Below, in pieces: positions 1 through 64,000 of a stretch of DNA of 64,000 nucleotides. A program made the translations under genes and the position numbers. Position 1 is the first letter of the stretch; each line of letters begins with the position of its first letter. Source of the DNA: Nitrospira sp. (GTDB lineage: Bacteria; Nitrospirota; Nitrospiria; Nitrospirales; Nitrospiraceae). Location of the stretch: contig JACOEM010000004.1 in the NCBI GenBank assembly GCA_024998565.1, forward strand, positions 1 through 64,000, given 5' to 3'. Below the pieces are notes generated by a model. The model had not been told where the DNA came from and ran no database searches. It saw only the letters and a list, made by a program, of their open reading frames with translations.

Positions 1-395
1 GTCGCCAGGTGATGGAGCGGCTCTCTCCGCTCACCGTCAACTGGACAACGCTGCTGCTGTCCCTCTTGTTGCAGATTCCTCTGCTGTGGACCGATCAGAA
101 ATTGCTGTTGACCGGAGCGAGTGTGGTCCCGGTCTCCGGGTGGGTGGCTTTAGGGTATCTGATCGTGTTCGCCACGGCATTGGGGCAGCAGGCCTGGTTG
201 TACGGGGTGCAAGGGGTGGGTCCTTCGCGGGCCGGCGTGTTCGTGAATCTCATCCCGGTATCGGCTCTGCTTCTGTCTGCGCTCGTATTGGGTGAGGCGA
301 TCGGCGTCCGCGAGATCGTGGGCATTGCGCTCATCCTGGCCGGCGTCTGGTTGGTCGGTTGGCAATCGGCCCGACTCAAACACGCCGGCGGATAG
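1..395 (+). CDS. EamA/DMT-family transporter, C-terminal part (5' truncated by window edge)
   Basis: The reading frame is open from the first bases of the window, so the gene begins upstream and only about 130 C-terminal residues are visible. They contain four strongly hydrophobic helices, a glycine between helices in the run GQQAWLYGVQGVGPSRAG, and the ending GVREIVGIALILAGVWLVG, which is typical of the second EamA repeat of drug/metabolite transporters in the inner membrane. The substrate cannot be told. The terminal helix is followed by a short polar tail and TAG. About 250 bases without a gene follow before the next start. Family assignment is fairly safe from the helix pattern; specificity is unknown. 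Confidence 0.75.
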   Translation, partial: RQVMERLSPLTVNWTTLLLSLLLQIPLLWTDQKLLLTGASVVPVSGWVALGYLIVFATALGQQAWLYGVQGVGPSRAGVFVNLIPVSALLLSALVLGEAIGVREIVGIALILAGVWLVGWQSARLKHAGG

Positions 396-644
396 CTTCT
401 TCCCGCCGCATAAACAGGTACAGCATGCGTTTGCGGTGTCATCGGTTCATCTACGCAGTTCTCACTCCCATAAAGCAGCAGTCTCGACACGCCTCCGGTA
501 ATCCGCTAGAGTGAACCAGTGAGCCCAGATGCCTGCCATGGCTCTCATCCTGTGTGAGCATGCCGTACACGGTTGTCGCCGACCTGTCGCGAGGGGATCT
601 GATTCCGTCGCGTCAGTCGTGACATTTTTTTGTAAGGTGGCGGA

Positions 645-1751
645 ATGACCAAATTAAGAGTGGGCGTCATCGGGGCCGGAGCGTTTGCCGAAAGCTGTCA
701 TGTGCCCGGCGTGCAGTCGCATCCGGAAGCGGAGGTTGTGGTCCTCTGCGGGCGAGACTCGGCACGGACCCGCGCGGCGGCGCAGCGGTTGGGTGTGCCG
801 GAAGTGTCGCTCGACTATGCGGATGTCTGCGCACGGACTGACATCGATGCAGTCACGATAGCAACCCCGAATGTAGTGCACGCCCGTCAGGCCCAGGCCG
901 CGTTTGCTGCCGGGAAGCACGTGTTCTGTGAAAAACCCCTCGGGATGAACACGGAGGAAGCGGCTGACATGCTTCGGGCCGCGGAGCAGAGCCGCAAGAT
1001 TCACCAGACCGCGTTCACGTATCGCTACTTGTACGGTGTGCAGGAACTGAAGCGCCGGCTTTTGAACGGGGAGATCGGCGAGCCGTATTATGTGGCGGTG
1101 CACTATGATTCCTGGGATGGCTTGAGACCTGGTTCGAAGATTGGTTTTCGCGAACACCTCGATTCCGCCGGAGCCGGGGTATTGTACGACGTCGGGTCCC
1201 ACCTCTTTGACCTTGTCGGATTTGTGCTCGGGCCGATCGAGGCCGTTTCAGGAAATACCATTCTGGTTCCACGGAAACGGATCGATGCGAGAACCGGCGT
1301 GCTCGCTCATGTGGAAACCGACGACATCGCATCGGCGGCGTTTACCTGTCGAGGTGGGATTCAGGGACAGTTGTTTGCGAGTCGCGCGACCCCGAATTCC
1401 GGCGACAAAGCGTACATCGAGTTGGTCGGGCGACAGGGAGCCCTGAAGGCTTCATTGAGCCGTGGGTCGGTGGATGTCTTGACAATCTCACGCCCGTCGC
1501 AACCCGGCTGGGAAGTCGTGCCGTTGCCGGTCCAGGCCTCAGATGGCCAACCTCATTGTCTTTCCCGCATGATGCACAGTTTTGTTGATGCCTGTCTTCG
1601 CGGAAGTTTGAACGCCGAGATCGACGCGTCTTTTCATGACGGACTCGCCGTGCAGCGCGCCATGGATGCGGTGCGACAATCCTCAGCCGAACCCGCTGCA
1701 ATCTCCCTGGACGCCGATTTCGATTCTACGGCCTTCGGCGGAGTGGCATAA
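645..1751 (+). CDS. Gfo/Idh/MocA-family NAD(P)-dependent oxidoreductase
   Basis: The 368-residue protein starts with a Rossmann dinucleotide-binding segment (VGVIGAGAFAESCHVPG). It carries the family signature CEKPLGMN around residue 97, whose lysine normally takes part in catalysis, followed by the C-terminal alpha/beta substrate domain. Members oxidise or reduce sugars, sugar nucleotides or inositols; the substrate here cannot be read from sequence. The ATG at 645 has AAGGTGG upstream at good spacing, and the length is typical. It stands alone, with a DUF5672 gene downstream, which would be compatible with surface-sugar metabolism, but that link is inference. Confidence 0.88.
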   Translation: MTKLRVGVIGAGAFAESCHVPGVQSHPEAEVVVLCGRDSARTRAAAQRLGVPEVSLDYADVCARTDIDAVTIATPNVVHARQAQAAFAAGKHVFCEKPLGMNTEEAADMLRAAEQSRKIHQTAFTYRYLYGVQELKRRLLNGEIGEPYYVAVHYDSWDGLRPGSKIGFREHLDSAGAGVLYDVGSHLFDLVGFVLGPIEAVSGNTILVPRKRIDARTGVLAHVETDDIASAAFTCRGGIQGQLFASRATPNSGDKAYIELVGRQGALKASLSRGSVDVLTISRPSQPGWEVVPLPVQASDGQPHCLSRMMHSFVDACLRGSLNAEIDASFHDGLAVQRAMDAVRQSSAEPAAISLDADFDSTAFGGVA

Positions 1752-1942
1752 CCTGACCGATTATTCATGTGGTGCGGGCCGTCGCGCGGCCTGGCTCGGA
1801 CAGGGTGCGGCCTGTCACTGCGCATGCATCAGTCGCCCGGCGGTCCTGAGAGGGGCGCAGCAAGACCACGACCACGATGGAGCTACACGGTATGATCGGA
1901 GCAGCTGATGTTGATACTACCACGCATGCGAGGTGAGGGCGG

Positions 1943-2788
1943 ATGCTGATATCGCAGGACGGTGTGCTCGACAGAGGAAGCGTCGCGGTGGTGGTGCCTG
2001 CTTACAACAGAGCACACTTTACCCGGGATGAAGAAGTCTCGTTTCGCCATCTGGAACATTTTCTCGGCCGGTACGACAAATTTCTGGTGGTGCCGCGGAG
2101 TCTGGAGATTGAGCGGCCGGGCTATCAGATTCAACGGTTCGACGACGGCTATTTCGGGAGTGCGATTGCAAATGGGAAACTGATGCTGTCGCCTGCCTTT
2201 TACGAGTCGTTCCGGAAGTATCGCTATATCCTCATTTATCAGCTCGATGCCCTGGTGTTTTCGGATCAGTTGTTGGAATGGTGCGCCACGGATGTCGACT
2301 ATATCGGCGCACCATGGGTGCAATGTGCCGACAGCCCGTGGGTGGGGACGCCACGGGTCGGAAACGGCGGGTTGTCTCTTCGAAAAGTCTCGAGTTTTCT
2401 GCGCGTGCTCTCGTCGGAACAGTATTGGATCCATCCTGAAGTGTATTGGCAGCGAGTCGTGTCCGGGACGCCCTGGTACGTGCGGGGGGTGTATCTGCCA
2501 AGGAAGTGGTTCAAATATATCAAACGGTTCAATGGGGTGAAGCGACAGGTCGCGCAATGGCATCTACGTCCCGATGGAACCAAAAATGAAGATCATTTCT
2601 GGTCCGATGAGGCGGTGCGATATGACGATCAGTTCAAGGTCGCCTCGTTCGACATGGGACTTCGGTTCGCCTTCGAGGTTGTTCCCGGGCGTTGTTTTGA
2701 ACTCAACAATCGGCGACTCCCTTTCGGCTGCCATGCCTGGCCGCGGTACGATCGCACCTTCTGGGAGCCCTATCTCCTCAAATCGTAG
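1943..2788 (+). CDS. DUF5672 family protein (glycosyltransferase-like)
   Basis: This 281-residue protein opens with a hydrophobic strand followed by PAYNR, as in glycosyltransferase folds. It then has the block DKFLVVPRSLEI, an acidic YQLDALVF segment resembling a nucleotide-sugar DxD region, and IGAPWVQCADSPWVG followed by GNGGLSLR. This is the arrangement of the DUF5672 family, often found in polysaccharide or O-antigen loci. No membrane segment or signal peptide is seen. The ATG at 1943 follows GAGGTGAGGG. No glycan cluster surrounds it here, so its role is open. A transferase function is an inference from fold-like motifs only. Confidence 0.75.
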   Translation: MLISQDGVLDRGSVAVVVPAYNRAHFTRDEEVSFRHLEHFLGRYDKFLVVPRSLEIERPGYQIQRFDDGYFGSAIANGKLMLSPAFYESFRKYRYILIYQLDALVFSDQLLEWCATDVDYIGAPWVQCADSPWVGTPRVGNGGLSLRKVSSFLRVLSSEQYWIHPEVYWQRVVSGTPWYVRGVYLPRKWFKYIKRFNGVKRQVAQWHLRPDGTKNEDHFWSDEAVRYDDQFKVASFDMGLRFAFEVVPGRCFELNNRRLPFGCHAWPRYDRTFWEPYLLKS

Positions 2789-3097
2789 TTCCGTCCCATT
2801 ACATCGGGCTGTCAGGCAAGTCCCCTCCGTGATCCGGAGCCGCATGCAGGAGTCGACCGACTCATACCCCCCTCCTTCTCCTTGTCTCACATGATGTGGT
2901 CGCGTGCCAGTCTGCCGGGAACGTGACGGTTTCTCTTTCAACCTCTTCTGATCACTGCTCCACGGAGTAGGGCCGTACTAGGGCCGATTGCCGGGGTTTA
3001 CCTCAGTGAATCATGGGCGTATCTTACCGATGGATTTGGGGGAGACCGACTTGCGAATCGCTTATTCGTGCGGAGTTCTGAGGAGACGATTCTAAGG
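2789..3097. other. Intergenic stretch without a recognisable gene
   Basis: About 300 bases between the DUF5672 gene and the hybrid kinase. I see no convincing ORF, RNA or strong hairpin. An AGGAGA at 3081 is the likely ribosome binding site of the kinase. Confidence 0.5.
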
Positions 3098-6000
3098 ATG
3101 CTGGCTGCGATTTGCCTGGTGACTGCGGGAGTCTTCGTGTTGGATGCGGCGATTCCGCTGGGGCATGGGATGTGGCTTTTGTACCTGTTCCCGCTCTGGC
3201 TGAGTTCGCGACTCGACCCGCCTGCGGCTCCCCTGCGATATGCCTCGGTATGCACGGTCTTACTTGCCGGAGGATTGTGGCTCGCGCCTCCCGGTGTCGA
3301 TGTGACGACGGTGATGTTCAGCCGTGCTCTGGGTACCGTCGTGATTTGGGGGGCCGCCTACCTGCTGTCGCAGCGGCGTGAAGCCGAGGACGCATTGCGT
3401 GCCGCCAATAGTCGCCTGGAGCTGCGAGTGGCGGAGCAGACGAAGAATCTGGTTTCCGCCAACGACCGGCTGACGGCTCAATTGGTTGAGCAACGGCGGA
3501 TCGAAGCCGAATTGCGCGAGAGTCGGGAGCGGTTCGAACTGGCCGCGGAAGGTGCGGATGTTGGGGTGTGGGAGTGGGATCTGCAGGAACACACCGCCTA
3601 CTATTCCCCGCGCTGGAAAAGCCAGCTTGGATGTACCGAAGCTGAAATCGGTGCGACGGTCGCCGACTGGCAGGCGCGTCTTCACCCTGACGACCGCGCG
3701 CGGGCGCTGGCGACGGTCAGGTTGTTTCAGGAGGGATATACCAAACAGTATCGTCTGGACCACCGCCTCCGGCATCACGACGGGTCCTATCGCTGGATCT
3801 CTTCGCTGGGCGCGGGAGTGTGTGATGAGCAGGGGCGGATGGTCCGGATGACCGGCATTCATCTGGATGTCACGGCGAGAACACAGGCTGAGGAGGCGAG
3901 ACGGGAAAGCGAAGACCGATACCGCACATTGGTGGAACAGGCCGGCGATATCATCTATCGGACCGATGCCGCGGGGAGGTTCATCTACTGTAACCCGACT
4001 TCGCTTCGTGTCCTGGGCTATCTCCCGGAGGAGTTGCTCGGTCGGCACTACTTAGAGATCGTTCTGCCGCAGTGCCGTTCGCAAGCCGAGCGGTTCTATG
4101 GCCGCCAGTTTGTCCGCAAAACGCCTCGCACCGTCTATGAGGTGCCGGTGGCCACCAAGGACGGCCGGGAAGTGTGGTTGGGGCAGCATACGCAGCTGTT
4201 ACTGGAGGGGGACGTCGTCAGCGGCTTTCAAGTGGTGGCCCGGGACATCACCGAGCGGAAAGGTGTCGAGCAGGCGTTGCGCGAAAGCGAGGAGCGCTTT
4301 TCCAAGGCGTTTCACAGCAGTCCGGCCGGGATGGCGATCAGCCGGCTTGAGGACGGCCGGGTGCTGGACGTGAATGAGGCGTTCGTGCGGGTGTCCGGAT
4401 TCTCCCGCGAAGAGCTGATCGGCATGTCCTCGCTGGATATCGGAATCTGGGTGAATCCGGAGGATCGCCGGCACTTGGCTGAGATCTTGACGCGCGACGG
4501 ATTTCTGCGACATCTGGAAAAAGAGTTCCGCACGAAATCCGGCGAAGTGCGGCATGGGCTGTTCAATGTCGAGCCGGTGTGCATCGGCCGGGAGACCTGC
4601 GTGCTCACCCTCGTGCTGGATATCACGAGACGCACGGAAGCGGAGGCAGCGTTGCGTCGTAGTCAATCGGTGCTGCAGGCGCACCAACATGCCTTGATGC
4701 GGCTGACAAAAAGCCAGCATATCGGGTCGGGGGACTGGCAGTTGGCGCTGGAAGAACTGATGCAGACGTCGGCGCTGGTGCTGGGGGTGGATCGGGCGAG
4801 TGTCTGGTTGCTGGATCGAACCGGAACGATTCTGGACTGTGTGGAGCTGTATGAGCAAGGTCAGGCGCGGCATTCACGGGGACAACGATTGAATGTGGCC
4901 GAGTACCCTCGCTACTTCGCCGAATTGCTCCAGGAGCAAGTGGTCGATGCGCATGATGTCGCGGCTGATTCACGCACGGGCGAATTGGTACAGCCCTATC
5001 TCGGGGCTCTCGGGATCGCCTCGTTGCTGGACGTGCCCATTTTCTTCGGCGGTCGATTGGCCGGCGTGGTCTGTCATGAGCGGGTCGGCCTGCCGCGCGA
5101 ATGGACGCGAGAAGAAGTGCAGTTCGCCACGTCCGTCGGGAACCTGGTGACCCTGGCCTACGAAGCGAAGCAACGGCTGGAGGCTGAAAATGCGCTCATG
5201 ACGGCGAAGGAGGCGGCCGAGTTCGCAAACCGGGCGAAGAGCGACTTCCTGGCGACCATGAGCCACGAGATCCGGACGCCGATGAACGCAATCGTCGGCA
5301 TGGCGGATCTGTTATCGGAAACCCCCTTGAACGAGGATCAGCGGGAATATGTGCAGATTTTTCGCGATGCCGGGAGCAACCTGCTCAGCCTGATCAACGA
5401 TGTGCTGGATCTGTCAAAAATCGAAGCCGGCCACTTGGATCTGGATGTGGTGGACTTCGATCTCAACGACCTGGTGCAACGGGCGGCTGAACTGGTTGCC
5501 GTGCGCGCCAGCGAGAAAAACCTGGAGTTGGCCTACCAGATTCAGCCGGATGTGCCGACGTCGCTGGTGGGCGACCCGAATCGTCTGCGGCAAGTGTTGC
5601 TCAACCTGCTGGGCAATGCCATCAAGTTCACTGATGAAGGCGAAGTGGTGTTGCGCGTGGAACGGGATCCGCAGGCGGACGGCCCGGGGACCATTCTGTT
5701 TACGGTGCGGGATACCGGCATTGGAATTCCCACAGACAAGTTGGCTGCCATCTTCGAGCGATTTACCCAGGTGGATTCCTCAACGACCAGGCCATACAGC
5801 GGCACCGGGCTCGGGTTGACGATTTCCCGACGACTGGTTGAGCGGATGGGCGGCAAGATGTGGGTGGACAGCGAACTGGGCAGGGGGAGTACGTTCAGCT
5901 TCACCGCCAAGTTCGCCGTGCATGTCCAGCCGGTGCCGGCGGTCCCGCCGGCGCAGTGGGAGCAACTGGCGAGCTTGCGGACCCTCATCGTGGACGACAA

Positions 6001-7120
6001 CGCGACCAACCGCCTGATTGTGCGGGAAACGCTGGCAGGATGGGGTATTCCAGCGGCCGAGGTCCCGGGAGGCGAGGAGGCGCTGTTCGAGCTACGTCGG
6101 GCGTCGAAAGCCGGTGTGCCGTATCGGTTGGTGATCCTGGATGTGCGCATGCCGAAACTCAGCGGGTGGCAGGTCGCGGAGACAATTGCCCGTACCCCGG
6201 GCCTGGCGGGAGTATCCATGATCATGCTGACCTCCGAGCGGCGCGCCGGTGACCAGGCGCGGGCCCGCGAGTGCGGAGTGGTGCGCTATCTCACGAAACC
6301 GTTTCGACGATCGGATTTGTTCAACGGCATGATGGCGGTGATCGGCAAGGTGGCGTTGGCTGAGAGCCATGCGCTGTCGCCTCAGCCGCCGGAGTCGACC
6401 GGGGACATGCCGGGGCTGAAGATTCTCCTGGCCGAGGATTTTGTCGACAACCGCCGTATGATGGAGTTTTATTTCAAATCGACCCCCCATCGGGTTGAGA
6501 CGGCGGCCAACGGCCAACTTGCCGTCGAGATGTTCCAGCGGGGCTCGTACGATCTGGTGCTAATGGACATTCAAATGCCCGTATTGGATGGGTATGCCGC
6601 GACGAGGGCGATTCGGTCGTGGGAGCAGGCGCAAGGCCGGAGTCCGGTTCCGATTCTGGCGCTGACGGCCAATGCGTTGCAGAGTGAAGTCCAACGGAGT
6701 CTGGAGGCGGGGTGTACGGCGCATTTGACGAAACCTATCCGTAAGGCTCGCCTGCTGGAAGCCGTGCAACTGTATTTTCAAACTTCCGATCCGGTCGCGC
6801 CGTCGTCGTCGGATGCGTCGTCCGAATCCGTCGTGTTGCAGGTGAGCGGAGAGTTTGAATCCCTGATGCCGGGGTTCCTGGAGCATCGACGACAGGAACT
6901 TGTCCAGATTGCAGACGCAATCGATCGAGGAGATTTTGAGACGATTCGCGAGATCAGGCATGGGCTCAAGGGGGCCGGGGGGACCTATGGTCTCGAAGCC
7001 ATCAGCGCGTACGGGCGCGCGTTGGAAACGGCGGCGGGCCAGAAGGACGGCGCGTGCGTTCGCGAGGCGCTCCACAGGCTCACCCGTTTTCTGGAGCGGC
7101 TGCAACTGGTCTATGTGTAA
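3098..7120 (+). CDS. Multidomain hybrid sensor histidine kinase (PAS-PAS-PAS-GAF-HisKA-HATPase-REC-REC-Hpt)
   Basis: The first 90 or so residues form several membrane helices, followed by a coiled coil and three PAS domains (about 150-270, 275-395 and 400-520). A GAF domain (about 535-690) comes next. HisKA has the phospho-acceptor H723 in [10 protein letters not shown], and the ATPase has N840 ([10 protein letters not shown]), DTGIGIP and GTGLGL. Two receivers follow with phospho-acceptors D1015 (ILDVRMP) and D1157 (LMDIQMP), then a C-terminal Hpt with H1288 (RHGLKGAGG). All catalytic residues are present, so a full internal phosphorelay is possible. ATG 3098 is preferred over GTG 3068 because AGGAGA precedes it. 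The sigma-54 response regulator begins 14 bases after the stop and is the obvious partner. The signal is unknown. Confidence 0.93.
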
Positions 7121-7134
7121 GGAGTATCCAAGCC

Positions 7135-8529
7135 ATGCGTGTCTTGCTGGTGGAAGACCACATCGATATCCGGCGCCTGTTCGAACAGGTCATTGAGGCG
7201 CGGGGACATGACGTCACGGGCTGTGCCGATGGTGAGTCCGCCTGGGAGGCCTACAGTCGGCGACCCTATGAACTCGTGTTACTCGATTGGGAGTTGCGAG
7301 GGGGCGGAATGGACGGACTGCAGGTGTGTCGGACCATCCGATCGAGTCCCGGCGGCGACCGCTGTGTCATTGTCATGATCACCGGACATGATTCTCCGGA
7401 ATCCTTGCGTACGGCGCTCCAGGCAGGGGTCAACGACTATCTGGTGAAGCCCGTCGGTGTGGAGTTCTTGAAGCTGCGGCTGACGATCGCGGAGCAGTGG
7501 GTGGAGAGTGTGCGACGGCGCTTCGCGGCGGAAGATCAAGCGCAGGCCTTGCAGTCGCAGTTGGCCGATCACGGCAAGTTCCATGACCTGATCGGCCGGA
7601 GTCCCGCGATGGTGGTGCTCTACGAAGAGATCCAGAAGATCGCGGCCGTCGATGCGACCGTGCTGATCGAAGGCGAAACCGGCACGGGAAAGGAATTGGT
7701 GGCCCGCGCAATTCATCTCTCCAGCCGCCGCGCACCTCATACCTTTCTCGCCGTCAATTGCGCCGGGTTCACCGACTCCATTCTGGGCAGCCAGCTCTTC
7801 GGTCATAAGAAGGGGGCCTTCACAGGCGCGATCGACAATCAGGAGGGTGTGTTCGAGGCCGCGCAGGGGGGCACCATATTTCTGGATGAGATCGGGGATA
7901 TTTCTCCCGCCGTGCAGACGAGCCTCCTGCGTGTGCTGCAAGAACGTGAAGTGACCCGGTTGGGAGAATCGAAGCCGCGCAAGGTGGATGTGCGGGTGGT
8001 GGTGGCGACACACCATAACCTCGTCGAAGATGTCGAAAAAGGCACGTTCAGACGGGACCTGCTGTATCGCATCAAGGTGGCGCGACTCCAACTCGCCCCG
8101 CTTCGTGAGCGGCCCACCGACATTCCGTTACTGGTCCATGCCTTTCTCGGACAGTTCCGGTCCGTGATGGAGAAGCCTGTGTTACAAGTGAGTCCGGAAG
8201 CCTTGCAGGTCCTCATCAGCCATTCGTGGCCCGGTAATGTGCGAGAACTCAAGAGTGCGGTGGAGTCGGCCCTGATTCATTGCAAGGGGACCGTCGTACG
8301 GGTGGAGGATCTTCCGCCGGAGGTCCGGAATCCGGAGCCGGCGGCGACCTATGTGCCGCTTCAGCGCCAGGACGAACGGACTCGCATGGTCGGGGCGCTG
8401 CAGCAAACGGGCGGCAACCGCTCGGAAGCCGCACGGTTGTTAGGGATGAGCCGACGAACTTTCTATCGCCGCCTGGCTGAATACGATGTATCCGCACCGG
8501 GTGATGGGGGAGATGCACCCCTTCAGTGA
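7135..8529 (+). CDS. Sigma-54-dependent response regulator (NtrC family activator)
   Basis: The 464-residue protein has an N-terminal receiver with phospho-acceptor D51 in LVLLDWEL. The central AAA+ domain has Walker A GETGTGKE, the sigma-54 contact loop GAFTGA at residues 227-232 and Walker B GGTIFLDEIGDIS. A Fis-type HTH lies at the C-terminus (NRSEAARLLGMSRRTFYRRL). The intact GAFTGA loop means it should be able to activate sigma-54 RNA polymerase. ATG 7135 is placed nine bases behind AAGGAG; a longer frame from 7054 overlaps the kinase and has no such site. It is probably cotranscribed with the hybrid kinase. Two sigma-54-like promoters lie downstream, at 8819 and 10784, and are its likely targets. 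Confidence 0.94.
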   Translation: MRVLLVEDHIDIRRLFEQVIEARGHDVTGCADGESAWEAYSRRPYELVLLDWELRGGGMDGLQVCRTIRSSPGGDRCVIVMITGHDSPESLRTALQAGVNDYLVKPVGVEFLKLRLTIAEQWVESVRRRFAAEDQAQALQSQLADHGKFHDLIGRSPAMVVLYEEIQKIAAVDATVLIEGETGTGKELVARAIHLSSRRAPHTFLAVNCAGFTDSILGSQLFGHKKGAFTGAIDNQEGVFEAAQGGTIFLDEIGDISPAVQTSLLRVLQEREVTRLGESKPRKVDVRVVVATHHNLVEDVEKGTFRRDLLYRIKVARLQLAPLRERPTDIPLLVHAFLGQFRSVMEKPVLQVSPEALQVLISHSWPGNVRELKSAVESALIHCKGTVVRVEDLPPEVRNPEPAATYVPLQRQDERTRMVGALQQTGGNRSEAARLLGMSRRTFYRRLAEYDVSAPGDGGDAPLQ

Positions 8530-8711
8530 ATCCGCCTCGATTACGATCTAAATGCGGGGACCTGTACCTCCGCGTCAGATAGATCTTTCCTCTGAATCCA
8601 CCATTTCCTACTTTCTTCGCCTGACGAGCCATTTCGCGCGTATCAGATTCAGCGTAGCCGCACCCGCGTGTGCAGGTGCTGAAACTGTGCAACGAGGCAA
8701 CATGACACAGG

Positions 8712-8722
8712 TCTGGCACAAC
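8712..8722 (+). promoter_or_regulatory. Possible upstream activator site (TCTGGCACAAC)
   Basis: The sequence TCTGGCACAAC lies about 100 bases before the -24/-12 element at 8819. Close relatives (TTCTGGCACA and TTGTGGCACAA) recur 80-110 bases before the second element at 10784. Position and recurrence fit an enhancer site for the neighbouring sigma-54 activator. Binding is inferred, not shown. Confidence 0.4.
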
Positions 8723-8818
8723 GCATTGCGCCATGTCCTTGACGCGCGAAATGGATGGATTTTCTATCAATCAGCGCAAGTGCCTAGTATTGCTTGATGC
8801 TTCACCCGCCGTCTTTGA

Positions 8819-8834
8819 TGGCACGATCCTTGAT
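8819..8834 (+). promoter_or_regulatory. Candidate sigma-54 promoter (-24/-12) of module 1
   Basis: TGGCACGATCCTTGAT matches the sigma-54 consensus TGGCACG-N4-TTGCW with exact GG-N10 spacing. The one important deviation is GA instead of GC at -12. It sits 79 bases before the ATG of the first small-protein gene and directly downstream of a sigma-54 activator gene. The same element, TGGCAC-A-GCCC-TTGAT, precedes the paralogous module. Confidence 0.6.
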
Positions 8835-8912
8835 ATGAGAAGAGGCATGAGAGCGAGTTACCACCGGCCATAACGGGTCGAACGACGGGGAGAGGCCAAA
8901 GAGGGGACGCAT

Positions 8913-9179
8913 ATGGATGTCGCAGGATTTTTACTCTCATACGATGCGGAGCAGGAAGTGTTGGTGACGATTCAGCCCTCGTCCCTCGGACCCTTCGATC
9001 AGCCTGATGTAAAAGAACAGATTGACGGATCTTGGATCGATATGTCGCGAGTGCCGCACCGAACCTGGACGGATCGAACGAGGGCAGTCGGAGCGGTGTT
9101 GACATACCTGCAAGGGTTGTCGCCGATCTCATCGGGATTTCCGCCCGCGACTCGTGAAGGAATGAAGGGCCAGAACTAG
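8913..9179 (+). CDS. Conserved small protein, module copy 1
   Basis: An 88-residue protein of unknown function. It aligns end to end with the product of 10898-11143: shared positions include GFLL near the N-terminus, EQE-L--IQP, G-F, DG-W, a later W--R--A and AVL-YLQ-L. No signal peptide, membrane segment or catalytic motif is visible; the pattern suggests a small beta-strand-rich domain ending in a helix. It lies 16 bases upstream of a LuxR-type HTH gene and behind a sigma-54-like promoter, so the two are probably cotranscribed. A partner or sensor role for the HTH protein is only a guess from conserved pairing. Confidence 0.75.
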   Translation: MDVAGFLLSYDAEQEVLVTIQPSSLGPFDQPDVKEQIDGSWIDMSRVPHRTWTDRTRAVGAVLTYLQGLSPISSGFPPATREGMKGQN

Positions 9180-9195
9180 AACCAAGGAGAGCACC

Positions 9196-9516
9196 ATGTG
9201 GAGTGAACAGCAGAATGTTGTGCAGGTTGAACGTGAGGCGAATGCGCAGGGCTCGACACCGGGGATCGCGCAGGCGTTGGGCGGAGGCCTGGTGGCCAAA
9301 CGGCGTCCTGAAGACTTGACTCCTCGCGAACAGGAAATCTTGCAGTTGGTTTGGGCCGGCCTGACGAATCGTACGATCGCGGAGCGGCTGCATATCAGCA
9401 TCAAGACCGCGGAGGCTCACCGCGCCAATATGATGAAAAAATTGCGTGTGTCCAACATTGCGCAACTCTTGAAGACCGCGCTGGAAGAGGGGCTGCTCGC
9501 CACCCATGCGGGCTGA
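9196..9516 (+). CDS. Stand-alone LuxR-type HTH regulator, module copy 1
   Basis: The 106-residue protein has a variable N-terminus of about 35 residues and a complete LuxR/GerE HTH. The HTH runs from LTPREQEILQLVWAG through NRTIAERLHIS to KTAEAHRANMMKKLRV. No receiver domain is present, so it is not a classical two-component regulator. AAGGAG precedes ATG 9196. It follows the small gene at 8913 closely and is a paralogue of the genes at 11167 and 41764 (minus strand). It probably binds DNA as a dimer; its targets are unknown. Confidence 0.88.
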   Translation: MWSEQQNVVQVEREANAQGSTPGIAQALGGGLVAKRRPEDLTPREQEILQLVWAGLTNRTIAERLHISIKTAEAHRANMMKKLRVSNIAQLLKTALEEGLLATHAG

Positions 9517-9665
9517 TGGGGTTCGCGGCGGCCTGCGTTCTCGGGGGAAGTCCCACTCCCGGCGGCGCAGCGGCTCCCCGCGAATCCGCCCCCTCACAGT
9601 AGAAATGAGGCTCGCGCCGGCGAGGGTGTTTGCAGTAGAATGCCGCACCGTTGCAGGAGCGAGCC

Positions 9666-10058
9666 GTGGTCGAACAGCGTATCGAAGAAATCACCCGCGC
9701 CAATCTCGCCTTTTATGCCGCCTTTGAAAGCCTGGACATGCTCCAGATGGACAAAGTGTGGGCGCATCTCGAATACGTCACCTGCATTCATCCCGGCTGG
9801 AGCCTCCGCAGCGACTGGCCGGCGGTGCGCGATTCCTGGGTGCTGATCTTCAACAATACCTTCTCCATGAAATTCGAGCTGTCGGATGTGCAGGTTCAGG
9901 TCGCAGGGGACCTGGGGTGGGTCATCTGCACCGAACATCTCACCAGCCGTCAAGACGACCAGCCGGTCGAAACGCGTGTCCTCGCGACCAATCTCTTTGA
10001 GCGTATCGGCGACGAGTGGTTGATGATTCATCACCATGGCTCGCCGGTGATGGGCTAG
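9666..10058 (+). CDS. SnoaL-like/NTF2-fold protein
   Basis: The 130-residue product has an N-terminal helix (EEITRANLAFYAAFESLD), then WAHLEYVTCIHPGW, and ends with strands such as VICTEHLTS and LATNLFERIGDEWLMIHHHGSP. This is the usual pattern of SnoaL_3/DUF4440-type NTF2-like domains, which serve as small hydrolases, isomerases or binding domains. The longest frame starts at TTG 9651, but AGGAG at 9655-9659 lies inside it and is well placed for GTG 9666. The gene lies between the two regulatory modules on the same strand. Its substrate is unknown. Confidence 0.8.
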   Translation: MVEQRIEEITRANLAFYAAFESLDMLQMDKVWAHLEYVTCIHPGWSLRSDWPAVRDSWVLIFNNTFSMKFELSDVQVQVAGDLGWVICTEHLTSRQDDQPVETRVLATNLFERIGDEWLMIHHHGSPVMG

Positions 10059-10081
10059 CCCCATTGCTGCGGAGGCTCCGG

Positions 10082-10489
10082 ATGTCCGGCGAAGCTCGAA
10101 GGACGGTCGGTGCCGGGTGGTTGGCGCTGGGACTCTTCTTCCTCACCGGCTGTACGACCGTCGCTCAGGTCACGACGTGGTCGGATGAATCCTGTCGGCA
10201 AAAGGTCAAAGACCAGCTTCAGTCGATCCTCATCGAGGAGCGTGAGCAAGGTGATGTCGCGAATCGCCTGGCCGTGAATACCACTGAGGTGTTGGCGACC
10301 GGTTCTTTGGGCCCCCGTCCCTTCGGCGTCTCGTCGCCATCCGGCGCCGACTATAGTTTCTTCATACAACGTAAAGGCGAGGGCTGTCTCCTGCGGTTGT
10401 TCGGCCGTCAGAAGGGGTTTACCCGGTACACCAATAACCTCACCTATATCTCCACTCGTTCCCTTGACGGTTGTGCTTGCGCTGAATGA
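10082..10489 (+). CDS. Small lipoprotein of unknown function
   Basis: The 135-residue protein begins with a basic segment and a hydrophobic helix ending in the lipobox LTGC, with the lipidated cysteine at residue 24. It is therefore exported and membrane-anchored by lipid. The mature part contains two more cysteines (ESC and EGC) and a C-terminal DGCACAE, and reads as a compact beta-rich domain. GGAGG at 10071 places the start at ATG 10082. The upstream gene ends 23 bases earlier, so the two may be cotranscribed. I do not recognise the family. Confidence 0.8.
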   Translation: MSGEARRTVGAGWLALGLFFLTGCTTVAQVTTWSDESCRQKVKDQLQSILIEEREQGDVANRLAVNTTEVLATGSLGPRPFGVSSPSGADYSFFIQRKGEGCLLRLFGRQKGFTRYTNNLTYISTRSLDGCACAE

Positions 10490-10674
10490 TCGTCGCCTGA
10501 CGATTGCGCTTCCAGTTTCCCTGCCGTTCTCTTTGGTTCTGTAAACTCTCGTCCCATTCGCATTCCGCACACTCCCCGCGCCTGCTCAAGATCACCGGAA
10601 TCTGTTGCGCTATGGCGGCCTCACCGGGCCGATCTGTCGCCAGAAGTGTCTCACGATACTGTCTCACGCTTGGA

Positions 10675-10705
10675 TTCTGGCACACTCTTGTTTCTTGTGG
10701 CACAA
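10675..10705 (+). promoter_or_regulatory. Possible paired activator sites (TTCTGGCACA and TTGTGGCACAA)
   Basis: TTCTGGCACA at 10675-10684 and the palindrome TTGTG-G-CACAA at 10695-10705 lie 20 bases apart (about two helical turns). They are about 80-110 bases upstream of the -24/-12 element at 10784. A related site precedes the first module at 8712. This is typical placement for enhancer sites of a sigma-54 activator; the identification is inferred. Confidence 0.45.
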
Positions 10706-10783
10706 CCTATGGCATTGGGCATAAATCCAGAATTATTGCGCAACATATTGTTTTGAATAGAACAATGTCTTTCAGGCGTGGCT

Positions 10784-10799
10784 TGGCACAGCCCTTGAT
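10784..10799 (+). promoter_or_regulatory. Candidate sigma-54 promoter (-24/-12) of module 2
   Basis: TGGCACAGCCCTTGAT repeats the element at 8819 with the same GG-N10 spacing and the same TTGAT in place of TTGC. It lies about 100 bases before ATG 10898 of the second small-protein gene. The surrounding 408-base intergenic region (10490-10897) holds no other gene. Confidence 0.6.
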
Positions 10800-10897
10800 C
10801 TAGTGGAGATATGTCTCGTAGGGCAAAGACCTTGGGGATTTTGATGGAGTCGCGCAGTCGAGAGTCCTGAATGCGCAGAACAAAGGGAGGAGTGATC

Positions 10898-11143
10898 ATG
10901 ATGGTGAAGGGGTTCTTACTCAAAGACAGGGAGGAGCAGGAGTATCTGCTGGCCATTCAACCGGCCACCCACGGCATGTTCGAGCGGTTGATCGTCCGCC
11001 AAAAAGTCGATGGGTGTTGGGTTGAGCTCAACGGGAATGCACAGGGTTCCTGGCAGCCGCGGGCACAAGCTATTACTGCGGTGTTGGGGTACCTGCAACG
11101 TCTCTGGGACACGTCCAAGCCTGCCTTGGCGCGGGGGAACTAA
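10898..11143 (+). CDS. Conserved small protein, module copy 2
   Basis: An 81-residue paralogue of the protein at 8913, with GFLL at the N-terminus, EQE-LLAIQP in the middle, and DG-W then AVLGYLQRL near the end. The frame is open from 10871, but AAGGGAGG at 10883-10890 and the alignment with copy 1 (MDVAGFLL versus MMVKGFLL) fix the start at ATG 10898. A LuxR-type HTH gene follows 23 bases later, as in copy 1. Function unknown; no export signal. Confidence 0.78.
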   Translation: MMVKGFLLKDREEQEYLLAIQPATHGMFERLIVRQKVDGCWVELNGNAQGSWQPRAQAITAVLGYLQRLWDTSKPALARGN

Positions 11144-11166
11144 AGAAACGGCAAAGGAGGAACTTG

Positions 11167-11523
11167 ATGTTGGCTGAGAAAAAAGACAGCCGGGTAGGGA
11201 ACCAAGAGGTGACGGAGGACGGGGTCTTCACGACACATCGTCCATCGTCCGACGCTCTTGCAGCGGCCGCCGTAAAGCGAAGGCCGGAGGATCTCACGCC
11301 GCGTGAGTTGGAAATTCTCCGCCTGATCTGGGATGGCCATACCAATCGAAGTATCGCAGAGCAGCTGAATATCAGCATGAAGACGGCCGATACTCATCGC
11401 TCGAATATGATGAAGAAGTTGCGCGCGTGTAATACTGCCCAATTACTTAAAGCGGCGCTGGAGGGAAATCTGCTAGAGACGGGCTCGGGCCTGAGGCGTC
11501 CCGGTCGGGGAGGCCAACGCTGA
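11167..11523 (+). CDS. Stand-alone LuxR-type HTH regulator, module copy 2
   Basis: The 118-residue protein has a polar N-terminus of about 45 residues and a complete LuxR HTH (LTPRELEILRLIWDG, then NRSIAEQLNIS, then KTADTHRSNMMKKLRA). It has no receiver. It is close to the protein at 9196 in the HTH and in the preceding KRRPEDL segment, while the N-terminal ends differ, as expected after a duplication with divergence of any sensing part. AAAGGAGG lies six bases before ATG 11167. It forms the second small-protein/HTH pair. Confidence 0.88.
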   Translation: MLAEKKDSRVGNQEVTEDGVFTTHRPSSDALAAAAVKRRPEDLTPRELEILRLIWDGHTNRSIAEQLNISMKTADTHRSNMMKKLRACNTAQLLKAALEGNLLETGSGLRRPGRGGQR

Positions 11524-11606
11524 GGACCGACAGGCAGGAGACCGGTTTGAATTGCCTGACCTTCCGTCCGGTGCAGGACAGGAAGGTGCAGGTGAAGCGG
11601 AGAGAC

Positions 11607-11843
11607 TTACAAGCCGGGAATGGGGTGGGGCAGGTCTTTGGTGCCGAGGGTCTGGAGCCACTCACCCGCGATCACATCGCGTTCGTCCATCGTCATGCCG
11701 GCATATTTACGAAACATCTGTGGGCCTCGTCGCCGCCTCCACGTGAGGAAGCCGAGAAAGTGATCCTTGCAGATGGCATGGGTGCCTGCTGGCGCATACA
11801 CTCTCGCCTGACATCCGTCGATTAAACAGCTCTGTCCGCTCAT
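11607..11843 (-). CDS. Small cysteine-containing hypothetical protein
   Basis: The 78-residue protein begins MSGQSCLIDGCQARVYAPAG, followed by a third cysteine in HAICKDHF, so a C-x4-C-x13-C-x2-H set could bind a metal. The rest is basic (TWRRRRGPQMFRKYAG) and ends with DERDVIAGEWLQTLG. A GGGGG run just upstream of ATG 11843 on the minus strand supports this start rather than the longer frame from 11897. It is convergent with the LuxR gene at 11167. I do not recognise the family; metal binding is inference. Confidence 0.6.
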   Translation of the reverse strand: MSGQSCLIDGCQARVYAPAGTHAICKDHFLGFLTWRRRRGPQMFRKYAGMTMDERDVIAGEWLQTLGTKDLPHPIPGL

Positions 11844-12095
11844 CGGTATCCCCCCTGATTGTCGCAAAGTATGCCGGAGATCGACCTGGAAATGCAATGT
11901 GGTGGCTCGGCGAGCGCAGCCTGCCAGACAGGCCGACGCACCGCGCTGGAGTGATGCTCAACCACATCGGCACCAACCCATCAGCGTTTCCTTGCCCGCT
12001 TCTTCATGGGGAGTTTCCGCTTGCAATCAGATCCAGCAGCCAGGTACCGTACCCTGTTCTCACGCGGCGTCCGGCAAGGAGTGCCCGAGCATAGC

Positions 12096-12350
12096 ATGGT
12101 GATGCAGGTCATATCGGTGGTCGGAGCTCTGATGGTGCTCGTGGCCTATGGCCTCATTCAGGCCGGCACCTGGCGTGAATTGGACGCGGGGTATCTGGCG
12201 CTGAACATCCTCGGCTCGTTGCTGCTGGGAATTGTCGCCATTGAAGATCGACGGGTGGGTTTTGTTCTGCTGGAATTCGCGTGGGCCGGCATTGCGCTGG
12301 TCGGCGTCGCCCGGGCGATTCGCGCCAGGCGGGCTGCCCGTAGCCTCTAA
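12096..12350 (+). CDS. Small membrane protein, CBU_0592-like
   Basis: About 84 residues with three hydrophobic helices (VISVVGALMVLVAYGL, YLALNILGSLLLGIVAI, FVLLEFAWAGIALVGVARAI) and a basic C-terminal tail. The pattern L-AYGL, then a YL-LN--GS helix, then a final E--WA-IA helix resembles the CBU_0592 family of uncharacterised inner-membrane proteins. The start could be ATG 12096 or 12102; the nearest AAGGAG is rather far upstream, so the exact start is uncertain. Role unknown. Confidence 0.7.
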   Translation: MVMQVISVVGALMVLVAYGLIQAGTWRELDAGYLALNILGSLLLGIVAIEDRRVGFVLLEFAWAGIALVGVARAIRARRAARSL

Positions 12351-12404
12351 ATCGCCCATAGATAATAAACATCGGACCGTCTTGTAACGAAGGAGTAGGG
12401 AACT

Positions 12405-12887
12405 ATGGCAGGGTTGTTGTCAGCAGCCGAAATTTTTGAAAAGGCAAAGGACGCGGCGGTCGGGGCGACCACGGCCGATGAAAAGGCGCTCCAAATCGAT
12501 TACGAAGCTTTGCAACTCAAGTTCCAGGCAGCCTTGGGCGATCGCAAAGTGGCCCGGTGTCATATCAATAAGTTCCTGCCCGAAGGGTACGAAGATCAGG
12601 GACGGTTCAATCTGGTGCTGCTCACGGCCGGCAACGTGATTTTCGACATCGTCATCGGGGATTCCTATTTCCGCTATGATGTCGTGTCCGTCGGTCAGCT
12701 GGATAAGGTGCAGGTCATCGATGCCATGTGGGATAACCGCGAAAAGCGCCGGGAAGAACCCTTCTTGAGCCTCCGGCTGATGCACGCCGAAGAGACGCAT
12801 CTGCTGTTGGCGTTGGATGATGAGGAGCGGAAGAGTCTGCTCGGATTTGCGTCAGCCGTGTCGGCCGTGCGCAATCCTGAAAAGTAA
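12405..12887 (+). CDS. Hypothetical protein (160 aa)
   Basis: AAGGAG lies well placed before ATG 12405. The protein starts with an amphipathic helix (SAAEIFEKAKDAAVG), continues with a second helix, then a series of alternating hydrophobic residues (FNLVLLTAGNVIFDIVIG, FRYDVVSV). It ends with HLLLALDDEERKSLLGFASAVSAV, a strand followed by an amphipathic helix. That order is reminiscent of a PH-like fold, but I cannot assign a family. No signal peptide or membrane segment. It is separated from ygfZ by a palindromic repeat. Confidence 0.72.
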   Translation: MAGLLSAAEIFEKAKDAAVGATTADEKALQIDYEALQLKFQAALGDRKVARCHINKFLPEGYEDQGRFNLVLLTAGNVIFDIVIGDSYFRYDVVSVGQLDKVQVIDAMWDNREKRREEPFLSLRLMHAEETHLLLALDDEERKSLLGFASAVSAVRNPEK

Positions 12888-12942
12888 CACACCTCTGCCG
12901 CTCGAAAACGTGTCGTTATTGGTGCGAGTGATCGAGGCCCGA

Positions 12943-13053
12943 AGGATGGTCAACACGGCCGTCCAGCAAGGCCGCAGCGGGTGAAGTGTTGACGCGTATC
13001 TTCAGAGGTACGTTGAGGCGCTGAACGACACGGGCGAACGTTTTCAACATCCT
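12943..13053 (-). repeat. Palindromic dispersed repeat, copy A
   Basis: Read on the minus strand it begins AGGATGTTGAAAACGTTC, has the core TCAACGTACC-N6-GATACGC, then GCTGCGGCCTTGCTGGA, and ends TTGACCATCCT. The outer ends pair imperfectly. The same order of blocks is found at 16023-16144 and 26673-26796. It ends immediately before the ygfZ stop codon. Confidence 0.75.
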
Positions 13054-13054
13054 G

Positions 13055-14146
13055 CTACGAGTGCTTCTGAAATGGAAGGGCATGGACGGTAGCCTGATGG
13101 CGCGTCCCTGCCACTTCGACCGTCAGTGTGGTGTCAGGGGAAGAAAAGTCTCGCAAGGGAAACCCGAAGGCCAGGACGGCATTGCGCTGTGGCGAGAAGG
13201 CAGCGCTGCTGATCCATCCCACCTCCCGATCTCCGCTGAATAGCTTTGATCCTGCAGGCGGAACCGTGTTGTCCTGGATGATCAATCCGACCAGATGCCG
13301 GCGCACATTCCCATAGGTATCCATCCTGGCCACGACTTCCTGTCCCGGGTAACAACCTTTTGAAAGGCTGAACGCCTTGCCTTCCAGGTTGGCTTCCGGG
13401 GGGACAATCTCTTCGTTGAGATCCGGACCGGCCTTGGGCAGACCGGCTTCGATGCGCAACAGTTCGCGCGCCTGTGTGCCGACGGGCTTGATGCCGAACA
13501 GTGCGCCTGATGTCATGAGCTGGTTCCAGGCGGCGGGGACCGCATCGGCCGGCAGCAAGACTTCAAAGTCCTGTTCGCCAGTTTCTTCGGTACGCAGGAT
13601 CAGTCCCTGCTGCCCGCCGATCGTGGCGGGGAGGGTGTGCAAGAGCTGAAGGGCGCGGACCTCGATACCGAATGCCGCGGCGACGGCCTCTGCTGATTTC
13701 GGCCCGCTCACCAGCAGCAAGCCCCAGCTTTCTCCGCAATTCTCCATCTTAGCCTTGGTGCCGTAGAGCAGGAACTTTCGCAACGCCTGAAATGTGGCCT
13801 CACCCACCTCGCCCACATCTTCGACCCACACGGCATCGGCTTGCACATACACCCGGAAGTAGCCGAGCATTTTTCCCTTATGGGTCAGGAAGCTGGAGTA
13901 GCGCCCCTGGCCTGGTTGAAGCGGGAGGATGTCGTTGCTGATGATGCTCTGGAGCCATTTGATGCGATCGTCGCCGGTCACCCGGATTTTTCCGCGGTGC
14001 GACAGATCGGACAGCCCGACGGCGCCGCGGACGGCGGCATATTCTGCGGCGGGATCACCATAGTGGGTCGGCATCGACCATCCTGCGGTGCTCTCGAAAA
14101 TGGCGCCTAGTTGTTGGTGCTGATCGTGGAGTCGGGATTGTTTCAT
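13055..14146 (-). CDS. ygfZ: YgfZ/GcvT-domain folate-binding protein
   Basis: The 363-residue protein has the aminomethyltransferase-like fold (VGLSDLSHRGKIRVTGDD near the start) and the YgfZ signature KGCYPGQEVVARMD, whose cysteine is required in characterised members. YgfZ assists assembly or repair of iron-sulfur clusters with tetrahydrofolate. It is cytosolic and of normal length (about 330-370). It is the last gene of a minus-strand run after the degenerate receiver and TPR genes, with 20-base gaps. The iron-sulfur role fits the presence of NadA, BioB and ThiC in this window, but that is only context. Confidence 0.9.
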   Translation of the reverse strand: MKQSRLHDQHQQLGAIFESTAGWSMPTHYGDPAAEYAAVRGAVGLSDLSHRGKIRVTGDDRIKWLQSIISNDILPLQPGQGRYSSFLTHKGKMLGYFRVYVQADAVWVEDVGEVGEATFQALRKFLLYGTKAKMENCGESWGLLLVSGPKSAEAVAAAFGIEVRALQLLHTLPATIGGQQGLILRTEETGEQDFEVLLPADAVPAAWNQLMTSGALFGIKPVGTQARELLRIEAGLPKAGPDLNEEIVPPEANLEGKAFSLSKGCYPGQEVVARMDTYGNVRRHLVGLIIQDNTVPPAGSKLFSGDREVGWISSAAFSPQRNAVLAFGFPLRDFSSPDTTLTVEVAGTRHQATVHALPFQKHS

Positions 14147-14166
14147 TGGATTCTTGCTCTCTGCTC

Positions 14167-14580
14167 TCAGCCTTCAGCGTTCATCTCTGAGCGGACGGCT
14201 GATCGCTGACTGCTGTTGGCTATGATTTCTTCAACCAGCTCTCTGGTTCGCGCGGAGAATTCATTTCTGGAGACGATCTTCGTCACGCCTAGGTCCTTGG
14301 CGCGGCGCCAGGTGTCCGTTTCTTCGTGATTGGCAAAGGCCAGGATGGGGAGCGAGCGCAACGCGGGATCGGCCCGGAGGGTTTCCAGCGCTTGGAAGGC
14401 ATCGATCGCCAGATCGTTCATGTTGAGGATCAGGGCAGCAGGAGAATCCGAGGCGGTTTTTTCCGCCACCTCATCCTGGCTGCGGATCCGCTCCAGCGTG
14501 TAGCCCTGCGGCCGCAAGGCATCGCGTACCTTGGTGTAAAAGAAAATGTCGGTCACGGCCACTAAAATCGTGATGCTCAT
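14167..14580 (-). CDS. Degenerate receiver-domain protein (pseudo-receiver)
   Basis: The 137-residue product has receiver topology (ITILVAVTDIFFYTKVRDAL, then ALILNMNDLAIDAFQALETL, then LPILAFANHEE, then GVTKIVSRNEF). The paired acidic residues of the Mg site are reduced to a single Asp after the first strand, and the phospho-acceptor position reads ILNMND, with Asn where Asp is expected. It is therefore unlikely to be phosphorylated in the usual way and may act as a binding module. It lies between the TPR gene and ygfZ with 20-base gaps, so cotranscription is likely. Partner unknown. Confidence 0.75.
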   Translation of the reverse strand: MSITILVAVTDIFFYTKVRDALRPQGYTLERIRSQDEVAEKTASDSPAALILNMNDLAIDAFQALETLRADPALRSLPILAFANHEETDTWRRAKDLGVTKIVSRNEFSARTRELVEEIIANSSQRSAVRSEMNAEG

Positions 14581-14601
14581 CCGGTTCCTGTCCTATGATC
14601 C

Positions 14602-15117
14602 CTAATTCAGTGAGCTGATGAGCCGACCCAGAGCCTTCTTGGCCAAAGCGTAGTCCGGGTTGAGGGCGAGCGCCTGTTTGTAGCAGTCGATCGCCTCGCT
14701 CCACTTGCCCTGGCGCTCGTAGACCCGGCCCAGATTCAGATGCGGGAAAGCCGGGCTCTCATACCGCCTGGCCTGCATGGCTTTTTGAAACCAGGGAATC
14801 GCCTCGTCCAGATCACCCTTTTCGATCAGGTAGGCGCCGATGTCGTTGTAGGGATTCCCGAAGTGCGGATCGCAGGCGATGGCCTTGTGGCATTCATCGA
14901 TCGCCTCGTCCAGCTTACCCATGAAGCTGTAGGTCCATCCGAGGAACGTATAGGCCTCGGCGGTTTGATGCGTCGCGAGCGACAGCTTGTAGAGACTGAC
15001 CGCTTCTTCCAGCTGCCCCTTCATCTGCTGCTCATAGGCTTGCTGGAACAGCTGCCAGGCTTCGCGCTTGTCTTCTTCGCTGCCGTCGCCCTGTATAAGA
15101 AAGTCCTGAACATCCAT
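14602..15117 (-). CDS. TPR-repeat protein
   Basis: The 171-residue protein consists of about four tetratricopeptide repeats, for example AEAYTFLGWTYSFMGKLDEA, FGNPYNDIGAYLIEKGDLDEA and FPHLNLGRVYERQGKWSEA, each with the usual G/A/P pattern. It has no signal peptide and should be a cytosolic scaffold for protein-protein contacts. It lies between thi4 and the pseudo-receiver on the minus strand, 79 bases downstream of thi4. The partner is not evident; the adjacent pseudo-receiver is one candidate. Confidence 0.88.
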   Translation of the reverse strand: MDVQDFLIQGDGSEEDKREAWQLFQQAYEQQMKGQLEEAVSLYKLSLATHQTAEAYTFLGWTYSFMGKLDEAIDECHKAIACDPHFGNPYNDIGAYLIEKGDLDEAIPWFQKAMQARRYESPAFPHLNLGRVYERQGKWSEAIDCYKQALALNPDYALAKKALGRLISSLN

Positions 15118-15196
15118 GTGTGATCACAAGAGCCAATGGCGTATGGCGCATAGCAGTTCGATGGTCCGTTCCCTGCTACCAGCCGTTCGCTATCAG

Positions 15197-16006
15197 CTAT
15201 ATGCTCTTGCCTTGTTTCAGTTTCTTCTGAATTAACTCCGCGCCATAGCGGCCGGAGAGCAACATCGATCCGAAGGCCGGGCCCATTCGTGGTGTGCCGA
15301 ACACGGCCGCGACGGCCAACCCGATCACGAAACAATTGGGAGAGACTTCCCCGGTCCGGTCCATCACTTCTTCTTCCGACCGCGACACCCACATCGCGCC
15401 GTTGCCCGGAACCTGCTGGTAGAGCCCGCGCTTGTGCAGGAGATTGACGACGACGGCATCATGTCCGGTGGCATCGACCACGATTTTACTCTCCAAGGCG
15501 ATCGGATCGACATGGATAATATCGTGGCCCGCCATTTCGGCGGTGGTGCTGTTGACGACGACGCCTTCAAGCACGCCTTCGCGGCGCAGGATCAGATCGA
15601 CGACCCGCGTCAGGTTCATGATCTTCGCGCCGGCGTTGTAGGCGGCGGCAATCAGCGCCCCGGTGGCATGCGGAGGATCGACCATGTACATGCCGGGGCA
15701 TTCCTTGATCTGCTTGCAAGGCACGCCCACTTCTTTGAGAATCTTATGCGCGGGGGCGCAGATGGTGGCTTTGTTCATCAAATACCCGCCGGACCAGAAG
15801 CCGCCGCCGAGGGCCAGGCTCTGCTCTACGATGAGGGTCTTGATGCCCATCCGGCCGAGATCGTGGGCGCAAATGAGGCCGGAGGGCCCGGCGCCGACGA
15901 TGATAACGTCGCTCTCGATCAGCTGATCGAACTCTTTATAGTACTCCCGCGCAATCTGGCGGGTGATATCGCGCTCGCGTAATGGCGCCGGCTTCGGCTT
16001 TCCCAT
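15197..16006 (-). CDS. thi4: Thiamine thiazole synthase, His-type (sulfide-dependent Thi4)
   Basis: The 269-residue protein has the NAD-binding segment DVIIVGAGPSGLICAHDL and an ALGGGFWSGG loop. The C-terminal GPAFGSMLLSG is characteristic of Thi4. At the position of the sulfur-donating cysteine of yeast Thi4 (CMDP) it has histidine, H165 in IIHVDP. Archaeal and some bacterial enzymes with this histidine use free sulfide catalytically rather than sacrificing a cysteine. It makes adenylated thiazole for thiamine from NAD and glycine. AGGGAAGG precedes ATG 16006; a longer frame from 16075 runs into a repeat. Downstream of thiC and separated from it by repeat B. Confidence 0.92.
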   Translation of the reverse strand: MGKPKPAPLRERDITRQIAREYYKEFDQLIESDVIIVGAGPSGLICAHDLGRMGIKTLIVEQSLALGGGFWSGGYLMNKATICAPAHKILKEVGVPCKQIKECPGMYMVDPPHATGALIAAAYNAGAKIMNLTRVVDLILRREGVLEGVVVNSTTAEMAGHDIIHVDPIALESKIVVDATGHDAVVVNLLHKRGLYQQVPGNGAMWVSRSEEEVMDRTGEVSPNCFVIGLAVAAVFGTPRMGPAFGSMLLSGRYGAELIQKKLKQGKSI

Positions 16007-16022
16007 GCTACCTTCCCTCTCA

Positions 16023-16144
16023 GCGGATGCTGAACATGATTCCCGGCTTCGTTCTCGGCTCCATCCAATCCTCAACGTACCCCGGAGGGTACGCCTCCGG
16101 TTTGAGTTCGCCTGTGGCCTTGCCGGATAGCCATGTTGATCCGC
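16023..16144 (+). repeat. Palindromic dispersed repeat, copy B
   Basis: Begins GCGGATGCTGAACATG and ends CATGTTGATCCGC, which pair. Between them lie CGTTCTCGGCTC, the core TCAACGTACC-N6-GGTACGCCTC and GTGGCCTTGCCGGA, the same order as in copies A and C. It fills the thiC-thi4 gap, ending two bases from the thiC stop. Confidence 0.75.
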
Positions 16145-16145
16145 C

Positions 16146-18250
<2,105 letters not shown>

Positions 18251-18548
18251 TGTCGAAGGTGATCGTACCGACCTGCCGGGGCGAAGTCAATCTTCCGGAG
18301 GGCCTAGTAGAGGAGGGGCTTCTCGGGCAGGAGTTCCAGTTCGGGCGAGTGATGCGGAGTGCCCAGGCAAGCGTGCCTGAATGATGCGGCGGGAGATTCG
18401 TCACGGAATGTTCAATGCACAATGAGTCATGCTCAAGGGATGGCAGGACGCCGGGCGCATTCAGGGCGAGAAGCTGCACGCTCGCGCATCATCGGAGAGC
18501 ACCAATTGCAAGCCAGGGCGAAGAGGGGCCGCGTTGCGATGACGGTTT

Positions 18549-18590
18549 GTATCGCATCAGATACCGCCCTCGTATCGTATCGGATACGAG
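18549..18590. promoter_or_regulatory. Tandem GTATC-N6-GATAC dyads (operator-like)
   Basis: GTATC-gcatca-GATAC at 18549-18564 and GTATC-gtatcg-GATAC at 18572-18587, the second extended to CTCGTATC/GATACGAG (18569-18590). Centres are 23 bases apart. They lie in a 584-base gene-free stretch between the TPP riboswitch and the gene at 18835. The rest of that stretch holds only a palindrome CGGTATACCG at 18739-18748 and a nearby TTGACA at 18756. No cognate regulator is recognised. Confidence 0.4.
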
Positions 18591-18834
18591 AACGCCCCCT
18601 GGTTCCTCTCAAGATTCACGTGAAGTCTGCGTCGCGCGTTCGTGCCCCCCGTCACCCTGCTGATCGCCGCAAAACATTTCGCGAGGTTCTAAATACTTGT
18701 TTTTATTTGCTGATCGCTGCATGAGCAGCCGCCGCACCCGGTATACCGTTTGCTTTTGACAGGAAGGACAGCCGCGTAAGGGAACTTCTCTCCCGGTCAA
18801 TCTTGATTGCTCAATCTTTCCGGCGAGGTGGCTC

Positions 18835-19134
18835 GTGTTGCTGCACATCGCTCTACAAGAAGGCTTTCACCATGACGAGGTGCGTGTGTCGGTGGATGCC
18901 CGGGAAGCGTTGGTCAGTGCCGACCTCACGACGCGTCGACAAACCGGGTATGCGGCGGCTGTGGAAGTCGACGTCGCACATACCCCGGTCGTCGTGGAGG
19001 TCGTGTTGAGCAAGCGGGGGGTGGCTGAAAGCCAATCGGTTGCAGTGGATCGTCCGACCTATCTCGGTGTGTCACTCACAACTGAAGGGAACCTCGTCTG
19101 GAAAACTTCGTACGAACCCTTCGGGTACCTGTGA
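18835..19134 (+). CDS. Small hypothetical protein upstream of metallopeptidase
   Basis: A 99-residue protein starting at GTG 18835 behind GAGGTG. It alternates short hydrophobic strands (VRVSVDAREALVSADL, AAAVEVDVAHTPVVVEVVL, TYLGVSLTTEGNLVWKTSY) and reads as an all-beta domain without cysteines or catalytic motifs. No signal peptide. The metallopeptidase gene starts 62 bases after its stop on the same strand, so the two may act together, for example as a propeptide-like, chaperone or inhibitor partner. That is speculation from position only. Confidence 0.55.
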   Translation: MLLHIALQEGFHHDEVRVSVDAREALVSADLTTRRQTGYAAAVEVDVAHTPVVVEVVLSKRGVAESQSVAVDRPTYLGVSLTTEGNLVWKTSYEPFGYL

Positions 19135-19196
19135 CGGGACGTACCGAAAGAGCGTGATGCCTGAAGGTCGCGACCTATCACAACAGGAGGTAGCGT

Positions 19197-21449
19197 ATGA
19201 AAGAGCAAGATCAAATCGATCAGGAGTATCGTGTCGAAGCCGCCGAAATCGCCCGTCCGGGCATAGAGCCCCTCATCCCGATCCTGCCCTGGCCGCCACG
19301 TCTCCGCGTGAGCGGGTTGTATGCCGCATCCAGGATCGTGACGCCCCCCATCCCGGCGCCCGGCCCCCTGCCGATTCAGCCCGTTCCACTCGCTCAGCCG
19401 ATGCCGGGCATCGCGCCGACAGCAGCCGGTCCGTGGCAAATTGAGGAACTGCTGCCCTGGGGCTTTCTTCGCGAAGAGCTGCGCCTCGATGTGGACGGGC
19501 GCTATCCGCAGATGATGGCCAGCGGAACGCTCTATGGCGTGTTGGCCAAACGTGTGCACTGGATTGCCCGTCTCACCGCATCCGGGCCGAATGCCTGGAC
19601 CGGCTCAATCTGGTTCAAGGATGGCGATGTCGCCAGCTTCCCCTACACGATGGTCGAGATCACGACGACGGCAACCTTTCTCTCCAGCCAGCGCAAGGCC
19701 GTTGTCCGGTTCTCAGGCGGGGGCACGTCGGTTCGGACGAGAACGTTGGCCTTCAAGTCTCCGTACTTCAGGCAGGTGGAATTCGAGTTCGACTGCGCCA
19801 CCGGCGTCACCGCGACCACGCACATCGGCACCCATGACCATCCGAATCGTCCGGCCACATTGCCGGGCGAGACGCTCTCGATCGAGGAGGTCTACCGAAG
19901 GGTCGGGTTCGATGTGCGGAAGTCCGGCAGCGACAGCATCGTTCCCATCGGCGATGCGGGTACGAATGCGCGTTGGAGCGACAACGAAATGCACGATGCG
20001 ATGCAGGTGTACTGGTCGCGATTTGCCGGCAAGGCGCAGTGGTCTCTGTGGGTGTTCTTTGCCCGGTTGCACGAGCAGGGCACGAGCCTGGGCGGCATCA
20101 TGTTCGACGACATCGGGCCGAATCATCGCCAGGGGACGGCGATTTTTAACGAGTCGTTCATCTCTACGGCGCCGAGCGGTGATGCCAATCCGGTCGCGTG
20201 GGCCCAGCGGATGCGGTTCTGGACGGCGTGCCATGAAATGGGACACGCCTTCAATCTGGCGCATTCGTGGCAGAAGCAACACCCGCCGGACTGGGGCACC
20301 CCGTGGATTCCTTTGGCGAACGAACCGGAAGCCCGCAGCTTCATGAACTACCCGTACAACGTGTCCGGCGGGCAGACGGCGTTTTTTTCCGACTTCGCCT
20401 ATCGGTTCAGCGACAACGAGTTGGTATTCATGCGCCACGCGCCGGAGCGGTTTGTGCAGATGGGGAATGCCGATTGGTTCGATCACCATGGATTCGAGCA
20501 GGCGAGCGCTTCACCGGAGCCCGCGTTGAAGCTCAACCTTCGCGTCGATCGCGCCCAAGCCACCTATCAATTCCTTGAACCGGTTGTGCTTGAGCTCAAG
20601 CTGACCAACATCGGTTCGCGTCCACTGGTGCTGGAAAAGGAATTGCTGTCCATGACGGATCACATGACCGTCATCGTCAAGAAGCGGGACAAGCCGGCCC
20701 GGCAGTACCTGCCCTTTGCGCGCTATTGCCACGACATGCAGGCTCAGGTGGTGATGCCCGGGGAATTTGTGACCGATTCGCTCTTTATCTCTGTCGGGCG
20801 GAACGGCTGGGATATCGCGGAGCCGGGATATTACACGATCCAGATCGCGCTCCATATGGAGACGGAGGATATTGTCTCTGAGGCCCTGACCATCCGTGTC
20901 GCTCCTCCACGGGGCTACGACGAAGAATTTCTTGCGCAGGACTTCTTCTCTGATGACGTCGGACGCATCCTCAATTTCGACGGCAGCGCCATACTCCGTC
21001 GAGGGAACGATACGCTCAGGGAGGTGAGTGACCGGTTCGGCGATCGTGCGGTGGCCAATCATGCGCGTGTGGCCCTGGCTGCGCCGTTGGCCAGGGACTA
21101 CAAGGTGCTCGACATGGGCGATCGGATGGGGGAGATGGCGTCTGCAAAGGAGGCCGGAGGCCGTCTCCGTCGCGCCGCCCCCCGTATTGAGGAGGCACGG
21201 CAGCTCTATACGAGCGCTCTGCTTGAGAAGAAAGATCAGGCGATCGCGACCTTGGGACGGACCGACTATGAATATTATCTGGGCCGGTTCAGAGAGTCAT
21301 TGATGGAGCATGGAGCGGTGTTGAAGAAAGAGCCGCGGGACGTCAAACGAGACGCCAAGCGCGAAAAGAACGGTGACATCGAGCACACGATGAGAGTGAT
21401 TAAGGAGGCACTCTCCAGCCTCAAGGATCTAGAGCCGGTCTCTCGTTAA
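19197..21449 (+). CDS. Metzincin-like zinc metallopeptidase
   Basis: The 750-residue protein has the extended zinc motif HEMGHAFNLAH (H346, E347, H350, H356; Asn replaces the usual Gly). A Met-turn-like SFMNYP follows, with M383, which together indicate a metzincin-type endopeptidase. The N-terminus is proline-rich, without a clear signal peptide. Residues about 110-230 look like a beta domain, residues about 450-570 a second beta sandwich (LNLRVDRAQATYQFLEPVVLELKLTNIG), and the rest is helical and charged. AGGAGGT precedes ATG 19197. A strong hairpin follows the gene. Substrate and cellular site are unknown; absence of an export signal is unusual for the class. Confidence 0.8.
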   Translation: MKEQDQIDQEYRVEAAEIARPGIEPLIPILPWPPRLRVSGLYAASRIVTPPIPAPGPLPIQPVPLAQPMPGIAPTAAGPWQIEELLPWGFLREELRLDVDGRYPQMMASGTLYGVLAKRVHWIARLTASGPNAWTGSIWFKDGDVASFPYTMVEITTTATFLSSQRKAVVRFSGGGTSVRTRTLAFKSPYFRQVEFEFDCATGVTATTHIGTHDHPNRPATLPGETLSIEEVYRRVGFDVRKSGSDSIVPIGDAGTNARWSDNEMHDAMQVYWSRFAGKAQWSLWVFFARLHEQGTSLGGIMFDDIGPNHRQGTAIFNESFISTAPSGDANPVAWAQRMRFWTACHEMGHAFNLAHSWQKQHPPDWGTPWIPLANEPEARSFMNYPYNVSGGQTAFFSDFAYRFSDNELVFMRHAPERFVQMGNADWFDHHGFEQASASPEPALKLNLRVDRAQATYQFLEPVVLELKLTNIGSRPLVLEKELLSMTDHMTVIVKKRDKPARQYLPFARYCHDMQAQVVMPGEFVTDSLFISVGRNGWDIAEPGYYTIQIALHMETEDIVSEALTIRVAPPRGYDEEFLAQDFFSDDVGRILNFDGSAILRRGNDTLREVSDRFGDRAVANHARVALAAPLARDYKVLDMGDRMGEMASAKEAGGRLRRAAPRIEEARQLYTSALLEKKDQAIATLGRTDYEYYLGRFRESLMEHGAVLKKEPRDVKRDAKREKNGDIEHTMRVIKEALSSLKDLEPVSR

Positions 21450-21471
21450 GCCGGCAAGGGCGGTGGAGAAG

Positions 21472-21501
21472 GCGGGCCGATGCGGGGAGGCATCGGCCCG
21501 C
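21472..21501 (+). terminator. Perfect 12-bp hairpin after the metallopeptidase gene
   Basis: GCGGGCCGATGC and GCATCGGCCCGC flank a six-base loop 22 bases after the stop codon. There is no T run, so it may be a weak or factor-assisted terminator. It lies between convergent genes. Confidence 0.6.
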
Positions 21502-21555
21502 TGACTGTGAGCGTCTAGGGGGGTACGGCGCGGCCTAGACAGAGAGTTGCTCGGC

Positions 21556-21912
21556 CTAAACCGAGAGGGCCAGGTGATAGACGCAAAATTGTTCGTCCCG
21601 CTTCCAGCCAGCGGAGCGGTAGAGCGCCTGGGCGGCGTCGTTTGTGAGCGCAGTTGAGAGCGAGAGGCGCACCGCACCGAGTGACACTGCAAAGGTGGCA
21701 GCAGCCGACAACAGCGAAAAGGCAACGCGGGTTCTCCGGGCCTGCTCCTGCACGAAAAGATCGTTGAGGATAAAAATCCGGGCCAGCGACACGGACGAGA
21801 AGCTCGGATAGAGCTGTGCGAAACCGATCGCCGTATCTCCCTCATGCGCAATGAACAGCGTGGACTCTTTGTTCGCACAACGGGCAAGCAGGAACGCCCG
21901 CGCGGCAGCCAC
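21556..21912 (-). CDS. GNAT-family N-acetyltransferase, start codon unclear
   Basis: The 118 residues from GTG 21912 include the GNAT acetyl-CoA region (ARIFILNDLFVQEQARRTRVAFSLL), with Arg-rich loop, and the ending ALYRSAGWKRDEQFCVYHL. Codons upstream in the same frame up to about 21996 read IRQATIDDVEQLVPLFDAYR, the normal beginning of such a protein. The position where an initiating Met is expected reads His-Thr-Ile, and no ATG, GTG or TTG occurs in frame. A GGAG lies at about 22014. Either a rare start codon is used, or the gene has lost its start and only the shortened form can be made. A repeat element begins at 22042. Confidence 0.6.
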   Translation of the reverse strand: MAAARAFLLARCANKESTLFIAHEGDTAIGFAQLYPSFSSVSLARIFILNDLFVQEQARRTRVAFSLLSAAATFAVSLGAVRLSLSTALTNDAAQALYRSAGWKRDEQFCVYHLALSV

Positions 21913-22041
21913 ATCGCTGGTCCGACCGTAAAACTGACGATAGGCGTCGAAGAGTGGAACGAGTTGTTCGACATCATCGATGGTGGCTTGTCTGATGGTA
22001 TGTGTCGTAGATCTCCGGCGGGCATTGTGGGCAGCCTGCTA

Positions 22042-22216
22042 GCCCGGATTATTCATGAATGCCGTCGCGAGGCGTTCGAGACGGAAGCCCGCCGAGGCTG
22101 CTCACACGTGAGGCAGACACAGGCGTACTCGCAGTCCGTCGAGGAGGCCGAACGAGAACAGCCTCGCCGGGCGAGAGGATCGGGCGCCGGAGCGGGTATT
22201 CATGAATAGTTCGGGC
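22042..22216 (-). repeat. Palindromic element with 22-bp terminal inverted repeats
   Basis: Left end GCCCGGATTATTCATGAATGCC (22042-22063) pairs with right end GGTATTCATGAATAGTTCGGGC (22195-22216), with 18 or so of 22 positions matching. On the minus strand the interior contains GTTCTCG, GAGTACGCCTG and GCAGCCTCGGCGGG, echoing the order of blocks in copies A-C. No ORF; MITE- or REP-like. It abuts the stop codon of the next gene. Confidence 0.65.
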
Positions 22217-22497
22217 TAGAGGACGCCTCGTTCGATCTCTTCCAGATAGAGAAAGTCCGGTGCTTTCACTCCGGCAGCTCGCCTCAATTCGACCAATTCC
22301 GGGGACTCGAAGAAGCGCCGGGCGTTCTCCAAGCTAGACCAGGCCGAGAAGTGAACAATGCTATTCGCATCTTGGTCGTGGCGCAGGAGCTGGTAGCTGA
22401 TTTCTCCGGCACGTTTCCGCAGATCCGCCGCGCCATCGAACACAGCTTTCCAGGCGGGGTAGGCTTCGACTTCGTGAATAATCAACACGTGGGGCAT
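22216..22497 (-). CDS. Small ABM/Dabb-like (ferredoxin-fold) protein
   Basis: The 93-residue protein begins MPHVLIIHEVEAYPAWKAVFDGAA, continues SYQLLRHDQDANSIVHFSAWSSLENARRFFES and ends with a PDFLYLEE strand. This alternating strand-helix pattern is typical of small dimeric alpha/beta-barrel proteins such as antibiotic biosynthesis monooxygenase-like domains. Activity cannot be predicted. Its stop codon overlaps the right end of the repeat at 22042-22216. It is cytosolic and without clear operon partners. Confidence 0.7.
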   Translation of the reverse strand: MPHVLIIHEVEAYPAWKAVFDGAADLRKRAGEISYQLLRHDQDANSIVHFSAWSSLENARRFFESPELVELRRAAGVKAPDFLYLEEIERGVL

Positions 22498-22772
22498 GTG
22501 AACTCCACAATGAGTGGTGCGGCCTAGTGTACTGCAAAGGCAGAGGGGGATTCATCACGATGGACGCCAGGGGGCCACGATGAAGAGGCTGTCGGAGCTG
22601 CTGGTTTTGGACGGGGGAGAGTGGTGGACCGATACCCGTAATCGGTGTCCCACTTGGCGGGCGACGCGTTCATCGTCGGGAGTATGAACGCGCCGCCGAG
22701 CGACAGGCTAAAGAAGCCGATCGTGCCTATTGGGCCGGCTTGTCCTCTGATTCGACACGCTTGTTTCTTCGG
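22498..22772. other. Gene-poor stretch, possible decayed coding sequence
   Basis: Around 22670-22740 a plus-strand frame reads RREYERAAERQAKEADRAYW, helix-like, but it has no start and shifts frame upstream. I cannot identify it and treat it only as a possible remnant. Confidence 0.2.
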
Positions 22773-23102
22773 CTAGGTTCTTCGCTTGAGCATGTCCGCG
22801 AGATGGGCGAAGGGCGTGAAGGTCGAAGGTTGATCTTGCTTCCGCCGCGGCGGCGATTCATCCGACGCATCAGCTGCTTGATACCGCTGGTGCTCATTGT
22901 CGTGGCAGTAGAGACAGAGCAACTCCCAGTTGCTCCCGTCGGGCGGATTGTTGTCGTGGTTGTGGTCCTTGTGATGGACGGTGAGCTGGCTCAGCTTCTT
23001 GCCGTCAAATTCACGCCCGCAGTGCGCGCAGATCCAAGGAAATAATTTGAGTGCGCGTTCTCGAAGATTGTGGTCGCGCTGAGACTGGTTGCTCCGTGCC
23101 AT
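22773..23102 (-). CDS. HNH nuclease family protein, YajD-like
   Basis: The 109-residue protein carries a complete HNH zinc-nuclease unit: CAHCGREF, then the catalytic TVHHKDHNHDNNPPDG, then NWELLCLYCHDNEH. This is the layout of YajD-type proteins. The start ATG 23102 is preceded by GGAGG; a longer frame from 23174 lacks a site. The C-terminal 30 residues are polar. These proteins are common single-gene nucleases of unclear role, sometimes linked to defence or DNA repair. It lies in the accessory segment next to a toxin-antitoxin pair. Confidence 0.85.
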   Translation of the reverse strand: MARSNQSQRDHNLRERALKLFPWICAHCGREFDGKKLSQLTVHHKDHNHDNNPPDGSNWELLCLYCHDNEHQRYQAADASDESPPRRKQDQPSTFTPFAHLADMLKRRT

Positions 23103-23201
23103 GCGAGCCTCCGTGGGGAAAGGCGACTCGGCGCAAGGATATTTTACTGCAAGTCTTGTATTTAAGATCGCCACGCGGCGGGAGATGATGCCCCCTGTTT
23201 C

Positions 23202-23522
23202 TCAGCTCGCTTTCGCGGTTACGCGCAATTTGACGTGAGCCTTCTTCTGGAGCGCGCTCAAGATGCTGAAGAAGTTGTCTGTGCTTGGATTCCCACGCGG
23301 GGCCAACATCCGATGCAAGCTTTTGCTCGGCTTCTTGAGCGTCAGGGCTAACTCCTCAAACCCGATGGTGGCATTGACCAGGTCACGGAGGATAGCCTTG
23401 CCCACGGTGGGATCGCCGGCGAGATAGGCGTTAAGCGCCGCTGTAAACAGTGCCTCACGAAAGCGCGGATCACGCTCTGCTCGGGCCGTTACCGTATTTC
23501 TAAACTCTCGTGTGAGTGCCAT
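23202..23522 (-). CDS. Antitoxin, HigA-like addiction-module antidote
   Basis: A 106-residue protein of the putative addiction-module antidote family. It has an N-terminal helical segment (DPRFREALFTAALNAYLAGDPTVGKAILRDLVNATIGFEELA) and an HTH-like part with LKKPSKSLHRMLAPRGNPSTDNFF, a hallmark of that family. It would neutralise the RelE/HigB-like toxin encoded just upstream and repress the operon. The order toxin first, antitoxin second, 18 bases apart, is typical for HigBA-type pairs. The toxin gene is interrupted here, so the antitoxin may be a leftover. Confidence 0.85.
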   Translation of the reverse strand: MALTREFRNTVTARAERDPRFREALFTAALNAYLAGDPTVGKAILRDLVNATIGFEELALTLKKPSKSLHRMLAPRGNPSTDNFFSILSALQKKAHVKLRVTAKAS

Positions 23523-23540
23523 AGATTCTCCCGTTCCCTG

Positions 23541-23879
23541 TTACGTCTTCTTGGTGTCCTTACGACGACGGTAGTCTGCCCAGCGTTCTCTTGCCGTCTC
23601 GATCGCTTGTTGCTGGCGCTGCTTTGTGCTGCCACCCCGCAGGATCGCGAGGTGGTCGCCGTCCTTGCCGAAATAGATGCGATATCCCGGCCCAGCATCG
23701 ATCTTGTGCTCGAAGACTCCAGTCCCCACTCCCTTCACGTTCGACTAGTTCCCGGCAGCTAACTGATAGAGCGCTGCTGCAACTTTTGCTGAAGCGACAG
23801 CTGAGAGGCCTCCGAGCCATGCGGCAAAAGGCGACCGAGACCTGTGGTCAAGATATTCGAGTATGCGTACCTCGGACAT
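23541..23879 (-). pseudogene. RelE/HigB-like toxin gene with in-frame amber codon
   Basis: Reading from ATG 23879 the frame gives a normal 112-residue addiction-module killer protein: MSEVRILEYLDHRSRSPF, then WLGGL, then LYQLAAGN. Codon 45 is TAG (23745-23747). After it the same frame continues SNVKGVGTGVFEHKI, then GPGYRIYFGKDGDHLAILRGG, with the family's GPGYR-YF and ILR/L-GG motifs. Only the last 65 residues are open from a GTG after the stop. Because both halves match the family in the same frame, a single nonsense mutation is the simplest explanation. It could also be a sequencing error or be read through. Confidence 0.8.
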
Positions 23880-23883
23880 GGAA

Positions 23884-23905
23884 ATAGTAACGCATATGTT
23901 ACTAT
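23884..23905. promoter_or_regulatory. Operator-like inverted repeat before the toxin gene
   Basis: ATAGTAAC-gcatat-GTTACTAT, perfect 8-bp arms, four bases upstream of the toxin ATG on the minus strand. Toxin-antitoxin operons are usually autorepressed through such a palindrome, so this is the probable antitoxin-binding site. Confidence 0.65.
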
Positions 23906-24336
23906 TGTTGCGAGGGGGTATGCAATCGAATTACCGTGAGGGTAGGGGGCGGTTTGGTCAGGTTGCCATGTGGTGAGGTGTCTCACATTTACGGAAATGC
24001 TCGATGCTCAATGCGGAATGTCGGATGGGGTGAGCATGTAACGAAGCCCCCAAAAGCGTCATATACCATGATATGTGTGACTGCAAGACCTGACCGGCCT
24101 TCTGCGCACTTGGGTTTCTTTTCTCCTCAGGCACTTAGTCAGAAAATGGTGTCAGGAATCATTTCCTGATCCGGATCCGTATGAGCCCCCGTGATAAGTG
24201 GCCAGTAGTTGCAATTCATTGAAGCAATAGCAACTCATGGCGTATTATTCGCGATCGGCAACGGTGTGTTGTAAGGACACGAACCGGCAGATCCAGTTCT
24301 TTGCGGATCGGCCTAAAGATAGTTAGAGATCACGGA
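23906..24336. other. AT-richer intergenic region with a short inverted repeat
   Basis: About 430 bases without a convincing ORF. TCAGGAA-tcat-TTCCTGA is a perfect dyad at 24152-24169. Near the end, at 24277-24329, a short imperfect hairpin (GGC-a-GATCC with GGATC-GGC) is followed by GTTAGAG at 24323, which resembles an integron recombination core just before the next gene. Confidence 0.35.
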
Positions 24337-25068
24337 ATGAAACCTCCTGAAGCATCTCCGCCTCTGTTTGACACATGTGTTCAAGACATTGAGGCTGCGT
24401 ACAAGAGACTGGGGCATAAACTTGGTTGGCGTTTCCTTAGCGTTTCTCGCGCTATCCTCGACAAGCCCGTGAGAATCGTCCTTGTCACAATCAACCCGGC
24501 AGGTAATTCGATTCCTAAGGATCATCCGTGGCCAAGCTCTGAGAACGGCTCCTCCTACATCGTGGAAAAGTGGGGGAACGCCATACCAGGAAGGTCAACC
24601 CTGCAAGTTCAAGTGCAAGAAATGTTTCGACTTCTCCGTGAGGCAATTGGATTTTCCGGATCACACGAGGAATTGCTGGCTCAGTCGCTCATATCCCATT
24701 TTGTGCCATTTCGTTCCCCGCGCTTCGATGACTTGCCACGGAAAGCAGAATCAGTCGAGGTTGGTAGGAAGCTTTGGAGCAATATCCTTCCGCATGCCAT
24801 GCCACGATTAGTGATTTGTCTGGGTCGTGTTGTTCAAAAAGAGCTGCGAGCGCTGATTCCTCAATGTCTTTGGGCAACTCATATCGGCTGCAGCAGCCAT
24901 CTCACGGGTTGGGGTAACACCACAGCGGACGTTGATAGCTACACGGCACCTCATGGGAGTGTACGATTGCTATATCTGCCTCATCTTTCAACTTGGACTC
25001 TTTTTACAAGCGGGAAGTCTCTCCCAAATATGTCGGCAATCCTGCAGGACGCAGCACATGACCTTTAA
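24337..25068 (+). CDS. Hypothetical protein, distant uracil-DNA-glycosylase-like pattern; possible gene cassette
   Basis: From ATG 24337 the protein has 243 residues; a TTG at 24301 would add 12. A strand followed by INPAGNSIPKDHPW resembles the first motif of the uracil-DNA glycosylase superfamily. ALIPQ-LWATHI, then LLYLPHLSTWTLF, could correspond to the later strand and the His motif, but the similarity is weak. Base composition is lower in GC than the neighbours. Its TAA stop overlaps a sequence with attC features, and a GTTAGAG lies 14 bases before the ATG, as expected for an integron gene cassette. Function unassigned. Confidence 0.6.
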   Translation: MKPPEASPPLFDTCVQDIEAAYKRLGHKLGWRFLSVSRAILDKPVRIVLVTINPAGNSIPKDHPWPSSENGSSYIVEKWGNAIPGRSTLQVQVQEMFRLLREAIGFSGSHEELLAQSLISHFVPFRSPRFDDLPRKAESVEVGRKLWSNILPHAMPRLVICLGRVVQKELRALIPQCLWATHIGCSSHLTGWGNTTADVDSYTAPHGSVRLLYLPHLSTWTLFTSGKSLPNMSAILQDAAHDL

Positions 25069-25154
25069 CAAGTGCATTAAGGCCGCTCCCTTCGGTCGCG
25101 CGACCGGCAAATCGCTATGCGCTTTGTCGCAGTCTTATGGCCACCGTTAGGCGT
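25063..25154 (+). other. Candidate integron attC site
   Basis: CTTTAAC overlaps the stop codon of the preceding gene, and the far end is GTTAGGC (25148-25154), matching the R' core GTTRRRY; the first box deviates from RYYYAAC at one position. Inside, CATTAAG (25074-25080) can pair with CTTATG near the 3' side with one unpaired base, and a CGGTCGCGCGACCG palindrome lies in the middle. Size about 90 bases. No integrase gene is in the window. Confidence 0.45.
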
Positions 25155-25568
25155 GTGAGCGATCTGGAACCCCCCATACCTTTGCGCAATCTTCTACGGT
25201 AGTGCCTGTCACGGCATTGTCCGCCCATCGACTGCATGAGTGGGTACCTGACTTGCCGCAGCATGCGGCCGTTGAGTTTCGGAGGCAACGGCGAAGCCTG
25301 TCCTGTGTGAGCCGGTTACCGGCGAGTTGACAGGCTTCGAACAGGCAAGGCTTAATCTGGTGCTCATGCAGGCGTCTGTGGCGCACCAATCCCCTGCCGG
25401 CGCTGTCCTCGTTCCCTCAAGCCTGGCCCCTTCGGCCCATCTCTGCAATCCTTCCTAGGCCCTCTTCTCAGCGGCGGTTTCATTGATTGTGCGGGAAGGG
25501 GTGTCGTAGAATCAGACAGTGTAAGTTCCCTCGTGGTATAGTTTTTTCAATCAACCGAAAGGCTGCAG
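25155..25568. other. Gene-poor stretch before nadA
   Basis: About 400 bases in which I see no supportable gene. A minus-strand frame of 80 codons (25147-25389) has an unlikely composition. A TATAGT at 25537-25542 could be the -10 of the nadA promoter, without a good -35. Confidence 0.4.
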
Positions 25569-26672
25569 GTGAAAACGGTCGCCACGCTTCCCCGTCCCAT
25601 TACCGACTATCAATCCTTGTCTGCCGAAGAACTCTTCGAACGGACTCGCGCGGCCAAACGGACGCTGGGTGACCGGGTGATGATCCTCGGCCATAATTAT
25701 CAACGCGATGAAGTGATTCAGCATGCCGATTTCCGCGGCGACTCCCTGATTCTCGCGCAGGTGGCCGAGCAGCGTTCCGATCGGCCCTATGTCGTGTTTT
25801 GCGGCGTGCACTTCATGGCGGAGACCGCCGATGTGTTGAGCCGGTCCAATCAAACGGTCATTCTCCCCGACATGGCGGCAGGCTGTTCCATGGCTGACAT
25901 GGCGGCGATCGAGCAGGTCGAACAGTGCTGGGATGCGCTCGGGCGGGTGGTGCCAGTCGAAGAAACGGTGATGCCGGCGGTGTATGTGAACTCCGCCGCG
26001 ATCTTGAAAGCGTTCTGCGGCGAACATGGCGGGCTGACCTGCACCTCGTCCAATGCGCGGAAAGTCATCGAATGGAGCTGGGCGAGGCGCGAGAAGATCC
26101 TGTTTTTCCCCGATGAGCATCTGGGGCGGAACACGGCCAACAAGATGGGCATTCCTCGCGAGCAAATGATTGTCTGGGATCCCTTCATGCCGCGAGGCGG
26201 CAATTCGGTGGAGGCGATCAAGCGGGCGAAGCTGATTCTGTGGAAGGGCCATTGCAGCGTCCACCAGATGTTTCAGCCGTCGCACGTGGACTATTTCCGC
26301 AAGCAGTACCCGGACGTGAAGGTCATCGTCCATCCCGAATGCCATGAGGATGTGGTGAACAAGGCAGATTTGGTGGGCTCGACGGAGTACATCATCCGCA
26401 CCATTACGGCGGCGCCGGCGGGCACCACCTGGGCGGTTGGTACCGAACTGAACCTGGTCAATCGCCTGAAGCATGAGCAGACCGATAAGAAGGTGTTTTT
26501 CCTCTCCTCGACCGTCTGCCAATGCGCGACCATGTACCGGATCGATGCCCCGCATCTCTGCTGGGCGCTGGAAAACCTTGCCGACGGCCATGTCGTGAAC
26601 CGGATTGTGGTCCCGGATGACGAAAAGCAGTGGGCGAAGGTGGCGTTGGACCGCATGATGGCCCTCAGTTAG
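25569..26672 (+). CDS. nadA: Quinolinate synthase NadA
   Basis: The 367-residue enzyme condenses iminoaspartate with dihydroxyacetone phosphate to quinolinate in NAD synthesis, using a 4Fe-4S cluster. Three conserved cysteines are in place: AGCSMADMA, HPECHED and TVCQCATM. HNYQRDEV near residue 42 and CTSSNARKV also fit. The length matches the long type of NadA. The start is GTG 25569, six bases after AAAGG. No nadB or nadC is adjacent; nadD, acting later in the pathway, is at 47.8 kb on the other strand. Confidence 0.95.
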   Translation: MKTVATLPRPITDYQSLSAEELFERTRAAKRTLGDRVMILGHNYQRDEVIQHADFRGDSLILAQVAEQRSDRPYVVFCGVHFMAETADVLSRSNQTVILPDMAAGCSMADMAAIEQVEQCWDALGRVVPVEETVMPAVYVNSAAILKAFCGEHGGLTCTSSNARKVIEWSWARREKILFFPDEHLGRNTANKMGIPREQMIVWDPFMPRGGNSVEAIKRAKLILWKGHCSVHQMFQPSHVDYFRKQYPDVKVIVHPECHEDVVNKADLVGSTEYIIRTITAAPAGTTWAVGTELNLVNRLKHEQTDKKVFFLSSTVCQCATMYRIDAPHLCWALENLADGHVVNRIVVPDDEKQWAKVALDRMMALS

Positions 26673-26796
26673 CAGGATCGTGAAAAGCGCCTCCGGCGGC
26701 GTTCTCGCGTCGCTCGCATGTTCAACGTACCGCTAAAGGTACGCCTCACATGCTCCCTCGCTGCGGCCTTGCCGGAAGACGCTTTTGACGATCCTG
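26673..26796 (+). repeat. Palindromic dispersed repeat, copy C
   Basis: Ends CAGGATCGTGAAAAGCG and CGCTTTTGACGATCCTG pair at 16 of 17 positions. The interior has GGCGTTCTCGCG, TTCAACGTACC-N6-GGTACGCCTC and CTGCGGCCTTGCCGGAA, the same blocks as copies A and B. It lies between nadA and ileS, one base after the nadA stop. The following 200 bases to ileS hold only a possible -10 TATAGT at 26938. Confidence 0.8.
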
Positions 26797-26996
26797 CCCA
26801 TGTCAGATCTCCGCATACCGCGTTCGCTTCCCCGTTTAGCGTTCATGAAGAGCCAAAAGCACGACAGTATTTGAGTCAATCAGGGCTTGATAGGTTTCCC
26901 CCCATAACAAACCACTGGTTCCTCTCGCCTCGTTTCGGTATAGTCCTCTCTTTACGCGCACTTCATGACTCTTTTGTCCCTCAGATAGATCATCCT

Positions 26997-29825
26997 ATGG
27001 ACTATAAAGCGACCCTCAACTTGCCGAAGACCGACTTCCCGATGAAGGCGAATCTGCCGCAGCGGGAACCGGAGATGCTCGCCCGGTGGACTCAGGAAAA
27101 GCTCTACGAGCGTATCCAGGAATCCCGTCAGGGGTTCCCGCGCTATGTGTTGCACGACGGGCCACCCTATGCGAACGGGCGGATCCACATCGGCCACGCG
27201 CTGAACAAGATTCTGAAAGACATCATCATCAAGTCGAAGACGATGTCGGGGTATCAAGTCCCCTACGTGCCCGGCTGGGATTGTCACGGTCTGCCGATCG
27301 AACATCAGGTCCTGAAGGAGCTGGGCGACAAGAAACGGGATCTGGATGCCCTCGCGATCCGCAAGCTCTGTAAGGAATATGCCGAGAAATATGTCTCGAT
27401 TCAGCGGGAAGAATTCCAACGGCTGGGCGTGTTGGGCGACTGGCAGCAACCCTATCTCACGTTGAATCCTGCCTATGAGGGCACGATCATCCGCGAGTTC
27501 GGACGGTTTGTGGAGCGGGGCGGGGTCTACAAGGGCCTGAAGCCTGTGTTGTGGTGTACCCAAGATCAGACGGCATTGGCCGAGGCCGAAGTCGAGTACG
27601 AGAACCACACGTCGCCCTCTGTCTATGTGAAGTTCCCGTTGGTAAGTCCGCCAGACGTGCTCCAAAAGACAGCATTTAAGGACATCGCATTTGCGAACAC
27701 GGTCAAGAAGATTTCTGTCGTAATTTGGACCACGACACCATGGACTTTGCCAGCGAACCAGGCAATCTGCCTCCATCCTGATCTCGATTACGTTTTTGTC
27801 CAGCTTGATGGAAGCGATGAAGCTTTCATCATGGCCAGAGGTCGTGTTGAGAGTGTGCTAGCGGAATGGGGTGCCAAGAATCCCACTCTTTTCGGGCAAC
27901 GGAAAGGGCGGGAAGGATTTGAAGGCCTAGAGACGCAACGTCCCTTAAGCCATGGCCTTTCGCCGATTCTTCTGGGAGACTTTGTCACGTTGGAGCAGGG
28001 AACGGGCTGTGTCCACATTGCGCCGGGCCACGGTATGGAAGACTACCTACTGGTGCTGGATCACAATGCCAAGGCCAGCGTCGGTGAGCGGCTCGAAATC
28101 CTGGCGCCGGTGGATAACGGCGGGAAGTTCACGGCCGCGGTTCCTGAGTTTGTCGGGCAGCATGTCTTCAAAGCCAATCCCAAAATCGTGGAGCGCCTCA
28201 AGGAGAACGGGCGGTTACTCGGGCATGGTTCGCTCAACCACTCCTATCCGCATTGCTGGCGCTGCAAGCAGCCGGTCATCTTCCGCGCGACCGAACAGTG
28301 GTTCGTCTCGATGGAGACGAATGAACTGCGGAAAGAAGCGTTGGCGGAGATTGAGCGGGTGCGCTGGATTCCGGCCTACGGGCGCGATCGGATCAACGGA
28401 ATGATCGAGAACCGGCCTGACTGGTGCCTCTCGCGTCAGCGTGTCTGGGGTACGCCGATCCCCGGTTTTACCTGCGTGAAATGCGGCAAGGTCTTGGCCC
28501 ACCCCCGTGTGATCGATCATGTCGCGGACTTGATCGGACAACATGGTACAGACTATTGGTTTGCCAACCAGGCTGCCGCGTTGCTGCCTGCCGGGACTCA
28601 GTGCGAAGGTTGCGGTGGGACGGAATTTGAAAAGGAACGCGACATTCTGGACGTGTGGTTCGAGTCCGGCGTGAGTTATGCGACGGTGCTCAAGCCTCGG
28701 CAATGGTGGCCGGCGGATCTGTATCTGGAAGGGTCCGATCAGCATCGTGGCTGGTTCCATAGCGCCTTGCTGGCGGGGGTCATCACCGATCATCAAGCGC
28801 CTTACAAGGCCGTGCTCACGCATGGATTTGTATTGGACGGGGCTGGACGGAAGATGTCGAAATCGGCGGGTAACGTCGTCGCGCCGCAGGATGTGATCAA
28901 GCAATCGGGCGCGGAGATCCTTCGTCTCTGGGTGTCGGCCCAGGACTATCGTGAGGACCTGCGGATTTCCCAGGAGATCCTGAACCATCTCATTGAGGCC
29001 TACCGGAAGATCCGCAACACCTGCCGGTTCCTGTTGAGCAATCTCTACGACTTCGATCCCGCGCAGCATCGCGTGCCGTTCGATCAGTTGCCCGAATTAG
29101 ACCGCTGGGCGCTGATGCGGTTGGGCGACCTGATTCCGCGGGTGCGTAAGGGGTACGACGACTTCGAGTTCCATACGATCTTTCATGCGTTGAACAACTT
29201 CTGTTCCGTCGATTTGAGCGCGGTCTACCTCGATATCCTGAAAGACCGGCTCTACACGTTCCGCAAGGATTCGCCGTTGCGGCGCGGCTCGCAGACCGTC
29301 TTGTTCGACATTCTGGTGGCCCTCACGAAGTTGATGGCGCCGGTGCTGAGTTTCACGTCGGAAGAAATCTGGCGGATGCTGCCGGAGTCGGTGCGGGTGG
29401 ACTCGAAGGCCGACAGCGTGCATCTGGCCATGTTCCCTGAAGTCGATCCGCGTTGGGCGGATGCGAAGCTGGCTGAGCGGTGGGAGCAGTTGCTTGAAGT
29501 GAGAACGGCAGTCCAGGCGGCATTGGAAGTGCAACGTCGTGAGAAGGTGATCGGGTCGCCGCTGGAAGCGCGGGTCGTGATCGACGCGAATGCCGACCGA
29601 TATGAGTTACTCCGGTCCTATGGACAAGACCTGGCGTCGTTTTTTATCGTCTCTGATGTCGAACTGAGGCTCGTGCACCATTTGCCGGTCAAGCCAGACT
29701 TCTCGATTACGGTGCAGAGGGCCGTCGGGGTGAAGTGTGAACGGTGCTGGAATTATCGCGGATCGGTCGGAAGCTTTCCGGACCATCCGACTCTTTGTGA
29801 CCGTTGTGTTGAGGCGGTCCGTTGA
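26997..29825 (+). CDS. ileS: Isoleucyl-tRNA synthetase
   Basis: A 942-residue class I synthetase with the HIGH motif in NGRIHIGHALNK, the KMSKS motif in GRKMSKSAGNV and a large editing domain between them. The C-terminal zinc finger has CERCWNY and LCDRC. It charges tRNA-Ile. The frame is open from 26718, but that part contains repeat C and an unlikely sequence; the family start is ATG 26997 (MDYKATLNLPKTDFPM). The last codon overlaps the TTG start of lspA, so the two are translationally coupled, a common pairing in bacteria. Confidence 0.97.
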   Translation: MDYKATLNLPKTDFPMKANLPQREPEMLARWTQEKLYERIQESRQGFPRYVLHDGPPYANGRIHIGHALNKILKDIIIKSKTMSGYQVPYVPGWDCHGLPIEHQVLKELGDKKRDLDALAIRKLCKEYAEKYVSIQREEFQRLGVLGDWQQPYLTLNPAYEGTIIREFGRFVERGGVYKGLKPVLWCTQDQTALAEAEVEYENHTSPSVYVKFPLVSPPDVLQKTAFKDIAFANTVKKISVVIWTTTPWTLPANQAICLHPDLDYVFVQLDGSDEAFIMARGRVESVLAEWGAKNPTLFGQRKGREGFEGLETQRPLSHGLSPILLGDFVTLEQGTGCVHIAPGHGMEDYLLVLDHNAKASVGERLEILAPVDNGGKFTAAVPEFVGQHVFKANPKIVERLKENGRLLGHGSLNHSYPHCWRCKQPVIFRATEQWFVSMETNELRKEALAEIERVRWIPAYGRDRINGMIENRPDWCLSRQRVWGTPIPGFTCVKCGKVLAHPRVIDHVADLIGQHGTDYWFANQAAALLPAGTQCEGCGGTEFEKERDILDVWFESGVSYATVLKPRQWWPADLYLEGSDQHRGWFHSALLAGVITDHQAPYKAVLTHGFVLDGAGRKMSKSAGNVVAPQDVIKQSGAEILRLWVSAQDYREDLRISQEILNHLIEAYRKIRNTCRFLLSNLYDFDPAQHRVPFDQLPELDRWALMRLGDLIPRVRKGYDDFEFHTIFHALNNFCSVDLSAVYLDILKDRLYTFRKDSPLRRGSQTVLFDILVALTKLMAPVLSFTSEEIWRMLPESVRVDSKADSVHLAMFPEVDPRWADAKLAERWEQLLEVRTAVQAALEVQRREKVIGSPLEARVVIDANADRYELLRSYGQDLASFFIVSDVELRLVHHLPVKPDFSITVQRAVGVKCERCWNYRGSVGSFPDHPTLCDRCVEAVR

Positions 29826-30343
29826 GCAACTCCGTCCGCTATCTCCTGCTCGGTTTACTGAGTCTGGCAATTGTCGTACTGGATCAGGTCACGAAGCTCT
29901 CTGTCATGGAGTCCATGCGGCTCCATGAATCGATTCCGGTCATCGCCAACTTCTTCAGCATCACCTACATCCGGAATCCCGGTGCGGCTTTCGGGTTTCT
30001 CTCCTCCAGCAGCAGTTCGTTCCGGTTCATCTTTTTCGGTGTGACGTCGGTCTTTGCCGTAGGCCTGCTGGGCACGATTCTGGTCCGCATGCCGAAGGAT
30101 GATTGGATGGGGCGGCTGAGCGTGGCGGCAATTCTCGGCGGGGCGATCGGGAACTTACTGGACCGCTTGCGGTACGGGGAAGTGATCGACTTTCTGGACT
30201 TTTATTTCAACGCCTACCATTTCCCTGCATTTAACGTCGCCGACTCGGCGATCACCGTCGGGGTGGCATTTCTGATTCTGCACTTTGCGCTGGAGAAGGA
30301 GCCGGAGGCGACGCCGGTGGTTCCCGATAACCCGCCTTCCTGA
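29822..30343 (+). CDS. lspA: Lipoprotein signal peptidase (signal peptidase II)
   Basis: The 173-residue inner-membrane aspartic protease cleaves signal peptides of prolipoproteins. Four hydrophobic helices are seen, with RNPGAAFGF, GGAIGNLLDR and the catalytic-region FNVADSAI. The start is TTG 29822, overlapping the ileS TGA. Substrates are represented in this window by the lipoproteins at 10082 and 31820. Downstream at 30365-30380 lies CGGCAGCGTTCTCGCG, a possible fragment of the palindromic repeat family. Confidence 0.96.
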   Translation: MSNSVRYLLLGLLSLAIVVLDQVTKLSVMESMRLHESIPVIANFFSITYIRNPGAAFGFLSSSSSSFRFIFFGVTSVFAVGLLGTILVRMPKDDWMGRLSVAAILGGAIGNLLDRLRYGEVIDFLDFYFNAYHFPAFNVADSAITVGVAFLILHFALEKEPEATPVVPDNPPS

Positions 30344-30393
30344 CGGCACGCGGACAAAGTTCGTCGGCAGCGTTCTCGCGTTGTTTTTCCCGA

Positions 30394-30660
30394 TCAGGCC
30401 GGCATCGTAATGATGAAGCCGCCCTGCTCCCGAAACTGGCGCTGCTGCTCTTCCGAAAACATGACGAGCGGTTCGCTGTGGCAGAACTGGCATTCCTTAA
30501 GGGTGATGACCGCGTTCGGTTCACCGATTCCCACCAGATATTGCTTGGCGAGGACCAGAGCCTTTTCCTGACTTGTGGTCATCACGTCGAAGTGCAGTTT
30601 GCCGTTCTTTCCTTTAACCCAGGTATCGTACACGTGGACGCTGTCCATTTGGTTTGCCAT
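30394..30660 (-). CDS. DUF2024 family protein
   Basis: An 88-residue protein beginning MANQMDSVHVYDTWVKGKNG and containing HFDVMTTSQEKALVLAKQYL, a CQFCHSEP segment with two cysteines, and the ending GGFIITMP. This matches the short DUF2024 family, whose function is not known. GGAG lies ten bases upstream of ATG 30660; an inner ATG at 30648 is an alternative. Cytosolic. It is 29 bases downstream of uppP on the same strand and may share its transcript. Confidence 0.85.
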   Translation of the reverse strand: MANQMDSVHVYDTWVKGKNGKLHFDVMTTSQEKALVLAKQYLVGIGEPNAVITLKECQFCHSEPLVMFSEEQQRQFREQGGFIITMPA

Positions 30661-30689
30661 GGTCACTCGGCTCCTTGGTATGAGTGTAG

Positions 30690-31565
30690 TTAGCGGACGA
30701 CCAGCAGCACGATGACGCCCAGCACCATGCGGTAGTAGGCGAAGACGCTCAGGCTGTGGCGTTGCACATAGGTGAGAAAGGCCGCGATGACGGCCCAGGC
30801 GACGGCGAACGAGACCACCAGGCCGATCCCGAGCGCGACGTAATCGTCCTGGCTGAAGGCGGCTTGGGATTTCAGCATTTGGTAAATGGTGGCAATGATC
30901 ATCGTCGGCAGTGCCAGGAAGAAGGAGTATTCCGTGGCGACGCGGCGATCGAGACCGGCCAGCAGTCCGCCGACAATCGTGGAGCCGGAACGGGACATGC
31001 CGGGAATCAATGAGGCGCATTGGGCGATGCCGACCCAGATCGCCAAGCGGGGCGTGACCTGGAGCAGTTCCTTCACACGTACGCGGTCCCGCATCCGTTC
31101 GACCACCAGGATGATGATGCCGCCGACGATCAGCGAAATCGCCACGGTCGTCGGTGAGAAAAGATAGGCCTTGATGGACTTATGGGCGAGGAATCCCACG
31201 AGCGCTGCGGGCAAGAAGGCCAATCCTAAGCCGATGACAAACCAGAGGTTCGGCTGGGCTTGAATGGACTGCTGAATGAGAGTTGTCCACGAGGCATTAC
31301 CTCGGGCGGCCACGAGCGACCGGAAGTCACGCTGTTCACGGAATGCATGCGAGGCCAGCGAGGCCAGCTTGGTGCGTTCGTAGGCGATGATGGCGAGGAT
31401 GGATCCTAGCTGGATCGAAATCTCGACGTTCGAAGCGATGTCTCCGGTGAATCCGAGCGCGTGTCCGACGAGAATGAGATGGCCTGTCGAGGAGACGGGA
31501 AGAAATTCCGTCAGTCCTTCGATGATGCCGAGAATGATCGCGAGCTCCGGGCCCCAATTCATCAT
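30690..31565 (-). CDS. uppP: Undecaprenyl-diphosphatase UppP
   Basis: The 291-residue polytopic membrane protein dephosphorylates undecaprenyl pyrophosphate to recycle the lipid carrier for peptidoglycan and surface polysaccharides. The active-site regions are clear: EGLTEFLPVSSTGHL near residue 16 and PGMSRSGSTIVGGLLAGL near residue 185. About eight membrane helices are visible. Two adjacent ATG codons begin the frame. It is often associated with low-level bacitracin resistance in other bacteria. Divergent from the lipoprotein gene at 31820. Confidence 0.95.
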   Translation of the reverse strand: MMNWGPELAIILGIIEGLTEFLPVSSTGHLILVGHALGFTGDIASNVEISIQLGSILAIIAYERTKLASLASHAFREQRDFRSLVAARGNASWTTLIQQSIQAQPNLWFVIGLGLAFLPAALVGFLAHKSIKAYLFSPTTVAISLIVGGIIILVVERMRDRVRVKELLQVTPRLAIWVGIAQCASLIPGMSRSGSTIVGGLLAGLDRRVATEYSFFLALPTMIIATIYQMLKSQAAFSQDDYVALGIGLVVSFAVAWAVIAAFLTYVQRHSLSVFAYYRMVLGVIVLLVVR

Positions 31566-31739
31566 AATAGTCTGCTTAGGATGGTCTGTGAGTGTGCTGC
31601 TGGTCGGTTACGGGGTTTTGCTGAACGGTGAGTGCATATTCCCAGACTGCTCCCTGGCAGTCAAGCTTCGTCGAAATTTGCGGAGTCGCCAGGGGCTGTG
31701 AGCGACGCACCGGCAGGCGCTTCGCAATCGGCAAACTTG

Positions 31740-31768
31740 TTGACAAAGTTGAGATGATGGCATACACA
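31740..31768 (+). promoter_or_regulatory. Candidate sigma-70-type promoter
   Basis: TTGACA (31740-31745), 17 bases, then TACACA (31763-31768), about 50 bases before the start of the coiled-coil lipoprotein. Perfect -35 and reasonable -10; prediction only. Confidence 0.5.
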
Positions 31769-31819
31769 CAACAAGAGAGAAGAGGTCCGATCGGTCCAGA
31801 TCGAACAGGGGAGGGTCGC

Positions 31820-32548
31820 ATGAGGCATGTGTGGATGGCTGGGCTCGCGCTGATGAGTGCGATGGCCGTCAGCGGGTGCGTAAGTGACAAGAAATACCAT
31901 GAGGCGCTTGCCGATGCAGACACCGTCCGGGGAGACCTGGAGCGGGCGCGGGCGCAGAAGAATGCGCTGGAGCAACAGGTCAAGACGCTGAAAGATCTCA
32001 ACGCCAAGTTCGGTTCGGAAAGCCAGATCGCTCGGGATGAACTGCAGCGGATCCAGCATGGCCGGGACAAGGAGCGGGATACGATCGAGGTCCGGACCAA
32101 GGAATTGGAAGATAAGGTCAAGCAGCTGAGCGCGCAGAATCGAAACATCAAGCAGGAGTATGACGAGGCTCGCCGGCACAATGAGCAACTGAAGGCGTTG
32201 GTCGCGCGGTATCAGAAAGAGATGAAGGAGCGTTCGAGGTCCCTGAGTTCCTCGGCTCCCGCGGAATTGACCGCGCCGTTGTCCGGTGGTGCATCCTCGG
32301 CGAAATCGGCGCCATCGTCGAATCCGTTCGGTGGGCCGGTCGAGGCTGCGGCTCCGCCGGTGTCCTTGCTGAATATCAACAAAGCGCCGTCGACCGATTT
32401 GGTTCTGACGCTGGGTGTCAGTCAGGATGTGGCCGACCGGATCGTGAGTAATCGCCCGTACCGTGTGAAGGGTGAGCTGGTGGCCAAGAACGTGGTTCCG
32501 AAGGACGTCTTTGACGATATCAAGGACCGCATCACGGTCAGTCCCTAG
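31820..32548 (+). CDS. Lipoprotein with coiled coil and C-terminal helix-hairpin-helix
   Basis: The 242-residue protein starts MRHVWMAGLALMSAMAVSGC with a lipobox and lipidated cysteine at residue 20. A long coiled coil (about 30-150) follows, rich in E, K, Q and R, then a Ser/Pro/Ala linker. The C-terminal 55 residues (LLNINKAPSTDLVLTLGVS, then RIVSNRPYRVKGEL) match a ComEA-type helix-hairpin-helix. A DNA-binding-like domain on a lipid-anchored protein is unusual; it may be a structural module or contact DNA outside the cytoplasm. GGGAGGG precedes ATG 31820; a longer frame from 31628 is unlikely. A strong terminator follows. Confidence 0.85.
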   Translation: MRHVWMAGLALMSAMAVSGCVSDKKYHEALADADTVRGDLERARAQKNALEQQVKTLKDLNAKFGSESQIARDELQRIQHGRDKERDTIEVRTKELEDKVKQLSAQNRNIKQEYDEARRHNEQLKALVARYQKEMKERSRSLSSSAPAELTAPLSGGASSAKSAPSSNPFGGPVEAAAPPVSLLNINKAPSTDLVLTLGVSQDVADRIVSNRPYRVKGELVAKNVVPKDVFDDIKDRITVSP

Positions 32549-32589
32549 TCGTGCCCTGAATGTCCGCGCATAGCGGACCGAGGAGTTCG

Positions 32590-32623
32590 AAAGGCCGTTT
32601 GCCGTCGCAGGCAAACGGCCTTT
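32590..32623 (+). terminator. Strong intrinsic terminator
   Basis: AAAGGCCGTTTGCC, loop of six, GGCAAACGGCCTTT, then TGTGTTTT. Perfect 14-bp stem 41 bases after the lipoprotein stop. Confidence 0.9.
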
Positions 32624-32735
32624 GTGTTTTCTGCGCCGGCGCTGTTCTGCCGGGCCCGACCGGGTGGCGATGCTGCATCGCAAAATCGTTTCCTGCTAGA
32701 ATGGCCGCATTGTTCGAGGAAGAAGGGGCCTGTCC

Positions 32736-34010
32736 ATGCGTCGGATCGGGGTCATCGTCGGAGTCCTTGCGCTGGGTCTTGCCATCGCCGGGTATGTGTT
32801 TTTCAACGGCGAGCGAAAGGCCGTTGTGCGCTACCGCACGGTTCCTGTCGAACGGGGCACCATTGTCTCGCTGGTCACGGCGACCGGGACGATCAATCCC
32901 ATCACCACGATTCAGGTCGGGAGTCAGGTCTCCGGCATGATCGAGAGCCTCCATGCGGATTTCAATTCCAAAGTGACCGCCAACCAAGTGGTGGCGCGTA
33001 TCGATCCCTTTCCCTACCAAGCCCGTCGCGATCAAGCGCTCGCCAGTTTGGCGAACGCGAAGGCGGCGTTCGAGAAGGCACGGATCGATCTGGCCCAACG
33101 GCGTCGGGAACTGGACCGGGCCAAGTCGCTGATCGGCCAGCAATTCATCTCGCAGAACGAAGTGGACGTCGCGTTGACCGCCTCAGAAGGCGCGGTGGCG
33201 CAGCTCAAAGTCACGGAGGCTGCCGTCAAGCAGGCGGAAGCGATGCTGCAGGCGGCCGAGTTGGATTTGAAGTATACGGTGATCCGTTCACCGGTTGACG
33301 GCGTGGTGATTTCGCGCCTCGTCGAGGTCGGGCAGCGTATCGCAGCCAGCTTTACCATACCCATGCTGTTTCTGATCGCCGAAGATGTCACGAAGATGCA
33401 GGTCGATACCAACGTCAGCGAGGCCGATATCGGCGGGATCGCCGAGGGAAAAGCGGCTTCGTTCACCGTGGACGCCTACCCGGGAGAGCAGTTTCACGGC
33501 CGGGTGAGACAGGTGAGAAATGCGCCGATCAATATTCAGAATGTGGTGACCTACGATGTCGTGGTCGAGTTCGATAACCCGGCGTTTCGTCTGAAGCCGG
33601 GCATGACGGCGAACGTCTCCATTGTCGTGGCGAAAAAAGAGAACATTCTCAAAGTGCCGAATTCGGCGCTCCGTTTTACCCCGCCCAAGACGGTGCGCGA
33701 TGAACAGGCCTCGGGCAGACCCGCCAAGGGTGAGGGCGACGGCCGCATGTCCGGAGGCGCTGCTCCTGAACCAGGGCCTCGCCGGTTGGCCATTTGGAAG
33801 CAGGGGGCCGACGAGGCCTTGGAACGAGTTCCTGTCGAGATGGGTATTTCAGACGGGGCTTACGCTGAAATCGGTTCGGCTTCGATCAATGAGGGGGACC
33901 AGGTCATCATCGGGATCGACTCTCCGCGTGGGGATCGCAAGGGCGGTGACCTGCCGCCGGGATTCGGGTCCGGGCAACAGCGCGGCGCCCGGCGTGATCG
34001 CGGGCTCTAA
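32736..34010 (+). CDS. MacA-like periplasmic adaptor of an ABC efflux system
   Basis: The 424-residue protein has one N-terminal membrane helix (VIVGVLALGLAIAGYVFF), a lipoyl/barrel-sandwich half (VTATGTINPITTIQVGSQVSG) and a helical hairpin (about 95-165). The second lipoyl half (YTVIRSPVDGVVISR) and beta-barrel and membrane-proximal domains follow (RLKPGMTANVSIVV). It links the inner-membrane transporter encoded downstream to an outer-membrane channel; no TolC gene is adjacent. A glycine- and proline-rich insertion occurs at about 325-350. The next gene starts 11 bases after the stop. Substrate unknown. Confidence 0.92.
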   Translation: MRRIGVIVGVLALGLAIAGYVFFNGERKAVVRYRTVPVERGTIVSLVTATGTINPITTIQVGSQVSGMIESLHADFNSKVTANQVVARIDPFPYQARRDQALASLANAKAAFEKARIDLAQRRRELDRAKSLIGQQFISQNEVDVALTASEGAVAQLKVTEAAVKQAEAMLQAAELDLKYTVIRSPVDGVVISRLVEVGQRIAASFTIPMLFLIAEDVTKMQVDTNVSEADIGGIAEGKAASFTVDAYPGEQFHGRVRQVRNAPINIQNVVTYDVVVEFDNPAFRLKPGMTANVSIVVAKKENILKVPNSALRFTPPKTVRDEQASGRPAKGEGDGRMSGGAAPEPGPRRLAIWKQGADEALERVPVEMGISDGAYAEIGSASINEGDQVIIGIDSPRGDRKGGDLPPGFGSGQQRGARRDRGL

Positions 34011-34021
34011 GGGAAGGCTCC

Positions 34022-34732
34022 ATGGCCTCGTTGATCGTCTGCGAAGACCTCTGGAAGATTTATCGTGTCGGCGACGTTGAGGTGCAGGCGTTGCGAGGTA
34101 TCAACCTCACCATCGATCGCGGTGAATTTGTGGCGGTCATGGGCACGTCAGGATCGGGCAAATCGACCCTGATGAATATCCTGGGCTGTCTCGACCAGCC
34201 CACGCGTGGTCGATATGAGCTCGATGGCTTGGATGTGGCGACGGCGAAACCGGATCTCCTGGCCGAGCTTCGCAACCGGCAGATCGGTTTCGTATTTCAA
34301 AGCTTCAATCTGATTCCCCGAACCAGCGCGTTGGAAAATGCTCAATTGCCGCTGTTTTATCGAGGCCTCTCGATCAAAGCCCAGCGAAAACAGGCTGCCG
34401 CAGCGTTGCAGCGAGTCGGGTTGGGCGGCCGGGAGCAGCATTATCCCACCCAGCTCTCCGGAGGCCAGCAACAGCGTGTGGCCATTGCGCGGGCGCTGGT
34501 CGGGGCTCCTTCGATTCTTTTTGCCGACGAACCGACAGGCAACCTCGATACCGCATCGAGCCGGGAAATCATGAATATTCTCGAGGAACTCAACCGCGAG
34601 GATGGCATCACTATCATCCTGGTGACCCACGAATCCGATATCGCCGCCTACGCCTCACGCGAACTGGTCATGAAGGACGGTCAGATCGTGCAAGACGTAC
34701 GGCGGGCCCCGCATCTCACGGTCGTGCGGTAG
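34022..34732 (+). CDS. ABC transporter ATP-binding protein, MacB/LolD type
   Basis: The 236-residue ATPase has Walker A MGTSGSGKST, Q-loop FVFQSFNLIPR, signature [15 protein letters not shown], Walker [14 protein letters not shown] and the switch histidine in VTHE. The sequence NLIPR and the separate permease are typical of MacB/LolD/FtsE-type exporters in which energy is transmitted to the periplasm. Middle gene of adaptor-ATPase-permease, with 11- and 7-base gaps, so a single operon. In classical MacB, ATPase and permease are fused; here they are separate. Confidence 0.94.
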   Translation: MASLIVCEDLWKIYRVGDVEVQALRGINLTIDRGEFVAVMGTSGSGKSTLMNILGCLDQPTRGRYELDGLDVATAKPDLLAELRNRQIGFVFQSFNLIPRTSALENAQLPLFYRGLSIKAQRKQAAAALQRVGLGGREQHYPTQLSGGQQQRVAIARALVGAPSILFADEPTGNLDTASSREIMNILEELNREDGITIILVTHESDIAAYASRELVMKDGQIVQDVRRAPHLTVVR

Positions 34733-34739
34733 GACGCCC

Positions 34740-35975
34740 ATGCCGGCTTTTATTCTTCTCACCGTGATGACCGCGCTGCGTATTCTCAGCCGGAATCGGC
34801 TTCGCGCCGGTCTGACCATGCTCGGCATCGTCATCGGTGTGGGCGCGGTGATTGCGATGGTGAGTATCGGGCAGGGCGCCCGCGCGGCGGTGCAGGCACA
34901 GGTGGCCAGCATGGGGACCAACGTAATCATCATCATGCCGGGCTCCACCACCGTCAGCGGGGTGCGGGGGGGACAGGGCGGGGCCGTGACGTTGACCGTC
35001 GGAGACGCAGCGGATTTGAAAAAACGGAGTCCCTTGTTGTCGGACACCGGCTGGGCCAAGCGGGATGTGATGCAGATCGTCAACGGCAACCGCAACTGGA
35101 ACGGTCCCGTCAACGGGATCTCTCCGAGTTATCTGACGATTCGGGACTGGTCGTTCACCAGCGGAGGACCGTTCACCCAAACCGACTTGGAGAGCGCGGC
35201 CCGCGTGGCGCTGATCGGGCAGACGACGCTGGAAAATCTCTTTGATCCCGGCGAGGAGGCGATCGGTGCGACGATTCGCATCAAGAATGTGCCGTTTCAG
35301 GTTGTCGGCGTCTTGGCTCCGAAGGGCCAATCAGCGCAGGGCTCGGATCAGGACGATGTGATTTTTATCCCCTTCACGACTGCGGAGCGGAAGGTGTTCG
35401 GCAGTCAGTTCCTGGGATCGGTCGGGGCCTTGTTTGCGTCCACGGAACAGAGCGCGGATTTGCCCGAGGCGGTCGATCAGATTCGGGAGGTCTTGCGGGC
35501 GCGACATCGACTCCAGGGCGAGCAGGCGGACGATTTCACCATCCGGACGCAAGTCGATATCGGAAAGGTGCAGGAGAGCACGAGCCAGACGCTGACGGTC
35601 ATGCTCTTTGCCATCGCGTCAGTATCGCTGCTGGTTGGCGGGATCGGCATCATGAATATTCTGCTGGTGTCGGTGACGGAGCGGACGAGGGAAATCGGAG
35701 TCCGCATGGCGGTGGGGGCCAAGCGGCTGCACATTCTGATGCAGTTTCTGATCGAGGCGGTCACGTTGAGTCTGTTCGGCGGTGTGATCGGTGTGGTCGT
35801 CGGCATCGTCGGGGCACGACTCACGACAGTGATCGCGGGATGGCCGACCATCATTTCGTTCGAGGCGATCATGACCGCCTTCGTGTTCTCGCTGGCCGTC
35901 GGACTGTTTTTCGGGCTCTATCCCGCCAACAAAGCCGCACGGCTCAATCCGATCGAAGCCCTGCGCTACGAATAA
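34740..35975 (+). CDS. MacB-type ABC permease (FtsX family)
   Basis: The 411-residue protein shows the MacB periplasmic core domain between helix 1 (near MLGIVIGVGAVIAMVSIGQGAR) and three C-terminal helices. It has the FtsX features VSVTERTREIGVRMAVGAK and the ending GLYPANKAARLNPIEALRYE. Together with the two preceding genes it forms a tripartite exporter; members move macrolides, peptides or lipids. The ATG at 34740 is seven bases after the ATPase stop. Substrate not predictable. Confidence 0.94.
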   Translation: MPAFILLTVMTALRILSRNRLRAGLTMLGIVIGVGAVIAMVSIGQGARAAVQAQVASMGTNVIIIMPGSTTVSGVRGGQGGAVTLTVGDAADLKKRSPLLSDTGWAKRDVMQIVNGNRNWNGPVNGISPSYLTIRDWSFTSGGPFTQTDLESAARVALIGQTTLENLFDPGEEAIGATIRIKNVPFQVVGVLAPKGQSAQGSDQDDVIFIPFTTAERKVFGSQFLGSVGALFASTEQSADLPEAVDQIREVLRARHRLQGEQADDFTIRTQVDIGKVQESTSQTLTVMLFAIASVSLLVGGIGIMNILLVSVTERTREIGVRMAVGAKRLHILMQFLIEAVTLSLFGGVIGVVVGIVGARLTTVIAGWPTIISFEAIMTAFVFSLAVGLFFGLYPANKAARLNPIEALRYE

Positions 35976-36047
35976 CGCCCCAGCCTGAACCGGCAGTCTC
36001 CGGCCGTGAGATGGCTCCGGTGGGCTGTGAGCGTAGTTTGGAGGGGG

Positions 36048-37286
36048 TTAGTGAAAGGCTCGTTCGAATTCCGCTGGAATGGTACCCAGCACGGAACGTA
36101 TCCCCCGGGGAGGAGCTTCCGTGTCCTGGTTGGCCAGATCGATGACGAGCGGGACGATGTAGGGTTCCCCCGAGGGATCGTGGGTGATGGTGACGATGGG
36201 CTGGTGCAGTTTTCCTGAGTTGATGACGGACACGATGGCCCGCTCGCCGGTGGTCAGTGAGACATAGCTATACACCGGATAAATTCCCATCACTTTGACG
36301 AAGAGCGAGATCAACCGGTTTTCGTATCTGCCTTCCTGCCCTTCTTGGTAGAGCCGCTGCAATGACTGGTGCGGGGTGAGCGGCGACGCACCGCCGAATC
36401 CGGTCAGCAACTCGTCGTAGCGATCCGTGACCATCACAATCCGTGTCATGTCGGAGGTGAATGCGCCGCCGGTTTCTGCGGGGAATCCGCTTCCATTCAA
36501 ATAGGCATGGTGCTCGGCCACAATCTGTTCCACCGCCGGTGAGAAGCCGTTCCGGCGTTCGAGCAGAATGGCGCCCCCGCGCGCGTGGGCTTCATAGGTC
36601 TGCCGGTTCTGTTCGGAGAGGGTGGTCGAGGTGTCGTGAATCCGTTGGAGAACGTTCGGCGGGACCTGCATGAGGCCGATGTCGTGAAGCAGTGCGCCGG
36701 TGGCTAACTCCTGGATGGCCAGGAGGTTGTAGTCTGCCGCGTGAGCCAGAATCATTGAAAAGCTGCAGGTGGCCAGGGCGTGCTGGCTGAGCGGGGCATT
36801 GCCCGCGCGCCCTTGGTTGAACGCCATGAACAGGGCATGGGTGTTGAGCGCTTGGGCGACGGCACTGATCGCATGCACGGTGTGTGTGGCTTCTTCCGGA
36901 TCGACGACGCCTGTTTGCGCGATGCGTGAGAAGGTGTTCTGCACCGACGCTTCGAGTTGAGCCCGTGCGGTTCTGGCTGCCAATAGCTCTTGCGTCATCG
37001 CGGCAAGGGAGCGGACCTCCGTCGCGTGAGGCGACGGGGCGGCCGGCGTCTGAGTGATGCCGTGTGGTTCGTCCTGTGCCGACGTCGAGGTGCCTGGGAT
37101 ATCCAGGCCCCGGGCGGGGTCGATGGACAGGTGTTTGACTCCGGCACGCCGTAATTTCTCGATCTGCTCGTCGGTCCGGATCAGGAACGAGTGCCGCATG
37201 AAGGGCGAACGGAACCAGGCTACGTCGATTTTGGCGACGTGCATGCCGATCTGGAGCGCATCGATGTCGATCGGTCGGTATGCCAT
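36048..37286 (-). CDS. HD-GYP domain protein with DUF3391 N-terminus
   Basis: The 412-residue protein starts with a DUF3391-type domain (IDIDALQIGMHVAKIDVAWF, then LIRTDEQIEKLRRAGVKHLSID), followed by a linker and an HD-GYP domain. Metal-ligand positions are present: H169, H201-D202, H234, H259-H260 and D288. The signature deviates, however: HDIGL instead of HDIGK and HHAYLNGSGFP instead of HHExxDGxGYP. It may still bind metal and hydrolyse cyclic di-GMP, or act as a binding protein. No membrane helix. First of the minus-strand set HD-GYP, RusA-like, mraZ when read against transcription. Confidence 0.85.
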   Translation of the reverse strand: MAYRPIDIDALQIGMHVAKIDVAWFRSPFMRHSFLIRTDEQIEKLRRAGVKHLSIDPARGLDIPGTSTSAQDEPHGITQTPAAPSPHATEVRSLAAMTQELLAARTARAQLEASVQNTFSRIAQTGVVDPEEATHTVHAISAVAQALNTHALFMAFNQGRAGNAPLSQHALATCSFSMILAHAADYNLLAIQELATGALLHDIGLMQVPPNVLQRIHDTSTTLSEQNRQTYEAHARGGAILLERRNGFSPAVEQIVAEHHAYLNGSGFPAETGGAFTSDMTRIVMVTDRYDELLTGFGGASPLTPHQSLQRLYQEGQEGRYENRLISLFVKVMGIYPVYSYVSLTTGERAIVSVINSGKLHQPIVTITHDPSGEPYIVPLVIDLANQDTEAPPRGIRSVLGTIPAEFERAFH

Positions 37287-37382
37287 AACGTCCGGGCGTT
37301 GCGGGCCTGCCGCTCTTTTGCGGTCTTCTTGCGCTGTGTTATCGATCTCGCCGACTGTCGGATTGAGGGGCCGGGGGCACCA

Positions 37383-37847
37383 CTAGCGGGCCTCAAGCGA
37401 GGTGAGACTAGCTGAGCCGGGTGCTGCAGGCGGCGCCACCGACAACAGTACTTCCATGCGAGGATTGTCGCGATCCTGATACTTGTAGAGGTGCGTTTCG
37501 ACCACCCGATTGTCGTTCAGTCCCAGGCCCTCACATAAGGCGTCTTGCGCGATCTTGAGTCCTCCGTCGGTATCCCGACGCAGGGCCGAGGTGAAGAAAA
37601 ACTGAATGGATAACGCGAGGCTCGACTGGCTCAAGGTTCGCCTTAGAGTACCACGATGAGGCGATTGGGCAAGCGCAACCAGAATTTGTTGCCCGACCAA
37701 TTCCTTGAACGCACGGCCTTTGGCGGAGAGCAGACGGCGCCCGTTGGCCGTGGCATATTGGTGATTGATGCTGGGCGGGACGGGTAACGTCAGCGCAATG
37801 GAATCTGCCGTCACTCGAACGGACGGTGGGTCGGTCGTGACGGCCAT
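37383..37847 (-). CDS. RusA-family Holliday junction resolvase-like protein
   Basis: From ATG 37847 the protein has 154 residues. It contains PVPPSINHQYATANGRRLLS, a FFF strand and RRDTDGGLKIAQDALCEGLG followed by LNDNRVVETHLYK. These match the RusA fold with its acidic residues and lysine (D-x-D and K in the RRD block). RusA enzymes cut four-way DNA junctions and are often phage-derived, but homologues occur on chromosomes. The frame stays open back to TTG 38000, directly after the mraZ stop, so the true start is uncertain. The C-terminal tail is Ala/Pro-rich. Confidence 0.75.
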   Translation of the reverse strand: MAVTTDPPSVRVTADSIALTLPVPPSINHQYATANGRRLLSAKGRAFKELVGQQILVALAQSPHRGTLRRTLSQSSLALSIQFFFTSALRRDTDGGLKIAQDALCEGLGLNDNRVVETHLYKYQDRDNPRMEVLLSVAPPAAPGSASLTSLEAR

Positions 37848-38000
37848 TGCCGGAGTACGCGTGCGGATGGCTGTGCGCGGGAGAACTGATTCCTGCGCGG
37901 AAAACGGTGCCTTCTGAGCCGGGGGTCTGAAGGAGGTTGTTCGAATCGGGATTGAGGACTGTCGATGGCGGGACACGCGGCGCAAGAGCCTGCCTATCAA

Positions 38001-38441
38001 CTAGAGAAGATTTTGGATCTTCGCCATATCCTGCTCGTACCGGTCTTCCGTTCTGGTGAGATACCGTCGCCATTCCGACGGACCCCAGACTTCCAGACGG
38101 TGGTACATGCCCACGAGGAAGATTTCCTGATCTTCATCCATGGGGACGAGCTTGCGAAGACGGCTCGGGATCAGCACACGGCCGGCCTTGTCGATATCCG
38201 AGGTGCCGGCTTGCGACATCACATGATGCATGAACAGGCGGCTCTGGTCCTCGTCCAGGGTAATTCTGGTCCGTTCCAGGACCTTTTCCCATTCCTTGGC
38301 TGAGTACATCCAGAGTGTCTGCTCGGTATTCTTCACGAACATGACCTGATTGCCCTCGGCCTCGAGCCGTTCTCGAAGGGGGGAGGGGATCAGGAAGCGT
38401 CCCTTGTCGTCGACTTTGCAGAGGTATTCGCCGGCAAACAT
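38001..38441 (-). CDS. mraZ: Transcriptional regulator MraZ
   Basis: The 146-residue protein has two SpoVT/AbrB-like MraZ repeats: FAGEYLCKVDDKGRFLIPSPLRERL near the start and GTSDIDKAGRVLIPSRLRKL after residue 78. MraZ normally heads the division and cell wall cluster and represses its own promoter through TGGGN repeats. Here no dcw genes follow, the next gene is a RusA-like nuclease, and I see no TGGGN repeats in the 148 bases upstream. The gene is therefore displaced from its usual context. Confidence 0.94.
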   Translation of the reverse strand: MFAGEYLCKVDDKGRFLIPSPLRERLEAEGNQVMFVKNTEQTLWMYSAKEWEKVLERTRITLDEDQSRLFMHHVMSQAGTSDIDKAGRVLIPSRLRKLVPMDEDQEIFLVGMYHRLEVWGPSEWRRYLTRTEDRYEQDMAKIQNLL

Positions 38442-38589
38442 TATCGGCAGCCTCGCTCGTGAGGGCGGCTATCGTGACGAGTCGATGGAGCTGTACGTAG
38501 GCGCATAGGAATCAGCCGAGTAGCCATTTCTTCGCTGATGGTAGGAGACAAGGCCAATCCTGTCAAGTGAATATTCATGACCGGGGCGG

Positions 38590-38934
38590 TCACTCGCAGT
38601 CGGTCTGGTCCATTCCGGGTGGAGCAGCGCCTCCTCCTTCCATCACCGCTTCGACGTCATCGCCGAGGTCTTCTCCCATTTCCTGCCCCATTTTTTTCAT
38701 GAGCCGGGCCATACTCTGCGGGTCGTTTTCGTCAAATCCGCTCAGATTGCTTGGATCGGACAGGGCTTCCAGGCGTGCTTCGTCCGATTTGGGAGAGGCA
38801 AACCTGGAGAGCAGTCGCTCCAGATCCGGGCTCTGACAGTGGCCGCATGTCTGTTGCGGCGCAGCGCTGATGCTGAGGATCAGGCGGGTGGTTCGTTTCC
38901 CACATTGGCGACAGCGATATTCGTAGATCGGCAT
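38590..38934 (-). CDS. FmdB-family zinc ribbon protein
   Basis: The 114-residue protein starts MPIYEYRCRQCGKRTTRLI with a second CGHC pair, the FmdB/CxxC_CxxC_SSSS zinc ribbon. The rest is acidic and Met/Gly-rich (ARLMKKMGQEMGEDLGDDVEAVM). Named after a regulator of formamidase genes, but most members are of unknown function. It lies two bases after the comF stop, so it is cotranscribed with comF. Confidence 0.9.
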   Translation of the reverse strand: MPIYEYRCRQCGKRTTRLILSISAAPQQTCGHCQSPDLERLLSRFASPKSDEARLEALSDPSNLSGFDENDPQSMARLMKKMGQEMGEDLGDDVEAVMEGGGAAPPGMDQTDCE

Positions 38935-38936
38935 AA

Positions 38937-39749
38937 CTACACCTTCAGGGCGTGCAGTTGATCGAAGGCTGATGGAGGGAGCCAGGTATCAGGCACCATG
39001 CCGGCCTCCACGGAACGCGCGAGCGTGAGCACGGCGACGTCTTCGGCGCCGGCGTTGAGCAGGATTTTGGCGCATTCGTTGGCGGTGGTGCCGGTGGTGA
39101 AGACATCGTCGATGAGGAGGATGCGCTTGCCGGTCACCTCCCCTGGGGCGCGCAGGGCGAACGCCCGGTGAAGGTTCTGCAGGCGTGCGGAGCGGGGGAG
39201 CGTGGTCTGGGGGTCGGTATCGACGATGCGAACCAGGTTTCGATAGGATACGGGTCTCTTCAATACAGGTCCGATGCGGTCGGCGAGCAAGAGGGATTGA
39301 TTGAATTCTCGCTGTCGAAGGCGGTTGGGGTGGAGCGGGATCGGCATGAGGAGATCCGCATCCAGGTTTGCGGGAAGAGCCTGGGCGAGCAACGCACCTA
39401 GCGCATCCGCCAGCACTACCTTCCCGTGATATTTGAAGAGGGCAATGGCGTTCTGGAGCGGAGAGCAGTAAGCATAGGCTGCCCACACCTGCGAATAGTG
39501 CGGTGCACGGGTACGGCAGTCATGGCATTCGTGAGTCGGGCTATGGGCTGTAGCGTATGGAGACGCGAAGGGGCGGTGGCATCGCGGGCAGGCCGGCCCC
39601 TGCAACGGTCGAATCAGCCCCCAGCATCGGCGGCAGAAAAACGGTGTGGGATCGTCCGTGAGAGGTTGTTCGCACGTGGTGCAGTCCGACGGGAGCAGGA
39701 GTCGTGTGGCCTGCCTGATGATGCCTGCGAGCAGTGCGTGTGAGGTCAT
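38937..39749 (-). CDS. comF: ComF family phosphoribosyltransferase-like protein
   Basis: The 270-residue protein has an N-terminal double zinc motif (CTTCEQPL, CRRCW, CPRCHRPF, CHDCR) and a PRTase domain with the binding loop LLIDDVFTTGTTANECA. LMPIPLHPNRLRQREFNQS is also typical. ComF proteins take part in DNA uptake and processing in competent bacteria; the exact reaction is unclear. The frame is open from 39902, but the homologous start is ATG 39749. It forms a two-gene unit with the FmdB gene. Confidence 0.9.
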   Translation of the reverse strand: MTSHALLAGIIRQATRLLLPSDCTTCEQPLTDDPTPFFCRRCWGLIRPLQGPACPRCHRPFASPYATAHSPTHECHDCRTRAPHYSQVWAAYAYCSPLQNAIALFKYHGKVVLADALGALLAQALPANLDADLLMPIPLHPNRLRQREFNQSLLLADRIGPVLKRPVSYRNLVRIVDTDPQTTLPRSARLQNLHRAFALRAPGEVTGKRILLIDDVFTTGTTANECAKILLNAGAEDVAVLTLARSVEAGMVPDTWLPPSAFDQLHALKV

Positions 39750-39950
39750 TGCTAGATCCAAGAGGCGTGACGGACGCGCGTTGGGATTGTGTACGGAATA
39801 CCCCTCAGCCGTCAAGGTTGTGGGGTGCGAACGGGGTGTGGTATAGGACCACTCGCCTGCATCGGGGCGGTTCCAAAGGGCTCGGCCATGTGCCGGTGGC
39901 ACGCATCTGCCGGATGCTCCCGCACTCCCTTACGGCTATCGATTCCCATC

Positions 39951-40649
39951 ATGCAAGATCCCACCAATATGCTGGTACGGGTACAGAATCTTTCGAAAGA
40001 ATATCGCCGCGGGCAGACGCTTGTGTCGGCGCTGCAGGACGTGACCCTCGATGTGAAGGCGGGAGAGTTCTGTGCCTTCGTCGGGCCGAGCGGGTGCGGG
40101 AAGAGCACGTTGCTGAATCTGATCGGCGGGCTGGATCAGCCCACTTCGGGAACCATCGCCATTGAGAACCGGCTTGTGACCCATGCGAGCGCCACCGAAT
40201 GGACCCGCTTGCGACGCGAGTTGATCGGAATCGTCTTTCAGGCCTTCCACCTGATTCCCGGCCTGACGGTTGCGGAGAATGTCGCACTGCCTTTGCTGCT
40301 GAGGGGGGAACGGGGGGCCGCGGTGGCCCAGCGGGTCAACGAAGTCCTGGAAGCGGTGCGGATGGACAGGCGACGTTCGCACCGGCCCGGCGAGTTGTCG
40401 GGAGGGGAGCAGCAGCGTGTCGCGATTGCCCGGGCGATCGTGCATCGGCCACGACTTGTACTGGCGGATGAACCGACCGGGAATCTCGATTCCAAACAAG
40501 GGGCGGACATCGTCAGCCTGTTCCGTACATTACCGCAACGGTTCGGTCACTCGGTGTTGCTGGTGACGCACAGTGACAGTGCGGCCGGCGCAGCCGACTA
40601 TGTGTGGCATATGCGGGACGGCCGGCTGGTGAATTGTGTCCGGCAATAG
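39951..40649 (+). CDS. ABC transporter ATP-binding protein, YbbA/LolD type
   Basis: The 232-residue ATPase has Walker [11 protein letters not shown]-loop [10 protein letters not shown], signature [15 protein letters not shown], Walker [14 protein letters not shown] and switch LLVTHS. It is of the YbbA/LolD group that pairs with FtsX-type permeases. The likely permease is encoded at 42198, separated from this gene by pyrD and a LuxR-type gene. The start is ATG 39951 or 39969; no clear ribosome binding site is seen for either. Substrate unknown, possibly lipid or lipoprotein. Confidence 0.92.
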
Positions 40650-40793
40650 GCCCGAGCGGTTGTGTACTATGTTCGTGAAGGCGGCTCGGCGTTCGGAGAG
40701 AGGCCTCATGACTAACGCGTGGCGAATTTTACAGAGGATAGGGGAGGAATGCCGACGGGATTGTTCCATGTCCTGTCGGGAGAAAGGATCAGC

Positions 40794-41720
40794 ATGGATC
40801 TGAGTGTCACTATTGCGGGAATAAAGTTTCCGACCTGTTTCATGAATGCCTCCGGAGCGCTCTGTGTGACGCGGGAGGAACTCATTGCACTGGGGCGATC
40901 CCGTGCGGGCGCCATCGTGACTAAATCGATGACCCTGGAGCCACGGGTCGGTAATCCTGAACCGCGGTATTACGGATTTCCGGGGGGCTCCATCAATTCC
41001 ATGGGGCTGCCGAATCTCGGGTATCGAGCCTACGCGGAGATGATTCCGGAACTCACCCGTTTCGGTAAACCCGTGATCGCCAGCATTGCCGGCCTGTGCG
41101 AGGACGACTTTCTCACGATGGCGCGTGCGATCAATCAGGCGCGGCCCGATCTCATCGAGGTCAATCTCTCCTGTCCGAACATTCCCGGTAAGCCGCAGAT
41201 CGCCTATGATCCGGTCGATTCGGAACGGTTGCTCAAGCGGGTGCGACCGCTCATCACCGTCCCCATGGGCGTCAAACTACCGCCCTATTTCGATCCGGCG
41301 CACCACGCGGTGATGGCGGAGGTGATTCGACGCTGCGGGGTCGACTACCTCAATTTGATCAACTCTGTGGGCAACGGTCTGGTCGTGGACCCGAAGCGTG
41401 AAACGCCGGTCATCAAGCCGAAGGGCGGGTTCGGCGGGTTGGGAGGATCGTTGATCAAGCCGGTTGCGTTGGCCAATGTGCGGGCGTTCTGGAAGTTGCT
41501 GGAGGGACGTATCCCCATCATCGGGACCGGTGGAGTCGTGCAGGGGATCGATGCCTTCGAGCATGTGCTGTGCGGTGCGTCGGCGGTTCAGGTGGGGACG
41601 GCGCTGGTCGAAGAGGGTGTGGCGGTGTTTGAGCGATTGGAGCGCGAGCTGGCGGCTGAGTTGGCCGCCCGGGGCAAGCAGTCCCTTGAGGACTGTCGGG
41701 GGAAACTGAAAGAGCTGTAA
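40794..41720 (+). CDS. pyrD: Dihydroorotate dehydrogenase, class 1A type
   Basis: The 308-residue flavoenzyme oxidises dihydroorotate to orotate in pyrimidine synthesis. VNLSCPNIPGKPQ with catalytic-base Cys127 (Ser in membrane class 2 enzymes), NLINSVGNGL and IIGTGGVVQG identify the soluble class 1 enzyme. The IPGKPQ segment and absence of an adjacent pyrK favour class 1A, which usually uses fumarate. AAAGGA is five bases before ATG 40794; a longer frame starts at 40719. It is placed between an ABC ATPase and a LuxR-type gene. A bidirectional hairpin follows. Confidence 0.88.
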   Translation: MDLSVTIAGIKFPTCFMNASGALCVTREELIALGRSRAGAIVTKSMTLEPRVGNPEPRYYGFPGGSINSMGLPNLGYRAYAEMIPELTRFGKPVIASIAGLCEDDFLTMARAINQARPDLIEVNLSCPNIPGKPQIAYDPVDSERLLKRVRPLITVPMGVKLPPYFDPAHHAVMAEVIRRCGVDYLNLINSVGNGLVVDPKRETPVIKPKGGFGGLGGSLIKPVALANVRAFWKLLEGRIPIIGTGGVVQGIDAFEHVLCGASAVQVGTALVEEGVAVFERLERELAAELAARGKQSLEDCRGKLKEL

Positions 41721-41725
41721 AAAGG

Positions 41726-41755
41726 TGCGCCGGTTCCGCACACGAAACCGGCGCA
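41726..41755. terminator. Hairpin between convergent pyrD and LuxR-type gene
   Basis: TGCGCCGGTT and AACCGGCGCA form a perfect 10-bp stem around a ten-base loop, eight bases from the LuxR-type gene's stop codon. AAAAA precedes and TGTTT follows at a distance, so it could terminate both directions. Confidence 0.65.
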
Positions 41756-41763
41756 TGGAGTGT

Positions 41764-42099
41764 TTATCGGAAGGCGAAGTTCTTCGGAAGAAATCCCTGT
41801 TGCAACGCTTGACGGAGTAGCTGCGCGACATTGCGGACTTTCAATCGCCGCATCAGATTGAACCGATGCACCTCAACGGTGCGCACGCTGATGTCCAGGC
41901 GTCGGGCGATGTCGCGGTTGGTATTTCCTTGGGACACCAGTTTTAGAATTTCTTTCTGCCTGGGCGTCAGTCCCTCGGACCGTTTCGCGCGCACGGGCAC
42001 CGGCTTTACGACCCTTGCGGGTTTTTTCTTCTTGGTCGATGAAGCGGCCTTGGAGGTCTTCGCGGGCTTTCTGGATTGAGGTCGTTTGCGTAGTGCCAT
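41764..42099 (-). CDS. Stand-alone LuxR-type HTH regulator with basic N-terminus
   Basis: The 111-residue protein has about 45 N-terminal residues rich in Lys, Arg, Pro and Ala (SRKPAKTSKAASSTKKKKP), then a full LuxR HTH (LTPRQKEILKLVSQG, NRDIARRLDIS, TVEVHRFNLMRRLKV). Its HTH resembles those at 9196 and 11167. There is no receiver; the basic tail may add nonspecific DNA binding. ATG 42099 is followed upstream by an AT-rich region with TACAAT as a possible -10. It is divergent from the large permease at 42198 and is a candidate local regulator. Confidence 0.87.
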   Translation of the reverse strand: MALRKRPQSRKPAKTSKAASSTKKKKPARVVKPVPVRAKRSEGLTPRQKEILKLVSQGNTNRDIARRLDISVRTVEVHRFNLMRRLKVRNVAQLLRQALQQGFLPKNFAFR

Positions 42100-42197
42100 A
42101 TAGATATTGTACCCCAAATTCTACTGAACGTAATCTTAGCATATCTGGGTAAATCTGTAAAAATAATTACTAGAGTGTTGTTCCGGTAGGTCTGCCG

Positions 42198-44843
42198 ATG
42201 CCGCTGATTTCCTCTGCCCTAGTCGAGGTCTGTGCCCGTCTTGGATGGACACATTTGTCCACTCATCCCGGTCGCACGCTTCTTACGATCATCGGCGTCG
42301 GGTTGGGCGTTGCGGCGACGATCGCGGTTCAGACTGCCAACGTGGACGTCCTGCGATCGTTCGAGGACTCAGTCTTAGCCGTGGCCGGTCCTGTCACGCT
42401 GGAGGTATCGGCCGGAGAAGCGGGCATGGATGAGCGCCTGATCGCTTCCGTGAGAGGTATCACCGGTGTGGATTCAGCTAAACCGGTGGGAGAGATCGGG
42501 GTTCGAGCGGCCGGCCGTTCCCAATCGTTCCTCATTCTTGGCCTGGACCTCCTGGAAGAGTTGAATGCCATGCAGGGGCGTCTCCCTGCGACGCTAGAGA
42601 CTCTGTGGCGAGCAGGTGAGGGGGATGAAATGGAAGGCCTCCTGGCTCCAAGCGGAGTCCTGCTCGGGCAGGGGCTGGCCTCTGAGCTGGGAGTCGGATC
42701 AAAGGCCCTGCTAAACCTTGAGGCCGGTGGCCGGGAAGTGTCCGTTGTGGTCACAGGGGTGATGGGCCGTCGGGCCGGGGGGCCGTCGGCATGGGACCAT
42801 CTGGCCGTGATGGATATTGCGGCTTTTCAACGGACCTTCGGTTTGAGCGGCCGGTTGGATCGAATCGACGTGGTGACGCAGCCCTCCGCGTCGGTCGAAC
42901 AGGTGGCCGAAGCGATCGCAAGGATCCTGCCTCCGGCCGTCACGGTGCGCCGTCCGATCCAACGCAGCCAGCAAGTCGAATCGATGGTGGCTGCATTCCA
43001 ATTGAATCTCTCTGTGCTGAGCATGGTGGGGCTCCTGGTCGGGATGTTCCTCATTTATAACACCGTGTCTTTCACCGTGGCGCAACGCCGGCGGGAGGTG
43101 GGAATCCTGCGCGCGATCGGGATGTCGGAGCCTATGGTCGTGGGCCTGTTCCTTGCGGAGGCGGGAGTATTCGGTGTGGCCGGTGGGGTTCTGGGGGGGA
43201 CTCTGGGATTGGTTCTGGGGAATGTGCTCGTCGGTTTGGTCGGTCGGACCATTCAGGACCTCTATGTCCCGATGGCGGATGCGCCAAGAACCTTTGGTTT
43301 TCCGCCGGGATCAAGCCGGCTATTCATCGAAGCGATTGTGATCGGTGGCGGAGTGTCAATCCTGGGAGCATTGGGACCCAGTCTGGATGCCGGACGTACC
43401 ATGGTGGTTGCGGCCCTTGCTCCCGGGGAATACGATGTGGCTCAGCGAGTTCGTGCTGCCTCACTGGGGGGCGTGGGTGGCGGTTTGCTGCTTTTCGCTG
43501 TGGGATGTGCGCTGGCCGGACCGGTCGGCGGGGTTCCGGTCTTCGGGTATCTGGCGACGTTCTGTCTGCTTGCCGGTCTCTCCTGCCTGGTTCCGATCCT
43601 CATGCAGTGGGTCTGCCGCACCCGAGAGTTGGGGGCCGCTTCCGCGTCGCCATCGTTGGGGGGCGCCATTCGCCACATTGCGCGGGAGCAGACGTCGCGG
43701 GGGATAGGCCGGAATGCGGTGACCGTCTCTGCCTTTCTCGTCGGGGTCGCGATTATGGTCGGGGTCATGGTGATGATTCGGAGTTTTCGCGACACGGTCG
43801 AGATGTGGATCGATCAGACGGTCATGGCCGATTTCATCGTAGCTCCGGCCGGATGGCCCCATGTGGTTCGCGGCGGGTCGTCGGGCCAAGCTTTGCCTGG
43901 TGCCTGGCGAACTCGCCTGGCCGGGTCAGCGCATGTGTCGGCGGTCGATGCGTACCGCGATGTGCGCATCGAAGTGGAGGGGCGGCCGACCGCGTTGGTA
44001 TCCCGAGATTTAGCGCTTCATGGGGCACGCAGCCGCTATCTCTTTCTGGAAGGTGACTCGGCGGTAATTCTGAGTCGTGCCGCGGCGGGAGAAGGGGTCA
44101 TCCTCTCGGAAGTGGTGGCTAATCACCTGCATGTGGTCAGGGATAGTCAGGTTTCGATTGCGACACCGGTGGGGGAAAAATCGCTGCCGGTTCTGGGGGT
44201 CTTTTACGACTACGCGACCGATGGCGGGAAGATTGTCATCGACCGGTCGTTATACCAACAATGGTGGAACGATGACGGCGTGACGGTGTTTCCTGTGTAT
44301 ATCGATCCGGGAGTCGACTTGGAACAGGCCAGGGCTGCCCTGCTTGAAACGCTGGCTGAGGGCTCCCGCGGGAGTCTGTTGCCGACGGTGTTGAGCAACG
44401 GAGAATTGCGCCGGGAAATTCTGCGAATTTTCGACCGGACCTTCACGTTGACCTATGTTCTGGAAGCCATCGCGGTCATCATCGCCATGCTGGGAATCAT
44501 CAATACGTTGGTGACGTCGGTGGTCGAGCGGCGTCGGGAACTGGCCACGTTGCAGGCGCTTGGCAGCAGCCGGGGACAGATCACGGCCCTGATTCTCTGG
44601 GAAGCCGGCTATCTGGGGCTGTTGGGAACGGCGATGGGATTGCTCGGCGGGCTTGCGCTCGCCTGGATTTTAATCCGGGTCATCAACCGGCAGTCGTTCG
44701 GCTGGACGATCCAGATTTCATGGCCACTGGGGTTGATGGCGGAAGTGGCGGTCTTAGCCCTTGTGGCATCGCTCCTCGCCGGGTTCTGGCCGGCCCGTTG
44801 GGCCGGCCGGCAACCGCTGGTTGAGGGGCTCCGTTACGAATGA
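42198..44843 (+). CDS. Large FtsX-type ABC permease, YbbP-like
   Basis: The 881-residue membrane protein has two MacB/FtsX units. The first begins with one N-terminal helix (TLLTIIGVGLGVAATIAV), a periplasmic domain and three helices with VSFTVAQRRREVGILRAIG. The second ends with TSVVERRRELATLQALGSSRGQ and the final WPARWAGRQPLVEGLRYE. This double arrangement is typical of YbbP-like permeases that work with a YbbA ATPase, probably the gene at 39951. It overlaps the convergent bioB by ten bases at the 3' ends. Proposed substrates of the group are lipids, but this is not established. Confidence 0.9.
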   Translation: MPLISSALVEVCARLGWTHLSTHPGRTLLTIIGVGLGVAATIAVQTANVDVLRSFEDSVLAVAGPVTLEVSAGEAGMDERLIASVRGITGVDSAKPVGEIGVRAAGRSQSFLILGLDLLEELNAMQGRLPATLETLWRAGEGDEMEGLLAPSGVLLGQGLASELGVGSKALLNLEAGGREVSVVVTGVMGRRAGGPSAWDHLAVMDIAAFQRTFGLSGRLDRIDVVTQPSASVEQVAEAIARILPPAVTVRRPIQRSQQVESMVAAFQLNLSVLSMVGLLVGMFLIYNTVSFTVAQRRREVGILRAIGMSEPMVVGLFLAEAGVFGVAGGVLGGTLGLVLGNVLVGLVGRTIQDLYVPMADAPRTFGFPPGSSRLFIEAIVIGGGVSILGALGPSLDAGRTMVVAALAPGEYDVAQRVRAASLGGVGGGLLLFAVGCALAGPVGGVPVFGYLATFCLLAGLSCLVPILMQWVCRTRELGAASASPSLGGAIRHIAREQTSRGIGRNAVTVSAFLVGVAIMVGVMVMIRSFRDTVEMWIDQTVMADFIVAPAGWPHVVRGGSSGQALPGAWRTRLAGSAHVSAVDAYRDVRIEVEGRPTALVSRDLALHGARSRYLFLEGDSAVILSRAAAGEGVILSEVVANHLHVVRDSQVSIATPVGEKSLPVLGVFYDYATDGGKIVIDRSLYQQWWNDDGVTVFPVYIDPGVDLEQARAALLETLAEGSRGSLLPTVLSNGELRREILRIFDRTFTLTYVLEAIAVIIAMLGIINTLVTSVVERRRELATLQALGSSRGQITALILWEAGYLGLLGTAMGLLGGLALAWILIRVINRQSFGWTIQISWPLGLMAEVAVLALVASLLAGFWPARWAGRQPLVEGLRYE

Positions 44844-45865
44844 AGGCCCGCGACTGGCTCTGACGCAGGAACTCCCTCCTTGGTCGGCACTGCGTCCACC
44901 TGGATCTCGAACCCCAGGTCTTCGATCATTCGCCACACCTCTGCCGCCGGTTGACCCGGCGTGGTGAGGTATCCGTTGACAAACACTGAATCCGCCGGAT
45001 AGAGCGCGAGCGGCTGCAAGCTGCGCAGGTTATGCTCGCGGCCTCCGGCGATACGGATTTCCGTTCGGGGGTGCAGGAATCGGAAGAGGCACAGGGCCTT
45101 CAGGCATCGTTGCGGCGTCAGCGGGGCACAATGCTCCATCGGAGTGCCGGATGCCGGGTGGAGTGTGTTGATGGGAATCGAGTCCGGTTTAACCTCACGG
45201 AGGGCCAACGCGAGGTCGATCAAGTCCTCATCGCTTTCTCCCATTCCGACGATACCACCGGAACAAATTTCGAGTCCGGCCGTCCGCGCATGACGGATGG
45301 TGGCCAGCCGGTCTTGGAAGGTGTGCGTCGTACAGATTTCCGGATGGTAGGCTTCGCTCGTGTTCAGGTTGTGATTGATTCGGTCCACCCCGGCAGCTTT
45401 CAAGTCCTTGGCCTGGCGTTCGTTGAGAAGACCCAGGGAGCAGCAGATCTGAATCGGAACTTCCTGTTTGATGGAGCGCACGGCGGAGGCGATATCGGCG
45501 ATGTCCCGGTCGATCGGGCTGCGGCCGCTGATGACGATACAGTACCGTTGGGCCTTTGCGGCTGCCGCACGGCGGGCGCCGGTGACCATCTGGTCTTGCG
45601 AGAGCAGTCCATAGCGCTCGATCGGAGCCTTGGAGATGGCCGATTGCGAACAGTAGCCGCAGTCTTCCTGGCACGCGCCGCTCTTGGCGTTCAAGAGCAT
45701 TTGCAGGCGAACCGTCTTGCCGAAATAGCGTTCACGAACGGTGAACGCCGCCTGCAGGAGTTCCAGCAGTCGAGAGTCCGGTGTCTGCAATACGGCGAGG
45801 GATTCCTCGTGGGTGAGTATTTCGTCCCGCAAGGCCTTATCGGCCAGGATGGTGAAGTCAGTCAT
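44834..45865 (-). CDS. bioB: Biotin synthase
   Basis: The 343-residue radical SAM enzyme inserts sulfur into dethiobiotin. It shows the SAM cluster motif CQEDCGYC, the second-cluster ligands in YCIVISGR, QICCSLG and LEICSGGI, and the arginine in RIAGGRE. GAGGAG precedes ATG 45865; the longer frame from 46318 is an artefact overlapping the LapB-like gene. No other biotin genes are adjacent. Its stop codon overlaps the end of the convergent permease gene by ten bases. Confidence 0.96.
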   Translation of the reverse strand: MTDFTILADKALRDEILTHEESLAVLQTPDSRLLELLQAAFTVRERYFGKTVRLQMLLNAKSGACQEDCGYCSQSAISKAPIERYGLLSQDQMVTGARRAAAAKAQRYCIVISGRSPIDRDIADIASAVRSIKQEVPIQICCSLGLLNERQAKDLKAAGVDRINHNLNTSEAYHPEICTTHTFQDRLATIRHARTAGLEICSGGIVGMGESDEDLIDLALALREVKPDSIPINTLHPASGTPMEHCAPLTPQRCLKALCLFRFLHPRTEIRIAGGREHNLRSLQPLALYPADSVFVNGYLTTPGQPAAEVWRMIEDLGFEIQVDAVPTKEGVPASEPVAGLHS

Positions 45866-45965
45866 GCACGCTACTCCTCGAAAAGACAGATCGAACCTTG
45901 ATTCCCGATCGGGAGACCCGTGGGCGGAGGCCGTGTCTGTGAAAAGAAAAAAGGGCGGGGAAACC

Positions 45966-47366
45966 CTACACGGTTTCAAATGGAGATGCAATGCCTTGAT
46001 AAGGGACGTTCGGGATGCGCGAAGCCTGGCCGTCCTGGTCGGTATCGGGCTGGTTCGCGTCCCGCCAGGGAAGGGCGACGTAGGTGTTCCATCGTCCGCA
46101 TCGCCGGCAACGACCTGACCATTCGGCCAGTTCATGGTGGCACTGGGTGCATTGGTAGGGCACCACGACCCGTTTCTTGAAGCCCAAGGCCTTCTTGAGC
46201 TCTCCCACGGCCTCGTCCATGTGCTGCTTACGCAGGTACAAGTTGGCCATGATCTTATGGTAGTCGACGAGTTGCTCCTGCGTTCCGTCGAGCGTTGCGA
46301 GCACGTCATAGGCTTCATCGACCATTTCCAGCCGATAGTAAAGTTTCCCGAGGTAGAACTGGATCACGGCATTGTGGGGGTCCTGCTGGAGCGCCTCCTG
46401 GTAGACGCGGATGATCTCGTCCGGCTCGCCCAGCTCCAAAAAGAGTTCTTCCAGCCGGTGCAGGATGATGATGCTCCGAGTCTTGGCATAGATCTTCTTG
46501 AGAATTTCGACCGCGTTTTTGGTTTTTCCTTCACGGACTAGAATCTCACCGATACCGATGTAGGCCGGGAGGAACGTCCGATCTTTCTTGATCGCGCCAC
46601 GGAAGTAGCGACGGGCTTTGTCCGGGTGTCCGCGTTCCAGGAGTTGCCGTCCGACTTCATACATACACCCGAGGAGCAAATTTGATTCGGCTCGCCGTTC
46701 GCTTTCCGGGAGGTTCGCTTTGACCAGCCGGTGTTGAATTTCGAGCGCATCGCTCCATTTCTCCAGCCGGATTTGCAGATCACGTTTGCGGATCAACGCC
46801 ATTAGGTTATCCGGCTCGATGCGGAGAATGTTCTGGAGCGTTTGGAGCGCGTCCTCGTATCGTCGGGCGCCTTCCAGATCCTTGGCCAATTCGAGCAGGA
46901 CTTCCACATTGCGTTCCTCAATGCGGTGGGCCTGCTGGTGGAGTCGGATCGCTTCCGTGAAATTGCTCTCGGAACGGTAAATGTTCCCGAGCCAGAGCAG
47001 CGAATCCGTTCGATTCGGATCGATCACCAGCGCGCGTTCAAACAGATTCACGGCATCGGCCGTCCGCTTGGACATGAAGGCGTGTGTCCCGTCCCGATGC
47101 AGGGCATCGACCTTCTCTTTGCGACGGACGAGGCGATTGGTCCGCCAATTCATGAACACATGAGAGGTTTCTTTGATCGTGACGATGAGGGCTACCAGTG
47201 TGGCGCCCAGGGCCATCGAGAACAGGACTAATGAGACGGGGCTCAGTTCGAACAGCGCGTCCGGGCTGGTCCGAACCGTAATGAAGCCGGGGTTGAGTTC
47301 GCGAAAATAGCTGTAGAGAAAGATGCCGACGCTGACGAGGAAGATCGTGGAGAGGAGCCGAAACAT
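45966..47366 (-). CDS. LapB-like TPR protein with rubredoxin-type zinc module
   Basis: The 466-residue protein has two N-terminal membrane helices (LLSTIFLVSVGIFLYSYF and LVLFSMALGATLVALIV), resembling a LapA domain. TPR repeats follow through most of the protein, and residues about 410-435 contain C-x2-C and C-x2-C in YQCTQCHHELAEWSGRCRRC. This is the layout of LapB, which controls LpxC degradation and lipopolysaccharide synthesis, here possibly fused to a LapA-like anchor. It starts one base after the rsfS stop, so it is part of the rplU-to-rsfS series. The role in this organism is inferred. Confidence 0.85.
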   Translation of the reverse strand: MFRLLSTIFLVSVGIFLYSYFRELNPGFITVRTSPDALFELSPVSLVLFSMALGATLVALIVTIKETSHVFMNWRTNRLVRRKEKVDALHRDGTHAFMSKRTADAVNLFERALVIDPNRTDSLLWLGNIYRSESNFTEAIRLHQQAHRIEERNVEVLLELAKDLEGARRYEDALQTLQNILRIEPDNLMALIRKRDLQIRLEKWSDALEIQHRLVKANLPESERRAESNLLLGCMYEVGRQLLERGHPDKARRYFRGAIKKDRTFLPAYIGIGEILVREGKTKNAVEILKKIYAKTRSIIILHRLEELFLELGEPDEIIRVYQEALQQDPHNAVIQFYLGKLYYRLEMVDEAYDVLATLDGTQEQLVDYHKIMANLYLRKQHMDEAVGELKKALGFKKRVVVPYQCTQCHHELAEWSGRCRRCGRWNTYVALPWRDANQPDTDQDGQASRIPNVPYQGIASPFETV

Positions 47367-47367
47367 G

Positions 47368-47790
47368 CTAGACCCGTTTCCGGGTGCGCGCCGGACGTGT
47401 GGTGGTTCGTGTCGGGGGCGCGGCTTTTACCGCCCGCTCTTCCGGCAATCGAACTTGTCCCGCGTCGCCCCACAGTCGTTCGAGGGCGTAGTGTTCGCGA
47501 ATATCCTTTTGGAAAATGTGGACGATCACGTCACCAAAGTCCATGACGACCCACTTGGCTGACGATGCACCTTCAGTGCTGAGCGGCCGGTGACCTTGTG
47601 CCGTGAGCACGTCGCTCACGTGGTCCGCCATGGCCCGCGCTTGACGCTCCGATTCCCCGGAACCGATGACCAGATAGTCGGCGACAGAGGTCAGTGTGGC
47701 GATATGCAGGATGAGAACATCGGTGGCTTTTTTGTCCAGGATGGCGCTTGCCACCGCGAGAGCTTTGGCCTTTGATTCAGAGACGCTCAC
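47368..47790 (-). CDS. rsfS: Ribosomal silencing factor RsfS
   Basis: The 140-residue protein has the RsfS core: AILDKKATDVLILHI, SVADYLVIGSGESERQ, then KWVVMDFGDVIVHIF and YALERLWGD. RsfS binds ribosomal protein uL14 and prevents joining of subunits when nutrients are low. The C-terminal 25 residues are basic and Thr/Arg-rich. It overlaps the end of nadD by 14 bases, as often seen, and is followed at once by the LapB-like gene. Confidence 0.95.
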   Translation of the reverse strand: MSVSESKAKALAVASAILDKKATDVLILHIATLTSVADYLVIGSGESERQARAMADHVSDVLTAQGHRPLSTEGASSAKWVVMDFGDVIVHIFQKDIREHYALERLWGDAGQVRLPEERAVKAAPPTRTTTRPARTRKRV

Positions 47791-48457
47791 TGTCCTCCCT
47801 GTATAACCCCTCGCGAAGTATATAGGATTCGACAGGGGTGGGCAACAGATTTGCCAGAGAGGCGCCGTTGCGCAGCCGTGCCCTGATCTCCGAGGCGGAC
47901 ACGTCGCAGGGGGGCAACCGCAGGAATGTGAGTGTCTGCCCGTTTGTAATGGCCACGTCCGCTCGTTCTTGTCGCGCTTCGTCCAGGGTGGTCAGGGTGG
48001 TTTGCGGCACGTCCCGGAAGAGCGGGATTGCGGCCATTGCCTGAAAGGTCGTGGAGGGTCTTGAAATGACGACGAAGTGGCAGCTCATCAGGAGAGTGTC
48101 CGCTTCTTTCCACGAGGGCAGGTCGAGAAACGCATCCAGTCCGATGATGAAAAAGAGGGCGCTCTTGGGGCCGTATTCCTGCTGGATCGCGCGGACCGTG
48201 TCGATGGAGTAGGACTTGCCGGCGCGTTGGATTTCAAGATCGGTGAGTGCGAATTCAGGGATGCCCTGGATGGCAAGCTGGACCATGCGGTACCGGTGCG
48301 AGGCTGCGGCCAGCGTGCCCGGTTGTTTGTGCGGGGGATCACCGGTCGGGATGAACAGCACGCGATCCAATTGCAGGAGCTGCCGGGCAGATTGGGCAAT
48401 CGAGAGGTGGCACCGGTGGATCGGATTAAAACTGCCCCCCAAGAGTCCCAGGCGCAT
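47777..48457 (-). CDS. nadD: Nicotinate-nucleotide adenylyltransferase
   Basis: The 226-residue enzyme makes deamido-NAD from nicotinate mononucleotide and ATP. It has the nucleotidyltransferase motif GGSFNPIHRCHL near the start, GDPPHKQ, and VSASEIRARL near the end. ATG 48457 is chosen from the conserved beginning MRLGLLGG; a longer frame goes to 48538. It overlaps rsfS at the 3' end. It completes NAD synthesis together with nadA at 25.6 kb. Confidence 0.95.
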   Translation of the reverse strand: MRLGLLGGSFNPIHRCHLSIAQSARQLLQLDRVLFIPTGDPPHKQPGTLAAASHRYRMVQLAIQGIPEFALTDLEIQRAGKSYSIDTVRAIQQEYGPKSALFFIIGLDAFLDLPSWKEADTLLMSCHFVVISRPSTTFQAMAAIPLFRDVPQTTLTTLDEARQERADVAITNGQTLTFLRLPPCDVSASEIRARLRNGASLANLLPTPVESYILREGLYREDSERL

Positions 48458-48563
48458 ATCGAACGGGCTCCCTGCAAACGTCTGACGGTGTGCGGCGGAC
48501 CGGTATTCAGATGGGGTGTTAGTGAAATTACGCCCCAATCATGTATGGGTGGTCGTCAGCCGG

Positions 48564-49685
48564 CTAGAGGATCACCAGGTTGTCGCGGTGAATGACCTCT
48601 TCATACTCCTGAAGACCGGGGATTTTTTGGATGTCGGCCGTCTTGAGCCCCTTGATTCGAGCCAGGATTTCCGAGGAGAAGTTGACGAGGCCCTTGGCGC
48701 ATTCTTTCCCGTCAGGACCGGCGCAGGTCACCGGGTCGCCGGCCTCGAAATGACCGGTAATGTCGAGGATGCCCGATGCCAGGAGGCTTTTGCCGTTCCG
48801 TACCAGCGCCTCGACGGCGCCTTGATCCAGCTGCACATGGCCGCGGGGGCGCAGAGTAAACGCGATCCAGTGTTTGCGACTGTTCATGCGTCGTTCACGG
48901 GCGAGAAACAGGCTGCCGCCGGGTTGCCCGGACAGCACGTCCGGAAGGAGTCTTGTCCGAGTTCCATTGAGAATCAGGGTGGCGACGCCGTATTCCCCCA
49001 CCTTTTTGGCTGCGCGTACTTTAGTGGCCATGCCGCCGGTGCCTTCGAAGGTGGACGACATGCCGGCCCGTTGTTCGATGTCTTCCGTAATCTCGGGGAT
49101 CAGCGGAATCAAGGCGGCCGTCGGATCCTTCCGTGGGTCCACGGTGAAGAGCCCGTCGACGTCCGAGAGAATGATCAGCAAATCCGCATCCACAAGGTGG
49201 GCGACTTGCGCCGCCAGGGTATCGTTGTCCCCCACGCGAATTTCCTCGACCGCGACGGTATCGTTCTCGTTGATGATCGGAATCACCCCGAACTTGATCA
49301 GGGTTGTCAGGGTGTGCCGGGCGTTGAGAAACCGTCGCCGATCGGCGAGGTCTTCATGGGTCAGTAGCACCTGGGCGACGCGGAGCGTGAGGCGTTCGAA
49401 GGCCTTCTCGTAGGCCCACATGAGGAGGCTTTGGCCGACCGCAGCAGCGGCCTGTTTGAGCGGCAGGCTTTTCGGGTATTCGCGCAGCCCGAGCTTCTTG
49501 ATGCCGGACACGACCGCACCGGACGAGACGACCAGAACCTCGCGTCCCTGCGCCCGGACCTCGGCGATTTCGCCGGCAAGGCGCTCGATGCGCTCGGCGC
49601 TCAGGCCCGATTCACGCGAGGCGACCAGGCTGCTCCCGATCTTGATGACGACGCGCTTGGCTTGTCTTAGGAGTTCGTCTCGCAC
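48564..49685 (-). CDS. proB: Glutamate 5-kinase with PUA domain
   Basis: The enzyme phosphorylates glutamate for proline synthesis. The amino-acid kinase part has VVIKIGSSLV, VVSSGAVVSGI, NENDTVAVEEI and SDVDGLF, then GTGGMATKVRAA. A C-terminal PUA domain (about 280-372) is present. GTG 49685 gives 373 residues, the usual length, overlapping obg by 19 bases; ATG 49733 would add 16 residues. proA is not adjacent. Part of the rplU-rpmA-obg-proB-nadD-rsfS series. Confidence 0.95.
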   Translation of the reverse strand: MRDELLRQAKRVVIKIGSSLVASRESGLSAERIERLAGEIAEVRAQGREVLVVSSGAVVSGIKKLGLREYPKSLPLKQAAAAVGQSLLMWAYEKAFERLTLRVAQVLLTHEDLADRRRFLNARHTLTTLIKFGVIPIINENDTVAVEEIRVGDNDTLAAQVAHLVDADLLIILSDVDGLFTVDPRKDPTAALIPLIPEITEDIEQRAGMSSTFEGTGGMATKVRAAKKVGEYGVATLILNGTRTRLLPDVLSGQPGGSLFLARERRMNSRKHWIAFTLRPRGHVQLDQGAVEALVRNGKSLLASGILDITGHFEAGDPVTCAGPDGKECAKGLVNFSSEILARIKGLKTADIQKIPGLQEYEEVIHRDNLVIL

Positions 49686-50698
49686 GGAGTTTTCCGAAGC
49701 AGTTCCACTTGCTGGCCCATGTAGCGTATGCACTCGTCCAGTCCTTCTCGCGTGGCGGCCGAAATCGCAAAAAATGGAATCTTGCGTCGCTGACAGTACT
49801 TCCGGAGCCGTTCGAGCCGCTCACCTTCTCCCTTGACGTCGAGTTTCGTGCCCACTACGGCAAAGGGGCGCGCCGTCAGCGCGTCATCGTAGGCGGTCAG
49901 TTCGTGGCGCATGATTTCCAGGCTCGAGACCGGGTCCTCGGTGGCCCATTCTGAAATGTCGATCACATGGAGTAGCAGGCTGGTTCGCTCGATGTGGCGC
50001 AGAAACTGAAATCCCAGCCCCTTGCCTTCATGTGCCCCTTCGATCAATCCTGGAATATCGGCGATGACAAAGGTCTGCTCGCCGGTCCACCGTACCACGC
50101 CCAGGTTGGGCGTCAGGGTGGTGAAGGGGTAATCGGCAATTTTGGGGCGAGCGGCGGACACGGCGGCGATGAGTGTCGATTTTCCGGCGTTCGGATAGCC
50201 GACTAATCCGACATCGGCCAGGAGCTTGAGATCGAGTCGAAGTAATCGTTCTTCGCCGGGAGTGCCCGGCTCGAATTGTGTCGGCACCCGGTTGGTTGAG
50301 GTGGCAAACTGGGTGTTGCCTCGGCCTCCCTGGCCACCCTTGGCAATGACGTGGCTTTCGCCGTCTTTGGTGAGATCGGCCAGCAGTTCCTGGGTGTTCT
50401 CGTCGAACACCATGGTGCCGACCGGGACGGGAATGCGCACGTCGGCGCCCCGGCGTCCGTGGCAGTTGCTGCCTCCTCCGGTCTCGCCTTTTTCGGCCTC
50501 GTAATGTTTTTGGTAACGAAGATCCAGCAGGGTGCTGAGGCGAGTGGTGGCTTCGACCACGACGCTGCCGCCGTGACCACCGTCACCGCCGTCAGGGCCG
50601 CCGCGAGGGACAAACTTTTCCCGTCGAAAGCTGCAGGCGCCGTTGCCGCCGTGACCGGCCTTCACCAGGATTTGGACTTGATCGACAAAGGTAGACAT
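49667..50698 (-). CDS. obg: GTPase Obg/CgtA
   Basis: The 343-residue protein has the glycine-rich Obg domain (GGPDGGDGGHGGSVV, then KGGQGGRGNTQFATSTN). Its G domain has G1 GYPNAGKST, G2 around DYPFTTLTPN, G3 IADIPGLIEGA, and GTKLDV. It binds the large ribosomal subunit and couples ribosome maturation to growth state. It lies downstream of rpmA, the common order, and its end overlaps proB. Confidence 0.97.
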   Translation of the reverse strand: MSTFVDQVQILVKAGHGGNGACSFRREKFVPRGGPDGGDGGHGGSVVVEATTRLSTLLDLRYQKHYEAEKGETGGGSNCHGRRGADVRIPVPVGTMVFDENTQELLADLTKDGESHVIAKGGQGGRGNTQFATSTNRVPTQFEPGTPGEERLLRLDLKLLADVGLVGYPNAGKSTLIAAVSAARPKIADYPFTTLTPNLGVVRWTGEQTFVIADIPGLIEGAHEGKGLGFQFLRHIERTSLLLHVIDISEWATEDPVSSLEIMRHELTAYDDALTARPFAVVGTKLDVKGEGERLERLRKYCQRRKIPFFAISAATREGLDECIRYMGQQVELLRKTPCETNS

Positions 50699-50822
50699 GA
50701 CAGCGATCCCCGAGCCGGCGTGGTTAGTTAGAAACAGCAGTATAGCGTATTCGCCGGCTCATGGGGGATGCTGTAACGAAGGGCACCTGTTCCGTAGGAA
50801 CAAAGGTATGGACTGAGGAGGG

Positions 50823-51086
50823 TCAGGCCTTCGCTGTGACGGGATAGACGCTGACCTTCTGACGGCCGCGGCCACCTTCGAACTTCACGACACCGGACAC
50901 ATAGGCATAGAGGGTGTGATCCCGGCCCAAACCGACGTTGAGGCCCGGGAAAAACTTCGTTCCCCGCTGGCGCACAATGATGGAGCCTGCCTTGATCGTC
51001 TCTCCGCCATAGGCCTTGACACCGAGGTATTGTGGGTTACTGTCACGGCCGTTCCTTGTCGAACCGCCGCCTTTGTTTGTTGCCAT
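50823..51086 (-). CDS. rpmA: 50S ribosomal protein bL27
   Basis: The 87-residue protein has the bL27 hallmarks [36 protein letters not shown] and [11 protein letters not shown]. Its N-terminus reaches the peptidyl transferase centre. It lies 21 bases after rplU and about 120 bases before obg on the minus strand. GGGGAG precedes ATG 51086. Confidence 0.98.
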
Positions 51087-51107
51087 GGCAAACTCCCCTT
51101 CGAGTCG

Positions 51108-51422
51108 TTACTTCGTTTCGATCCCAGTGACCCGCAGCTGCGTAAAGCCCTGCCGGTGGCCTCTGGTACGGCGATAATTCTTGCGACGGTGTTTCTTGAA
51201 GACCGTAATGGATCTGGTGCGACCCTGGCGGATGATTTCCGCTGTGACGGTCGCTCCCGCTACCACCGGCTGGCCGACTACCAGTCCGCCCTCGCCGTGC
51301 AGCAGCTTGACCTTGTCGATCTGCACAGAGTGCCCGACATCACCAGGAAGTGACTCCACTTGGAGTACGGTTCCGGTTTCCACTCGATACTGTTTTCCGC
51401 CTGTCTCGATAATAGCGTACAT
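51108..51422 (-). CDS. rplU: 50S ribosomal protein bL21
   Basis: The 104-residue protein starts MYAIIETGGKQYRVETG, has SITVFKKHRRKNYRRTRGHRQ, and ends FTQLRVTGIE, as usual for bL21. GAGGAG precedes ATG 51422; the frame to 51623 upstream is not coding. First gene of the minus-strand series, behind a good promoter candidate at 51455-51484. Confidence 0.98.
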   Translation of the reverse strand: MYAIIETGGKQYRVETGTVLQVESLPGDVGHSVQIDKVKLLHGEGGLVVGQPVVAGATVTAEIIRQGRTRSITVFKKHRRKNYRRTRGHRQGFTQLRVTGIETK

Positions 51423-51454
51423 GTGCGTCTTTCTCCTCGTCAGCAGAACGTGGG

Positions 51455-51484
51455 TGTTTATCATAGCGGCGGAGAAGGTGTCAA
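51455..51484 (-). promoter_or_regulatory. Candidate promoter of rplU-rpmA
   Basis: On the minus strand TTGACA (51484-51479), 18 bases, then TAAACA (51460-51455), about 30 bases before the rplU start. Perfect -35, moderate -10. Confidence 0.5.
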
Positions 51485-51621
51485 GAATTAGTGCGTCCGT
51501 GTACGAAGCTGGCTGGATGTTCGACTGTTTGAAGGATGCGGGAGCGGCGAACACTCGGCAGCGAAATGTCTGCGCGCGGTTGTCTTGACGGTCGTCGCGG
51601 GGCGCTGGTATTATCCCGCGC

Positions 51622-52536
51622 ATGTTACAAACTAGCGAAAAAATATGGATGGATGGGAAGTTTGTGGCCTGGGCTGATGCGCAGGTTCATGTGCTCACGC
51701 ATTCGCTTCACTACGGGTTGGCAGCTTTTGAGGGCATTCGCTGCTACAAGGGGAAGAGCGGGTCAGCTATTTTCAGGCTACCTGAGCACGTGGATCGTCT
51801 CTTTGAGTCCGCCCATATCGGCTTGATTGAAATGCCTTTCGATCGAAAACAAATCACGGAAGCGATAGTCGAGACCGTCCGAGTCAATCGGCTGGAGGCT
51901 TGTTACATTCGTCCGTTAGTGTATATCGGGTACGGTGCCATGGGGCTGTATCCGGCGGAGAATCCCATCAAGGTGAGTATCGCGGCCTGGAAATGGGGGA
52001 CCTATCTGGGCGATGAGGCCTTGTCCAAGGGGATTCGAGCCAGAGTGTCATCCTTTACGCGTCACCATGTGAATGTCTCCATGACGCGCGGCAAAATCTC
52101 CGGCTATTACGTCAACTCCATTCTCGCCAAGCGGGAAGTGAAGGCTGATGGCTATGACGAAGCGATCATGCTGGATCCTGAGGGGTATGTTGCCGAGGGT
52201 ACGGGAGAAAATGTGTTCATCGTGCGACGTGGCGTCTTGAAAACCACTCCATTGACCTCCATTCTCGAGGGAATTACGCGCAACTCCATCATCCAGTTGG
52301 CGAAGGAGCGTAATATCCCAGTGGTCGAGGAGCGCTTTACGCGCGATGAAATGTATGTGGCGGAAGAAGTCTTTGTCACCGGGACTGCGGCAGAACTCAC
52401 CCCTGTGACGGAAATCGATCAGCGGCGCATCGGCAGCGGAAAGCCAGGGCCGGTCACGCAAACATTACAAAAAGCTTTTTTTGATGTGGTGGGCGGGACT
52501 GATTCCGCTCATCGGCAGTGGCTGACTCCCGTCTAG
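51622..52536 (+). CDS. ilvE: Branched-chain amino acid aminotransferase
   Basis: The 304-residue PLP enzyme transfers amino groups to the keto acids of valine, leucine and isoleucine. Visible are HYGLAAFEGIRCY, YIRPLVYIGYGAMGL, the lysine in SGYYVNSILAKREV (PLP Schiff base), DEAIMLDPEGYVAEGTGENVF and EVFVTGTAAELTPV. No Shine-Dalgarno is seen before ATG 51622, so the message may be leaderless or weakly initiated. Divergent from rplU. Confidence 0.95.
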   Translation: MLQTSEKIWMDGKFVAWADAQVHVLTHSLHYGLAAFEGIRCYKGKSGSAIFRLPEHVDRLFESAHIGLIEMPFDRKQITEAIVETVRVNRLEACYIRPLVYIGYGAMGLYPAENPIKVSIAAWKWGTYLGDEALSKGIRARVSSFTRHHVNVSMTRGKISGYYVNSILAKREVKADGYDEAIMLDPEGYVAEGTGENVFIVRRGVLKTTPLTSILEGITRNSIIQLAKERNIPVVEERFTRDEMYVAEEVFVTGTAAELTPVTEIDQRRIGSGKPGPVTQTLQKAFFDVVGGTDSAHRQWLTPV

Positions 52537-52585
52537 CAGTCTCATCGATCACATTCCCCCACGAGATATTTCAGCAGCATGCGAG

Positions 52586-52612
52586 TTCGCTACAGCCTGT
52601 GGCTGTGGCGAA
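52586..52612. terminator. Hairpin between convergent ilvE and secG
   Basis: TTCGCTACAGCC and GGCTGTGGCGAA form a 12-bp stem with one mismatch and a three-base loop. No clear T run; possible terminator for either side. Confidence 0.4.
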
Positions 52613-52674
52613 CAGGATTTCGTCACGTGTTCGGTTGATGCCTGTGGTGCCGTAAGAGCTGCGAGGCGAGGAAG

Positions 52675-53028
52675 CTAGTGCGAACCCTCGCCGGATGAAT
52701 GGGATTCAGCGGCAGGGGTTGTTGTGGTTTCTGCCGGCGTGGAACTTGGCGTTGTAGCGGCCGGTTTCTTATTCAGGTCGATGACTGTGGAGGAGAAATT
52801 CCGGTCCTTCGCGATGATGGCCAACGACAATGAGGTGAACATGAAGACAAATGCGGTGATAACGGTGAACTTGCTCAGGAAGTTAGCCGGCCCCCGGCTT
52901 CCGAATACGGTTTGGCTGGAGCCACCGAATGCCGCACCGATTTCAGCGCCCTTACCGGATTGCAGCAGAATGGCTCCAATCATGAGCAGGCAGACGATGA
53001 CATGAATGATGATGAGCAGTGTATACAT
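52675..53028 (-). CDS. secG: Protein translocase subunit SecG
   Basis: The 117-residue protein has two membrane helices (LLIIIHVIVCLLMIGAILL and FTVITAFVFMFTSLSLAII) separated by the SecG loop QSGKGAEIGAAFGGSSQTVFGSRG. A long Thr/Pro/Ala/Ser tail follows. It assists SecYE in export. It starts nine bases after tpiA, the usual neighbour, in the gap-pgk-tpiA-secG run. No tRNA gene follows it here. Confidence 0.95.
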   Translation of the reverse strand: MYTLLIIIHVIVCLLMIGAILLQSGKGAEIGAAFGGSSQTVFGSRGPANFLSKFTVITAFVFMFTSLSLAIIAKDRNFSSTVIDLNKKPAATTPSSTPAETTTTPAAESHSSGEGSH

Positions 53029-53037
53029 GTTGAGTCT

Positions 53038-53817
53038 TTAGGCCGTGGTGGGTTTGGACCCGATTGCGACTTTGGCGAGTGTAGCAAAAGAGACCGGGTC
53101 TAAACAAGCCCCGCCGACCAGTGCGCCGTCGATTTCTTCGGATGCTAGAAAATCGGCGATATTATGCGGTGTGACGCTCCCTCCGTACAGAATGCGGACG
53201 GTGTTTCCTATGTCCGTTCCGCCCAGCTCGTTGAGGGTCTTGCGGACGAGTTGGTGGACTGGGACCGCCTGTTCCGGTGACGCAGCCCGTCCGGTTCCAA
53301 TGGCCCACACTGGCTCATAGGCAATCGTCACGGTTGAAAGCGTTTGTGACTCGATCCCGGCAAGTCCGGCACGTAGCTGTCGTTGAATGACGAGGTCGGT
53401 CTGCTCTGAATCACGATCCTGGAGTGTTTCTCCCACGCACAGAATCGGTTGAAGGCCATGCCGGAGGGCGGCCAGAACCTTTTTATTCGTCCAGCTGTCC
53501 TGGTCTCCGAAATACTGTCGCCGCTCCGAATGGCCGACGAGGACAAACTGGCACCCAATCTCTTTCAGCATAGCCCCGGACACTTCGCCGGTGAATGCTC
53601 CCTTATCTTCCCAATAGAGATTTTGCGCGCCGAGGAGAAAGGACGAGGCAGGGCCTAGCGCCTCGCGTACGGCGTGAAGCGCCGTAAACGGCGGTGTCAG
53701 GCCGACCTGGATGCCGGCATGGTGGGTCAGTTCCTCCGACAGACGATGAACGAATGCCCCGGCTTCGGAGGCAGTCTTATTCATTTTCCAGTTACCGACG
53801 ATGAAGCGAGTTCTCAC
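53038..53817 (-). CDS. tpiA: Triosephosphate isomerase
   Basis: The 259-residue TIM barrel interconverts dihydroxyacetone phosphate and glyceraldehyde 3-phosphate. The catalytic lysine is in GNWKMNK, the histidine in LVGHSERR and the glutamate in AYEPVWAIGTG; the phosphate loop is LYGGSV. It is third in the glycolytic/gluconeogenic run and precedes secG by nine bases. Confidence 0.97.
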   Translation of the reverse strand: MRTRFIVGNWKMNKTASEAGAFVHRLSEELTHHAGIQVGLTPPFTALHAVREALGPASSFLLGAQNLYWEDKGAFTGEVSGAMLKEIGCQFVLVGHSERRQYFGDQDSWTNKKVLAALRHGLQPILCVGETLQDRDSEQTDLVIQRQLRAGLAGIESQTLSTVTIAYEPVWAIGTGRAASPEQAVPVHQLVRKTLNELGGTDIGNTVRILYGGSVTPHNIADFLASEEIDGALVGGACLDPVSFATLAKVAIGSKPTTA

Positions 53818-53856
53818 GGAGCCTCTATTGCGGAAAGGAGCCGGTGGACGATGTCG

Positions 53857-55056
53857 TTATGCCGGACGGTTGGGAAGGGCTGCGAGTCCCGGAAGCGTTT
53901 TCCCCTCGAGTAATTCCAGCGCCGCTCCACCGCCGGTTGAAATGAACGAGATACTTTCGGATTCTCCGGCCCGATGGATTGCGAGGGCGGTTTCGCCTCC
54001 CCCGACGATGGTCAAGGCGTAGGCATTGGCGACGGAATGGGCCATCGCAAGGGTCCCTCTGGCAAAGGCATCGATTTCGAACATGCCCATGGGACCGTTC
54101 CAGAGAATGGTCTTGGCATCCTGAACCGCCTCTGAGAAGAGTTTGACCGAGGCGGGGCCGATATCCAGTCCGTACCAGCCTTTTGGAATTTCCTGAACCG
54201 GAACGATCTTGGTTTCGGCCCCCGGTTCGCGGCTGGCCGCGACAACACAGTCCACCGGGAGATAGAATTTGACGCCGCTTGAAAAGGCATGGTCCTGCAC
54301 GCCCTTGGCGAAGTCGAGCATGTCGTTTTCAACCAGCGATTGGCCGATCTCCAGCCCCATGGCTTTGAGGAAGGTAAAAGCCATACCGCCGCCGATGATG
54401 ACTTTGTCGACTTTCTTCCCGAGGTTCTCGATCACGCCGATTTTCCCGGACACCTTGGCTCCGCCGAGAATTGCGACGAAGGGTCGAACCGGATTTTCTA
54501 CGGCGCCTTCGAGATATTCGATTTCTTTCTTGAGCAGATACCCGGCAGCGGCTTCAGGAATGTATTTCGTGATGCCGACGGTGGAGGCATGGGCCCGGTG
54601 GGCGGCACCGAACGCGTCATTGATGTACACATCGGCGAGGGATGCCAAGGCCTTGGAAAACCCGTCGTCATTCTTCTCTTCTTCCGGATGGAAACGGAGA
54701 TTTTCCAACAGCATGACGTCGCCGGGCTGCATCTTGGCGACGAGACCTTCGACAGCCGCTCCGATGCAGTCCGGGGCGAAAATCACTTCTTTGCCGAGCA
54801 GGCGTTGAAGGCGTTTTGCGACGGGGGCCAGACTGAATTTCGGATCGAACCTGCCCTTTGGCCGGCCGAGGTGGGAGCAGAGGATGACCTTGGCTCCCTC
54901 ATCAACGGCACGATTGATGGTGGGAAGGGTGGATCGAATTCTGGTGTCGTCGGTTATCTGCAATGAATCATCGAGCGGAACGTTGTAGTCGGCGCGAATG
55001 ATCACGCGTTTCCCACGAAGCTGGACATCTTCGATGATTCGTTTGCGAATATTCAT
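53857..55056 (-). CDS. pgk: Phosphoglycerate kinase
   Basis: The 399-residue enzyme transfers phosphate between 1,3-bisphosphoglycerate and ADP. It has RADYNVPLDD, LCSHLGRPKG, FGAAHRAHAS, ILGGAKVSGKIGVI and the C-terminal GGGETALAI, then STGGGAALELLEG. It lies between gap and tpiA on the minus strand with short gaps (about 100 and 40 bases). Confidence 0.97.
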   Translation of the reverse strand: MNIRKRIIEDVQLRGKRVIIRADYNVPLDDSLQITDDTRIRSTLPTINRAVDEGAKVILCSHLGRPKGRFDPKFSLAPVAKRLQRLLGKEVIFAPDCIGAAVEGLVAKMQPGDVMLLENLRFHPEEEKNDDGFSKALASLADVYINDAFGAAHRAHASTVGITKYIPEAAAGYLLKKEIEYLEGAVENPVRPFVAILGGAKVSGKIGVIENLGKKVDKVIIGGGMAFTFLKAMGLEIGQSLVENDMLDFAKGVQDHAFSSGVKFYLPVDCVVAASREPGAETKIVPVQEIPKGWYGLDIGPASVKLFSEAVQDAKTILWNGPMGMFEIDAFARGTLAMAHSVANAYALTIVGGGETALAIHRAGESESISFISTGGGAALELLEGKTLPGLAALPNRPA

Positions 55057-55153
55057 GACAGACCTTCACTCCTCCTCTGGTGTGTGCAGCCCAGGACGAT
55101 GGTAGCGTTGATTTGTGCGGCACGTCAGAAAAGCGCGTTGTGCAGGAGTCGGA

Positions 55154-56173
<1,020 letters not shown>

Positions 56174-56381
56174 TCAAGAATTAAACGGGTGGAATTGAGT
56201 GAGTCTGGGGCGATAGTACTGACCGACTTTCTGCGTGTCAAGCATACAAAAAGAGGAAAACGACTGTGGTGATTGGGGAATGGGTGATTGCCTTGCAAAT
56301 GGTTTGAGCTCTCCTTGCCTGTGCCTGGATGGTCGGGTAGAGTCTGTTTTTTCGTCACCATCAACCGGTAATCGGGGTGCG

Positions 56382-58814
56382 ATGCAATCAGAAACCTTAC
56401 AGTCCGAATCGTGCCGCGTGCTGGAATGGGCCACGCTGCTGGACTCCCTGGCCTCCTATGCCCAGTCTGCAATCGGGACTGAGCGGTGTCGATCGCTGGT
56501 CCTGGAAACCGACCTGACCGAGGCCCAGACGCGCCAGCAGGAAACGTCGGATATGCTTCGATTGAGGTCCGGGGTCGATCCCTTTCCGGTCCTCCGATTT
56601 CCCGATGTGGCGGAGTGGCTAGGCCGGGTTGCCAAGGGCGCTTGTCTTGAGGCGCATGAGCTGCGGGACATCGCGCTGGTCTTGGTGTTGGTCGATGACG
56701 TGCAACGGTATCTCCTGCGTCATCAGGCCGATGCCCCGGCCGTGGGTGCGCTGGCGGTGCAGCTTGGACCGGTCGAGGAGTATCGCGGGCTGAGCAGGGC
56801 ATTACAGGCCGCCATCGATCCCGGCGGATCGATGCGTGAATCGGCCAGCCCCGAGCTGCACAGGTTGATGCAGCGCGCCAACGACCTGAAGCAGCAGATG
56901 CGGCATCGCCTCGATCAGATTCTGCACTCGCGCCGGTATGAGGAGGTGCTGCAGGAACACTATTTTGCGCAACGGGAAGGGCGCTACGTGGTCCCGATCA
57001 AGGCCGAGATGCAGGGACGGATTCCCGGCATTGTGCATGACGTCTCGTCGAGCGGAGCGACGGTATTTCTGGAGCCTCGCGAGTTGGTGGATCTCAACAA
57101 CTCCATCAAAGTCGTAGATCTGGATGTGGAACGTGAGGTGCGGAGAATTCTGCGGGAACTGTCGGCGATGGTGGCGCCTCATCAGCCGGCGCTCGCTGGC
57201 AGTGTGGCGGTGCTCGGCGAGCTCGATGCCATTTCAGCGAAGGCGGGGCTGAGCCAGCGGCTGCAGGCCGTTCCGCCGCGTCTCAATGATCAGGGGCGCA
57301 TCCTACTCAACCGCGCACGGCATCCGTTCCTGGTCCTGACCAAAGAGCAGGTCGTGCCGAATGACCTGGTGTTCGATGAATCTGTGCGAGTCCTCATCAT
57401 TTCCGGACCCAATACCGGCGGGAAAACCGTGACCCTGAAGCTGCTGGGATTGTTCGCATTGATGGCGCGCTGCGGTCTGCATCTTCCCTGTGCGTCCGAG
57501 TCGGAGATGGCGATTTTCCCTTCGGTCTATGCGGACATCGGCGATGCACAGGATCTGGCGCGGGATCTGTCCAGCTTTTCTGCCCATATCACGCAGATGG
57601 TGCAATTGCTGAAGGAAGTCTCCGAAGCGACCGCCCCCGGCACTTCGCCCCCGCCGATACATCCAGGACGGGCATTGGTACTGCTCGACGAGCCGGTCAC
57701 GTCGACCGATCCGGCTGAAGGCGCGGCATTGGCGAGCGCGCTGCTGTGCCGGCTGGCGGCAGCGGGCGTGAAGGTGGTGGCTACCACACACTACAGCTTG
57801 TTGAAAGGGTTGGCGCAAGAGACGCCGGGTTTCGCCAATGCGAGTGTGGAGTTCAACATCGACACACTCTCCCCCACCTATCGGCTGATCCTTGGGCAGC
57901 CGGGAGGGTCGGCGGCCATCGAAATTGCCGGACGTCTCGGGATGGATGAGTCGTTATTGAAGGATGCCCGTGCCCGGCTGCAGGGCGATAATCAGCTCCT
58001 GGAGACCTTGCTGAATGATTTGCAGGACAAACAGCGGCGTATGAGCGAGGACCTCGCTGCCGCAACGGCAGCCAGGCAGGCTGCCGAGCAGGCGGCGCGC
58101 GAGTCTCAGGAACTGCTGGCCTTCCTGCAGGAGTCGGAGCGGGACGAGCGACAGGGATTGAAGAAAAAGCTGTCCCAGGAGTTTCAACGCGCCCGGGCTG
58201 CGGTCCAAGCCACGCTCGACGACCTGAAGCGCGACCAAAAGTTGCTCAAGGCCAAGGAAACCAAAGTCCGGCTCATCGAACTGGAGCAAGCTGTCAGCCG
58301 TGAAGTGGGAGCGGCGCAGGAGCCGATTCCCGTGGATCAGCTGTCGGTGGGAGATGCGGTGGAGGTGGTCGGGTTGGGCATGACGGGAACCTTGCTCGAA
58401 AGCCCGCAGGGAAAAAAACGTGTGCGCCTGAAAGTCGGGGAAGGCGAAATTTTAGCGAACGTGGGAAGTCTGGTCGGCCTCGCACGACCCCCTCAGCCCG
58501 CTCGAAGCGAGCCTCGTAAGACGACGACGGTGACGTCCAGGCGAACCAGTCAGCCCCTGGCCCCCGAGGATATTCAGGAGACGTTGGATGTGCGAGGCCA
58601 GGCCGCGGACGACGCACTGGATATCGTGGTGGCCGGGCTCGATCGGGCCATCTTCGGCGGGAGTCCGTTTGTGCGCATCATTCATGGACACGGGACCGGC
58701 CGACTGAGGGCTGTACTACGTGACTATCTGAAGGCGTCTCCCTACGTCGTGACCTTTCGCCCCGGTGATCGCGCAGAGGGAGGCGATGGTGTCACGATTG
58801 TCGAGTTGCGATGA
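56382..58814 (+). CDS. mutS2: Endonuclease MutS2
   Basis: The 810-residue protein lacks the mismatch-binding domains of MutS and has the core, the ATPase with Walker A GPNTGGKTVTLKLLG, and Walker B ALVLLDEPVTSTDPAEG. A long coiled coil follows (about 520-620), with a KOW-like segment and a C-terminal Smr domain (LDVRGQAADDALDIV, then IIHGHGTGRLR). Proposed roles are suppression of recombination and rescue of collided ribosomes. The Walker B stretch EPVTSTDP differs from the more common ELGAGTDP. ATG 56382 is the start that matches family length. Confidence 0.93.
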   Translation: MQSETLQSESCRVLEWATLLDSLASYAQSAIGTERCRSLVLETDLTEAQTRQQETSDMLRLRSGVDPFPVLRFPDVAEWLGRVAKGACLEAHELRDIALVLVLVDDVQRYLLRHQADAPAVGALAVQLGPVEEYRGLSRALQAAIDPGGSMRESASPELHRLMQRANDLKQQMRHRLDQILHSRRYEEVLQEHYFAQREGRYVVPIKAEMQGRIPGIVHDVSSSGATVFLEPRELVDLNNSIKVVDLDVEREVRRILRELSAMVAPHQPALAGSVAVLGELDAISAKAGLSQRLQAVPPRLNDQGRILLNRARHPFLVLTKEQVVPNDLVFDESVRVLIISGPNTGGKTVTLKLLGLFALMARCGLHLPCASESEMAIFPSVYADIGDAQDLARDLSSFSAHITQMVQLLKEVSEATAPGTSPPPIHPGRALVLLDEPVTSTDPAEGAALASALLCRLAAAGVKVVATTHYSLLKGLAQETPGFANASVEFNIDTLSPTYRLILGQPGGSAAIEIAGRLGMDESLLKDARARLQGDNQLLETLLNDLQDKQRRMSEDLAAATAARQAAEQAARESQELLAFLQESERDERQGLKKKLSQEFQRARAAVQATLDDLKRDQKLLKAKETKVRLIELEQAVSREVGAAQEPIPVDQLSVGDAVEVVGLGMTGTLLESPQGKKRVRLKVGEGEILANVGSLVGLARPPQPARSEPRKTTTVTSRRTSQPLAPEDIQETLDVRGQAADDALDIVVAGLDRAIFGGSPFVRIIHGHGTGRLRAVLRDYLKASPYVVTFRPGDRAEGGDGVTIVELR

Positions 58815-59004
58815 CCGTGCATTGTGAGGCCTATGTTCGGCAACCGAAATTTTGTATGCTGAAGGGGTGGCGAGTGTACGCCCGACAGCAGTGGAGTGTG
58901 ACATGACGTAACCGATGTGCGGTCCGGCCGGCATTCCCTCTCGGCAGAACTCGCTGCCTGGTCCAAGGAGCCGGTCGAGTCGCTCCCTCCAATGGCCTGC
59001 CGCC

Positions 59005-61311
59005 ATGCGTCAGCGGGTCAGTCTCCAGAGTTTGATTACCCTCTCTGTGCTGTCGATCGGGATTCTTTCCGGCACAGTCGGCCTCGTGTATGCCTACTGG
59101 CATGCCAAGCAGTCACTTCACACCACAGTCGGCATTACCTTCCAGGAAATAGCCCGCCAGAGCGCGGACAAAGCGGCCCTGTTGCTTGCCAAGGAACTCG
59201 AGTGGATGCAACGGCTCAGTGCCCTTCCTGAGATTCGAGCATCCGTGGAAGGGGCGTCCCCTGCGAAGCAGCCTACGCTGCAGTTCGAGCAGTGGCGAGA
59301 GGAGCAGCATCGTTATTTTCACTCGCTGGTGATTGTCCGGTGGGATGGCCAATTGGTCGGAGGCCGGCAGAGCGAATCCGCACGGACTTTTTATGCGCAG
59401 CAACCATGGTGGCCGGTTGTGTTCTCGGCTCAACGCGCCTGGGCCGGTCCGCTGACTGTTGACGACAATGGCCGAGGTTTTTGGGAAGTCGCAGTGCCGA
59501 TCGGCGGAGAGGGGCAGCCGGTGCGAGGGGCCCTGAAGGCCGTGATCGGGACGGACCGTATCCTGTCCTCGATTGTGGGAAGCCGCATCGGCCGGACAGG
59601 ACACATGATGCTGCTGGCCGAGGACGGTGTGGTGCTTGCCTGTTCCATGCTGGCCCCCAATCTTCACGCAACCCTTCGGACACAGTCTACGCAGGCAGCA
59701 GCGGACGCTCCCGCCGCTCGATGGCTTCAGTTGGAGGAGGATACGCATGGCGGGCACCAGAGCATCATCGGTCTGGCCCGGGTCGTCCTGCCGGCGCAGA
59801 TCGAGCAGGCCCGTGGCTGGTACATCCTGATGCAGCAGGATCCGTCGGAGACGTTCGAGCCGTTGCTGGCCCTCATGGGGAAACTGGGGGCGTTCTGGGT
59901 CGGAGCCGTCGTGTTCATCGTGTGGCTGCGCTGGCGGCTGGCTCGGCGCATCGTGCGTCCCCTCGGCGATTTGATTCAGCGGGTCAATGTCTTCGGCGGC
60001 GCATGGCCGTCGGAACCGCTGCCGTCTCAGGCCTTCTCCCTGCCCAGCGGCATTGTCGAGATCGATGCGCTGGCCTCGAGTTTCGACGACCTCGCGCAAC
60101 GATTGGAACAGGCCTCCCGAGTGAAGGCGCAGTACGTCCGCCGGTTGGAACAGGTGAATCTTGATCTCGCCACGTCGGAAGAGCATTACCGGCTCCTGTG
60201 GAACCATTCGGTCGATACCAAAATTCTGATCGATCCGGTCGGTTCCATTCTGGACATCAATCGGCGAGGGGAGGTCACACTCGGGCGGGGGGTCTCGACC
60301 CTCGCCCGGCGTCCGTTCACGGACCTCGTCGCTGAGTCAGAGCGGCCTCGACTGCTGGAGCAGTTGGAGTCAGTAATTCGGATCGGGGCGGACCTGTCGG
60401 GTGGGGCGATGCACGTTCCGACACCCACCGGTGACCTGACGATGGATGTGGATTGGGTGCCGGTCAAGAAAGCGGGCCGCATTGAATCGATCATGATCCA
60501 ACTCCGCGACCTCACCGAACAGAAGGCGCTTGAGCGTCAAGTCGTTCGGTCCGAGCGGCTGGCCTCGTTGAGCCAGTTTGCCTCGATGTTTGCCCACGAC
60601 ATCAGGAATCCGCTGGCCGGGATCAAGAAGACGCTGGAGTGGCTTGGAGGCTGTCCCGAGATGGGGCGGGATCCGCCGCGTCGCTGTCTGGAGGACCTGC
60701 GCTTCACTACGGATCTCCTGCTGGGCATGATCAACGACATGTTGGATGTCTATCAGGAGAACTATTCGGGACTGCCGTTGAGTACGTCGCCGGTGTCGCC
60801 AAGTCTGTTGATGCACGAAGTGTTACGACTGTTTCGTTCCGAGGCCGAGGCGCAAGAGGTGCGATTCAACGTCCAGGTTCCCTCGGAGGCGGTGTGGATC
60901 ATGGGGGACGGTCGGCGCTTGCAACGGGTGCTGATCAATTTGATCCACAACGCGCTGAAGTATTCGCCGGCAAGGGGCGCCATCATGATTACCGTGCAGG
61001 TGAACGGGGGACAGGTCTCACAGAGAGAAACTGTCGACGAGCCGGATGCAAGTTCGACCGTGACTATTCAGATCCAGGATGAGGGGCCTGGAATTGCGCC
61101 GGAGGACCTGCCGCATCTCTTCGAGATGTTTTTCAGGAAAAAGGACGGGCAGGATTACCGGATCGGACGCGGCCTGGGGCTGCACTTCTGCCGGTTGGTG
61201 GTGGATGCCCATGGCGGACAGATCACGGCGGCAAATCGTCCCGAAGGCGGCGCGGTCTTTACGGTCGCGTTGCCGGTCAGGCAGGAGCAGGTATGCCCAT
61301 CACCATCGTGA
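59005..61311 (+). CDS. Membrane sensor histidine kinase (Cache-like, HAMP, PAS, HisKA, HATPase)
   Basis: From ATG 59005 the protein has 768 residues; the frame is open from 58915. Helix 1 lies at about 9-31 (ITLSVLSIGILSGTVGLVYAY), followed by an extracytoplasmic Cache-like domain of about 260 residues. Helix 2 follows, with HAMP, a PAS domain (HYRLLWNHSVDTKILIDPVG), HisKA with phospho-acceptor H531 in FAHDIRNPL, and an ATPase domain with NLIHNALKYS, DEGPGIA and GRGLGLHFC. The response regulator gene overlaps its end by 19 bases, so the pair is coupled. The signal is likely periplasmic, chemistry unknown. Confidence 0.92.
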   Translation: MRQRVSLQSLITLSVLSIGILSGTVGLVYAYWHAKQSLHTTVGITFQEIARQSADKAALLLAKELEWMQRLSALPEIRASVEGASPAKQPTLQFEQWREEQHRYFHSLVIVRWDGQLVGGRQSESARTFYAQQPWWPVVFSAQRAWAGPLTVDDNGRGFWEVAVPIGGEGQPVRGALKAVIGTDRILSSIVGSRIGRTGHMMLLAEDGVVLACSMLAPNLHATLRTQSTQAAADAPAARWLQLEEDTHGGHQSIIGLARVVLPAQIEQARGWYILMQQDPSETFEPLLALMGKLGAFWVGAVVFIVWLRWRLARRIVRPLGDLIQRVNVFGGAWPSEPLPSQAFSLPSGIVEIDALASSFDDLAQRLEQASRVKAQYVRRLEQVNLDLATSEEHYRLLWNHSVDTKILIDPVGSILDINRRGEVTLGRGVSTLARRPFTDLVAESERPRLLEQLESVIRIGADLSGGAMHVPTPTGDLTMDVDWVPVKKAGRIESIMIQLRDLTEQKALERQVVRSERLASLSQFASMFAHDIRNPLAGIKKTLEWLGGCPEMGRDPPRRCLEDLRFTTDLLLGMINDMLDVYQENYSGLPLSTSPVSPSLLMHEVLRLFRSEAEAQEVRFNVQVPSEAVWIMGDGRRLQRVLINLIHNALKYSPARGAIMITVQVNGGQVSQRETVDEPDASSTVTIQIQDEGPGIAPEDLPHLFEMFFRKKDGQDYRIGRGLGLHFCRLVVDAHGGQITAANRPEGGAVFTVALPVRQEQVCPSPS

Positions 61312-61937
61312 TTGCCGAAGATCAACGGTTGTTCCGGCAGAGCTTGCGCCTGCTGCTGGAACATGAGCGGGATCTCGTTGTGGTCGGGGAAGCGATGGAT
61401 GGCCGGCAGGCGTTTGATCTCGCGGTGGCACACAAGCCGGGCATCGTTCTGATGGATGTGGATATGCCCAGGTTGGACGGCATCACGGCCACGCGATTGA
61501 TCCGCAGCTGCGTGCCGGACAGCAAGGTGCTGATGCTGTCGGTACATGACGACGATGCCCGGATCGTGGCCGCCGTGCAAGCGGGCGCCTGTGGGTACAT
61601 TCTCAAGGACGCCGACCACCAGGAGTTTCTGCGCATCATTCGCGCTACGTTCGAGGGCGACGTGGTGCGATCTCCCTTTATGCCCGACGGCTTCGCCAAG
61701 AAGGCGATGGCCCTGGTGAACAAACAGGGCGAATCGGAGGGCAGCGGGTTGTCGCTCCTTACGGAGCGCGAGCATGAAATTCTCGCCTGCGCCGCTGCCG
61801 GGCGGAGCAACAAAGAAATCGCCGATCAACTGTGCGTATCCCTCGATACCGTCAAGACCCATCTGCACCATATTTATCAGAAGCTCCGGGTGAGCGGCCG
61901 GGTTGAAGCCGTGCTCACCTATCTGCAGAGCCGCTAG
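61293..61937 (+). CDS. NarL/FixJ-type response regulator
   Basis: The 214-residue protein has a receiver with the acidic pair in IAEDQ, phospho-acceptor D55 in IVLMDVDMP and lysine in YILKDA. A C-terminal LuxR-type HTH follows (LTEREHEILACAAAG, NKEIADQLCVSLDTVKTHLHHIYQKLRV). All key residues are intact. It overlaps the kinase gene by 19 bases and is its partner. Targets may include the small exported proteins just downstream. Confidence 0.95.
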   Translation: MPITIVIAEDQRLFRQSLRLLLEHERDLVVVGEAMDGRQAFDLAVAHKPGIVLMDVDMPRLDGITATRLIRSCVPDSKVLMLSVHDDDARIVAAVQAGACGYILKDADHQEFLRIIRATFEGDVVRSPFMPDGFAKKAMALVNKQGESEGSGLSLLTEREHEILACAAAGRSNKEIADQLCVSLDTVKTHLHHIYQKLRVSGRVEAVLTYLQSR

Positions 61938-61950
61938 ATCCCCGTTCATT

Positions 61951-61981
61951 CCCTCCACGTCCTCACTCGAAGGGTGGAGGG
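61951..61981 (+). terminator. Hairpin after the response regulator gene
   Basis: CCCTCCAC and GTGGAGGG form an 8-bp stem; the right arm can alternatively pair with CCACCCTCC just after it. A run of four A rather than T follows, so termination is uncertain. Confidence 0.4.
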
Positions 61982-62092
61982 AAAATCCACCCTCCAGGCA
62001 ATAGGCCCCGTGTCCCGCTTCCAGTACTGTTCTAGGTGCTGCCGCAGAGTGCCTGTGCAATGCGGTCATCCTTCATGGAGGAGGGAGACATC

Positions 62093-62422
62093 ATGGAAAC
62101 GGGATCACGTATCAAGTTTGTGTGGGTCATTGTCGTCGGGTTGGGCCTGGCCTTGTCCACTGCGTCCGGGGGACAGGCGCAAGTGATCCATCCCGACCAA
62201 ATTATCGGTATTCCCTCCCCGCAAACGGAGATGGGTTTCGGGGAGAGTCCGACATCCTCCGAGCCGTCGGCAAACGACATGGAGAAGGGGTTTGATCGTC
62301 AAATGATGGTTCCGGAGAGCGGTGCATCCGGCAGCATGGACATGAACAAGCTGAAGACGCCGGACGCTACCGATGCGGAGAACGCGCGCGAGTCGGACCG
62401 CCAATCGTCGGTCTCCTTCTGA
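62093..62422 (+). CDS. Small exported protein of unknown function
   Basis: A 109-residue protein starting at ATG 62093 behind GGAGGAGGGAG. A signal peptide (IKFVWVIVVGLGLALSTASGGQAQ) is followed by a polar, acidic and low-complexity mature part with Pro, Ser, Met and Asp and no cysteines. Probably periplasmic and largely disordered. It is the first of three small exported proteins downstream of the kinase/regulator pair. I do not recognise a family. Confidence 0.75.
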   Translation: METGSRIKFVWVIVVGLGLALSTASGGQAQVIHPDQIIGIPSPQTEMGFGESPTSSEPSANDMEKGFDRQMMVPESGASGSMDMNKLKTPDATDAENARESDRQSSVSF

Positions 62423-62458
62423 TCCTGGTGGGATCGTGTCATTGAGAGGAGGCGCACC

Positions 62459-62857
62459 ATGAGCATGCAACAGAGAGGCTATCGATTCTGTGCCTTGTCT
62501 ATCGGGTTGTGCCTGGGTGTGGTGGTGTGTGCGGCTGCCGCTTTTGCGCAGCAATCGGCATGGGTCGATGAAATCAATAACTCCCTCAACTTCTACAAGA
62601 CCAGTTATCCCGGTTCGAATTGGGAACCCTACAGCCAGCGGCTGCAGACCGTGAAAGAGGCGGTGGATCGCGCGGATACCCGGACGGTCAAGTCAGAAAT
62701 GGGCAAGTGGTTCAAGATGCTCAGGGCCCGTGAGCAGGGCATCCACGATGTCGCTGCCGACGAGTTGTTCAACTTTGCGTTGATGGTCACGCCGATCCTG
62801 GAATACGGCATCACGGTTCCACCGGCCCCCGGCGGAGGCACCGAGCCGGGTTATTGA
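62459..62857 (+). CDS. Small exported helical protein of unknown function
   Basis: The 132-residue protein has a signal peptide ending AAAAFAQQ (cleavage near residue 30) and a mature part of about 100 residues. This reads as helices with conserved-looking aromatic residues (NNSLNFYKTSYPGSNWEPY, then GKWFKMLRAREQGIHDVAADELFNFAL), ending in Pro/Gly. GAGGAGG precedes ATG 62459. It follows the previous gene by 36 bases. Function unknown; likely periplasmic. Confidence 0.78.
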   Translation: MSMQQRGYRFCALSIGLCLGVVVCAAAAFAQQSAWVDEINNSLNFYKTSYPGSNWEPYSQRLQTVKEAVDRADTRTVKSEMGKWFKMLRAREQGIHDVAADELFNFALMVTPILEYGITVPPAPGGGTEPGY

Positions 62858-62897
62858 GTCGATGCCTGGATGTGAGTCGGTGCGAAAGGAGGCCGTT

Positions 62898-63407
62898 ATG
62901 AGGTGGAACGCGTGTCTAGCCGTTGCTGCGATCGGGGTCTTCTTCCCGGTGGCGTCAGGATGGGCTGATTCGACCGACAGCCTCCTGATGGGTGTGCGTT
63001 CGGCGGTGAACGGGCATATCGTCAAAATCGAGAGCGGGCTCTTGTTTGTCAAAACTCCCTATGGGCTGCAATTCCGGACGATCAGTCCGAACAAGGCCGA
63101 TCGGGTGGGGCTGCACAATGCTCGGCCCGGCGATGAAGTGTGGTTACTGATCGATTCAGGGAACGTGTTGCTGGACGCGGCCAGGTCGGGTGGTGAACAT
63201 TTTGCCAATCACAAGGTCGTGGCCGGTCGGATCCACTATGCGGACCCCTTCTGGGGAGAGATTCAGATCTCCACGCCTGAGGGATTCGAGCGGTTCGAGG
63301 TCGATGCGCTGGCGGGAAGCAAGCTGTCGGTATTTCAAGAGGGGATGCCGGTGACGATCGAGTTGGACTCCGACAACGTGATGATCGACATACAGTCTGA
63401 TCGGTAG
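62898..63407 (+). CDS. Small exported beta-rich protein of unknown function
   Basis: The 169-residue protein starts at ATG 62898, six bases behind AAAGGAGG; the frame to 62862 is longer. The signal peptide ends near SGWADS. The mature part alternates strands (GHIVKIESGLLFVKTPYGL, GDEVWLLIDSGNVLLDA, GRIHYADPFWGEIQIST, then VTIELDSDNVMIDI), suggesting an SH3- or OB-like barrel repeated twice. No cysteines. Probably periplasmic and cotranscribed with the previous two. Family not recognised. Confidence 0.75.
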   Translation: MRWNACLAVAAIGVFFPVASGWADSTDSLLMGVRSAVNGHIVKIESGLLFVKTPYGLQFRTISPNKADRVGLHNARPGDEVWLLIDSGNVLLDAARSGGEHFANHKVVAGRIHYADPFWGEIQISTPEGFERFEVDALAGSKLSVFQEGMPVTIELDSDNVMIDIQSDR

Positions 63408-63550
63408 TATGACAGGTCGCACCTGTCGTCGCCTTGACTTCATTGTGAGAGGCTCGTACGATTTTTAGCAATGCGCGCTCCTGCCAGGCAATCGCGAGCA
63501 GGAGCGCGCGGTTCCCGCAGTCCGCAACGCGAACGCACCAGAGGCGGCTC

Positions 63551-64000
63551 ATGCGACGTCTGCCGTGGATGCTGGCGTGCCTGGTAGCAGCAGGGTGGTT
63601 TTTGGCCTTGCCGTCTGCCCGGGGGCTTGAGTCCTCCTCCGACCGGTCGACTATTCCCTTCCACACCATCCTCGAACTGGAGCAGACGGCTCGTCTGCTG
63701 GCCATCCTGCTCGACTCCGGCCGCGCAGTCGTGAATGACAATCAAACTTTACTAGATGACCCGAACAAGGCACACAAAGGCTTCACGCCGGAGGCTTTTG
63801 AAGGACAGCTACGCGATATGTTCCGTGGCCGAGCCGGCATCAATCTGGATGAGTTGGATGGGAGCGCCTTATCCTCCCGGAGCCGTCGTCTGCTTCAGGA
63901 GCTGGTGTCGGTGAGCAAGCAGGTGATCGCGGATGCTCAAGCGGAACTCAATCGGCAGGGGGCCGGGTTCAAGGGGTTTATTCCGGCCGTGTTCGGAGCG
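63551..64000 (+). CDS. DUF3365-type periplasmic heme-sensor-like protein (3' truncated by window edge)
   Basis: The frame is open without a stop from ATG 63551 to the end of the window (150 codons). A signal peptide (LPWMLACLVAAGWFLALPSARG) is followed by a helical region (FHTILELEQTARLLAILLDSGRAVVN). The segment GAGFKGFIPAVFGA resembles DUF3365/Tll0287-like domains, which sit in periplasmic heme-binding sensor proteins; the expected heme motif would lie beyond the edge. The start has only a weak site (GAGGCGG). Identification is moderate because the diagnostic part is missing. Confidence 0.6.
   Translation, partial: MRRLPWMLACLVAAGWFLALPSARGLESSSDRSTIPFHTILELEQTARLLAILLDSGRAVVNDNQTLLDDPNKAHKGFTPEAFEGQLRDMFRGRAGINLDELDGSALSSRSRRLLQELVSVSKQVIADAQAELNRQGAGFKGFIPAVFGA

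Follow-up and report, generated by a model that had tools for sequence, protein, structure and literature searches.

The window, by which we mean the whole 64,000-nucleotide stretch of Nitrospira DNA that was analysed, carries genes for a hybrid sensor histidine kinase and a response regulator (RR) and, downstream of these, two modules, A and B, each composed of a small-protein gene followed by a gene for a GerE/LuxR-type HTH protein (Table 1).

Table 1. Features of the locus in window coordinates. Promoters, arrays and conserved elements are predictions.
Feature	Position	Strand	Evidence or remark
Hybrid sensor histidine kinase (PAS x3, GAF, HisKA, HATPase, REC-REC, HPt)	3068–7120	+	Pfam; adjoins RR in relatives
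Sigma-54-dependent response regulator RR (REC, AAA+ with GAFTGA, Fis-type HTH)	7135–8529	+	Pfam
Activator-site array A: TGACACA-N4-TGGCACA and inverted TGCGCCA	8703–8733	+	Mean major-base frequency 0.84, against 0.51 upstream
Conserved TTGACGC, between array A and promoter A	8739–8745	+	5/7 columns invariant, 25 sequences
Conserved TAAgtCCCTAGTATT-like element, in the window CAAGTGCCTAGTATT, between array A and promoter A	8777–8791	+	Major-base frequency 0.87
Promoter A, -24/-12 element TGGCACGATCCTTGAT	8819–8834	+	TTGAT 25/25, TGGCAY 25/25
smA, 88-aa small protein, module A	8913–9179	+	Under weak constraint; some relatives have lost it or carry a decayed copy
hthA, orphan GerE/LuxR-type HTH, no receiver domain	9196–9516	+	Pfam PF00196, 1.9e-19
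Activator-site array B: TGTCTCA, TGTCTCA, TGGCACA, TGGCACA	10647–10707	+	Conservation; double TGTCTCR array
Promoter B, -24/-12 element TGGCACAGCCCTTGAT	10784–10799	+	TTGA 22/22, GGCAY 22/22
Conserved leader element CGTAGGGCAAAGACCTTGGGGA, downstream of promoter B	10817–10838	+	Major-base frequency 0.86
smB, 81-aa small protein, module B	10898–11143	+	Strong purifying selection
hthB, orphan GerE/LuxR-type HTH, no receiver domain	11164–11523	+	Pfam PF00196, 4.4e-19

RR possesses a receiver domain of the NtrC-type response regulators [PF00072, 1.6e-23], together with the Walker motifs and GAFTGA loop (residues 227–232, 7813–7830) of a bEBP AAA+ domain and a Fis-type HTH. An earlier note, made from the letters of this DNA, had called it a sigma-54 response regulator with an intact GAFTGA, and the Pfam architecture (REC-AAA+-Fis) agrees. 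As in the PEP-CTERM PrsK/PrsR-type sigma-54 systems, RR matches the response-regulator model TIGR02915 over its full length [1.7e-97]; unlike them, it scores below the family cut-off (327.1 against 502.6), its putative targets are regulators, and the locus genes examined are not PEP-CTERM genes.

The order HK-RR-smA-hthA-SnoaL-lipoprotein-like-smB-hthB-PH-like-gcvT is largely conserved among 25 same-genus genomes. RR with its GAFTGA lies beside the promoters in nearly all relatives and, where intact, is 84–98% identical across the genus; in one genome (G014, L080) residues ~57–207 are missing with the frame open, through either a genuine deletion or an error of assembly. SnoaL-PH-gcvT synteny is widespread in Nitrospira; the kinase, RR and the small-protein/HTH modules were found at this place only in the genus of the window. 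The SnoaL-like protein encoded between the modules (9651–10058) shows 94–100% identity within the genus, where its neighbours diverge, and 70–78% in other Nitrospira, where the HTH modules are absent.

The products of smA and smB are 42% identical over 69 aa and those of hthA and hthB 71% over 72 aa, which upholds the earlier description of paralogous two-gene modules, one behind each element. Against PF00196 HthA and HthB score 69.5 and 68.3 bits (cut-off 23.5); both match HTH families only, as orphan regulators do, and HthA also resembles the PedR model [9e-13], below the cut-off of that model. Like GerE and PedR they have a GerE HTH with neither receiver nor autoinducer domain; unlike them, they lie behind predicted sigma-54 promoters and are paired with a Nitrospira-specific small protein. 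Two further hth paralogues, at C1:686507 and C4:41785, were rejected as members of the regulon, no small-protein partner or TTGAT element being seen upstream.

Neither smA nor smB matched a family in Pfam or NCBIfam. SmB has a predicted fold of four strands and a long helix (pLDDT 77), for which no significant structural or sequence match was found in the PDB. Its gene is under strong purifying selection (26–42 synonymous against 5–8 nonsynonymous codon changes) and smA is not; at L075, L076, L077 and L080 smA is gone or decayed and promoter A and hthA persist. Among 396 Nitrospirota genomes, relatives of smB were found in the genus of the window only, plus four weak matches in one other genus. 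Three genomes (L071–L073) contain a single gene intermediate between smA and smB, which suggests that modules A and B arose by duplication of one ancestral module. The small proteins may, hypothetically, modulate their partner HTH proteins.

The -24/-12 elements and their upstream arrays

The pattern TGGCACN5TTGAT occurs twice in the 64 kb, at 8819 and 10784, where 0.05 matches would be expected, and in 0 of 100 shuffles were there two. The two elements are identical at 13 of 16 positions. These are the places at which the earlier note had put elements of sigma-54 spacing, and both proved to be conserved throughout the genus when the syntenic region from the 25 genomes was footprinted (the window and 24 relatives in the alignment of A, 22 sequences in that of B). 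Promoter A has the consensus TGGCAYGATCYTTGAT, that is, TGGCAY-GATCY-TTGAT, in all 25 sequences, and 14 of its 16 columns are invariant (mean major-base frequency 0.98); stretches between the conserved elements fall to 0.51–0.64, and its flanks to 0.5–0.65. At promoter B GGCAY-N5-TTGA is kept in 22/22 and TTGAT in 20. GG at -24, TTG at -12 and a spacing of N5 between TGGCAC and TTG are found in all 47 A and B promoters. Since no other 16-bp stretch of its aligned region is as conserved as element A, we do not attribute the elements to chance, and the conservation supports the view that both are real sigma-54 (RpoN) promoters which would function as such.

Across the 4.13-Mb genome the exact pattern has five matches, namely A, B and three within long ORFs; the last were rejected as extra targets and are taken to be chance. 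It is these chance copies, with the decay of smA in some genomes, that might lead one to regard A and B themselves as vestigial or as chance resemblances. We consider this exceedingly improbable, as footprinting already contradicts it: the elements hardly vary among the 25 and 22 sequences, and their flanks diverge.

Putative activator half-sites, TGRCACA/TGAGACA, form conserved arrays ~80–140 bp upstream of the promoters; in the window the first base of array A is 116 bp, and that of array B 137 bp, upstream of the -24. Enhancers of sigma-54 promoters usually lie ~70–150 bp upstream (PMC3844500). In the alignments array A reads TGRCACA-N3/4-TGRCACA-N6-TGTGCCA and array B TGTCTCA, TGGCACA, GTGRCACA. 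To judge by these sequences, RR would be the obvious protein to bind them. The earlier note had noticed neither the arrays nor the genus-wide lack of C at -12 (see below).

At -24, TGGCAC is similar to the array half-site TGGCACA, and one might therefore take 8819 and 10784 for further activator half-sites belonging to promoters of the sigma-70 type. This seems to us very improbable. TTGAT, at a fixed N5, is as conserved as TGGCAY, whereas the half-sites of the arrays have no TTGAT after them; the spacer GATCY of promoter A is also fixed; and no conserved -10 could be recognized by eye in the alignment at a proper distance from TTGACGC.

The TAAgtCCCTAGTATT-like element between array A and promoter A is perhaps bound by a GerE protein; no clear extra copies of it were found in the genome. 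Copies of the CCCTAGTATT element were rejected as GerE sites, with 6 matches against 6 for the reversed-pattern control. The leader element CGTAGGGCAAAGACCTTGGGGA is possibly an operator; as for RNA structure in leader B, the alignment displayed no covariation and the sole Rfam match was sub-threshold.

A predicted third promoter and a putative second activator

The earlier note had proposed scanning the genome for the exact pattern, to see whether other copies precede the same kind of module. The three additional exact matches lie inside ORFs. The related pattern TGGCAYN4YTTGATR is found at three places: promoter A, one site inside rplL (chance), and C1:261042, which we call promoter C; a third GerE gene, hthC, starts ~125 bp downstream of it. 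The pair TGTCTCR-N0-8-TGTCTCR is present twice and no more in the 4.13 Mb, once upstream of each of promoters B and C. In 21 aligned sequences promoter C is conserved together with its TGTCTC-N4-GAGACA arrays, the -24 T and the -12 being partly divergent.

The gene before hthC, EbpC, encodes a putative PAS-AAA+-Fis activator, as read from its translation (GAFTGA is visible and PAS was assigned by eye), which is 63% identical to RR over the AAA+/HTH part and shares 28 of 41 residues with it in the HTH region. Directly before EbpC and hthC, and following an OmpA-like membrane protein, is a Ras-like small GTPase (L083:2556–4878; G000:C1 ~258555–260877). It would be unusual for a sigma-54 activator to be linked to a GTPase.

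Upstream half-site arrays are conserved at A, B and C alike; those of A and C differ in the orientation and spacing of the half-sites, which weighs against the explanation favoured below. Two relatives, each a single draft genome in a collection of which some are metagenome-assembled, bear on the activators. In G024 the kinase and RR are gone from the locus, with no RR orthologue found elsewhere in the genome, and EbpC is present; the A and B sites and promoters are intact, with smA lost and promoter A 115 bp before hthA. In G012, where RR and EbpC are both missing, the upstream array is largely gone; that the core element is kept there without either activator weighs against the explanation we favour. 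Taken together, the two cases suggest that two activators converge on one type of site.

The earlier note had imagined a self-contained circuit, in which only this kinase and RR would control A and B; module C would then be an independent system. In most genomes the kinase, RR and modules A and B stand in tight synteny, which speaks for such an arrangement, but we think it unlikely: the rare TGTCTCR array is common to B and C, module C has the variant -12 with a PAS-type activator of its own, RR and EbpC have similar HTH regions, and G024 retains the A and B sites without RR or the kinase.

The -12 sequence

Canonical sigma-54 promoters have GG at -24 and TGC at -12 (PMC3844500). Not one of the 68 promoters (25 A, 22 B and 21 C) has the C of the -12 GC doublet. 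All A and B promoters read TTGA, while the 21 C sequences, counted manually from the alignment, read TTGAT (11), TTGTA (7), TTGAA (2) or TTAAT (1). The missing C counts against reading these elements as sigma-54 promoters and, because none has TTGC at -12, we class A, B and C as variants. The constancy of TTGAT in A (25/25) and of TTGA in B (22/22) supports the view that the TTGAT, which the earlier note had called unusual, is meaningful.

A second RpoN as the explanation of TTGAT was rejected, since a search of the genome found only one, of normal type with an intact RpoN box (ARRTVAKYR). Candidate canonical promoters also exist in this genome: TGGYAYN5TTGCW has 20 matches, against 9 for the reversed control, and several copies of TGGCACN5TTGCTC are found just upstream of genes, for example lpxC. 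Given a single normal RpoN and these TTGCT-type candidates elsewhere, the -12 variant looks specific to this regulon, the canonical ones being known as candidate matches in one genome. Its TTGA or TTGT in place of TTGC probably tunes the strength or tightness of the promoter. Promoter subclasses set apart by natural single-base differences near -12 are also reported from Rhodobacter sphaeroides (-11) and Bradyrhizobium japonicum (-12) (PMC3162934); those bacteria have several RpoN copies, whereas only one was found here.

A proposed circuit

From what is seen directly, namely the sequence, its conservation, the synteny and the common types of site and promoter, we judge it likely (roughly 80%) that A and B are functional sigma-54 promoters of a small enhancer-dependent regulon confined to one Nitrospira genus (lineage I, N. 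defluvii group), organised as follows. The hybrid kinase would most likely phosphorylate RR, which would bind the TGRCACA/TGAGACA arrays and remodel Esigma54 at both promoters, driving smA-hthA and smB-hthB. EbpC, the paralogous activator with a PAS domain, would recognise the same kind of site and drive hthC from promoter C, and would probably contribute at A and B as well. The GerE proteins would presumably relay the signal to secondary targets.

A further step, which we put forward tentatively and hold to be rather less probable than not, is that these form a distinct genus-wide class of sigma-54 promoter served by a single RpoN. The change of the -12 C to A or T would be a functional setting and not drift, and two activators, a phosphorelay RR and a PAS protein beside a Ras-like GTPase, would converge through one type of site on orphan GerE regulators only.

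The arrangement has the features of NtrC-family bEBP/sigma-54 circuits with a neighbouring activator: REC-AAA+-Fis, GAFTGA, a -24/-12 element and sites ~80–140 bp upstream. It departs from them in the A or T for C at -12, in its outputs (orphan GerE regulators and a new small protein) and in that two different activators appear to use one site type. A search of the open-access literature on Nitrospira sigma-54 circuits found nothing on this locus; in one study Nitrospira rpoN, in E. coli, is reported to suppress a quorum-sensing promoter (PMC8553950), a finding not shown to bear on these genes.

Nitrite oxidation in wastewater plants is driven by Nitrospira, about whose gene regulation we know little. 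Footprinting alone has here yielded a compact, testable regulon, in which two activators would act through one type of site at three promoters ahead of named targets. With one RpoN and a consistently lost -12 C, this bacterium also allows a direct test of what the GC doublet does in natural promoters.
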